Shown here: one piece after another, positions 1-35,576 of the stretch | Position numbering within the stretch: the first letter of the stretch is position 1 | How the letters are laid out: each line of letters opens with the position of its first letter | NCBI GenBank assembly: GCA_947575235.1 | Contig: CANPMT010000033.1 | Location: 1 to 35,576 of the forward strand | DNA from: an uncultured Porphyromonadaceae bacterium | GTDB lineage: Bacteria; Bacteroidota; Bacteroidia; Bacteroidales; Muribaculaceae | Reading direction: 5' to 3' | Length of the DNA: 35,576 nucleotides | Notes under the pieces: model-generated | What the model was told of the DNA's origin: nothing | Seen by the model: the letters and a program-made list of their open reading frames with translations, nothing else | Database searches by the model: none | Translations under genes and position numbers: made by a program

Positions 1-25
1 CGAACTCTCAAACCATTACGACTGA
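1..25 (+). CDS. HigB-type toxin, C-terminal end only (partial)
   Basis: Reading from base 2, the codons give ELSNHYD followed by TGA at 23-25. This resembles the tail of the complete HigB-like toxin at 533-871, which ends EITNYHGK. It lies one base upstream of a HigA antitoxin start, the usual toxin-first order of higBA. I infer that this is the end of a RelE/HigB-family mRNA interferase whose body lies outside the window. Only seven residues are visible, so the call rests on tail similarity and gene order. Confidence 0.5.
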
Positions 26-26
26 T

Positions 27-371
27 ATGATAACACTTCCGAACATCGACCCGTCAATGATTGCAAACAATCTGACTCCTTTTGAGCCGACTCACCCCGG
101 AGAACTTATACGCGATGAGTTGGAAGAACGTCATTTGACACAGGCCAAACTTGCGGAACAAATTGGGGTATCACACTCTTTGCTGAATGAGGTAGTCAAC
201 GGCAAACGTGGTGTGAATACTGAATTGGCTCTTTTGCTCGAAGCGGCGTTAGGTATATCCGCAAATATGTTTTTACTACTTCAGGCAGACTACAATATGC
301 AGGTTGCAAAATCTGACTCAACTTTCATGAGTCGCCTTGCAAATATCCGAAAGATAGCAGCCGTATTATAA
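27..371 (+). CDS. higA: HigA-family antitoxin (XRE HTH)
   Basis: The 114-residue protein has the HigA signature: the HPGELIRDELEERHLTQAKL segment (about residues 23-42), then a helix-turn-helix (QIGVSHSLLNEVVNGKRGV) and the ELALLLEAALGISANMFLLL helix. HigA antitoxins bind and neutralise HigB, an mRNA-cleaving toxin, and repress their own operon through the HTH. The ATG lies one base after the stop of what looks like a HigB tail, so the genes are probably translationally coupled. No metallopeptidase domain is attached, unlike the second HigA in this window. The family call is firm; the partner is inferred. Confidence 0.88.
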   Translation: MITLPNIDPSMIANNLTPFEPTHPGELIRDELEERHLTQAKLAEQIGVSHSLLNEVVNGKRGVNTELALLLEAALGISANMFLLLQADYNMQVAKSDSTFMSRLANIRKIAAVL

Positions 372-397
372 CTTATAACAGCTAAAGAATACACCAT

Positions 398-419
398 CCC
401 GGCAGACCTTTCTGTCGGG
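398..419 (+). terminator. Hairpin after higA (weak terminator candidate)
   Basis: CCCGGCAGA (398-406) pairs with TCTGTCGGG (411-419) around a 4-nt loop, giving nine pairs with one G-T wobble. There is no T tract after it, so it may stabilise or pause the transcript rather than end it. Confidence 0.35.
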
Positions 420-460
420 GTGGCGTGTTCATTGGGATTATCAACTATTATTGACTTACA

Positions 461-493
461 TTTGTTGTAATTCAAATAAAAGTATTAACTTTG
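461..493 (+). promoter_or_regulatory. Promoter of the second higBA operon
   Basis: A -33 TTTG (461-464) and a -7 TAACTTTG (486-493) are separated by 21 bp, close to the Bacteroidota primary promoter consensus. Transcription would start near 498, about 35 nt before the toxin ATG. A small inverted repeat, ACAC-TTG-GTGT (506-516), lies just downstream and is a possible HigA operator. Confidence 0.7.
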
Positions 494-532
494 CAAAAAC
501 AAACAACACTTGGTGTAACTTGAACGATATGA

Positions 533-871
533 ATGGAAATTGAATTCCAAAACAAAAAACTCAGGAAGTTAGCTGAGAACGAGCGTAAGTGCCGCAAGGA
601 ACTGGGCGACCGCAGGGCAATCTTGTTTCTTCAGCGCATAGACGACCTTGTCAACGCAAATACTCTTGAGGATGTAAGGCATCTGCCAGGCAATTACCAT
701 GAATTATCCGCCAACAGGAAAGGTCAATGGGCTTGTGACCTGGATCAACCTTACAGATTGATATTTCAGCCACTGGAAAATCCCATTCCCACCGATGACA
801 ACGGCATGTATATCTGGGTTAAGATTATCGGTGTGGAAATCGTGGAGATTACCAATTACCACGGCAAATAA
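533..871 (+). CDS. higB: HigB/RelE-family toxin
   Basis: This compact basic protein of 112 residues has the RelE/ParE/HigB pattern. It has a helical N-terminus (EFQNKKLRKLAENERKC), the RRAILFLQRIDDLVNA segment, the LPGNYHELSANRKGQWACDL strand region and the PYRLIFQPL core, and ends with IVEITNYHGK. Family members are ribosome-dependent mRNA interferases. It has its own consensus promoter and is followed after 29 bp by a long HigA-type antitoxin, the usual toxin-first order. Activity is inferred from the family; the catalytic residues are not conserved enough to identify by eye. Confidence 0.85.
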   Translation: MEIEFQNKKLRKLAENERKCRKELGDRRAILFLQRIDDLVNANTLEDVRHLPGNYHELSANRKGQWACDLDQPYRLIFQPLENPIPTDDNGMYIWVKIIGVEIVEITNYHGK

Positions 872-900
872 GTTTCACAAACATTAGATGTAAATTGATT

Positions 901-1989
901 ATGACAACTTCAAAATTTATTCCAGCAGTGGCATTTCACCCCGGCGTTACTTTGGCAGAAAAGCTGAAAGAGATTGACATGAGCATAAAGGAGTTTGCTC
1001 TCCGAGCATCAAAGCCGGAGAAAACCATCCACGCTGTCATAAAAGGAGAAAGCTCCGTCACATCTGATATGGCGGTGGCCTTTGAGAGCGTAACAAGGAT
1101 TCCCGCGCACTTTTGGCTCAACAAGCAACGTAACTATGACGAATTCCAAGCACGCACCAGAAAAGAAACCATGATAGCTGAAGCTTCCGAATGGGCTAAA
1201 TCATTTCCCTACGCACAAATGGTGAAATTAGGATGGATTAAGCCAGTCAAGACTCCGCAGGAAAAGGCCCAAGCCCTTCTTTCATTCTTTCAGATGAGTT
1301 CGGTAAAGGCGTGGGAGGATTACTATCTCAACCAGAAACTGAAAATTGCCTTCCGTATATCTCTCGCACATACCAAAGATCCTCATTCTATATCCGCATG
1401 GCTACGTCAGGGCGAATTGCAAGCCGCAGAAATGCGAACTCCAGAATATTCAGATGCTAAGTTGAAAAATCTGATACCGCAACTAAGAACAATAATGATA
1501 TCACAACCATCAGACTTTGCATCAAAAGTACGCGAATCATGCGCTGAGGCTGGAGTAAAACTTGTTTATACACCTTGTCTGCAGAAAGCTCCTATAAATG
1601 GCTCAACCCGTTGGATAAATGGTACTCCCTGCATCCAGATCAGCGGACGACACAAAAGGTATGATATTTTCTGGTTTACACTGTTTCACGAAATCGGTCA
1701 TATCCTTCTGCACGGAAAGAAAGACATATTTCTGGAAAAAGACTTCCACACGGAGGATGAGCTTAAAAAGGAGGAGGAGGCAAACCTGTTCTCGTCAAAT
1801 ATACTTCTCACCAAAGCAGATGAGGACACAATAATCCGCAATGGGATCTATACGCATGACGCAATAAGAGAGTATGCAGACCGATTCAACACTCATCCCT
1901 CAATAATCACAGGGAGACTGCAACATCATAAAGTAATTCCGTACTCCAAAAACAGTGACATGCTAATCTCGGCTGACCTGTTCAGGTGA
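901..1989 (+). CDS. HigA-like antitoxin fused to ImmA/IrrE metallopeptidase domain
   Basis: The 362-residue protein has two parts. Residues about 8-85 form a HigA-type XRE domain (AFHPGVTLAEKLKEIDMSI, then RASKPEKTIHAVIKGESSV and RIPAHFWLN). Residues about 180-345 contain an ImmA/IrrE (COG2856) peptidase-like region with the zinc motif HEIGH at 263-267 and an acidic stretch EEEANLFSSNIL that probably holds the third ligand. The HTH should repress the operon and neutralise HigB. The peptidase domain could process a repressor or the antitoxin itself, as ImmA does, but that is inference. ATG 901 is preferred over an in-frame TTG six bases upstream. The base composition is A+T rich, like the neighbouring TA genes. 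Confidence 0.87.
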   Translation: MTTSKFIPAVAFHPGVTLAEKLKEIDMSIKEFALRASKPEKTIHAVIKGESSVTSDMAVAFESVTRIPAHFWLNKQRNYDEFQARTRKETMIAEASEWAKSFPYAQMVKLGWIKPVKTPQEKAQALLSFFQMSSVKAWEDYYLNQKLKIAFRISLAHTKDPHSISAWLRQGELQAAEMRTPEYSDAKLKNLIPQLRTIMISQPSDFASKVRESCAEAGVKLVYTPCLQKAPINGSTRWINGTPCIQISGRHKRYDIFWFTLFHEIGHILLHGKKDIFLEKDFHTEDELKKEEEANLFSSNILLTKADEDTIIRNGIYTHDAIREYADRFNTHPSIITGRLQHHKVIPYSKNSDMLISADLFR

Positions 1990-2080
1990 AGATTATGCGC
2001 CCTAACAACGGAAGAGACATGCGCTTAATTTCACAGACACTTTTCTCTATACATCATGCACTGAATTTTCTGGTTGTGTC

Positions 2081-2728
2081 ATGAAAAGCAATAATCACAT
2101 GAACTATATATTTGACTTTGACGGGACGTTGATGGATACGTCCCGTGTAATTCTCGCCACTATCAAGGCGACTATTCAAGAGATGAATCTCCCGGAGAAA
2201 ACGGATGAGGAATGCCGCTCAATCATCGGCATACGCACCGATGAAGCCGGGCAGTATCTTTACCCTGATCTCGACATCTCCAATAAGGAGTTTGCCAGGA
2301 TCTTCCGGTCAAACTACGACCGCTTGAAACAGAATGCACATGAGGAGACATTCCCCGGAGTAACCGATACTCTTGCAGAATTGCATGAGTCCGGCCATCG
2401 ACTCGCGATTGCCTCCAGCCGACGCCTCTCCTCCCTATACGATTACCTCGACAAGCTCGGTATCAAGGACTGGTTCGATATTGTGGTAGGAGCTGACAGC
2501 GTATCCAAAGGGAAGCCTGACCCTGAGCCTGTTCTGACAATACTCCGCAAACTCGGCTGGAATGCTAATGACACTCTTGTCATCGGTGACGCCGATGTCG
2601 ACATTATGATGGGTAACGCCGCCGTATGCCGCACATGCGCCGTCACTTACGGCAACGGGTCGTTGACCTCGCTTAAAGCCGCCGGTCCCACATATATAAT
2701 CACCCGCTTCAGCGACCTTCCGAAGTGA
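2081..2728 (+). CDS. HAD-superfamily phosphatase (phosphoglycolate phosphatase-like)
   Basis: The 215-residue protein has all four HAD motifs. Motif I is DFDGTLMDTS (nucleophile D12, acid D14), with an alpha-helical cap after it. Motif II is the serine in IASSRRLSSL, motif III the lysine in SKGKPDPEP, and motif IV GDADVD. The helical cap after motif I matches the Gph/PgmB group, which dephosphorylates small phosphorylated metabolites; the substrate cannot be read from sequence. An internal ATG at 2099 (MNYIFDFDG) is an equally credible start. It lies between two toxin-antitoxin operons with no clear promoter of its own, and nothing links it to them functionally. Confidence 0.88.
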   Translation: MKSNNHMNYIFDFDGTLMDTSRVILATIKATIQEMNLPEKTDEECRSIIGIRTDEAGQYLYPDLDISNKEFARIFRSNYDRLKQNAHEETFPGVTDTLAELHESGHRLAIASSRRLSSLYDYLDKLGIKDWFDIVVGADSVSKGKPDPEPVLTILRKLGWNANDTLVIGDADVDIMMGNAAVCRTCAVTYGNGSLTSLKAAGPTYIITRFSDLPK

Positions 2729-2789
2729 CAATAATGATTCTGTTTTTGCGTTCTAATAATGTTAATATGTTATCAGTAACTGCCAAAAT

Positions 2790-3164
2790 ATGGAAGAAAA
2801 TAATAATTTATTATCAGTTTTGGAGAGCCTCATGCCTCCTGCCACAGAAGATGTCGCAAGGCAGCTGGCTGATGATTTCCGCAAGCGTCGTATTGAGAAG
2901 AACCTCACCCGGCAGCAGATAGCCGATAAGTCTGGGGTGGCACTCGCCAACATTACACGCTTTGAACAAAAATCACTAATATCATTGCACAATCTTATTG
3001 AATTGGCCATAGCCTTGGGATACGTCTACGAACTCCGCAATATATTCGCCACTCCGAAATTTAACACTATCCGCGAACTCGACCAAATTCACAAAAACGC
3101 CAAGCGAAGCAAAGCCTATCCCTTACATCGCACCAGCTCCCCCTCTAAAAACAAGCAGTCATGA
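2790..3164 (+). CDS. hipB: HipB-like antitoxin (XRE HTH)
   Basis: The 124-residue protein has a central Cro/C1-type helix-turn-helix: RRIEKNLTRQQIADKSGVAL then ITRFEQKSLISLHNLIELAI, about residues 32-75. Its C-terminal tail is basic (KNAKRSKAYPLHRTSSPSKN). It overlaps the downstream HipA gene by four bases (ATGA), which implies translational coupling. HipB proteins repress their operon and hold the HipA kinase inactive. The sequence supports the HTH class and gene order directly; the antitoxin role is inferred from the pairing. I see no strong consensus promoter in the 61 bp upstream. Confidence 0.85.
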   Translation: MEENNNLLSVLESLMPPATEDVARQLADDFRKRRIEKNLTRQQIADKSGVALANITRFEQKSLISLHNLIELAIALGYVYELRNIFATPKFNTIRELDQIHKNAKRSKAYPLHRTSSPSKNKQS

Positions 3165-4330
3165 AAAGTAATAATGAAAAACTTGACAGCAGACCGTTCC
3201 ATACCATCAAAATCCAGACATTGGAAGTGCAGTATCATGGACATACGGTAGGAAGTCTCTGCCTCTCTCCCGATAAGAGGAGATGTGTTTTTGAATATGA
3301 CCGGGAATGGCTTGCCTATGGTTTCAGCATATCTCCATTGGAATTACCTCTGAAATCAGATGTATTCATTGCAAAGCCTGCCCCTTTCAATGGAAGCTTC
3401 GGTATTTTTGAGGATAGTCTCCCGGATGGATACGGCAGATATCTCCTTAAAAAGATGCTTGATAGAGAAGGGATAAGCGACAGTTCACTTACCGTGCTTG
3501 ATCGCCTGAGTCTTGTAGGGGAGGGTGGAATGGGAGCTTTATGTTACGTCCCCGTTACCAAAATAGGATGTGAGGAGAGCGTGACAGACTTTGACAAATT
3601 GCAGAGTAAAGCCCTTGAGGTGCTGAGAGAGAAGCAGGATAAGGATGCCGAACTTTTATTATTCAAGAGTGGCAATAGTGGCGGCGCTCGTCCGAAGGCA
3701 GTTTTCAGTGATGCTGATGGACATTGGCTCGTAAAATTCCGTCACACCTATGATCCTGAAGATATCGGTCGGCAGGAATATGAATATAACAAGACTGCAC
3801 GGGCATTCGGCATAGACGTACCTGACTTTAAACTTGTCAACAATAAATACTTTGCATCACGTAGGTTTGATATCGATTCATCGGGAGAGAGGGTGCATAT
3901 GGCTACTGCCGGTGGACTCCTGTCCCTCTCGCTGAGTCAGCCTTTTCTGGATTATTCCAACCTGCTGGCATTGACAGGATATCTTACACAGGATTCCAGA
4001 CAAGTCGAGGAGATGTATCGCAGGATGCTTTTCAATTACTTCACCGACAATAAAGATGACCATTGCAAGAATTTCAGTTTCTTGGTGAGAGGAGACCATA
4101 CTTCAGGATGGCGTTGGGAACTTGCTCCGGCCTACGACCTGACGTTATGCACAGAGGGTTATAATGGCGAGCACGCCACATCTGTCAATGGCACCGGCCT
4201 CCCCACACTGAAAGACTTTATAGATGTGGGTACCAGAAGCAAAATCCCCGAGAAGCGTTGCCGGGAACTTATTGACATGATGCTCTCCCTCCCCAGACAT
4301 CTGTTACACTACTCTTTTGACAGAGAGTGA
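3161..4330 (+). CDS. hipA: HipA-like serine/threonine kinase toxin
   Basis: This 389-residue protein has both the N-terminal HipA subdomain (FGIFEDSLPDGYGRYLL, LVGEGGMGALCYVP) and the C-terminal kinase domain. Visible kinase features are the loop S173-GGARPK-179, matching the autophosphorylated-serine and ATP-lysine region of HipA, the catalytic DDHCKN at 299-304, and AYDLT, whose D326 should bind magnesium. HipA toxins phosphorylate an aminoacyl-tRNA synthetase (GltX in E. coli) and so halt growth; the target here is unknown. The length is somewhat shorter than E. coli HipA (about 440). It is coupled to HipB by a 4-bp overlap and appears intact, with all key motifs present. Confidence 0.9.
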   Translation: MKSNNEKLDSRPFHTIKIQTLEVQYHGHTVGSLCLSPDKRRCVFEYDREWLAYGFSISPLELPLKSDVFIAKPAPFNGSFGIFEDSLPDGYGRYLLKKMLDREGISDSSLTVLDRLSLVGEGGMGALCYVPVTKIGCEESVTDFDKLQSKALEVLREKQDKDAELLLFKSGNSGGARPKAVFSDADGHWLVKFRHTYDPEDIGRQEYEYNKTARAFGIDVPDFKLVNNKYFASRRFDIDSSGERVHMATAGGLLSLSLSQPFLDYSNLLALTGYLTQDSRQVEEMYRRMLFNYFTDNKDDHCKNFSFLVRGDHTSGWRWELAPAYDLTLCTEGYNGEHATSVNGTGLPTLKDFIDVGTRSKIPEKRCRELIDMMLSLPRHLLHYSFDRE

Positions 4331-4354
4331 TGACAGATGAATATCAACGAGGGC

Positions 4355-4371
4355 GGGGCACATGAGGCCCC
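4355..4371 (+). terminator. Short GC hairpin after hipA
   Basis: GGGGC (4355-4359) pairs with GCCCC (4367-4371) across 7 nt, 25 bp after the hipA stop. No T tract follows, so this is at best a weak terminator of the hipBA operon. Confidence 0.25.
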
Positions 4372-4451
4372 TGAACAGCTGCGATGAGCTACGGGAGACA
4401 GATGCAAAAAAGCAGTGACGCACAACTATGTTTTTAAACACTGCAAATAAT

Positions 4452-4483
4452 TTTGGCTACTTCCCGAATATTTGCTAACTTCG
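4452..4483 (+). promoter_or_regulatory. Orphan promoter in the 725-bp gap
   Basis: TTTG (4452-4455), a 20-bp spacer and TAACTTCG (4476-4483) match the Bacteroidota consensus with one mismatch in the -7 box. No convincing reading frame begins downstream, so it probably drives a non-coding RNA. Confidence 0.5.
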
Positions 4484-4489
4484 CGGTGC

Positions 4490-4815
4490 AAGCCGTTGAA
4501 GGTTTATCATCTCCAGCGGTGGTGGGATTACACTATCTTGGCAATTCGGTCGGCTCGGTGCGGCTCCCCTCCCCTACGGCAACCAATCCGCGCTTACTGA
4601 AAATAGTGGGACGGCTCTTCCCTCCATATTTTGGCTATCCTTCCGACAGCCCGAATTAAAACCGACATATCTACGTCCCGTCTGTAGAATTATATTACGA
4701 CTCCGTCCGTAAACAATTACGGGCACAATGTATTATGATTCAACAGAACCGCGACATAACTTATAATCATTGGCTGTATCACATTAGCTCCAGTGTGGTA
4801 TAGCCTATTTTATTA
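4490..4815 (+). ncRNA. Candidate non-coding transcript, about 325 nt
   Basis: This stretch lies between a near-consensus promoter (4452-4483) and a U-rich terminator hairpin (4772-4812). It holds a small perfect hairpin, CCGTAA-ACAA-TTACGG (4707-4722). The only open frame, 4453-4659, starts with TTG inside the promoter and resembles no family I know. I do not recognise it as 6S RNA, tmRNA, RNase P or SRP RNA. The claim rests on the bracketing signals only. Confidence 0.35.
4772..4812 (+). terminator. Intrinsic terminator of the orphan transcript
   Basis: GGCTGTATCACA (4772-4783) pairs with TGTGGTATAGCC (4794-4805) around a 10-nt loop. All twelve positions pair if two G-U wobbles are allowed, and TATTTTATT follows. 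Pairing held together by wobbles suggests that the RNA form matters. Confidence 0.55.
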
Positions 4816-4894
4816 CCTTTCACTTAATTCCCGCGCTCCTGATTGAACCCCTGACTCACACTGGCTTACTTACAGGCACACAGCCCCGCGGGTG

Positions 4895-4915
4895 CCGGTC
4901 GGCGTTCCCGACCGG
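4895..4915. repeat. Perfect 8-bp inverted repeat
   Basis: CCGGTCGG (4895-4902) and CCGACCGG (4908-4915) flank a 5-base loop. It is GC-rich with no T tract and lies about 85 bp upstream of the LuxR-family gene promoter. Function unknown. Confidence 0.5.
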
Positions 4916-4938
4916 TGTTGATGGCTAAAGTGTGCCGG

Positions 4939-4998
4939 GCTATGGACCGCAAAGCTATCCGGCATGACTCTCCACTGTCATGCCGGATGGCCCATAGC
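4939..4998. promoter_or_regulatory. Nested inverted repeat, candidate operator
   Basis: The inner arms ATCCGGCATGAC (4957-4968) and GTCATGCCGGAT (4977-4988) are perfect, 12 bp each with an 8-bp gap. Outside them GCTATGG (4939-4945) pairs with CCATAGC (4992-4998). The element ends one base before the -33 box at 5000, so it may bind the LuxR-type regulator encoded downstream or another activator. Confidence 0.5.
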
Positions 4999-4999
4999 A

Positions 5000-5031
5000 T
5001 TTGCTCCATTGGATTATTCTTACTAAATTTG
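5000..5031 (+). promoter_or_regulatory. Consensus promoter of the LuxR-family gene
   Basis: A perfect TTTG (5000-5003), a 20-bp spacer and a perfect TAAATTTG (5024-5031). The start site would be near 5037, about 20 nt before the ATG at 5056. Confidence 0.78.
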
Positions 5032-5055
5032 CAATACAAGCAAGAGTGTGTTTAA

Positions 5056-5853
5056 ATGGACGTTTTAAGAAAGGAAATCAATTCAATATATGAGGCGCAG
5101 TTCCTGCATTCGGAACACCTTGACCCCGATATTATCGAAGCATCCCTGCATGATGTGGCAACCTCGGTGGCCGTATCAAACGACTGCCGCGTCATTACCG
5201 ATGCCTCGGCTGACATGTGCTGGATCGTCGGCGGCGCTTTTGCCGCCGCTCTCGGTCTGCAGCCTGACTCCCCCATCACCAACACCCTGCAACAGGTCGC
5301 TGTCAGGAAAATCGACTCAAGCGACGAGGATATCATCTATAACCGGCTGCATCCTGAGGACCTTGTCGAGAAAAGAATGCTTGAATTTGAATTCTTCCGG
5401 TTTGCCGACACCCTCCCGGCCGATTCAAAACTCGACTTCAAGGCAACCTGCCGCCTGCGTATGAAATCACCCTCCGGCGAATACATTCTCATCGACAACA
5501 GCACACGCATCTTTCGCCTCTCTCCCGCCGGCAAAATATGGCTCATACTTTGCTGCTATGACTATGCAGTCGGCCGCGATGAACCTCACGACATATCTCC
5601 CGCTATCGTAAACATGCGCTCCGGCGAAGTAATGCCGCTACACCTCTCCGACCGACGCCTCAATATCCTCACCACGCGCGAGAAGGAGATTCTAAACCTT
5701 ATCCGCCAAGGTAAACTCAGCAAGGAGATTGCCTCACAACTCGGAATCAGCGTCAATACCGTCAACCGTCACCGACAGAACATCCTCGAGAAACTCAGTG
5801 TGGGAAATTCCATGGAGGCGGTGCTTGCCGCCACTGAGATGAAACTGCTCTGA
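5056..5853 (+). CDS. PAS-LuxR family transcriptional regulator
   Basis: The 265-residue protein ends in a LuxR/FixJ helix-turn-helix (about 205-262): LTTREKEILNLIRQGKLSKE, IASQLGISVNTVNRHRQNIL, then EKLSVGNSMEAV. The middle (about 85-170) looks like a PAS fold, with RLHPEDLVEKRML and a PAC-like strand set around GEYILIDNSTRIFRLSPAGK. There is no receiver domain, so it is probably controlled by a bound ligand or partner rather than by phosphorylation. Its promoter is near perfect and a nested inverted repeat sits just upstream, consistent with autoregulation. The next gene, a GH13-like protein, has its own promoter and operator-like palindrome and is a possible target. Confidence 0.87.
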   Translation: MDVLRKEINSIYEAQFLHSEHLDPDIIEASLHDVATSVAVSNDCRVITDASADMCWIVGGAFAAALGLQPDSPITNTLQQVAVRKIDSSDEDIIYNRLHPEDLVEKRMLEFEFFRFADTLPADSKLDFKATCRLRMKSPSGEYILIDNSTRIFRLSPAGKIWLILCCYDYAVGRDEPHDISPAIVNMRSGEVMPLHLSDRRLNILTTREKEILNLIRQGKLSKEIASQLGISVNTVNRHRQNILEKLSVGNSMEAVLAATEMKLL

Positions 5854-5893
5854 ACGGCGACTGCCGGTTTGCAACCATGGTTATAATTCAGTA

Positions 5894-5924
5894 TTTCAAG
5901 CTCCGGCGGTTGTTTGTAATTTTG
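5894..5924 (+). promoter_or_regulatory. Promoter of the GH13-like gene
   Basis: TTTC (5894-5897, one mismatch), a 19-bp spacer and TAATTTTG (5917-5924, full match). Transcription would start near 5930, so the mRNA would have a leader of only about 10 nt. Confidence 0.6.
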
Positions 5925-5941
5925 TCGCAAAACTTTTGCGA
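5925..5941. promoter_or_regulatory. 17-bp perfect palindrome over the start site and start codon
   Basis: TCGCAAAA (5925-5932), a central C, then TTTTGCGA (5934-5941) make a perfect palindrome. It begins immediately after the -7 box and ends on the A of the ATG, where a repressor would block initiation. It could also fold in the mRNA over the start codon. Confidence 0.55.
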
Positions 5942-7644
5942 TGAATAAACCATTACTACCCATCCTCCTCTCCCTCTGCACCGCTGCGACGGTTTTATCA
6001 GATACCAATCACAAATCTTTCAGCTGGCCTGACGCCTCTGTCTATTTCGTTATCACCGACCGCTTCTGCAACGGCGACTCCACCAACGATGTAAACTACG
6101 GACGCATAGTTGACTACGGTTCCGAGCGCCTCAACGCCGCCACTTTCCACGGGGGCGACTTCAAAGGTATGCTCCGGAAAGCCCGCGAGGGGTATTTCAC
6201 CAATCTCGGTATTGACGTCGTGTGGATGACCGACGTCTATGAACAGATTCACGGCTGGATGTCGGGAAGTGGTGAAATCAACGATTTCCCGCATTATGGC
6301 TACCACGGCTATTATCCTCTCGACTATACCCAGATCGACAAGAATTACGGCACTGTCGAGGAATTCCGCGAACTCGTAGACACTCTCCATGCCCAAGGGA
6401 TACGCGTGATGTTGGGAGCCAACCTCAACGACCCCGGTTATCCCACCCTCCTTGATGCCGTGCAATACGGATTTGCCGAGACCGGACTCTCCCAGGAGGA
6501 GGCTGCCCGACATATACGTGACTGGAGTTTCGACAAATTCTTTGAGAACCGTCTCTCCTGGTCGGGCTGGTATGACCGTGGCTGGATACGTATGCCCGAC
6601 GAGAACTGGGACGAGAACAATCCTCTTGAGGCTACCCTCTATGGTATGCCCGACTTCAAGGATGAGAGCGACACCCCGGTGAAGATACCCGCTTTCCTTC
6701 ACCGTAAATGGAAGATGGAGGGGCACGCCAATGACCCGTGGGTCAACCCCTCGGCACGCGATCTGCGTAGCGACCGCAAATGGAGCCCGATGCAATATCT
6801 CATAGCGTGGATCTCTTCCTGGGTTGAGGAATTCGGTATCGACGGCTTCAGATGTGACATTGTCGAGAATGTCCACCTCAATCGCTGGGAGGAACTGAAC
6901 GAGGCTTGCAACACCGCTCTTGAGAAATGGCGCAAAAGCCATCCCGATGATCCGGCATCCCGCTGGACCGACAGATTCTTCATGACAGGGGATTTCGAAC
7001 CCTCCGGAATAGAATACAAACCGCGATATGCCGACGCAGGATTCTCAAATATGGTCAACTGCAACTTCCCGAAATTGGGCGACCTTGACGGAATCACCTA
7101 TACATGGCAGTCGTATGCCGACAGCATAGCAGCACATCCGGGCTGGTTCCCTTTCAGCTATCTCAACAATTCCTACCACCGCGAGGCCGACCCCGACAAC
7201 ATGACCGACTGCGCCACCACTCTACTGTTATCCCCGGGAACAGTACAGGTGTTCTACGGCGATGAGACCGGACGCCCCCTCAACGACGCCCGTTTCAACG
7301 TCGACAGCAATCAGGCTTTCCGCTCTGACATGAACTGGGACTCTATCGACTCCACTCTCCTTGACCATTTCAGCCGGCTCGGCCGGATACGTCGCGCACA
7401 TCCGGCCATCGGCTCAGGGAAACAGATAACCCTTGACTCCCATACCTGCATACGCACGAAAGATGGTGACACCGTGATGATACGCACCAAACCGCTCGCC
7501 GGTGTCCCAATTAGGGTAGCTCCATATTTCAAAGACGGGGATGTGGTGACTGAACTCTACACAAAACAGAAAGCCACCGTAGCCGGAGGCGCGGTGACTT
7601 TCCCTGAATATCTCAACAATATAGCTGTAATCAGTATTTTGTAA
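5941..7644 (+). CDS. MalS-like GH13 protein with altered catalytic motifs
   Basis: The 567-residue protein has a signal peptide (about 1-20) and the overall GH13 order, closest in my memory to periplasmic alpha-amylase MalS: YHGYYPLDYTQIDKNYGT, IRVMLGANLNDPGY, IDGFRCDIVENV, FFMTGDFEP, QVFYGDETGRP and RSDMNW. Region II keeps the nucleophile aspartate (D306). Region I has G159 and D164 where the family has Asp and His, region III has D351 where the acid/base Glu is expected, and region IV reads NNSYH (409-413) where a His-Asp pair is expected. It may be a non-hydrolytic glucan-binding protein or an enzyme with changed chemistry. The frame is intact. It overlaps the convergent TonB receptor gene by 14 bp. 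Confidence 0.85.
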   Translation: MNKPLLPILLSLCTAATVLSDTNHKSFSWPDASVYFVITDRFCNGDSTNDVNYGRIVDYGSERLNAATFHGGDFKGMLRKAREGYFTNLGIDVVWMTDVYEQIHGWMSGSGEINDFPHYGYHGYYPLDYTQIDKNYGTVEEFRELVDTLHAQGIRVMLGANLNDPGYPTLLDAVQYGFAETGLSQEEAARHIRDWSFDKFFENRLSWSGWYDRGWIRMPDENWDENNPLEATLYGMPDFKDESDTPVKIPAFLHRKWKMEGHANDPWVNPSARDLRSDRKWSPMQYLIAWISSWVEEFGIDGFRCDIVENVHLNRWEELNEACNTALEKWRKSHPDDPASRWTDRFFMTGDFEPSGIEYKPRYADAGFSNMVNCNFPKLGDLDGITYTWQSYADSIAAHPGWFPFSYLNNSYHREADPDNMTDCATTLLLSPGTVQVFYGDETGRPLNDARFNVDSNQAFRSDMNWDSIDSTLLDHFSRLGRIRRAHPAIGSGKQITLDSHTCIRTKDGDTVMIRTKPLAGVPIRVAPYFKDGDVVTELYTKQKATVAGGAVTFPEYLNNIAVISIL

Positions 7645-9658
7645 ACGTGTAACGGAATCCTATGTAGGCCATCGCGCCATGTATCGGCGCATAGATCATG
7701 GTGGCGTCGAAGTCGGGGCCCCATGGATTGGCTGCTCCCACGATAGGATTCTTCTGACGGTAATTGGTGAGGTTCTCCCCACCTATATATATGCTCCAGT
7801 GGCGGAAATTGCGCGTTATCTGGGCATTAAGTGTCGGGAAAGCCTTATACCGGCTATTCCATGACTCGCGTCCGGCGTTGACAGAGGGTGTGGGCATACG
7901 TCCCCCTCCTGTCAGCGCTAACGTGGCGTCAAACTGCCACAGTCCCATCATCGGAGTGTAATTCACCGAGAAGAGTGCCTTCGACTTCGAAGTGAGCGGT
8001 TTGCTTACCATTCCGCGCCCGTAATCCACCTTCACATCATTATATCGGTAGGCAGCCATGATATTGAGGTCGTCAAGCAACTGGTAAGATATCTCCACCT
8101 GTGCCGCATGTGAATATGACTTCCCGTTGATATTCTTTATGATGGCGGTGAAGGGTGAATAATCCAGGTCGACTACGGTCTGATGGCGGAAATCGGTATA
8201 GTAATACTCGGCGTTCCAGTTCATGCTGCGTCCGAACAGGTTGAACTCGCCCGACACGCCTCCGCCGAAATTCCACGCCTCCTCCTGGCGTATGTTATCC
8301 TCTATGATAATCTCCCTCGACGAGGCCAAAAGATAACTGTTGTCGACCAACGCATATGGCGACCGATACCCCTTTCCGGCTGAAAGATGCAGAGAGAAGG
8401 GTGTCGAGATATTCCAGCGTGCATGTACCCTCGGGGTGAACATATGTCCGTAAAGGGTGCTGTAGTCATAGCGCAAGCCCCCCATCAATATAAGCTTCGT
8501 GTCGTAATTGAATGTATACTGGGCGTAGGCTCCCGGGGTTGTCTCCTTCTCCGTGAGTGGGGTAAGGGGGAGCGAAGTGTCGGCTGTCAGCCTGTATGAC
8601 TGATTGTAATAGTCATGGTTGACACTCAATCCTGTTGATAGCGAATGGAACTCGCCGAAATCACGCTCAAACATAAGGGAGGCATAGAAATTCTTCTGGT
8701 TTACGTCATACACCTTATGGCCGTAGGCGCTCTTCTGGTCATGGATTGAGCCGGAGAGCATCAATGCCACATTCCCGTTATGCTCCGGATCGAAGATATA
8801 GGCGTTCTTCATGAAGAGCTCACCACGGTTTGTGGTGATGTCTATAAGATATGGATTGGTGATATGCGAGGCGTGATGACCAATCTGGCCGCTCTCCCTC
8901 TTCTCGCCGAGATACTTCACCCCGGCCTGGAATATGTAGCTGTCGCCCATATAGGCCCAGCGGTTCATCGCCCCAATCTGGCGCACTTTCGGTGTGTCGG
9001 CAAACCCGTCGTCGTTCTCGTCATGCGTGGCGAAAGTGTTCTCGCCATGCACCAGAAGGCCGGTCGACCATTTGTCACCAAGATGCAGGTTCCCTGTGAA
9101 ATTGGCCTCCACCCTACCCTTATGGTCGGCATACATGTTGGCGTCGAGCGACTGGTCGGCCTGGGGCTTGAGCATCTCGATATTGATCTGGCCGGTTACC
9201 GATTCGTAGCCGTTCTTCACAGAGCTGGCACCTTTCGACACCTGTATCGACTGCATCCAGGGGCCCGGTATGTAGCCCAATCCGAACTGTGCCCCGGCTC
9301 CGCGCAGATTAGGTATATTCTCCGTGAGCATCTGCACATAGGTGCCGGGGAGGCCGAGCAGCTTCACCTGCTTGGCTCCGGTGGCGGCATCCGAATAATT
9401 CACATCCACCGACGGATTAGTGGTGAAACTCTCACCAAGGTTGCAACAGGCCGCTCTTTTCAGCTCTGCCTGTGTCATGATTTCGGTGTTGAAGGCCGAC
9501 CCGGTCATCTTGCGGCGTCCCGACAATTTCTTTGTCAGCACAAATTCCTCAAGGTCGTAGCCGAGCTCAAGCGAGTCTGCGGGGTTGGAAAGTGAGTCTG
9601 CCGTGGCTATCGTGGCGCCACTTGCCAGAAACGGCAGCAATATCAGGGAATGTAACAT
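7631..9658 (-). CDS. TonB-dependent outer membrane receptor (non-SusC)
   Basis: The 675-residue protein has a signal peptide, a TonB-box-like LEEFVLT (36-42), a plug domain (AELKRAACCNLGESFTTNPS, QVKLLGLPGTYVQMLTE, IQVSKGASSVKNGYESVTGQ) and a C-terminal barrel ending in aromatic FRYTFTKY. The plug carries adjacent cysteines C71-C72. This pattern occurs in a Bacteroidota receptor family often found with metal-handling genes, which I recall rather than can test here. The carboxypeptidase-like N-terminal domain common in that family is absent. The substrate is unknown: a metal chelate, haem or cobamide are possible. The promoter is a full consensus match. Its 3' end overlaps the GH13-like gene tail to tail. 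Confidence 0.88.
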   Translation of the reverse strand: MLHSLILLPFLASGATIATADSLSNPADSLELGYDLEEFVLTKKLSGRRKMTGSAFNTEIMTQAELKRAACCNLGESFTTNPSVDVNYSDAATGAKQVKLLGLPGTYVQMLTENIPNLRGAGAQFGLGYIPGPWMQSIQVSKGASSVKNGYESVTGQINIEMLKPQADQSLDANMYADHKGRVEANFTGNLHLGDKWSTGLLVHGENTFATHDENDDGFADTPKVRQIGAMNRWAYMGDSYIFQAGVKYLGEKRESGQIGHHASHITNPYLIDITTNRGELFMKNAYIFDPEHNGNVALMLSGSIHDQKSAYGHKVYDVNQKNFYASLMFERDFGEFHSLSTGLSVNHDYYNQSYRLTADTSLPLTPLTEKETTPGAYAQYTFNYDTKLILMGGLRYDYSTLYGHMFTPRVHARWNISTPFSLHLSAGKGYRSPYALVDNSYLLASSREIIIEDNIRQEEAWNFGGGVSGEFNLFGRSMNWNAEYYYTDFRHQTVVDLDYSPFTAIIKNINGKSYSHAAQVEISYQLLDDLNIMAAYRYNDVKVDYGRGMVSKPLTSKSKALFSVNYTPMMGLWQFDATLALTGGGRMPTPSVNAGRESWNSRYKAFPTLNAQITRNFRHWSIYIGGENLTNYRQKNPIVGAANPWGPDFDATMIYAPIHGAMAYIGFRYTFTKY

Positions 9659-9714
9659 AATCTATCTCTACTGCTTATCTTGATCAGTGACCCGTCACCG
9701 GGGTGATTCGGCTG

Positions 9715-9745
9715 CAAAAATAATATGTAATTGTCAACCCACAAA
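9715..9745 (-). promoter_or_regulatory. Consensus promoter of the TonB receptor gene
   Basis: On the minus strand TTTG (complement of 9742-9745), a 19-bp spacer and TATTTTTG (complement of 9715-9722) match the consensus fully. The leader would be about 50 nt. Confidence 0.75.
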
Positions 9746-9848
9746 AGGATTACTCCTTAATTGTCACTCACCTCAACCTCACCAATACTGATAATCTGAC
9801 AGTTAACACTCTGTTAATTTAACTTAAAGAGATTTAACCATCCGTAAG

Positions 9849-9880
9849 CTTGTTTTATTCGGGTCATGATATTAAATTTG
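9849..9880 (+). promoter_or_regulatory. Promoter of the carbonic anhydrase gene
   Basis: CTTG (9849-9852, one mismatch), 20 bp, then TAAATTTG (9873-9880). The start site would be near 9886, about 28 nt before ATG 9914 and upstream of the alternative TTG at 9905. Confidence 0.62.
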
Positions 9881-9913
9881 CAGTGCATAACATAACGATA
9901 ACCGTTGCAACCT

Positions 9914-10453
9914 ATGATTAACGAAATACTCGAACATAACCGCCAATTCGTGGCCGACCGTGGCTACGAGCGGTTTCTCACCGACAAATATCCCAACAAG
10001 AAAATCGCCATCGTGACCTGCATGGACACCCGCCTCGTCGAACTCCTTCCCGCGGCCTTGGGCTTCCGCAACGGCGATGTGAAAATCATCAAGAATGCCG
10101 GAGGCACAATCACCAATCCCTTCGACAGCACCATGCGCTCGCTCATGGTGGCTGTGTATGAACTCGGCGTGACCGAAATCATGATAATCGGCCACACCGG
10201 GTGCGGCGTGCAGGGGATGGACAGCCGTGAGATGCTGCACCTCATGAAGGAGCGTGGCATCCCGGAAGAGAACATCAACCTCATGAAACATTGCGGAATC
10301 GACCTCGACAGCTGGCTCCACGGCTTCGACAGCACCGAGGAGGCCGTGCGCGAGACAGTCGACCTGGTGAAGAATCATCCCCTCATGGCCAAGGATGTGG
10401 TGGTGAAGGGTTACATCATGAATTCTGCGACAGGTGAGCTGACACCTCTGTAG
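9914..10453 (+). CDS. Beta-class carbonic anhydrase
   Basis: The enzyme interconverts carbon dioxide and bicarbonate in the cytoplasm. The 179-residue protein has the beta-class zinc ligands C36 (in TCMDTR), H94 and C97 (in GHTGCG), and the catalytic Asp-Arg dyad D38-R40. KNAGGTITNPF is the conserved segment after the first ligand. The length is normal for the short bacterial type. ATG 9914 is preferred over an in-frame TTG at 9905. An intrinsic terminator (10471-10508) follows, placed inside the convergent LytTR gene, and the two coding regions overlap by 38 bp at their 3' ends. Nothing ties it to its neighbours. Confidence 0.92.
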   Translation: MINEILEHNRQFVADRGYERFLTDKYPNKKIAIVTCMDTRLVELLPAALGFRNGDVKIIKNAGGTITNPFDSTMRSLMVAVYELGVTEIMIIGHTGCGVQGMDSREMLHLMKERGIPEENINLMKHCGIDLDSWLHGFDSTEEAVRETVDLVKNHPLMAKDVVVKGYIMNSATGELTPL

Positions 10454-11120
10454 CATACTGTCGGCCTATAGGCAGTGCCTGTCCCGTGACAAGCACTGCC
10501 TCTCTTTTGTTGAAACTCTTCACCTTGGCTCTGTTTACTATATACGACCGATGGATCCTTATGAAATCCTTGGCCGGAAGAAGAGTGCCTATATTCTTGA
10601 GTATCATACGCGACAACGTACACACCCCACCTTCGCGGAATATCTTCACATACCCCTCCATAGCCTCTATATACAGAATCTCGGCCAGCCGGATGGTGAC
10701 ATTGTTATATTCCTGCTTCACCACAATCGAGGCGGTATCCACCTCCTCATGCCGCACCCCTATCCGCCTCATAGCCTTCCCGAAGGCTGTCTTGAACCGT
10801 GCGAAGGAGTAGGGCTTGTGAAGATAGTCAACGGCATCCAGTTCAAAGCCGTCGAGGGCATAGTCCAGATAAGCTGTCGAGAAGATAAAGCAGGTATCTG
10901 TGGGCAGTTTGCGTGCTATCTCGAGTCCGGTGACGTTCTCCATCTCGATATCCAAAAACACCACGTCGGGATGCTCCCTGCACACTGTGGCCAGACCCTC
11001 GGCCGGATCCGAGAACACCTTCAGTTCAATCCCGCCGATTCTCTCGCAGAATTTAGCTATCACATCAAGGGCAAGCGGTTCATCATCTATGGCCACACAT
11101 CTGATAACATCATTATTCAT
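10416..11120 (-). CDS. LytTR-family response regulator
   Basis: The 234-residue protein has a receiver domain (about 5-120) with acidic pair D12-D13, phosphoacceptor D57 in FLDIEM, and the conserved Thr/Ser and Lys regions (FIFSTAYLDYALDGFELDAV, DYLHKPYSF). A LytTR DNA-binding domain follows (about 135-230), with ILYIEAMEGYVKIF, FIRIHRSYIVN and LPIGRQY. LytTR regulators bind paired 9-bp direct repeats about two helical turns apart. Two such sites lie upstream of 12347 and 13358. The kinase gene upstream overlaps by 8 bp, so they form one operon and a two-component pair. Confidence 0.92.
   Translation of the reverse strand: MNNDVIRCVAIDDEPLALDVIAKFCERIGGIELKVFSDPAEGLATVCREHPDVVFLDIEMENVTGLEIARKLPTDTCFIFSTAYLDYALDGFELDAVDYLHKPYSFARFKTAFGKAMRRIGVRHEEVDTASIVVKQEYNNVTIRLAEILYIEAMEGYVKIFREGGVCTLSRMILKNIGTLLPAKDFIRIHRSYIVNRAKVKSFNKREAVLVTGQALPIGRQYATEVSAHLSQNS
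10471..10508 (+). terminator. Intrinsic terminator of the carbonic anhydrase gene
   Basis: GGCAGTGC (10471-10478) pairs with GCACTGCC (10493-10500). An inner TGTC/GACA extends the stem around a CCGT loop, with one mismatch, and TCTCTTTT follows. It lies wholly inside the 3' coding part of the minus-strand LytTR gene. Confidence 0.7.
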
Positions 11121-12177
11121 CGCGCTTCATTTTAAGGTATAGTTCATACTCACCATCCCGCTCCTTCATATCCAGCTCATAGCTGCCCGGATAAAGGGCA
11201 TCGAGCCTTGAGCGGCAGTTCTCTATCCCCACGGGCACCTCCTCGCGGAAGACGTCAGCCTGCTTCATCACACGGTTGCGTGTGGTGAATGTCAGCACAC
11301 CCTCGCTCACCTCCAGACCTATCCTTATCACACAGTCCTTGCTCGTGGAGGCGCCGTATTTATAGGCGTTCTCCACAAAAGTCACTATAATCATCGGGGG
11401 CACCTTCAGCGAATCGTCGTCGATATGGCACTCCCATTCCACCTTGGTGTGCCGGTTAAGCCGGATTGCCTGCAGGGAGATATAATTCTCGATATTCTCG
11501 ACCTCCTCACCTATCGTCACCCAGTCTTTACCCACTGCGGTGTAGGTATACTTCAGAATACCGGTGAATTTCACGAATGCCTCCTCGGCCCTCTCCGAGG
11601 TGCCTATCACCAGGCTGTAGAGGGAGTTGAGCGTATTGAATAGGAAATGCGGGCTTATCTGGGCCTTGAACACAGCCAATTCCGCTCTGTCGCGCTCAGC
11701 CTCTATCTTACGTTTCAGCAGTAGCTGGGCATAGAGCTCCTTCACAAAAGCCACCGATACGGAATACCCCACCACCAGCGAGAACATAAGCCATAACGTC
11801 ACCGACACACCGAAATCGCGCAGTTCCGTCTGATAGCGGCTCAGCACGGGGGTCACGAAGTCCATCTCCGGCAACGGGTAGCCTGACAGTAGCCATGTGC
11901 CGGCTATGAGCCCTACTGTCACCACAAGAATCTTGCCGTAACGCCGCTGCAGCAGCAGGGTGGGTATGCGTGCGGAGAGTATTATGAAGTAGCAGGCATA
12001 TAGATAGGCACAGGCCAGGATGAAGAAGAGGGGCCATTGGCTTATCCATGTATATGAGGGTCCCAACAGCACGAGCAGAGGCATCAGCACCACGCAGAAG
12101 AAGAGGTCGGGTATGATGGCCGTTCGCGCCTCGGGGGTGGCAGTGTGCAGGGACAGAAGGGTGCGGATTGATTTCAT
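11113..12177 (-). CDS. LytS/YehU-type membrane histidine kinase
   Basis: The 354-residue protein has four hydrophobic membrane segments (about 20-40, 48-68, 82-98 and 122-145). A charged linker leads into a His_kinase (PF06580-type) motif, AVFKAQISPHFLFNTLNSLY, with phosphoacceptor H177. A HATPase domain follows, with PPMIIVTFVENAYKYG as N box and VPVGIENCRSRLDALYPG as G box. It should phosphorylate the LytTR partner in response to an envelope signal. A longer frame reaches 12231, but ATG 12177 follows a TAACTTTG -7 box by only 5 bases, so upstream codons would not be transcribed. The mRNA is probably nearly leaderless. Confidence 0.9.
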   Translation of the reverse strand: MKSIRTLLSLHTATPEARTAIIPDLFFCVVLMPLLVLLGPSYTWISQWPLFFILACAYLYACYFIILSARIPTLLLQRRYGKILVVTVGLIAGTWLLSGYPLPEMDFVTPVLSRYQTELRDFGVSVTLWLMFSLVVGYSVSVAFVKELYAQLLLKRKIEAERDRAELAVFKAQISPHFLFNTLNSLYSLVIGTSERAEEAFVKFTGILKYTYTAVGKDWVTIGEEVENIENYISLQAIRLNRHTKVEWECHIDDDSLKVPPMIIVTFVENAYKYGASTSKDCVIRIGLEVSEGVLTFTTRNRVMKQADVFREEVPVGIENCRSRLDALYPGSYELDMKERDGEYELYLKMKRDE

Positions 12178-12182
12178 AGCTG

Positions 12183-12190
12183 CAAAGTTA
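12183..12190 (-). promoter_or_regulatory. -7 box of the kinase-regulator operon
   Basis: The minus strand reads TAACTTTG (complement of 12183-12190), ending 5 bases before the ATG whose A is at 12177. No good -33 TTTG is present, so the promoter may be weak or need an activator. It decides the kinase start. Confidence 0.5.
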
Positions 12191-12222
12191 CGCAAAATCT
12201 CCCGTTCCTCACTGTATATTCG

Positions 12223-12252
12223 TTTACACATTTTTAATTTTCATTTACACAT
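12223..12252 (+). promoter_or_regulatory. Paired direct repeat, candidate LytTR operator 1
   Basis: TTTACACAT occurs at 12223-12231 and again at 12244-12252: two identical 9-bp repeats with a 12-bp gap, a 21-bp period. This is the architecture of LytTR operators such as those of AgrA and ComE. The second repeat begins 33 bp before the -7 box of the lipoprotein gene. Confidence 0.72.
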
Positions 12253-12276
12253 TAGGCCGGAATAAGCAAAAATTAT

Positions 12277-12284
12277 TAAATTTG
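12277..12284 (+). promoter_or_regulatory. -7 box of the coiled-coil lipoprotein gene
   Basis: TAAATTTG matches the consensus. The expected -33 position has no TTTG. The operator repeat sits just upstream of it, which suggests an activator-dependent promoter. Confidence 0.55.
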
Positions 12285-12304
12285 CAATTACAATCCATTG
12301 ATAT

Positions 12305-12326
12305 GGGATTGCGGCGCGGCAATCCC
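12305..12326 (+). promoter_or_regulatory. Leader hairpin before the lipoprotein gene
   Basis: GGGATTGC (12305-12312) and GCAATCCC (12319-12326) form a perfect 8-bp stem with a 6-nt GC-rich loop, followed by TTCTT. It lies in the predicted 5' leader and could act as an attenuator or stabilise the mRNA. Confidence 0.5.
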
Positions 12327-12346
12327 TTCTTAAAACGACCCAAGGT

Positions 12347-13195
12347 ATGAGACTGATATTCCAGCTTTTGATTCTATCGGCAGTCTTGCTCGCATCGTGC
12401 AGCAAGACCCCGGCTGAAGTGCAGCCGTCGCTCATGGAGGCCTCCAAGCAGGAACTCGCCTCTGCCATAGCCGAACGCGACGAGCTCCTGAAGTTAGTCA
12501 CGGAGATTACTTCGCTGATGACTGAGATAAAACGCGTTGAGCATATAATCAGCTCCCCATCCACCGGTGAGAGCGACCGCCGTCGGCTCATCGGCGACCT
12601 CAAGGCATTGCAGAACCGCCTCGACTCGCGCCGCAAGGAGCTGAGCGAACTCGACTCGCGCCTTAAGGAATCCTCTTTGGTATCTGACGATATGTCGGAG
12701 GCCATAAAGTCGCTTTACCGTGAGATTGACTCTCAGTCGTCGACAATAGCCAAACTCAGGAAGCATCTCTCTGAAGCGAACGCCCGGATTGAATCGCTCC
12801 ATCAGGAGGTGGATTCGCTTAACTCTGCCATTGAGACCTCATCGCAAGAACGCGACGAGGCGAAGGCCCATTCCGATGAACTGGAGACCCGGCTCAATAC
12901 CTGTTATTATATCGTGGCCTCGAAGAGGGAGCTCAAGAAGCACCACATCATCGAAAGCTCATTCCTACGGAAGCAGAAACTAATGGAGGGTGATTTCGAC
13001 AAAGATTGCTTCACCATGGCCGACAAGACTGATTTAGTGGCGATTCCCCTGCCCACCGACCATTCAAAATTGCTCAGCAAGCACCCCAAGGACACCTACG
13101 AGCTCCTCAACTATAACGGCGAGGGGAAACTCCTGATTCTCAACACCGAACGTTTCTGGTGCTTCTCAAACTATCTTGTGATTCAGACTGACTGA
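12347..13195 (+). CDS. Coiled-coil lipoprotein of unknown function
   Basis: I do not recognise a family. The 282-residue protein has a lipoprotein signal peptide ending LLASC (lipidated C18). A long heptad-rich coiled coil fills about residues 30-185, dense in Glu, Lys, Arg and Leu (KALQNRLDSRRKELSELDSR, EANARIESLHQEVDSLNSAI). A globular C-terminus of about 95 residues (CYYIVASKRELKKHHII to FWCFSNYLVIQTD) follows. It resembles gut Bacteroidota periplasmic lipoproteins of unknown role. It diverges from the kinase-regulator operon, and its promoter carries the LytTR-type repeat, so it may be a target or an accessory sensor of that system. Confidence 0.8.
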   Translation: MRLIFQLLILSAVLLASCSKTPAEVQPSLMEASKQELASAIAERDELLKLVTEITSLMTEIKRVEHIISSPSTGESDRRRLIGDLKALQNRLDSRRKELSELDSRLKESSLVSDDMSEAIKSLYREIDSQSSTIAKLRKHLSEANARIESLHQEVDSLNSAIETSSQERDEAKAHSDELETRLNTCYYIVASKRELKKHHIIESSFLRKQKLMEGDFDKDCFTMADKTDLVAIPLPTDHSKLLSKHPKDTYELLNYNGEGKLLILNTERFWCFSNYLVIQTD

Positions 13196-13239
13196 ACCTC
13201 CCGCACCGCAGCCTGATGGGCTGGAGCCGTTGCCGTTTA

Positions 13240-13269
13240 TTTACACTTTCTCACTGATGATTTACACAT
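13240..13269 (+). promoter_or_regulatory. Paired direct repeat, candidate LytTR operator 2
   Basis: TTTACACTT (13240-13248) and TTTACACAT (13261-13269) repeat with the same 12-bp gap and 21-bp period as the site at 12223-12252. The second repeat ends 2 bp before the -33 box and starts 34 bp before the -7 box, almost the same geometry as the other site. Confidence 0.72.
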
Positions 13270-13271
13270 CC

Positions 13272-13302
13272 TTTGCCGTATAACAGGGGTGTTGTAATTT
13301 TG
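13272..13302 (+). promoter_or_regulatory. Consensus promoter of the first susCD operon
   Basis: TTTG (13272-13275), a 19-bp spacer and TAATTTTG (13295-13302). The leader would be about 50 nt. The LytTR-type repeat abuts the -33 box. Confidence 0.75.
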
Positions 13303-13357
13303 TGCGTCCTCGACACACTCACTGTGTCAAGAGCATAAATCATAGAATCCTGACATC

Positions 13358-16309
13358 ATGAGATATAGTTCCCTGATAGTGCCGGCACTATTTTTATATG
13401 CCTCCTCCGCGTCAGCTTCCCCCACAGAAGCGGAAACGTCTTCACAGTCACAAGCCGAAGCGGGCAGCCCCGACGTCAGCTCATATCTCTTGCCTGATTC
13501 TCTGTTGAATGTATCGGGTCTTGACGAGGTGGTCGTGGTGGGCTACGCCACCCAGAAGAAGATCGACCTCACCGGAGCTGTATCATCAATCAGCTCCGCA
13601 TCTCTGGCCGACCGCCCCATCACAAACGCCACTAACGCCCTTGCCGGACTCGCACCGGGTCTCACCGTCACCAACTCAGGTGGCAACACCCCGGGCTATG
13701 AGAGCCAGTCCATACGCGTGCGCGGGCAGGGAACGCTCAACGATTCGGCCCCGCTTGTGGTGGTGGATGGCGTCACAGGCATATCTATCAGCGACATTAA
13801 CCCGCAGGATATCGCAAGCATCTCTATACTGAAGGATGCCGCCTCGGCGGCAATCTACGGCTCGAGGGCGGCCAACGGTGTGATTCTCATTACTACGCGC
13901 CAGGGGAGCAACGCAGCCCCACGCCTCACTTACAGTGGCAACGTATCGTTTGAGACGGTGGCAAAACGTATGAATCTTGTCACCGACTACGCCTCTTTCA
14001 TGGAGATTCAGAACGCGGCCCTGATTATGAATGGACAGGCTCCGCGTTTCTCGCAGGGGAAAATCGACGAGTGGCGCAACGATGCCGGACAGAACCCCAC
14101 AATCTACCCCAACACCGACTGGCAAGACCATATCTACCGCAACCCCTCCGTGGTGCAGAACCATAACCTCTCCATCACGGGTGGCAACAAGACGGTGCGC
14201 TATAACCTCTCGTTCGGGTTTGTCAATAACCCGGGTATGATATATTATACCGATTACCGCCGCTATCAGCTGCGCTCCAACATCGACGTCACCATACGTC
14301 CGTGGCTGAGCGTGGGCACCAACCTTTTCGGCTTCCTCGACTCCAACAACCCCTCTTCTGAGAATGCCACTGCCGGTGGCGACGTTATCTTCGGCTCGGG
14401 TGCCTTCAACACCGTGCCGGGAATGACCCTCTACGACCCTGCCACAGGGCTCTACGGCGGCATTCAGAACCCGGAGGAGGAGAATGTGAGCAATTTCAAC
14501 CCCTACCGCCGCCAATGGTTCTATAAGACGGAGTTCCCCACGAAGACCAAGAAGATCGTGGCGAAGATGTATGCCCGTCTCCAACCGGTGAAGGGTCTGA
14601 TCCTCCAGGGGTCGTTCACCTACAATCATTGGGACCGCCGTGTGGAACAACATCTTACCGACCGAAACCTTTACCGTTTCACATTCGACGGCCCTGTGCT
14701 TATACGCGACGGCGCGGTGCGTACCTACATACGCCGTTACAACTATAATGAAAACTTCCGAGCGTCCGAACTCACCGCTAATTACAATTTTTCGCTATCG
14801 CGGCTTGAATCGTCGGTGCTCCTTGGCATAAGCCAGGAGTATGACAAGTATGACACTGAGTCTTTCATCAAGTATGACCTCATCGACGATTCACTCACCT
14901 CTATCGACGCCGGGACAACTAACGGGGCTATCTCCGGAAATTTCACTGAATGGGCCATGCGTTCCTACTTCGGACGCATCAATCTGAACTGGGATGGCCG
15001 CTATCTCTTGGAGGCCAATCTCAGAATCGACGGCTCCTCCAAATTCGCCCCCGACCGCCGCTGGGGCTGGTTTCCCTCTCTCTCTGCCGCATGGCGCATC
15101 TCTGACGAGCCTTTCATGCGCGACACCTACACCTGGCTGAGCAATCTGAAACTGCGGGCATCCTACGGCTCGCTCGGCAATAACGCCACCACGAGCTATT
15201 ACATGTATCAGTCGCTCTTTGCCACTGCCAACTATGTGCTCAACGGCAATATGGCGGGTGGTTTCGCGCAGACTGTACTCTCTAACCCGGCACTCTCGTG
15301 GGAGAAGACCTATATGACGAATGTCGGGCTCGATTTCAGTGTGCTCGACAGCCGTCTCAGCGGTTCGGTCGACCTCTACAACAAGGACACGAAGGGTATT
15401 CTGATCTCGCTCCCGGCCCCTCTCGAGCATGGCACGAGCATTGTGCCCAACCAGAACGCGGGTGAGGTCAACAACAAGGGGGTCGAGCTTGAGCTGACAT
15501 GGCGCGACCGTATCGGCAACGTCTCTTATTCTGTGGGTGGCAACCTTAGCTATGTCAGCAACAAGGTGACGAAGTTCCAGGGGGATGTGGCCTCAATCAA
15601 CGGGGTCTATAAGATTCAGGAGGGACGCCCCATCAACCAGCTCTATGTCATTACAGTTGACCGTATCGTGCGCGACGAGGCTGACCTTGCCTACGTGCAG
15701 CAGCTTGTCGACGCCAACCCTGACTATTTCGCCACATACCAGCGTCCGGGACTCGGCGATTTCCTCTATGCCGACACCAACGGTGACGGCTCGCTCGATG
15801 CCAACGACCGCGTGGAGATCGGGGGCGGCACGCTGCCGCGACTCACTTACGGCATAAACCTCTCTGCCTCGTGGCGAGGGTTCGACTTCTCGATGATGCT
15901 GCAGGGGGTAGGCTCAAATCCTGTCTATTACAACAACCAGGCTTTCCGCTTCGTCACCGTCATGGGGCAGTCGCTCAACAAGGATATCACCGACAACGCC
16001 TGGACTCCGGAGAATCCTTACAACTCCCGCTATCCTGTGCTGCGCAATAACGCCGACGGACGCAACAACATTGCGAGCGACGCTTTCGTGCATGACGCCG
16101 CCTATCTGCGCTGCAAGAATCTCCAGCTCGGCTATACACTGCCACGCGATGTGACGTCGAAGTTCTTCATCGACTCTATAAAGGTGTATGCGAGCATCGA
16201 CAATCTCTTCACCATCACAAAGTTTCCCGGGCTCGACCCTGAGGTGGGAGCAACCGTAGGCTATCCCACCGTGCGGCAGTATTCCGTTGGTTTGAACATC
16301 ACTTTCTGA
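13358..16309 (+). CDS. SusC/RagA-family TonB-linked transporter, no N-terminal regulatory domain
   Basis: The 983-residue outer-membrane barrel would import glycans or peptides with its SusD partner, powered by TonB. After the signal peptide (about 1-20) and a short Ser/Glu-rich linker comes the TonB-box region LDEVVVVGYATQ (55-66). The plug follows (SIRVRGQGTLND, SILKDAASAAIYGSRAANGV), then a long barrel ending VRQYSVGLNITF. The usual carboxypeptidase-regulatory-like domain of about 80 residues between signal peptide and TonB box is missing, unlike the second SusC here. SusD follows after 21 bp. The promoter carries a LytTR-type operator, which is unusual for a SusC gene. Confidence 0.95.
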   Translation: MRYSSLIVPALFLYASSASASPTEAETSSQSQAEAGSPDVSSYLLPDSLLNVSGLDEVVVVGYATQKKIDLTGAVSSISSASLADRPITNATNALAGLAPGLTVTNSGGNTPGYESQSIRVRGQGTLNDSAPLVVVDGVTGISISDINPQDIASISILKDAASAAIYGSRAANGVILITTRQGSNAAPRLTYSGNVSFETVAKRMNLVTDYASFMEIQNAALIMNGQAPRFSQGKIDEWRNDAGQNPTIYPNTDWQDHIYRNPSVVQNHNLSITGGNKTVRYNLSFGFVNNPGMIYYTDYRRYQLRSNIDVTIRPWLSVGTNLFGFLDSNNPSSENATAGGDVIFGSGAFNTVPGMTLYDPATGLYGGIQNPEEENVSNFNPYRRQWFYKTEFPTKTKKIVAKMYARLQPVKGLILQGSFTYNHWDRRVEQHLTDRNLYRFTFDGPVLIRDGAVRTYIRRYNYNENFRASELTANYNFSLSRLESSVLLGISQEYDKYDTESFIKYDLIDDSLTSIDAGTTNGAISGNFTEWAMRSYFGRINLNWDGRYLLEANLRIDGSSKFAPDRRWGWFPSLSAAWRISDEPFMRDTYTWLSNLKLRASYGSLGNNATTSYYMYQSLFATANYVLNGNMAGGFAQTVLSNPALSWEKTYMTNVGLDFSVLDSRLSGSVDLYNKDTKGILISLPAPLEHGTSIVPNQNAGEVNNKGVELELTWRDRIGNVSYSVGGNLSYVSNKVTKFQGDVASINGVYKIQEGRPINQLYVITVDRIVRDEADLAYVQQLVDANPDYFATYQRPGLGDFLYADTNGDGSLDANDRVEIGGGTLPRLTYGINLSASWRGFDFSMMLQGVGSNPVYYNNQAFRFVTVMGQSLNKDITDNAWTPENPYNSRYPVLRNNADGRNNIASDAFVHDAAYLRCKNLQLGYTLPRDVTSKFFIDSIKVYASIDNLFTITKFPGLDPEVGATVGYPTVRQYSVGLNITF

Positions 16310-16330
16310 CCCTCAACATCTTTTCCGATA

Positions 16331-18070
16331 ATGAAATTCAACCGTCATATATCTCTTCTGCTTCTTCTACCGGCTCTCCTCTCAAGCTGCGAGAGCCTCG
16401 ACTATTCACCGGGCAACCAGATGTCGGAGACTACCTTCTGGCAGACCGAGGACCATGCCCGTCAGGCTGCCATCGGCCTGTATGCGGCCATGAAGGCGAA
16501 CTGGTGCTTCGGCATGGAGTTCACTTTCGACATGTGCAGCGACTTGGCCGACGGTGTCTCCCCCTGGGCCGACGTTTCGCGGGGCACCTCTTTCGCCTCC
16601 AACAGCGCCGGTGTGCAGAACCACTGGCAGTATCTCTATGAGCTGGTCCACCGCTGCAACACTGTGATTCGCAATGTGGCCGGTATGCCTGTGTCGGAAC
16701 AGACCATTAACTATGTCACGGGTGAGGCCCGTTTCCTCCGCGCCATGGCTTATTTCCGTATGCTCAACTGCTGGGGCGGGGTGCCTTATTATGACGAGAC
16801 CTGTGATATAAACCTTGAATTTGCCAACCTGCAGAACAAGCGCTGCCCGGCCGATGAACTGCGTGCCCACATACTCGACGACCTTGACAAGGCTATCGAG
16901 TCTCTCCCGGTGAAATGGCCCGACTCCGACCTCGGACGCGCCACAAAGGGGGCGGCCTATGCCCTGCGCGGAAAGGTGTATCTCTTCAATGAGGAGTGGG
17001 AGAAGGCTGCAGCCGATTTCGAGGAGGTGGTCTACAACCGTTCGGAGAACTACGGCTACGCCCTCCATGCCGACTACAACGACCTCTTCCGCCTCTACAA
17101 CGGGCGCACCAGCAATGAGATGATCTTCTCTATCCAGTCGCTCGACGGCAACAATGCCGGCTACGCGCTCGATATCGTATCCTATTTCGGCAATAAGTCT
17201 ACCATGCGGCTTATCGCCTCAAACAATATAGTGCCGTCGGTCACTCTCGTGGATATGTATGAGAATCTCGACGGCTCACCTTTCAATTGGGACGACCTCT
17301 TCCCCGGGTTCAACAACGGTGGCCCGGAGTTGAGACGCAGCCTTATGTGCGTGGCCATCGACCAGGGAAGCACGGTTGTCACCAGTACTCTCGACTGCGA
17401 CACTACAAAGGTGATGGATGCCTACCGCCTGCGCGACCCCCGCCTCTGCCTCAACGTCATAACCCCTTATTCACATTATCTTGGCACCGACGCGGGTTCG
17501 GTGCCTATGGATAAGCAGTTTGTCCTTGCCGATGCCTCCAAAGGGGGAGCTCCGATGGAGGCCATGGCTTTCATGCGCAACTCCGAGGGATGGAACTCCT
17601 ATTTCTGGCGCAAGTGGATACCCACGGGGAATCTCGACGGCTACTGGGGGGAGTATAACCGCACCCCTTATGAGTTTCCCCTTATCCGCCTGGGCGACGT
17701 TATCCTGATGCTGGCCGAGGCGTATAATGAGCTTGGCGACACCCCGAAGGCGATGGCTGAGGTGAATAAGATACGCCGGCGCGTTGGTATGCCTGAACTC
17801 GGGTCAGGCCCCTCATGGCTCGCTGTCGACGGGCAGGAGGAGATGCGTCAACGCATTGTGCGAGAGCGTGCTTTCGAACTTGCCGGTGAGGGGCAGCGCT
17901 ACTGGGACCTCCGCCGCTGGCATATGCTCGAATCATCGGTAAAGGATGCCACCGACATCTTCGGCGATCTCATGTACACGCGCACCTACCAGCCTCGCCA
18001 CGAGCTCTGGCCAATCCCTCTCGTGGAACTCGACCGCAACCGCAATCTTATCCAAAATACGGGGTGGTAA
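16331..18070 (+). CDS. SusD/RagB-family nutrient-binding lipoprotein
   Basis: The 579-residue protein is the surface lid that captures ligand for its SusC partner. Lipidation is at C20 (LLSSC), followed by the acidic CESLD typical of export to the cell surface. SusD landmarks are TTFWQTEDHARQAAIGLYAA, ARFLRAMAYFRMLNCWGGVP, the TPR-like KGAAYALRGKVYLFNEEW and the C-terminal IVRERAFELAGEGQRYWDLR. It ends with the family-typical ELWPIPLVELDRN. It is co-transcribed with the upstream susC. No enzyme gene belongs to this operon, so the substrate cannot be guessed from context. Confidence 0.95.
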   Translation: MKFNRHISLLLLLPALLSSCESLDYSPGNQMSETTFWQTEDHARQAAIGLYAAMKANWCFGMEFTFDMCSDLADGVSPWADVSRGTSFASNSAGVQNHWQYLYELVHRCNTVIRNVAGMPVSEQTINYVTGEARFLRAMAYFRMLNCWGGVPYYDETCDINLEFANLQNKRCPADELRAHILDDLDKAIESLPVKWPDSDLGRATKGAAYALRGKVYLFNEEWEKAAADFEEVVYNRSENYGYALHADYNDLFRLYNGRTSNEMIFSIQSLDGNNAGYALDIVSYFGNKSTMRLIASNNIVPSVTLVDMYENLDGSPFNWDDLFPGFNNGGPELRRSLMCVAIDQGSTVVTSTLDCDTTKVMDAYRLRDPRLCLNVITPYSHYLGTDAGSVPMDKQFVLADASKGGAPMEAMAFMRNSEGWNSYFWRKWIPTGNLDGYWGEYNRTPYEFPLIRLGDVILMLAEAYNELGDTPKAMAEVNKIRRRVGMPELGSGPSWLAVDGQEEMRQRIVRERAFELAGEGQRYWDLRRWHMLESSVKDATDIFGDLMYTRTYQPRHELWPIPLVELDRNRNLIQNTGW

Positions 18071-18093
18071 CTGAAATATGTTGGATATTTCAG
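18071..18093. repeat. Perfect inverted repeat after susD
   Basis: CTGAAATAT (18071-18079) and ATATTTCAG (18085-18093) flank GTTGG. It begins directly after the susD stop codon and overlaps the putative promoter of the HTCS gene, so it may be a weak terminator or an operator. Confidence 0.5.
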
Positions 18094-18111
18094 ACAAATT
18101 TACGATATTTG
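18081..18111 (+). promoter_or_regulatory. Weak promoter candidate for the HTCS gene
   Basis: TTGG (18081-18084), 19 bp, then GATATTTG (18104-18111), each with one mismatch to the consensus. A start near 18117 would give a 16-nt leader. Confidence 0.35.
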
Positions 18112-18132
18112 CACCTTGAAATCTGACATCAT

Positions 18133-21100
18133 ATGGATAACTCTTTGCATATACATCTTTATCGGATAGCCATTTTCCTGACAATGGCCTTGGCTCATCT
18201 CTGCGCCTCGGCAGGAGTGTCAAGGATGTATTTCAATCATTATAACACAAGTAACGGTCTGAGCCAGAACTCGGTCAACTATCTTCTGCAGGATAAGCAG
18301 GGGTATATATGGGTGGCCTCGAAGGATGGTCTCAACCGCTTCGACGGTTTCAACTTCCGTCGTATCGACGCCGACGACGACCGTGGATGCTCTTTCGCCA
18401 CGACTCTCTTCCAGGATGCCGACGATCTCATATGGACAGGTGCCCATAACGGTGCCTTCATCTATGACCCGGCCACCGAGCACCTCCGCAAATTCGACCT
18501 GAAAGCGGAGGATGGTTACGTCATCACCAAACCGGTGATACAGTTCCTCGCAGATGATAAGGGCCATATCCTGCTGGTGGTTGACTCCGAGGGTGTGTGG
18601 GTCTACGACAAATCATCGAAGACACTCTCTTCGCTCTATTCCTCCTCTTATATAAAGGTGAACCAGATTGTTATCGACCCCAGGGGGCGTATGTGGATCG
18701 GCACTTTCGGCCAGGGTCTGCTCTATTCTGACGATAACATGGCCACCATGAAGACTTTCCGTCCCTCTGACTCCGACTTCACTTTCGACAATGCCATAGT
18801 GAGCCATCTCGCCCTGAAGGGTGACAAGCTATATGTGGCTACCGACCGTCTGGGCCTGCATGCCATCGACCTGCGCGACAGTTCCGTGAATAGGGTTTTC
18901 CCGAAGGTGGATAGTGGCGACATACCTTATATCCGGCAGATTATGTTCGGCTCCTCCGGCCAGCTCTACATAGCCACTGAGGATGGTGTCTTCATTCATG
19001 ACCTGCAGCAGAATCAACTCTCGGCCCATCTCACACATAATCTCTACGACAAGTATTCTATCTCTGACAATGCCGTATATGCCCTGCTCAACGACCGTGA
19101 GGGGGGCGTGTGGGTGGGTTCCTATTTCGGAGGTGTTGACTATGCCCCATCCTCGCATATGCAGTTCGACAAGTATTATCCCGACAACTCGGGAGGCTCT
19201 CTCAGCGGACAGCGCGTGCGGGAATTGTGCGAGACACCATCCGACGGACGGATCTTCGTGGGGACGGAGGATAACGGCCTGAGCCTCTTCAATCCCGCCA
19301 CGGGTGATTTCTCTCCGGTGGCCGGAATCACGTCGAAGAATATCCATGCCCTCTGCCTCGACGGCTCAAAGCTGTGGATAGGCACCTTTGCCGAGGGTCT
19401 GCGGGTAAAAGACCTTGTCACGGGCGACGTCACCCGTTATTCATCGGCACATGGCCTGGGAAGCGACTATGTATTCTCGATAATCCGCACCATGAACGGC
19501 GATATGCTGTTGGGCACAATGCACGGCCTCTATCTCTATAACCGTGCCACCGACCGCTTCGAATGTATCCCTCAGCTCGACAATATCTTCATTTATGACA
19601 TGATGGAGGATAGGGATGGGAATCTCTGGGTGGCTACCTATGACCATGGTCTCTACGTGCGTGAGCCGGGAAAATCGGAATGGATAACCTGGCGCTGGAA
19701 TGACTCCGACCCTGACTCGCTCCCCTCCGACAAGGTCTACGGCCTCTATCAGGATTCACTCTCCACAATCTGGGTGATGACGCAGGATGGTCTCTGTTCA
19801 TTCCTCCCTCCGGCCGATAGCTCCCCACTCTCCTCCGGGAAGTTCAGGCGCGACCTCCTCGGCACCGACCGTATAAAGGGTATGGTGTATCAGGTGGTCG
19901 ATGACAATCGCGGACGCCTATGGCTCACCACCAATCACGGTCTCTATTGCATTGAGCGTAAGTCGGCCGACCTTCACCGCTTCTCGGTGTCGTCGGGTCT
20001 ACCCTCCAACCAGTTCAACTACCGCTCCTCGCTCCTTGCGGGGAATGGCCGCATCTATTTGGGCACCACCGAGGGATTGGTGGCCCTCACTCCGGCCGAT
20101 TTCTCCTTCTCCTCGCATTCTGTCACCCCGGTCATAACGGAGTTTCATCTTCACGGACGCCCTGTGCGCCCCGACGAACCCGACTCTCCCCTCACCACAA
20201 GTATCTCCCTTACGGAAGACCTATATCTTACGAGCAAACAGAACACCCTCGGATTCCGTGTGGCGAGCCTCGACTATTCAGCTGTGGGTGAGCAGGGTAT
20301 AATGTACCGTCTGAAGGGGTTCGAGTCAGACTGGCATTACACCAACCTCTCTGATGCCCTTATCTCCTACCCCAATCTCGACTATGGCAACTACACCCTG
20401 CAGGTAGCTCCCTACAATGAGTTCTCCGAGTCAGACACTGACCCTCTCGAGCTCAAGATCCATATAGCTCCCCCCTTCTATCTCTCCTGGTGGGCCTGGC
20501 TGATCTATATCGTCACGGCTTTCAGTGTGATTTATGTGATTTTCAGGCTCTACCGGCGCAACGCCTTCCTGAAGAACCAGCGGTATCTTGAGAACTACAC
20601 CGCCGAGAAGGAGCGCGAGGCTTACGACTCCAAGATTCGCTTCTTCACAAACGTGGCCCACGAGATACGCACCCCGCTCACTCTCATAAAGGCACCGCTC
20701 GACTGTGTGTCGCGTTCAAAGGAGTTCGTATCCGATTCCGACACCCGCGACAATCTCGATGTCATCAATATGAATGTCGACCGTCTGCTCCTTCTTGCCA
20801 ACCAGTTGCTCGACTTCCGCAAGATGGAGGACGGTAAGTTCCAGATTCACCGTCAACCGGCCGACATAACCGCGCTTCTCCAAAAGTGCGTCACTCGTTT
20901 CCGCCCCACTATGGAATCGGCGGGGCGCACCCTCACGCTCAATCTCCCCTCCCATGAGGTGATGGCAAACGTCGACAGCGAGGCAATAACTAAGATAATC
21001 AGCAACCTGTTCACCAACGCCATAAAGTATGGCGAGTCGCGTATCGGCGTCGAGCTCACCGGGAAAGGGGGTGGCTTCACCCTCATCATCAGCAATGACG

Positions 21101-22188
21101 GCGAGGTGGTGGCGCCTCAGAAGCGTGAGGAGATTTTCGGACTCTTCTCCCGGCTCGAGGAGGATGCCGACAAACCTGGCACCGGCATAGGGCTCTCATA
21201 TGCCCGCAGCCTGGCCCAGATGCACGGAGGCACCCTCAGGATGGACGACTCTACCGAGGAGAACCGTTTCATTCTCTCTGTGCCGCCATCGGAGGCTGAT
21301 GCCGTGCCGGTGGCAGAGGAAGTGGTGAACCCGGAACCGGAAAACCTTGAGGAGTATATCCGTAAGAGTGAATGTAAGGAGACAATCCTTTTGGTTGACG
21401 ACAACATGGAGCTGCTCACCTTCCTTGAGAAGAAACTTACAGCCTCGGGCTTCAAGGTTATCAAGGCTTCTGACGGCAAGGTGGCTCTCGAGGTGCTCGC
21501 CAACGAGTATGTCGACATTGTGGTAAGCGACGTCATGATGCCGGAGGTGGATGGCATTGAACTGCTGCGCCGCATAAAGTCTGACGTCAACTACAGTCAC
21601 CTGCCGGTTATCATGCTCACGGCCAAGACCCGCCTCGAGGATAAACTTACGGGGCTCGACTGCGGAGCCGACGCCTATCTGGAGAAACCCTTCGCCATAG
21701 AGTATCTTCTCGGCAACATCCGTATGCTTCTGCTCAACCGCCAGCGTATGCGCGAGCGCCTTGAGAAATTCCCCTTCACGGGTGAGATGCGCGGCACCCT
21801 CAACAAGGTCGATGAGGAGTTCCTGCTCAAGCTTAACGAGATTATCCGCACCAACTGCCGCAATCCGGAGTTTACCATCGACGATGTCGTGGACCGTCTC
21901 GGCATGAGCCGCACCCTCTTCTACCGCAAGGTGCGCGGCATGCTCAATCTCAATCCCAACGACTATATCAAGGTGGAGCGCCTCAAACAGGCGGCCGCCA
22001 TGTTCGCCCAGGGTCACACCCACATCAACACGGTGGCCTATGAGGTGGGGTTCTCGTCGCCGGGCTATTTCGCCAAATGCTTCAAGAAACACTTCGGTAT
22101 GAGCCCCACCGATTACGTCATGAAATACACCACCCGCACAGGCTTCACACCCCACGACATCACATTTTCCGACACCATAGAAGGGTAA
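18133..22188 (+). CDS. Hybrid two-component system (HTCS) regulator
   Basis: The 1351-residue protein joins sensor and regulator in one chain. A signal peptide or anchor (about 1-28) precedes a periplasmic double propeller of two-component-regulator repeats (NYLLQDKQGYIWVASKDGLN, DPRGRMWIGTFGQGL, DREGGVWVGSYFGG and others) and a Y_Y_Y domain (about 700-775). A membrane segment follows at about 785-806. The cytoplasmic part holds HisKA (FTNVAHEIRTPLTLIK, H843), an HATPase domain (NLFTNAIKYG, GTGIGLSYARSL), a receiver (VSDVMMPEVDG, D1133) and an AraC-type HTH (about 1225-1330, ending GMSPTDYV). HTCS proteins bind oligosaccharides in the periplasm and switch on their adjacent locus. Repeats just after its stop codon are likely binding sites. 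Confidence 0.96.
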   Translation: MDNSLHIHLYRIAIFLTMALAHLCASAGVSRMYFNHYNTSNGLSQNSVNYLLQDKQGYIWVASKDGLNRFDGFNFRRIDADDDRGCSFATTLFQDADDLIWTGAHNGAFIYDPATEHLRKFDLKAEDGYVITKPVIQFLADDKGHILLVVDSEGVWVYDKSSKTLSSLYSSSYIKVNQIVIDPRGRMWIGTFGQGLLYSDDNMATMKTFRPSDSDFTFDNAIVSHLALKGDKLYVATDRLGLHAIDLRDSSVNRVFPKVDSGDIPYIRQIMFGSSGQLYIATEDGVFIHDLQQNQLSAHLTHNLYDKYSISDNAVYALLNDREGGVWVGSYFGGVDYAPSSHMQFDKYYPDNSGGSLSGQRVRELCETPSDGRIFVGTEDNGLSLFNPATGDFSPVAGITSKNIHALCLDGSKLWIGTFAEGLRVKDLVTGDVTRYSSAHGLGSDYVFSIIRTMNGDMLLGTMHGLYLYNRATDRFECIPQLDNIFIYDMMEDRDGNLWVATYDHGLYVREPGKSEWITWRWNDSDPDSLPSDKVYGLYQDSLSTIWVMTQDGLCSFLPPADSSPLSSGKFRRDLLGTDRIKGMVYQVVDDNRGRLWLTTNHGLYCIERKSADLHRFSVSSGLPSNQFNYRSSLLAGNGRIYLGTTEGLVALTPADFSFSSHSVTPVITEFHLHGRPVRPDEPDSPLTTSISLTEDLYLTSKQNTLGFRVASLDYSAVGEQGIMYRLKGFESDWHYTNLSDALISYPNLDYGNYTLQVAPYNEFSESDTDPLELKIHIAPPFYLSWWAWLIYIVTAFSVIYVIFRLYRRNAFLKNQRYLENYTAEKEREAYDSKIRFFTNVAHEIRTPLTLIKAPLDCVSRSKEFVSDSDTRDNLDVINMNVDRLLLLANQLLDFRKMEDGKFQIHRQPADITALLQKCVTRFRPTMESAGRTLTLNLPSHEVMANVDSEAITKIISNLFTNAIKYGESRIGVELTGKGGGFTLIISNDGEVVAPQKREEIFGLFSRLEEDADKPGTGIGLSYARSLAQMHGGTLRMDDSTEENRFILSVPPSEADAVPVAEEVVNPEPENLEEYIRKSECKETILLVDDNMELLTFLEKKLTASGFKVIKASDGKVALEVLANEYVDIVVSDVMMPEVDGIELLRRIKSDVNYSHLPVIMLTAKTRLEDKLTGLDCGADAYLEKPFAIEYLLGNIRMLLLNRQRMRERLEKFPFTGEMRGTLNKVDEEFLLKLNEIIRTNCRNPEFTIDDVVDRLGMSRTLFYRKVRGMLNLNPNDYIKVERLKQAAAMFAQGHTHINTVAYEVGFSSPGYFAKCFKKHFGMSPTDYVMKYTTRTGFTPHDITFSDTIEG

Positions 22189-22215
22189 AATCGTCCCATT
22201 CTTTGGTAAAATCGT
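22184..22215 (+). promoter_or_regulatory. 21-bp-spaced direct repeats (site A), candidate HTCS operator
   Basis: GGTAAAATCGT occurs at 22184-22194 and 22205-22215, exactly 21 bp apart; CCAT also recurs in register after each. The first copy overlaps the stop codon of the HTCS gene. The spacing fits two AraC-type monomers on one DNA face. Confidence 0.6.
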
Positions 22216-22216
22216 G

Positions 22217-22263
22217 CCATCCTTCCGCATAAGATTGTAATTCAATCTTTTGCGGAAGGATGG
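22217..22263. repeat. Long inverted repeat, 21-bp arms
   Basis: The left arm (22217-22237) and right arm (22243-22263) are complementary over 21 positions with one mismatch, around the 5-base loop TAATT. It sits between the HTCS stop and the susC promoter. As RNA it would be a very stable hairpin, possibly the HTCS terminator; as DNA it could be an operator. Confidence 0.7.
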
Positions 22264-22310
22264 TAATTTTGTGCCGACACAGGATTACCACGATTTGACA
22301 CAATATTACC
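22262..22310 (-). promoter_or_regulatory. Further copies of the repeat (site B)
   Basis: ATTACC occurs at 22284-22289 and 22305-22310, again 21 bp apart. On the minus strand these read GGTAAT and continue like site A (GGTAATATTGTGTCA). A plus-strand GGTAATTTTGTGCC begins at 22262. The last copy lies where the -33 box of the susC promoter is expected. Confidence 0.55.
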
Positions 22311-22332
22311 ATTATTTCAGCCCCCGTCTGCC

Positions 22333-22340
22333 TAATTTTG
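22333..22340 (+). promoter_or_regulatory. -7 box of the polysaccharide utilisation locus
   Basis: TAATTTTG matches the consensus. No TTTG is seen at -33, which fits activation by the HTCS. The 5' leader would be about 110 nt. Confidence 0.55.
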
Positions 22341-22372
22341 CACCCGTCAGACGACCCCACCGTGGCCTCCGG

Positions 22373-22408
22373 CGCGACCCCGTCGCCGCGAACCGCGACC
22401 CCGTCGCC
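22373..22408 (+). repeat. 15-bp direct repeat in the susC leader
   Basis: CGCGACCCCGTCGCC occurs at 22373-22387 and 22394-22408, 21 bp apart, in the transcribed leader. The role is unknown. Confidence 0.55.
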
Positions 22409-22455
22409 AACCCCAACCATGATGACTATTCAAACAAACTAAAATCAATAGTAAC

Positions 22456-25400
22456 GTGAAAACTAATCTTTATCTTAAACGATCGTTCATGGCACTCGTG
22501 CTTATGATGACATGCTGGCTCGGCACCTTCGCCGCCAACATCAATGTCAAGGGCACGGTGATTGACGAAACCGACGAGCCTCTTATCGGGGCCAGCGTAA
22601 TGGTCAAGGGTGACAAGCTCGGCACTGTCACCGACATCGAGGGTAACTTCTCCCTCTCTGTCCCGGCCGATGCCACTCTCATCTTCTCGTATATAGGTTA
22701 CGACACCAAGGAGGTGAAGGTGAACGGCCGCACCACAATCGACGTGGTTCTCTCATCTAACGTGCAGGAGCTCGACCAGGTGGTCGTGATCGGTTACGGC
22801 ACACAGAAGAAGGCCGACCTTACCGGTTCGGTATCCGTAGTGGATATGGATAAGGCCCGCAAGCTTCCGTCGACCGACATCGCCTCTATGCTCCAGGGTC
22901 AGGTGCCGGGTGTTTCGGTAGGCACCTCCTCTCAGCCGGGCGCAATGGCCTCTATCCGCGTGCGCGGTGTGGGCTCTTTCTCAAACGTTGGCCCGCTCTA
23001 CGTTATCGACGGTCTGATTGTGAATGACGCGAACAACCTCAACCCTAACGAGATTGAGTCGATGCAGGTGCTCAAGGATGCCTCGGCAGCCGCCATCTAC
23101 GGTGCGCGTGGTGCCAACGGCGTGATCCTCATCACCACAAAGAAGGGTAAGTCGGGAAAACCCTCGCTCGATGTGTCGGCCAACTTCACAGTGGCACAGA
23201 TGCCTAAGAAAATAAAGATGATGGAGGGTCGTGAGTTCATGTATTATAATGAGCAGGCCTACATCAACAGCGGCGAGACCTGGCCGGCAGGCGGTATCGA
23301 GCCGGGAACAATCCTCCCCAACACCGACTGGCAGGATGCCGTGTATCAGAATGGCCTTACCCAGGACTATAACGTGATGTACACCCAGGGCTCGGAGAAT
23401 ATGCACAGCGCCATCAGCTTCGGCTATATGCACCAGACCGGTATGGTGAAGGGTCCCGACTACGACCGTTTCACCGTTCGTGTAAACAACGACGCACATT
23501 ACCGTGCCTTCACAATCGGTGAGAACTTCACCTATCAGCACACCCACAGCAACAATTACATCGCCTCACCCTTCTGGGATGCACTGACCACCCCCTCGGT
23601 GATTCCGGTGCGCGACCCCGACGAACCTTCGGGTAAGGGTGGCTTCGGATATGGCAGCGCCAACTTCCCCACTTATATCAGCAACCCTGTGGGTCTGCAG
23701 GAGCGCTATGACAACCAGTCGGTCAACGACCGTATCATCGGCAACATCTATGCCGAGCTCAACCTCTTCAAGTATTTCACATATAAGTTTAACGTCGGTC
23801 TCGACTCCTGGTGGGGACGCACAAAGAATTTCGACAAGGCCTACACCCTCCGTATGGCGAGCGGCGAGCAGCGTTATGACAATAAACTCGAGGAGATACG
23901 CGACACCCGTTCAAGCCTTATCATCGAGAACACCCTCAATTATCATCAGGAGATTGCCGACAACAACATCACAGCCCTCATCGGCTACACCATGGAGGAT
24001 GTCAACTGGCATTACCTGAGCGCTGAGGGCTATGACCAGCAGGTTGACGGTCTTATCCAGATCGACCTCGTGGGCACCCAGAACAATATGCACGGCTCAC
24101 AGCAGGAGCGCCGCATGACCTCTATCCTTGGCCGTGTCGACTATAACTACGCCAACCGCTATTACTTCCAGTTCAACTTCCGTTCTGACGCATGCTCGAA
24201 GTTCGGCCCGGCCCGTCGCCGTGGTAACTTCCCCTCGCTCTCTGTGGGCTGGCGACCCTCTGAGGAGAATTTCTGGGAGCCTCTCCGCGATGTCGTTACC
24301 AACCTCAAGGTGCGTGCAAGCTGGGGTAAGATCGGCGACATGCAGGCCCTCGGCAACTATGCCTACCTCTCATCTATCAACCACTCAGGCCCGTATGAGG
24401 GTTTCAACGCAATCTTCGGCCCCAGCGGCAATGAGACTCTCCACCCGGGTGCCACACAGACAAGCCGTGTGAATGTCGACCTCGGCTGGGAGACCAAGAC
24501 CACTACCAACATCGGTATCGACTTCGACCTCTTCAACACACGCCTCTTCGGTTCGGTCGACTGGTATAACGCCGTTTCTTCCGACCTTCTCTATAACGTG
24601 AAGACCGCCTGGGTGACCGGAACCGATTTCCTCTGGACCAACTATGGCAAGATGCGCAACACCGGTGTGGAGATTATGGTGGGCTGGCGCGACCGCGCGG
24701 GTGATTTCAATTACTCTGTGTCGGCCAACGTCTCCACAGGTAAGAACAAGGTGCTCGCTCTCGGCGAGAGCTTCTATGAGGATGGCATATGCCGCACTGA
24801 GGTAGGCCGCTCTATCTCTGACTTCTACGCCCGCCGCACCGACGGCATCTTCCAGTCGATGGATGATGTGTATGCCCACACCACAACCCTCGAGGATGGC
24901 ACCGTGAAACTTCTCCAGCCTAACGCTCAGCCGGGCGACGTACGCTATCTCGACCTCAACGGCGACGGCGTGATCGACAACAATGACCGCGACTGGATCG
25001 GCTCACCCCTCCCCAAGGTTGAGGCAGGTCTCAACTTCACCGCCGAATGGCGCGGATTCGACTTCAACATGTTCTGGAACTCTCGTTTCGGCAACAAGAT
25101 CTACAACCAGGTATGGGTGTCTTGCCTCCAGTTCAAGGTTGACAATATCCCTGCCGAGGTGCGCCCCTGGACCTGGGATAACCCCTCGAACGAATACCCC
25201 CGCATGTATTCCGGCTCAACCGACAACACGCAGGCTTCCGACCGTTTCATCGAGGATGGCTCATTCATCCGCCTGAAGAACCTCCAGCTCGGCTATACAA
25301 TACCGGCTGAGATCACCCGCAAGTTCTTCGTAGAGAAGCTCCGCTTCTATGTCAGCGCCCAGAACCTTGTGACCATAACCAAATACAAAGGCTACGACCC

Positions 25401-25494
25401 CGACATCGTGGGTGGCGTGTTCAGCCAGGGTATCGACGGCGGCCACTTCCCCAACGCCCGCCAGTATACAGCAGGTATCCAGGTATCTTTCTAA
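22456..25494 (+). CDS. SusC/RagA-family TonB-linked glycan transporter
   Basis: The 1012-residue protein has the full SusC layout. A signal peptide (about 1-26) precedes a carboxypeptidase-regulatory-like domain (about 29-105: INVKGTVIDETDEPLIGASV, GTVTDIEGNFSLSVP). Then come the TonB box (LDQVVVIGYGTQ), the plug (SIRVRGVGSFSNVGPLYVID, AIYGARGANGVILITTKKG) and a barrel ending NARQYTAGIQVSF. The start is GTG; an in-frame ATG 11 codons later would remove the positive n-region of the signal, so GTG is preferred. It is the first gene of the HTCS-controlled operon, and SusD follows after 27 bp. Confidence 0.96.
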   Translation: MKTNLYLKRSFMALVLMMTCWLGTFAANINVKGTVIDETDEPLIGASVMVKGDKLGTVTDIEGNFSLSVPADATLIFSYIGYDTKEVKVNGRTTIDVVLSSNVQELDQVVVIGYGTQKKADLTGSVSVVDMDKARKLPSTDIASMLQGQVPGVSVGTSSQPGAMASIRVRGVGSFSNVGPLYVIDGLIVNDANNLNPNEIESMQVLKDASAAAIYGARGANGVILITTKKGKSGKPSLDVSANFTVAQMPKKIKMMEGREFMYYNEQAYINSGETWPAGGIEPGTILPNTDWQDAVYQNGLTQDYNVMYTQGSENMHSAISFGYMHQTGMVKGPDYDRFTVRVNNDAHYRAFTIGENFTYQHTHSNNYIASPFWDALTTPSVIPVRDPDEPSGKGGFGYGSANFPTYISNPVGLQERYDNQSVNDRIIGNIYAELNLFKYFTYKFNVGLDSWWGRTKNFDKAYTLRMASGEQRYDNKLEEIRDTRSSLIIENTLNYHQEIADNNITALIGYTMEDVNWHYLSAEGYDQQVDGLIQIDLVGTQNNMHGSQQERRMTSILGRVDYNYANRYYFQFNFRSDACSKFGPARRRGNFPSLSVGWRPSEENFWEPLRDVVTNLKVRASWGKIGDMQALGNYAYLSSINHSGPYEGFNAIFGPSGNETLHPGATQTSRVNVDLGWETKTTTNIGIDFDLFNTRLFGSVDWYNAVSSDLLYNVKTAWVTGTDFLWTNYGKMRNTGVEIMVGWRDRAGDFNYSVSANVSTGKNKVLALGESFYEDGICRTEVGRSISDFYARRTDGIFQSMDDVYAHTTTLEDGTVKLLQPNAQPGDVRYLDLNGDGVIDNNDRDWIGSPLPKVEAGLNFTAEWRGFDFNMFWNSRFGNKIYNQVWVSCLQFKVDNIPAEVRPWTWDNPSNEYPRMYSGSTDNTQASDRFIEDGSFIRLKNLQLGYTIPAEITRKFFVEKLRFYVSAQNLVTITKYKGYDPDIVGGVFSQGIDGGHFPNARQYTAGIQVSF

Positions 25495-25521
25495 TTCTTT
25501 CCTAAAATCAATCCAAAAGCA

Positions 25522-27099
25522 ATGAAAAAATCAATCATAAAGCTCATGGCCGGCCTGATGCTCCTTCCGGCCGCCTCATGCAGCGATAACTGGCTCTCTC
25601 TCTCCGACCCCAACCTTGAGTCGTCGGATACGTTCTGGCAGACCGAGGAGCAGTTCCAGCAGGGTCTCTACGCGGGCTACGCCACACTGCGCCGTCCGGG
25701 TGTGTTCAGCCGCTGGTTCCACATCCTGATGATTCTCCGCTCTGACGAGGGCTGGAGCAACTCCCCCAACGCGGAGTTCCAGGCTGTGGCCAACTTCAAG
25801 ATGCGTGGCTATTCATATGAGGGTAACGAGTCGGTCAATCTTCCCTGGAAGGAGACCTCCCAGATGATATATTACGTCAACCAGGTTATCGACAATGTCA
25901 ACGACCATGGCTATGACCTCATGGATAAGGAGACAGCCGACGGCATTCTCGGCCAGGCTTACTTCCTCCGCGCCATCGGATTCTGGTATATGGCCGGCAC
26001 CTACGGTGTGTTCCCCCGCCAGACCTCCTCTATTCATGACGGCGAGATCCTCAATCAGGAGGGTCTCTGGCTCCAGGCTCTCGAGGACTTCACAGCTGCT
26101 TCGGAGGTGCTCCCCGAAAGCTGGCCTGCCTCTGAGGCGGGTCGCCCCACAAAGGGTGGCGCTCTCGGCATGATGGCACGTTGCAACATGCAGCTCGCCG
26201 GACTCTGCAAACGCCCCTGGGAGAACCGCACGGCTGAGGCCGAGACCTACTGGAAGGCTGCCAAGAAGAATATCGAGGATGTGTTCGATCTCAATCTCTA
26301 CTCGCTCGTCCCGAACTGGCTCGACAATTTCACTGAGTCGAACGAGAATAACGTTGAGTCGCTCGTCGAGATCAACTTCAAGAATGGCCTGGTCGACGGC
26401 AAGGAGGTGGGCTGCCAGCGCGCCAAGTTCCTCGGTCTCTACATCTCCTCTGGCGAGGGTGCATGGGACGACGGCTCAGCCCGCGGCTGGATGCTCTCGG
26501 AGTTTGACAAGGAGCGCGACAAGGATGGCAACATGGATATGCGCAAGCGTTACACCCTCACCTGGAACGACCCAACCGACAACACCAATTACTATGGCAA
26601 GACTTTCGCCGAGTGGAACGCTTCGGAGCACTTCCTGAAGGATTGCTACTGGCGCAAGTATACCAGCGTCGATACTGACAACCTTCCTGAGGATTACGCA
26701 TCGGGCACAAACTTCCGTCTTCTCCGTCTGGCCGACGTCTATCTGATGTATGCCGAGGTTATCAATGAGCTCAACGGCGACCGTGCCACAGCTCTGGAGT
26801 ATGTCAACAAGGTGCGCCGCCGTGCCAACATGGCCGACCTCTCCCTCTCGCAGGTCAACAGCTATGACTCGTTCCTTACCCAGCTAAAGCATGAGCGTCT
26901 TGTGGAGCTCTGCGGCGAATGCACACGCTGGAACGACCTCGACCGCTGGGGCGACATCCACACCCAGGAGGGTGTGAACCTCTTGGCTGAGCGCGACCCC
27001 GACTTCGAGACATTCCAGGTGGGACAGACTTACCTCTACGTGATTCCACAGCATGAGATAAGCCTCTTCCCGGGCCTCACACAGCATCCCGCTTATTGA
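25522..27099 (+). CDS. SusD/RagB-family glycan-binding lipoprotein
   Basis: The 525-residue lipoprotein partners the SusC transporter encoded just upstream. Its signal peptide ends LPAASC (C20), followed by the surface-export-like SDNW. SusD landmarks include DTFWQTEEQFQQGLYAGYAT, GQAYFLRAIGFWYMAGTYGV, RLADVYLMYAEVINELNGDR, LKHERLVELCGECTRWNDLD and the C-terminal YVIPQHEISLFPGLTQHPAY. It would bind the oligosaccharide at the cell surface and close over the SusC channel. The paired order and short spacing support one operon. Confidence 0.95.
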   Translation: MKKSIIKLMAGLMLLPAASCSDNWLSLSDPNLESSDTFWQTEEQFQQGLYAGYATLRRPGVFSRWFHILMILRSDEGWSNSPNAEFQAVANFKMRGYSYEGNESVNLPWKETSQMIYYVNQVIDNVNDHGYDLMDKETADGILGQAYFLRAIGFWYMAGTYGVFPRQTSSIHDGEILNQEGLWLQALEDFTAASEVLPESWPASEAGRPTKGGALGMMARCNMQLAGLCKRPWENRTAEAETYWKAAKKNIEDVFDLNLYSLVPNWLDNFTESNENNVESLVEINFKNGLVDGKEVGCQRAKFLGLYISSGEGAWDDGSARGWMLSEFDKERDKDGNMDMRKRYTLTWNDPTDNTNYYGKTFAEWNASEHFLKDCYWRKYTSVDTDNLPEDYASGTNFRLLRLADVYLMYAEVINELNGDRATALEYVNKVRRRANMADLSLSQVNSYDSFLTQLKHERLVELCGECTRWNDLDRWGDIHTQEGVNLLAERDPDFETFQVGQTYLYVIPQHEISLFPGLTQHPAY

Positions 27100-27146
27100 T
27101 ACGCTGCATTCAACTTAGTTAAATCACGTAAAAAAACGCAAACACA

Positions 27147-28199
27147 ATGAATAAGTATATAACAGGCTTATGCCTCTCGGCTCTCCTGATGCTCACCAAC
27201 TGCTCAAGCTCTGACGGTGAGAGTGAATTTGAATGGACCGGAAGCGAGAACCCCGAGAATACCTCTTACCGCAACCCTGTGTGGGAGCCTTCGCTCGCCG
27301 GCGGCACAGTGTTCAAGTCGGCTTCGAGCTTCAATGCCATATCGCAGGAGACCCAGTGGGCCACCGGACTCGACTACCCCTGCCCTTCGCTGCAGGCTGC
27401 CGACATGATGTCGTGGTCATCCAATCAGCAGGCGTTCTCTGCCGAGAGCCGTCCCTCATGGATTACGGGTAAGGTTGACCATGTAAGCGCGGATTTCGCC
27501 CGCACCCTGGCCGGCGCCAACTATTGGATGATGTATTCATCTGAGGCCGATAACGCCATCGGCGCGGCTTCGGCTCCCGCGGCCCTCGGTCCTTACACCG
27601 ACCTCGGCGGTTTCCTCACAGCCGACGACCTCGGGGTGAGCACTCTCCGCTATCCCCACTTCTCGGTGATTGCCTCAACCACCTATTATCTCTGCTACAC
27701 CACCGAGACCGGTTCATATCTTCAGCAGCTCACCCTGCGCAAGGGCACTCTCCCCACTCTGAAGGGTGCTCCGGTGAAGCTCTCTGACGCCGGTTTCTAT
27801 AACGTGTGCATCTTCCGTCTTGACAAGGATAACTTCTATCTCTTCGGCACAGTCGAGGAGAACGGCCACACTGAGATCCGCTACGGCCATTCATCAAAGG
27901 TGACAGGCCCATATCTCGACAAGAATGGCGCCGACATCACCGACGGAGCCTCCAACGGCACTCTGCTCGTGACTTCCGGCTCGGTATATGCCGACCCCTG
28001 CAACCCGATGCATATCTTCGAGAGCGAGAACGGCTATTTCTATCTGGCCTTCAACGCAACCGACCCCTCCCGTGCCCTCCTGCCGAGCGGCTATGCCCGT
28101 CAGCCCCTCTTCATCAATCCTCTCGAGATGGATGAGGATGGATGGTTCAAGGAGGTGACAGCCCCCGAGGTTGGCTGGACATCACCCCGCTACCAGTAA
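27147..28199 (+). CDS. GH43-fold surface lipoprotein, probably non-catalytic
   Basis: The 350-residue protein is lipidated at C19 (MLTNCSSSDGE). It follows a five-bladed GH43-type propeller: YRNPVWEPSLAGG, DFARTLAGANYWMMYSSEAD with AIGAASAPAALGPYTDLG, LRYPHFSVI, FYNVCIFRLDKDNFYLFGT, and a closing ARQPLFINPLEMDEDGW that strongly recalls arabinanases. The catalytic positions look changed: E47 where the base Asp is expected, Y169 for the pKa-tuning Asp, and no Glu at the acid position near N219. In many loci this slot after susD encodes a surface glycan-binding protein, so I infer a binding role. The alignment is by eye, so inactivity is not certain. Confidence 0.72.
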   Translation: MNKYITGLCLSALLMLTNCSSSDGESEFEWTGSENPENTSYRNPVWEPSLAGGTVFKSASSFNAISQETQWATGLDYPCPSLQAADMMSWSSNQQAFSAESRPSWITGKVDHVSADFARTLAGANYWMMYSSEADNAIGAASAPAALGPYTDLGGFLTADDLGVSTLRYPHFSVIASTTYYLCYTTETGSYLQQLTLRKGTLPTLKGAPVKLSDAGFYNVCIFRLDKDNFYLFGTVEENGHTEIRYGHSSKVTGPYLDKNGADITDGASNGTLLVTSGSVYADPCNPMHIFESENGYFYLAFNATDPSRALLPSGYARQPLFINPLEMDEDGWFKEVTAPEVGWTSPRYQ

Positions 28200-28205
28200 A
28201 TCTGA

Positions 28206-28237
28206 AGTATGGAACGCGCCCCGGCGCGCTCCATACT
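28206..28237 (+). terminator. Strong intergenic hairpin inside the operon
   Basis: A 15-position stem with one mismatch (28206-28220 with 28223-28237) surrounds a CC centre and starts six bases after the stop codon. No T tract follows. It more likely marks an mRNA processing or stability boundary than full termination. Confidence 0.55.
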
Positions 28238-28289
28238 CCACCCGAAATAAATAATTCAAACATAAATTGTTAACATAAATATCAACGTC

Positions 28290-30218
28290 ATGAAGACATT
28301 TTTATCTCTCGCAATGTGCGCTGCAGGCTGTATGATAGCCAACGCAGCCATCACCGTTGACCGCCAGGATCTCCAGCACGCGGTTATCTATCCCGGTCTC
28401 GCCGAGATCGACCTCAACTGCGACGGTCATCTGGACCTCATCTACTCGGGCCAGGTGCGCGACATCACCAGCGGCCGTATCGTGGAGGATGCCGACGGCA
28501 ATGAGAACCAGATCAATTTCAACACTTTCACCATGATCTGGAACCCCTCTACCGGATCTTACGACTTCAAGGAGTTCCCCTGGTATTTCGGCAACAAGCC
28601 CTATTTCGCCGTGCATGACTGGAATGGCGACGGCTACACCGATTTCTTCGTTGCCGGCGAGGCCAGCATGGGCCAGAGCGAGGCCCGCTTCGGCTTCTTC
28701 ATCAACGACGGCAAAGGTAACTTCAAACGTCAGGAGATCAAGGTTGTGAATGAGGATGGCGACGTTGTGGAGCCCTTCGACCCGAAATGTGTCGACCTCG
28801 CCGACTTCAACAGCGACGGCCGCATGGACCTCGTGGTTGCCGGCTGGAAGAATGACGCCGAGGGTGTGCGCCGCAACTATAACATGGTGCTCCTCAACCA
28901 GGGCAACTATGAGTTCCTCGCCACCAACACCGAGCTTCTCCTCTATGGCAACAACACCTATGAGTTGGCCCTCTCGCTCCTGACCGCCACCGACCTAAAC
29001 AACGACGGTTATGCCGACTTCCTCGTGCAGGGTAACATCGACAATGCCGATGCCGCCGATAAGCCGGAGAAGAACGGTGTCGTGATGGGCCGTACTTTCG
29101 TGACAGCCCTCAACCTCGGCGCTGAGGCCGACGGCGAGACTGTCCTCTACGACCTCGGCCTTGCCGAGTCGCCCGCCCATCACTATGGTCACGGCGGTTT
29201 CGTGGTGGCCGACTTCGACAACGACGGTGTGCTTGACATCTTCGTGGGTGGCGAGTCTCCCAACGACGCCCGTGGCGACGGCGACTGGTCGTATACCTGG
29301 CAGCTCCTCAAGGGTAGAATCACAAGCGACGGCGTCTCTTATTCCGACATCACCTCTTCGCAGGTGTTCAACAATTCCGATATCCGTCCGCTCAACGACA
29401 ACAACCCGATCCGCGGCATCGACTATAACGGCAACGGCTATTACGACCTCTTCGTTCCGGGCTGGTGCACTACAATGTTCGACGGCACCGGCAACACCCA
29501 GGCCGGTTGGTTCTTCCCCAACACCAACGGCAATTTCTCCACAGCCGATCATATCCCGGGTTCTTCGGAGTGTGCCGTGTTCTTCACTGAGGATGGTGTG
29601 TCAGGCGCGCGCAACTACGGTTTCGTAGGCCAGAGCTGGGACGGCATGTTCTTCAATGACGAGACAGATATCGTAACCGGCATCATGATGCTCAACACCA
29701 AGAATCCTTACGGTGTGGTTGCCCGTCCCGACGCTCCGCAGTCGCTCTCTGCAGCAGCCGACGGTTATGACGTGACTCTCTCATGGGAGGCAGCTCCTTC
29801 GTCGCTCAACAACGTGACTTACGAATATTACATCTACCGTCCCGCCACAGGTGAGTATTACCGTGGTGTACCCGCCTTCGTAGGTGGCGACAAGGATGGT
29901 GTGCGCACAACTCTTGCACAGGGCCGCGCCTTCATGGCCAAGACCCTCAATCTTGTCAACCTCCCCGACGGTGTATATGAGTGGGGTGTGCAGACAGTCA
30001 ACGCGGCTCTCCAGGGCTCAGTATTCGCCAAGGGTGAGAAGTTCACCATCGGCCAGGGTGAGGCCGGCGTTGAGAGTGTGACTGAGGCTGAGGTTGTTGC
30101 CACAGAGTATTACGACCTCACAGGCCGCAAGCTCGACCGCGCTCCCGAGGAGGGTATAGTGCTCCGCAAGGAGATTCGCGCCAACGGTGCATACACAGTG
30201 TCTAAAATTGCTCTCTGA
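28290..30218 (+). CDS. Secreted FG-GAP/VCBS-repeat protein with Fn3-like domain
   Basis: The 642-residue protein has a signal peptide (about 1-20). Six calcium-loop motifs of the D-x-D/N-x-D/N-G-x-x-D type start at D41, D110, D172, D235, D308 and D378 (for example DWNGDGYTD, DFNSDGRMD). Their spacing of about 62-73 residues fits a calcium-stabilised beta-propeller like FG-GAP proteins. Residues about 480-595 look like a fibronectin type III domain (PDAPQSLSAAADGYDVTLSW). The tail (ATEYYDLTGRKLDRAPEEGI to YTVSKIAL) resembles the C-terminal sorting domain of Bacteroidota secreted proteins. No catalytic motif is seen; a glycan-binding or surface-display role in the locus is inferred. Confidence 0.85.
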   Translation: MKTFLSLAMCAAGCMIANAAITVDRQDLQHAVIYPGLAEIDLNCDGHLDLIYSGQVRDITSGRIVEDADGNENQINFNTFTMIWNPSTGSYDFKEFPWYFGNKPYFAVHDWNGDGYTDFFVAGEASMGQSEARFGFFINDGKGNFKRQEIKVVNEDGDVVEPFDPKCVDLADFNSDGRMDLVVAGWKNDAEGVRRNYNMVLLNQGNYEFLATNTELLLYGNNTYELALSLLTATDLNNDGYADFLVQGNIDNADAADKPEKNGVVMGRTFVTALNLGAEADGETVLYDLGLAESPAHHYGHGGFVVADFDNDGVLDIFVGGESPNDARGDGDWSYTWQLLKGRITSDGVSYSDITSSQVFNNSDIRPLNDNNPIRGIDYNGNGYYDLFVPGWCTTMFDGTGNTQAGWFFPNTNGNFSTADHIPGSSECAVFFTEDGVSGARNYGFVGQSWDGMFFNDETDIVTGIMMLNTKNPYGVVARPDAPQSLSAAADGYDVTLSWEAAPSSLNNVTYEYYIYRPATGEYYRGVPAFVGGDKDGVRTTLAQGRAFMAKTLNLVNLPDGVYEWGVQTVNAALQGSVFAKGEKFTIGQGEAGVESVTEAEVVATEYYDLTGRKLDRAPEEGIVLRKEIRANGAYTVSKIAL

Positions 30219-30261
30219 CCAGTCAGGAGCAATGCTCTGATCGTTCTTTAATATTTCCGGC

Positions 30262-30308
30262 GGGGGTGTCCGGGGCGCAGGCTCCGGTTCTGCAACCCGG
30301 GCACCCCC
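30262..30308 (+). terminator. GC-rich hairpin between operon genes
   Basis: GGGGGTGTCCGGG (30262-30274) pairs with CCCGGGCACCCCC (30296-30308): 13 pairs, one G-U. The 21-nt loop holds a smaller GCAG/CTGC stem. TTTCCCTTTTCC follows, so partial termination is possible and would lower expression of downstream genes. Confidence 0.55.
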
Positions 30309-30354
30309 TTTCCCTTTTCCCCTACCCATAAACTCCCTTAACTTCCTCTGTTTT

Positions 30355-30894
30355 ATGACTAAGCTATACGCCACTCTCCTTCTGTCGCTCACGGCTCTCC
30401 CCCTTTTCAGCCAGTCGGTCGTGACCATGCCCGTGAGGCAGAATCCCGTGTTTGAAGTATCCACCGACAAGGTCGACGTCACCGTTCCCGACACGGCCGA
30501 TGAGATTCTGCTCGGCGGCGACCTCGTGATCAAGGGTGGAAGCGGCGAATACCGTTTCAACTGGACCGACGGCAAAGGCTCGTACCTTGCCGATACCCCG
30601 GAACTCGCCGTCACCTCTCCCGGCACTTACCTCCTCACCATCTCCGACACCTGCGAGTGCTCGCACACTGTTGAATTTTCAGTGGCCACAGCCGGTGTGG
30701 ATGAGATCGCCGACAGCTTCGAGCCGGTACGCATAACGGTGGTCGACATGTCGGGCCGCATGGTGGCTCTCTTCACCGCTCCGGAGGGTTTCACCCTCGC
30801 CGACCCCGACCTCTCCAATCTCCCCTCGGGCATATATATCCTCACCCTCACCGACGCTTCGGGACACAACGTCACAAGCCGAATAATCAGATAA
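30355..30894 (+). CDS. Small secreted SprB-repeat-like protein with T9SS-type C-terminal tail
   Basis: The 179-residue protein has a signal peptide (about 1-20). One Ig-like SprB-type repeat follows (GGSGEYRFNWTDGKGSYLAD then VTSPGTYLLTISDTC, about 59-105). The C-terminal domain (about 120-179) has the pattern of type IX secretion sorting domains: VRITVVDMSGRMVALF, then LPSGIYILTLTDASG and a basic end SRIIR. It may be exported to the surface and help bind the glycan or other cells. It has no enzyme motif and no family name that I can give. It lies 25 bp before the propeller gene and shares its operon. Confidence 0.75.
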   Translation: MTKLYATLLLSLTALPLFSQSVVTMPVRQNPVFEVSTDKVDVTVPDTADEILLGGDLVIKGGSGEYRFNWTDGKGSYLADTPELAVTSPGTYLLTISDTCECSHTVEFSVATAGVDEIADSFEPVRITVVDMSGRMVALFTAPEGFTLADPDLSNLPSGIYILTLTDASGHNVTSRIIR

Positions 30895-30919
30895 TAATCC
30901 CCCCACAGCATATATAATC

Positions 30920-32935
30920 ATGAAACGCCCTATAATCCTGCTCCTCACAGCAGCCCTGACGCTCCCGGCGCTTGCCGACCGCACGGTAAGCTACGCGCGC
31001 ACCAACCAGAATGTCACCCTCGACCTCGCCTGGAATGCCGGCAATTACGGCTCGGTGCGCTGGCAGACCTCTTCCGACAACGGTGCCACATGGAGCGACG
31101 TCTCAAATGCCACAGGCCATACCTATACCTTCAAGGCGGGTGAGTCGCCGGCCCTTTACCGCGCCGTTGTCGATGGCGACCCCTCCTGCCCTCCGGTCAT
31201 CGTGGAGCGTGAGGTGCGCCCGGTGAATTTCACCGTCGATGTTCTCTCTTATGCCTCTGACGGTGCCGTGCTCGAGATCTCCAACCCCGATTTCAACGGG
31301 GCCGACGTTGTGGAATATGGTTTCACGGCGGCACTCTCGGGCGTGAACCGCAGCTATACCATCCTGCCGCGCCATAAGGTGGGTGAGCGTCTCCCTGACT
31401 CTGACGTCTTCACAATTGAATGCACAGGTCTCAACCCTTACTCGCAGTATCAGCTGCGCCCCTATTTCAAGACCTCTGACGGCTCGGTTATCTTCGGCCC
31501 CGGCAAACTGGCCACAACCCTCGACGGACTGATGTTCGACACAGAGGACTGGGTGATCGAGCGCTCGAGTGTGCAGGTGCCCTTCTCTATCCCGGGTTTC
31601 TCGGGTGGCAATCCCGACATCGAGTTCTGGTTTGGCCGCGACGAGGCGTCGCTCAAGCAGTATAATGTCGAGGACCTCGGCGACCACCGCTACCGTTCGG
31701 CCCAGATCACCCGTCTCAGTCCGGGCACTGAGTATATCGCCGTGGTGAAAGCCACCATTCAGGGCGACCGCACCGAGATACGCAGGACCGTGCGCACATG
31801 GAGCGACTATTCAAAGGTGGAGGTCGACCCGGAGGTCAAGCCGGTGTCGCACGTGGTGGAATGGGACAGCGAGAAGCGTCTCACCTGCCTCACTCCTGAG
31901 ACTCTCCAGGTGGAGTATCCCCGCATGTGCCGCGTCGACGAAAACAAGCTTCTCCTTACCTATCACGGAGGCACTTCCGACCATTGGCAGAACTCCTATC
32001 TCCGCAAAAGCTACGACAACGGCCGCACATGGACTGAGCCGGTCGAGATCTACAATATCACAGGTTCATTTTTAGGTTCAAAGTATAACAGGATATGTAA
32101 TCCTGAGATGACCCGTCTCAGCAACGGATGGATCATCCTCACAGTTGTGGCTAACGGCAATCCCGAGACCAATACCAACTGCAAGGTGTTGGCTACCATC
32201 TCGAAGGATGGCGGTGAGACCTGGGGCGACCCCTTCACCGTAGGCCGTGGCCGCACGTGGGAGCCGCAGGTGGTGCAGCTCCCCAACGGTGAGCTCGAGC
32301 TGCTTGTATCCTCTGAGGCATGGTGGTGGGATAACCAGCGCAACAACCTCTTCCAGGAGATTCTCTCCACCCGCTCAACCGATAACGGCGAGACCTGGAC
32401 CACTTACAAGCGTGCCAGCTACAAGCCGTCGGCCCGCGATGGTATGCCGGTGTCGGTGGTGATGCAGGGTAACAAGGGTGTGCTCTTTATCGAGGAGTCG
32501 ATCAATGGTAACGTACCCCCGACATTGGTTCACCGCTCGCTCGACGAGGAGTGGGACACGACCGACTGGGATGGTGCCGACGATTCCAAGCGCTGGCGCA
32601 CGTCGCTCAATAACGGCGCCGGAGCACCCTATATGATTCAGCTCCCCACGGGTGAGTTCCTTATCATGGGTCATACCAACCAGACCGGTGAGGTGTGGCA
32701 GACCAACCGTCCGCAGGTGATTATGGCCGACAACACGGGGCACAATTTCAAGTATTCCCGTCTCCCGCTCAACGGCAACGACCCTCTCCCCGCCGGGACG
32801 GGTGCCTATTACAATTCATTCTTCCTCTACGACAACGACACCGTGTGGCTCCTCTTCACCAAGGCCGACTATAAGGGTCAGACCCGTGTCAGCAGTGATG
32901 TGATGGTGCTCGAGGGTAAGATCGTGGAGAAGTAA
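30920..32935 (+). CDS. Secreted GH93/sialidase-superfamily beta-propeller protein
   Basis: The 671-residue protein has a signal peptide (about 1-19), two or three Ig/Fn3-like modules (about 20-300), then a BNR-type propeller (about 320-671). Three Asp boxes are clear: SYDNGRTW (364-371), SKDGGETW (428-435) and STDNGETW (486-493). The segments VEYPRMCRV, TWEPQVVQLPNGELELLVSS and ARDGMPVSVV recall GH93 exo-arabinanases more than GH33 sialidases, whose FRIP arginine motif I do not find. It probably releases a terminal sugar from the locus substrate; arabinose is a guess supported by the GH43-fold neighbour. Family placement needs a profile search. Confidence 0.78.
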   Translation: MKRPIILLLTAALTLPALADRTVSYARTNQNVTLDLAWNAGNYGSVRWQTSSDNGATWSDVSNATGHTYTFKAGESPALYRAVVDGDPSCPPVIVEREVRPVNFTVDVLSYASDGAVLEISNPDFNGADVVEYGFTAALSGVNRSYTILPRHKVGERLPDSDVFTIECTGLNPYSQYQLRPYFKTSDGSVIFGPGKLATTLDGLMFDTEDWVIERSSVQVPFSIPGFSGGNPDIEFWFGRDEASLKQYNVEDLGDHRYRSAQITRLSPGTEYIAVVKATIQGDRTEIRRTVRTWSDYSKVEVDPEVKPVSHVVEWDSEKRLTCLTPETLQVEYPRMCRVDENKLLLTYHGGTSDHWQNSYLRKSYDNGRTWTEPVEIYNITGSFLGSKYNRICNPEMTRLSNGWIILTVVANGNPETNTNCKVLATISKDGGETWGDPFTVGRGRTWEPQVVQLPNGELELLVSSEAWWWDNQRNNLFQEILSTRSTDNGETWTTYKRASYKPSARDGMPVSVVMQGNKGVLFIEESINGNVPPTLVHRSLDEEWDTTDWDGADDSKRWRTSLNNGAGAPYMIQLPTGEFLIMGHTNQTGEVWQTNRPQVIMADNTGHNFKYSRLPLNGNDPLPAGTGAYYNSFFLYDNDTVWLLFTKADYKGQTRVSSDVMVLEGKIVEK

Positions 32936-32979
32936 GCCATCTTTTAGCAATTGTTTAAGTATATTATTAATAAAGGTTT

Positions 32980-34983
32980 ATGAATAAGATAACGTTTCTT
33001 GTCATCGCGGGGGCTTTGGCTCTCTGCAGCGAGGCCGACGGCGCGGTGCGCCTCTTCCTCAAGACCCCCGGCGGTGCCACCAAGACCTATGAGCTGAAGA
33101 TGAACCCCGACGGTTCATTCTCAGACGCCGCAGGAAGCAACCTTCCGCTCAAGATAGCCCTGAAAACTGTGGGTAACGACAGTGTGAAGACCCTCACCTA
33201 TGACCTCCAGGCCACTGACAACTGCTGGTTCAATCTTGAGGTGACCGACGAGGTTGCCTCCACCCCGCACAATGACTGCGAGTTCTATATGCCCGGCTTC
33301 TGGTATCATCACAATATGCGCTCGCCCGAGGGAGCCCCCTCGTTCAAGGTGTCTGACAGCTGGACCGTGCGCGAGGACCGTCTCAGCACCCCCCTTACGG
33401 GTGTGTATGACCCTGTGGCCGGAAAGGGTCACACTGTGCTCCGCATCAACAGCGACACGGCTGACTGCCCCGAGCAGAATCAGTCGGGCGACCTTATCCT
33501 GACGGGCCATACCTCCGTGGGATATACCGGTTTCCGCAATGTCGGAGGTCATCCGGCGCTTGTATATGGCTATCCCTACTGCGAGTCGCCGCGCCGCTAC
33601 ATCCGCAAGCTCACCCTTATCAATCCGGTGAGGGCGTTCGAGAAACTGGCCAAGGGTGACAGCCGCAAGCTTCAGTGGGAGCTCCGCACAACAGGAGCTT
33701 CCGACTATTCCGATTTCGTTGCCGACGTGTGGAACTATTCATATGACACCCTACACCCCGAGGCTCTCCCCGACCATATGGACAACGACACCGCCAAGAG
33801 CTATCTGTCAAGCTATTTCACAACAAGTTACGTCGGCAAGTACGACCTGAAGTATTACACCTCATGCGGTGTGCGCACCGACGATTGCGCGTTGAACTCT
33901 CAGTTTGAGGTAGGTTTCGTGGGTCGTGTGCTCCTCAATGCGTTCAACGCCATGGAGTATGGTCGCGCCCACAACGACAGCAAGATGGTGGCCGATGCCG
34001 AGGCTATCTTCAGCAGCGTGCTTGAGCACGGACTCACCCCCGGCGGCTTCTTCAAGGAGACAATCGACCTCAGCAACGGCCACTATGCCGACGTGCTCAG
34101 CATCCGCCGTCAGTCGGAGGGTATCTTCGCGGTGCTCAATTACCTTGAGGCCGACCGCAAGTTGGGTATCAAGCATCCCGAGTGGGACAAGACCATAGCG
34201 GCTATGCTCGACCGTATGATGGAGCTTCAGAACGCCGACGGCAGCTATCCCCGCAAGTTCCGCCACGACATGTCGATAGCCGACGCCTCCGGCGGCAGCA
34301 CACCCTCGGCCACACTCCCCCTGACAATGGCCTACAAGTATTTCAACAACAAGAAGTATCTTGAGAGTGCGCGTGCCACAGCCACCTATCTTGAGAAAGA
34401 GCTGATTGACAAGGCCGACTACTTCTCGTCGACCCTCGATGCCAACTGTGAGGATAAGGAGGCGTCGCTCTACGCCGCCACAGCGATGTATTACCTCACC
34501 CACGTCACCAAAGGGAAGGAGCGCAGCCATTACATGGACCTCTGCAAGAAAGCGTCATACTTCTGTCTGTCATGGTATTACATGTGGGACGTACCCTTCG
34601 CCCAGGGCCAGATGTTGGGAGATGTCGACTTCAAGTCGCGAGGCTGGGGTAATGTCTCGGTAGAGAACAACCACATTGACGTCTTCATCTTCGAGTTCGC
34701 CACCGTGCTCGACAAGTTGGCCGACTACTACAACGAACCGCGCTTCGCCGACTTCTCCGGCGTCATCAAGAGCTCGATGCTCCAGCTGATGCCGCGCGAG
34801 GACAACATGTTTGACATCGCGAAGAAAGGCTACTACCCCGAGGTAGTACAGCACACCACATGGGACTATGGCCGCAACGGCAAAGGCTTCTACAACGACA
34901 TCTTCGCCCCCGGCTGGACGGTAGCCTCCCTCTGGCAGATGCTCTCCCCCGACCGCGTAGACACCTTCTTCGCCAAAAAATAA
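32980..34983 (+). CDS. Secreted helical-barrel protein of unknown carbohydrate-active family
   Basis: The 667-residue protein has a signal peptide (about 1-22). Its N-terminal half (about 23-290) looks beta-rich (LRTTGASDYSDFVADVWNYS). Its C-terminal half (about 300-667) has repeated helical pairs of an (alpha/alpha)6 toroid: FEVGFVGRVLLNAFNAMEYG, YLEADRKLGI, MMELQNADGSYPRKF, TATYLEKELIDKADYF and EASLYAATAMYYLTH. This layout is shared by several polysaccharide lyases, uronidases and epimerases. I cannot assign a family. As the last gene of the locus it is probably an enzyme acting on the imported or surface glycan. The stop codon is part of the first unit of a downstream repeat. Confidence 0.8.
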   Translation: MNKITFLVIAGALALCSEADGAVRLFLKTPGGATKTYELKMNPDGSFSDAAGSNLPLKIALKTVGNDSVKTLTYDLQATDNCWFNLEVTDEVASTPHNDCEFYMPGFWYHHNMRSPEGAPSFKVSDSWTVREDRLSTPLTGVYDPVAGKGHTVLRINSDTADCPEQNQSGDLILTGHTSVGYTGFRNVGGHPALVYGYPYCESPRRYIRKLTLINPVRAFEKLAKGDSRKLQWELRTTGASDYSDFVADVWNYSYDTLHPEALPDHMDNDTAKSYLSSYFTTSYVGKYDLKYYTSCGVRTDDCALNSQFEVGFVGRVLLNAFNAMEYGRAHNDSKMVADAEAIFSSVLEHGLTPGGFFKETIDLSNGHYADVLSIRRQSEGIFAVLNYLEADRKLGIKHPEWDKTIAAMLDRMMELQNADGSYPRKFRHDMSIADASGGSTPSATLPLTMAYKYFNNKKYLESARATATYLEKELIDKADYFSSTLDANCEDKEASLYAATAMYYLTHVTKGKERSHYMDLCKKASYFCLSWYYMWDVPFAQGQMLGDVDFKSRGWGNVSVENNHIDVFIFEFATVLDKLADYYNEPRFADFSGVIKSSMLQLMPREDNMFDIAKKGYYPEVVQHTTWDYGRNGKGFYNDIFAPGWTVASLWQMLSPDRVDTFFAKK

Positions 34984-35095
34984 GGAGCAAGGAGGACAGG
35001 CTTCCAGCCTGTCAACAAAATAAGGAGCAAGGAAGGTAGGCTTCCAGCCTGCCGCAAAATACGGAGCAAAGAGCACAAGCTCTTAGTCTGTCAAC
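34981..35095 (+). repeat. Degenerate 40-bp tandem repeat, about three copies
   Basis: Units begin at 34981, 35021 and 35060 with TAAGGAGCAAGG or a variant. Each carries an inverted repeat, CAGGCTTCCAGCCTG in the first, decaying in the third. The first TAA is the stop codon of the upstream gene. Similar intergenic repeats are common in Bacteroidales and are often mis-called as short genes. Confidence 0.75.
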
Positions 35096-35111
35096 CGAAG
35101 CACTACAAACT

Positions 35112-35142
35112 ACCCCTCTACAAAAAAAAGTAGAGGGGTTTT
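35112..35142 (+). terminator. Strong intrinsic terminator ending the locus
   Basis: CCCCTCTAC (35113-35121) pairs perfectly with GTAGAGGGG (35130-35138), extended by A-T (35112/35139), around an eight-A loop and followed by TTTTC. It closes the operon beginning at 22456 and could also work on the minus strand. Confidence 0.88.
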
Positions 35143-35202
35143 CTCATATATACAAAAAAAAAATCGCCCCCTCAAAAAAAAGGACGCGACACCACAAGTA
35201 TC

Positions 35203-35253
35203 TATAAAAAATAAATTGATTGTCTCCCGACAACCAATCTTTCAGTTAACCTT
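35203..35253 (+). repeat. Leader-like dispersed repeat, copy 1
   Basis: This ~51-bp element recurs at 35527-35576. Its core forms a hairpin, ATTGATTGTC-TCCC-GACAACCAAT (one mismatch), then CAGTTAACCTT. Copy 1 is followed 14 bp later by an ATG, which suggests a 5' leader. Confidence 0.7.
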
Positions 35254-35266
35254 AAAATCTAATACC

Positions 35267-35383
35267 ATGAAAAACTCACCACAAAATTATAAAATATTTT
35301 TCAAACAATGTTTAAAAACAGAAAAAACTTTCATAATCTTAACACAAATTAACCTTTGCTCTAAATATTACCTATTAACTTAA
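35267..35383 (+). CDS. Very short hypothetical frame after the leader element
   Basis: ATG at 35267 opens a 38-codon frame starting MKNSPQNYKIFFKQC and ending CSKYYLLT. It is rich in A+T, Lys and Asn, has no domain, and may be a chance frame, a leader peptide or the remnant of a gene that once followed the repeated leader. Confidence 0.2.
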   Translation: MKNSPQNYKIFFKQCLKTEKTFIILTQINLCSKYYLLT

Positions 35384-35401
35384 CATATATAAAGAAGCAA
35401 G

Positions 35402-35444
35402 ATTGGCAAATGGGACATCGCTTCGCTACATCTCGTTTACCAAT
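35402..35444. repeat. Imperfect inverted repeat in the A+T-rich tail
   Basis: ATTGGCAAATG (35402-35412) pairs with CGTTTACCAAT (35434-35444), with one mismatch and one wobble. The loop contains ATCGCTTCGCTAC. It lies between the two leader-like repeats and its function is unknown. Confidence 0.4.
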
Positions 35445-35526
35445 TAATTTCAATCTTCCGGACTTCGTGAAGGGATTTCTTCGAATTTACTCCCATTAGT
35501 CTAAGGTATCCTCCCCTACGTGTAGG

Positions 35527-35576
35527 TATAAAAAAATAATTGATTGTCTCCCGACAACCAATCTTCAGTTAACCTT
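35527..35576 (+). repeat. Leader-like dispersed repeat, copy 2 (reaches window end)
   Basis: This matches 35203-35253 almost base for base (one T fewer before CAGTTAACCTT and small shifts in the A tract). A short CCTAC-GT-GTAGG palindrome lies just upstream (35515-35526). The gene it would lead into is outside the window. Confidence 0.7.

Follow-up and report, generated by a model that had tools for sequence, protein, structure and literature searches.

In the excerpts of PMC3878776 used here, the control of SusCD pairs is usually assigned to SusR, to an HTCS or to an ECF sigma/anti-sigma couple. The operators of LytTR regulators of the YpdB type and of the Streptococcus LytTR regulatory systems are described, in the relevant sections of PMC4847170 and PMC6193735, as paired direct repeats of 9-11 nt which are separated by a spacer of 11-13 bp and situated upstream of the promoter. 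The 'LRS-like' operons of Bacteroides thetaiotaomicron and B. ovatus, as far as covered by the cited sections of PMC6193735, share with the locus described below the affiliation to the Bacteroidales, a LytTR regulator and direct repeats upstream of a TGTR-19-TATCTTTG promoter; their regulator carries transmembrane segments, the partner protein is of the NfeD type, the repeats of 11 bp are separated by an 11 bp gap and the operons are presumed to be autoregulatory. For antibiotic-adapted Flavobacterium, LytTR mutations with unknown effect are reported in a part of PMC10197871. Among the literature matches listed, as judged by titles and abstract openings, none concerned a SusCD pair or an RND pump of the Bacteroidales under the control of a LytTR regulator.

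The locus described here is situated in a window of 35,576 nucleotides (the whole stretch of DNA analysed), which is one whole contig of the 3.32-Mb assembly G000 (89.94% complete). Based on sequence comparison, two paired direct repeats in this window very probably represent operators of the adjacent LytTR regulator, through which a lipoprotein gene and susC-susD would be activated. The regulator gene (10416..11120, reverse strand) encodes 234 aa with a receiver and a LytTR DNA-binding domain (Pfam PF00072, E 8.8e-17, and PF04397, E 5.6e-18), as expected for a two-component regulator of this type. It adjoins a sensor histidine kinase gene on the same strand (11113..12177, start taken at 12177; 354 aa; PF06580, E 3.4e-21), the translation of which contains PHFLFNTLNSL. 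Divergently on the forward strand follow genes for a Cbp1-family coiled-coil lipoprotein of 282 aa (12347..13195; NCBIfam NF052320, 175.6 bits at a cut-off of 90), a SusC/RagA-type TonB-dependent transporter of 983 aa (13358..16309; TIGR04056, 827.8 bits at a cut-off of 368; Pfam Plug and barrel), and a SusD-type lipoprotein of 579 aa (16331..18070; PF07980, E 2.9e-45). Past susD, an HTCS with HTH_18 by Pfam (18133-22188) and then a second susCD, a GH43 protein and others are encoded on the forward strand.

These gene identities agree with those given in the earlier note, except for the name of the kinase. A 5TM sensor domain is a feature of LytS kinases; no Pfam family besides PF06580 was found in the kinase at E<=0.001, and thus the designation 'LytS' does not apply in the strict sense. 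In the window SusC only Plug and barrel were recognised by Pfam; the SusC frames of relatives extend approximately 100 codons further upstream, and in the one relative tested (L152) a CarboxypepD_reg domain is situated in this extension. ECF sigma factors, FecR and an STN domain in SusC were not detected among the 15 window proteins run through Pfam, and PDB sequence searches with SusC, SusD, the regulator and the lipoprotein gave no substrate clue. On contig C65 of the same genome (L298 2995-5296), a second LytTR kinase-regulator pair is followed by a secreted-looking protein of 156 aa.

Both repeat pairs are located on the forward strand. Operator 1 (TTTACACAT-12 bp-TTTACACAT, 12223..12252) comprises half-sites at 12223-12231 and 12244-12252, and operator 2 (TTTACACTT-12 bp-TTTACACAT, 13240..13269) half-sites at 13240-13248 and 13261-13269. 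With a matrix derived from relatives only (see below), they score 23.4 and 21.8 bits, respectively. The 9-nt repeats and 12 bp spacers lie within the 9-11 nt and 11-13 bp of LytTR-type operators, the repeats of which may be direct or inverse. Scanning both strands of the window for TTTACACWT yielded only these four half-sites and none on the reverse strand. For the pattern TTTACAC(A/T)T-12 bp-TTTACAC(A/T)T with up to three mismatches, two matches were found in the window, both exact (0.05 expected from dinucleotide shuffles), and in the whole assembly the two exact pairs are those of the window. Positions, sequence and 12-bp gap reported for the repeats in the earlier note were thus reproduced by the pattern scan, as was its statement that the window contains no further paired copy, which for exact copies extends to the entire assembly. 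With up to three mismatches allowed, 14 matches were obtained in the assembly, and the reversed control pattern gave even more (19); mismatched copies were therefore discarded, and only exact ones are meaningful in this assembly. Across the 198 genomes surveyed, the exact pattern occurs in three (the own genome, G012 and G135) and is therefore too strict for relatives. The match in G012 is a 7-bp tandem repeat and was rejected. The two exact copies in G135 (L093 and L094) were also dismissed as operators, since they have unrelated neighbour genes and no TAnnTTTG box in place; situated inside a near-identical intergenic stretch, they are apparently a dispersed repeat.

The 198 genomes belong to the same family, and the relatives bearing the locus are labelled Muribaculaceae, Duncaniella, Barnesiella or mixed MAG. 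Kinase matches at E<=1e-60 were obtained in 49 of them. Orthologues with at least 46% identity are present in 37 genomes (kinase+; own genome and the partial G043 and G155 included), and 12 genomes with matches of only 35-42% were set aside. Among the 40 kinase loci compared, four (L086-L089) are paralogues at 41-42%; in a tree of the regulators, 36 members of the orthologue group are separated from five paralogues by one branch (support 97/90). The gene order with regulator and kinase divergent from lipoprotein, susC and susD recurs in the relatives, with identities to the window proteins of 75-86% for SusC (86% over a partial match), 73-83% for SusD, 46-62% for the kinase and 36-46% for the lipoprotein. 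All 31 genomes with SusD orthologues (74-83%) are among the 37 kinase+ genomes (Fisher 1.5e-30, a test which ignores linkage and kinship). That kinase, lipoprotein and susCD occur together is in part simply due to linkage, of which only the unlinked genes and the RND operons treated below are free. SusD relatives of 50-55% occur without the kinase in G047, G067 and G084. Downstream of susD, gene content varies among the 18 loci compared, six of them inspected at sequence level. Cbp1-family matches are present in 185 of the 198 genomes, and in L021, L029, L030, L038, L041, and L043 another lipoprotein of this family occurs, unaccompanied by the kinase and preceded by what is presumably a 16S rRNA methyltransferase gene.

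For the training of a matrix of 34 columns, the regions between kinase and lipoprotein, or between kinase and susC, were taken from 29 relatives, the window being excluded; the matrix converged on nATTgACAcATTtntGcCGTTtATTTACAnntnc with 27 of the 29 regions contributing. In the lipoprotein-susC regions, which were not used for training, the site was found in 17 of 22 relatives (two near-duplicate pairs included). Of the five exceptions, L070, L078, L081, and L082 have a lipoprotein-susC gap of 10-28 bp, i.e., the lipoprotein gene abuts susC and the upstream site is the only one, and L074 has a gap of 84 bp. Where the lipoprotein is absent (L083, L084, and L090), the site is situated immediately before susC. 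On the reverse strand of the lipoprotein and susC promoter regions, scores do not exceed 5 bits. In a total of 517,127 bases (training loci included), 53 matches above 12 bits were observed, 51 of them at kinase-side, susC or third-target promoters; the remaining two are located inside susC of L079 and in L087. Identity between half-sites is 0.658 at a period of 21 and at most 0.314 at any other period from 15 to 27 (43 sites), and in region A 20 box pairs are spaced by 21 bp compared to at most six at every other spacing. No kinase-side site above 8 bits was found in L059 and L060, nor any site in the only 78 bp of the L055 kinase-side region. SusCD relatives of 48-59% without the kinase (L100-L103) have no site either, with ample upstream sequence in L100 only. 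The window sites lack a GCCGT block conserved by the relatives in the spacers. Conservation of the repeat pair beside orthologous loci, proposed earlier as a test, is thus found at both the lipoprotein and the susC promoters.

The spacing to the promoters is equally regular. In the window, the -7 elements TAAATTTG of the lipoprotein gene (12277..12284) and TAATTTTG of susC (13295..13302), both on the forward strand, fit the consensus TAnnTTTG of the Bacteroides main sigma factor as cited in a section of PMC7366714. They begin 33 bp (operator 1) and 34 bp (operator 2) behind the start of the second half-site, in accordance with the 33-34 bp previously claimed. A TTTG in the place of a -33 element (13272..13275, forward strand) is located 2 bp past operator 2 and 19 bp upstream of the susC -7 element; unlike the susC promoter, the lipoprotein promoter has no TTTG at this place. 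Among 43 sites, TTTG occurs within the first nucleotides behind the site in 9 of 16 susC-side and 1 of 27 kinase-side promoters. The -7 box follows the 34-mer at exactly 23 nt in all 17 susC-side sites. For kinase-side sites, the distance is 22-24 nt in 25 of 30, and the best -7 match lies at 11-16 nt in the other five. Such a fixed distance to the promoter is a further property of LytTR-type operators, and its constancy would suit an activator that contacts RNA polymerase.

In G076, G161, G190, and G090, susC is separated from the kinase, either by 23 kb or by lying on a different contig. The site is retained at three of these four unlinked susC genes (L096, L097, and L098 with 17.7, 32.4, and 26.6 bits); it is missing at susC of G090 (L095/L156). 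No site was found in the 400 bp adjoining the kinase gene in any of these four genomes (L064, L065, L075, and L077). The operator therefore goes with the targets, and for the kinase-regulator genes themselves it seems dispensable.

For a genome-wide view, a promoter model derived from sequence alone (R1; 44 sites from 29 genomes) was applied. At E<=0.002, R1 matches were obtained in all 37 kinase+ genomes and, weakly, in 4 of 161 without the kinase (kinase-), the latter inside ORFs (G003 and G156), before an ORF of 154 aa (G054) or between ORFs (G133). All eight kinase+ genomes outside the training set, two of which are near-duplicates of training genomes, were matched. In the own genome, five matches were found at E<=0.5: operator 1 at 8.6e-6, operator 2 in two pieces (0.13 and 0.27), and two weak matches on contigs C22 and C59 (0.13 and 0.25), compared to which the pieces of operator 2 score no better. 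Twelve unlinked R1 matches precede a tripartite RND efflux operon (HlyD_D23, ACR_tran, and OEP by Pfam in L139), and those in L149 and L151 have neither RND nor SusCD genes behind them. In the named loci with enough sequence (54 of 60, many being the same records as survey genomes), the site is present in 30 of 31 with and 6 of 23 without the kinase. The complete locus with its two sites is found in the isolates Barnesiella sp. WM24 (L161) and Muribaculaceae bacterium Isolate-110 HZI (L166). In L180, kinase and susC are both present with a best score of only 7.2 bits.

The RND operons provide a test independent of linkage. An RND adaptor was found at E<=1e-100 in 86 of the 198 genomes, 23 kinase+ and 63 kinase-, and the upstream regions of all 88 copies (65 in the 63 kinase- genomes) were scored with the matrix trained on the kinase side. 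A site was observed in 14 of the 23 kinase+ genomes (scores of 17-34 bits; distance to the -7 box 22-23 nt in every case) and at none of the 65 operon starts of the kinase- genomes, where the best score is 8.9 bits and some upstream stretches are short (181 bp in G075, 237 bp in G003). Permutation of the kinase label within genera, which is fairer here than the Fisher test ignoring relatedness, gave p ~1e-5, or 1.1e-4 after removal of three near-duplicates. No coding-strand site was found for the nine other kinase+ operons; in one of these, G166, the RND genes are located directly behind the lipoprotein gene, which has a site of its own. In G090, the site at the RND operon (L141) scores 31 bits, in contrast to the site-less susC of this genome. 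Reverse-strand scores above 10 bits occur in kinase+ G037 (23.5; nearest ORF of at least 90 aa beginning approximately 650 bp away) and G115 (14.5; opposite an ORF) and in kinase- G163 (11.8) and G036 (11.1).

In loci without susCD, the gene behind the site encodes a small secreted protein (L069, L071, and L105), which in L105 resembles PepSY_like at E 6e-4, short of the Pfam cut-off; in G043, a gene for a putative lipoprotein of 587 aa takes this place. Compared to the window, the regulon predicted for the relatives thus appears to be wider, extending to the RND efflux operon or to a small secreted protein of the PepSY-like kind. The assembly of the window contains no RND adaptor at E<=1e-60, and its regulon therefore appears to consist of the lipoprotein and SusCD. 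Of the small LytTR regulon proposed in the earlier note, the conserved operator at lipoprotein and susC, which tracks the kinase-regulator pair in trans, is upheld; its smallness does not extend to the relatives, and activation by the pair is a prediction.

A period of 21 bp is not peculiar to LytTR operators. In the excerpts of PMC3878776, the HTCS motifs of Bacteroides consist of directly repeated sites 21 bp apart on average, the same layout as observed here, and an HTCS gene starts 62 bp behind susD, so that the repeats might be read as operators of an AraC-type HTCS, e.g., the one encoded in the window. Since this geometry is common to HTCS operators, spacing alone does not discriminate between both types of regulator, and the earlier deduction of LytTR control from the repeat spacing holds only by virtue of the comparative data. 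These stand against the HTCS: its homologues (tblastn E<=1e-20) occur in only 2 of 41 oriented loci (L000 and L068) and 3 of 60 named loci, whereas the operator is present in most kinase-bearing loci and follows the LytTR kinase-regulator pair in trans. Furthermore, the HTCS precedes the second susCD and GH43 set, a more natural target, upstream of which other direct repeats spaced by 21 bp represent candidate HTCS operators (ATTACCA, 22284-22311; AATCGTSCCAT, 22189-22220). We consider HTCS control of the repeats improbable, and the comparative data favour the LytTR pair.

If the LytTR pair is accepted, its use of the sites might still be different. Operator 1 is only 45 bp away from the kinase start and autoregulation via direct repeats is known in LytTR regulatory systems (sections of PMC6193735), from which it could be argued that the repeats mainly autoregulate the divergent kinase-regulator operon and that effects on lipoprotein and susC are incidental. 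With a second copy 1 kb away before susC, a fixed distance to the -7 boxes of lipoprotein and susC, and sites that are absent at the four unlinked kinase genes but present at three out of the four unlinked susC genes and at 14 of the 23 kinase+ RND operons, we regard this as very unlikely. Five LytTR proteins are encoded in the assembly, and hence the neighbouring regulator is the likely, not the sole, candidate. Use of the sites by another, unlinked LytTR regulator would nevertheless hardly explain why they track this particular orthologue group, nor why, in the paralogous pairs L086-L089, the 400 bp preceding the kinase contain no such site scoring more than 10 bits; for a repressor instead of an activator, the constant distance of 23 nt to the -7 box would be needless. 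We give either variant very little credence.

Activation by the adjacent LytTR regulator may accordingly be pictured as follows. The kinase (11113-12177) would phosphorylate the response regulator (10416-11120), two subunits of which would bind both half-sites on one helix face, two turns apart. With the downstream half-site just upstream of the -33 position, the bound regulator could recruit RNA polymerase to two TAnnTTTG promoters, that of the Cbp1-family lipoprotein gene and that in front of susC-susD. Regulator binding, phosphorylation, activation and the signal are steps that we infer, activation from the promoter geometry.

In the sister systems L086-L089, the 41-42% kinase-regulator pairs diverge from a further set of MFP, RND and OEP genes, which were identified from gene size and from the start of the sequence, and in L152 RND-type genes (adaptor and OEP by Pfam) run into susC-susD with a 41% kinase upstream. 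By eye, the pairs of L086-L089 and L152 are accompanied by what seem to be repeats of their own kind, GTCAAnACAT, approximately 20-21 bp apart. Orthologous susCD (70-78%) of Parabacteroides, Bacteroides muris, Tannerella, Massilibacteroides, and Proteiniphilum occur without kinase and operator in the stretch compared. In L196 of Parabacteroides gordonii, Pfam identifies an ECF sigma factor, FecR, an STN-bearing SusC and, behind them, GH84 and GH3; the other records from outside the family resemble this layout, as judged by gene size and start only. It is tempting to speculate, albeit with considerable doubt, that a single LytTR system of these gut Bacteroidales acts as a two-way switch of envelope transport, activating the SusCD importer, the surface lipoprotein and, in relatives, the RND exporter from the same operator, and that it stands where orthologous SusCD elsewhere have ECF sigma/anti-sigma control. 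SusCD would then not serve ordinary glycan feeding but uptake or retrieval tied to efflux, e.g., of a metabolite that has been secreted or of a host compound that is harmful. Both the sister pairs divergent from another RND operon and the RND-SusCD run of L152 fit this speculation.

Importer and efflux pump would be tied through one sensor, which may govern both import and export. The operator model offers a handle on the kinase signal, and the predicted regulon is directly testable in cultured mouse-gut strains. As a caution, the presence of a 21-bp direct repeat in front of susC does not necessarily signify an HTCS. The window lipoprotein passes the NCBIfam cut-off of the family named after Cbp1 of Bacteroides fragilis, and collagen binding is only putative here; for B. 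fragilis Cbp1 itself, no significant difference between wild type and mutant in the adhesion of whole cells to collagen is reported in the portion of PMC3949742 consulted.

Compared to the described LytTR operators, the repeat TTKACACWT differs from the ACCACTTAY type tabulated in the excerpts of PMC6193735. In the register chosen by us, the end of the proximal repeat is 24-25 nt away from the -7 box, approximately 9-10 nt closer than derived from those tables. The targets are SusCD, lipoprotein and RND operons, unlike in the YpdB-type and Streptococcus LytTR systems, and unlike in the 'LRS-like' operons a receiver-LytTR regulator with a kinase acts, as predicted, on separate targets. As in SusCD systems controlled by SusR, HTCS or ECF sigma factors, a local regulator would control the susCD pair, but here it is a LytTR two-component pair, in the place of which the orthologous susCD of P. 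gordonii have ECF sigma and FecR genes and an STN-bearing SusC. Orthologous transporters in neighbouring families would thus be under different regulators, and with a conserved LytTR operator the usual types of SusCD control would number four.
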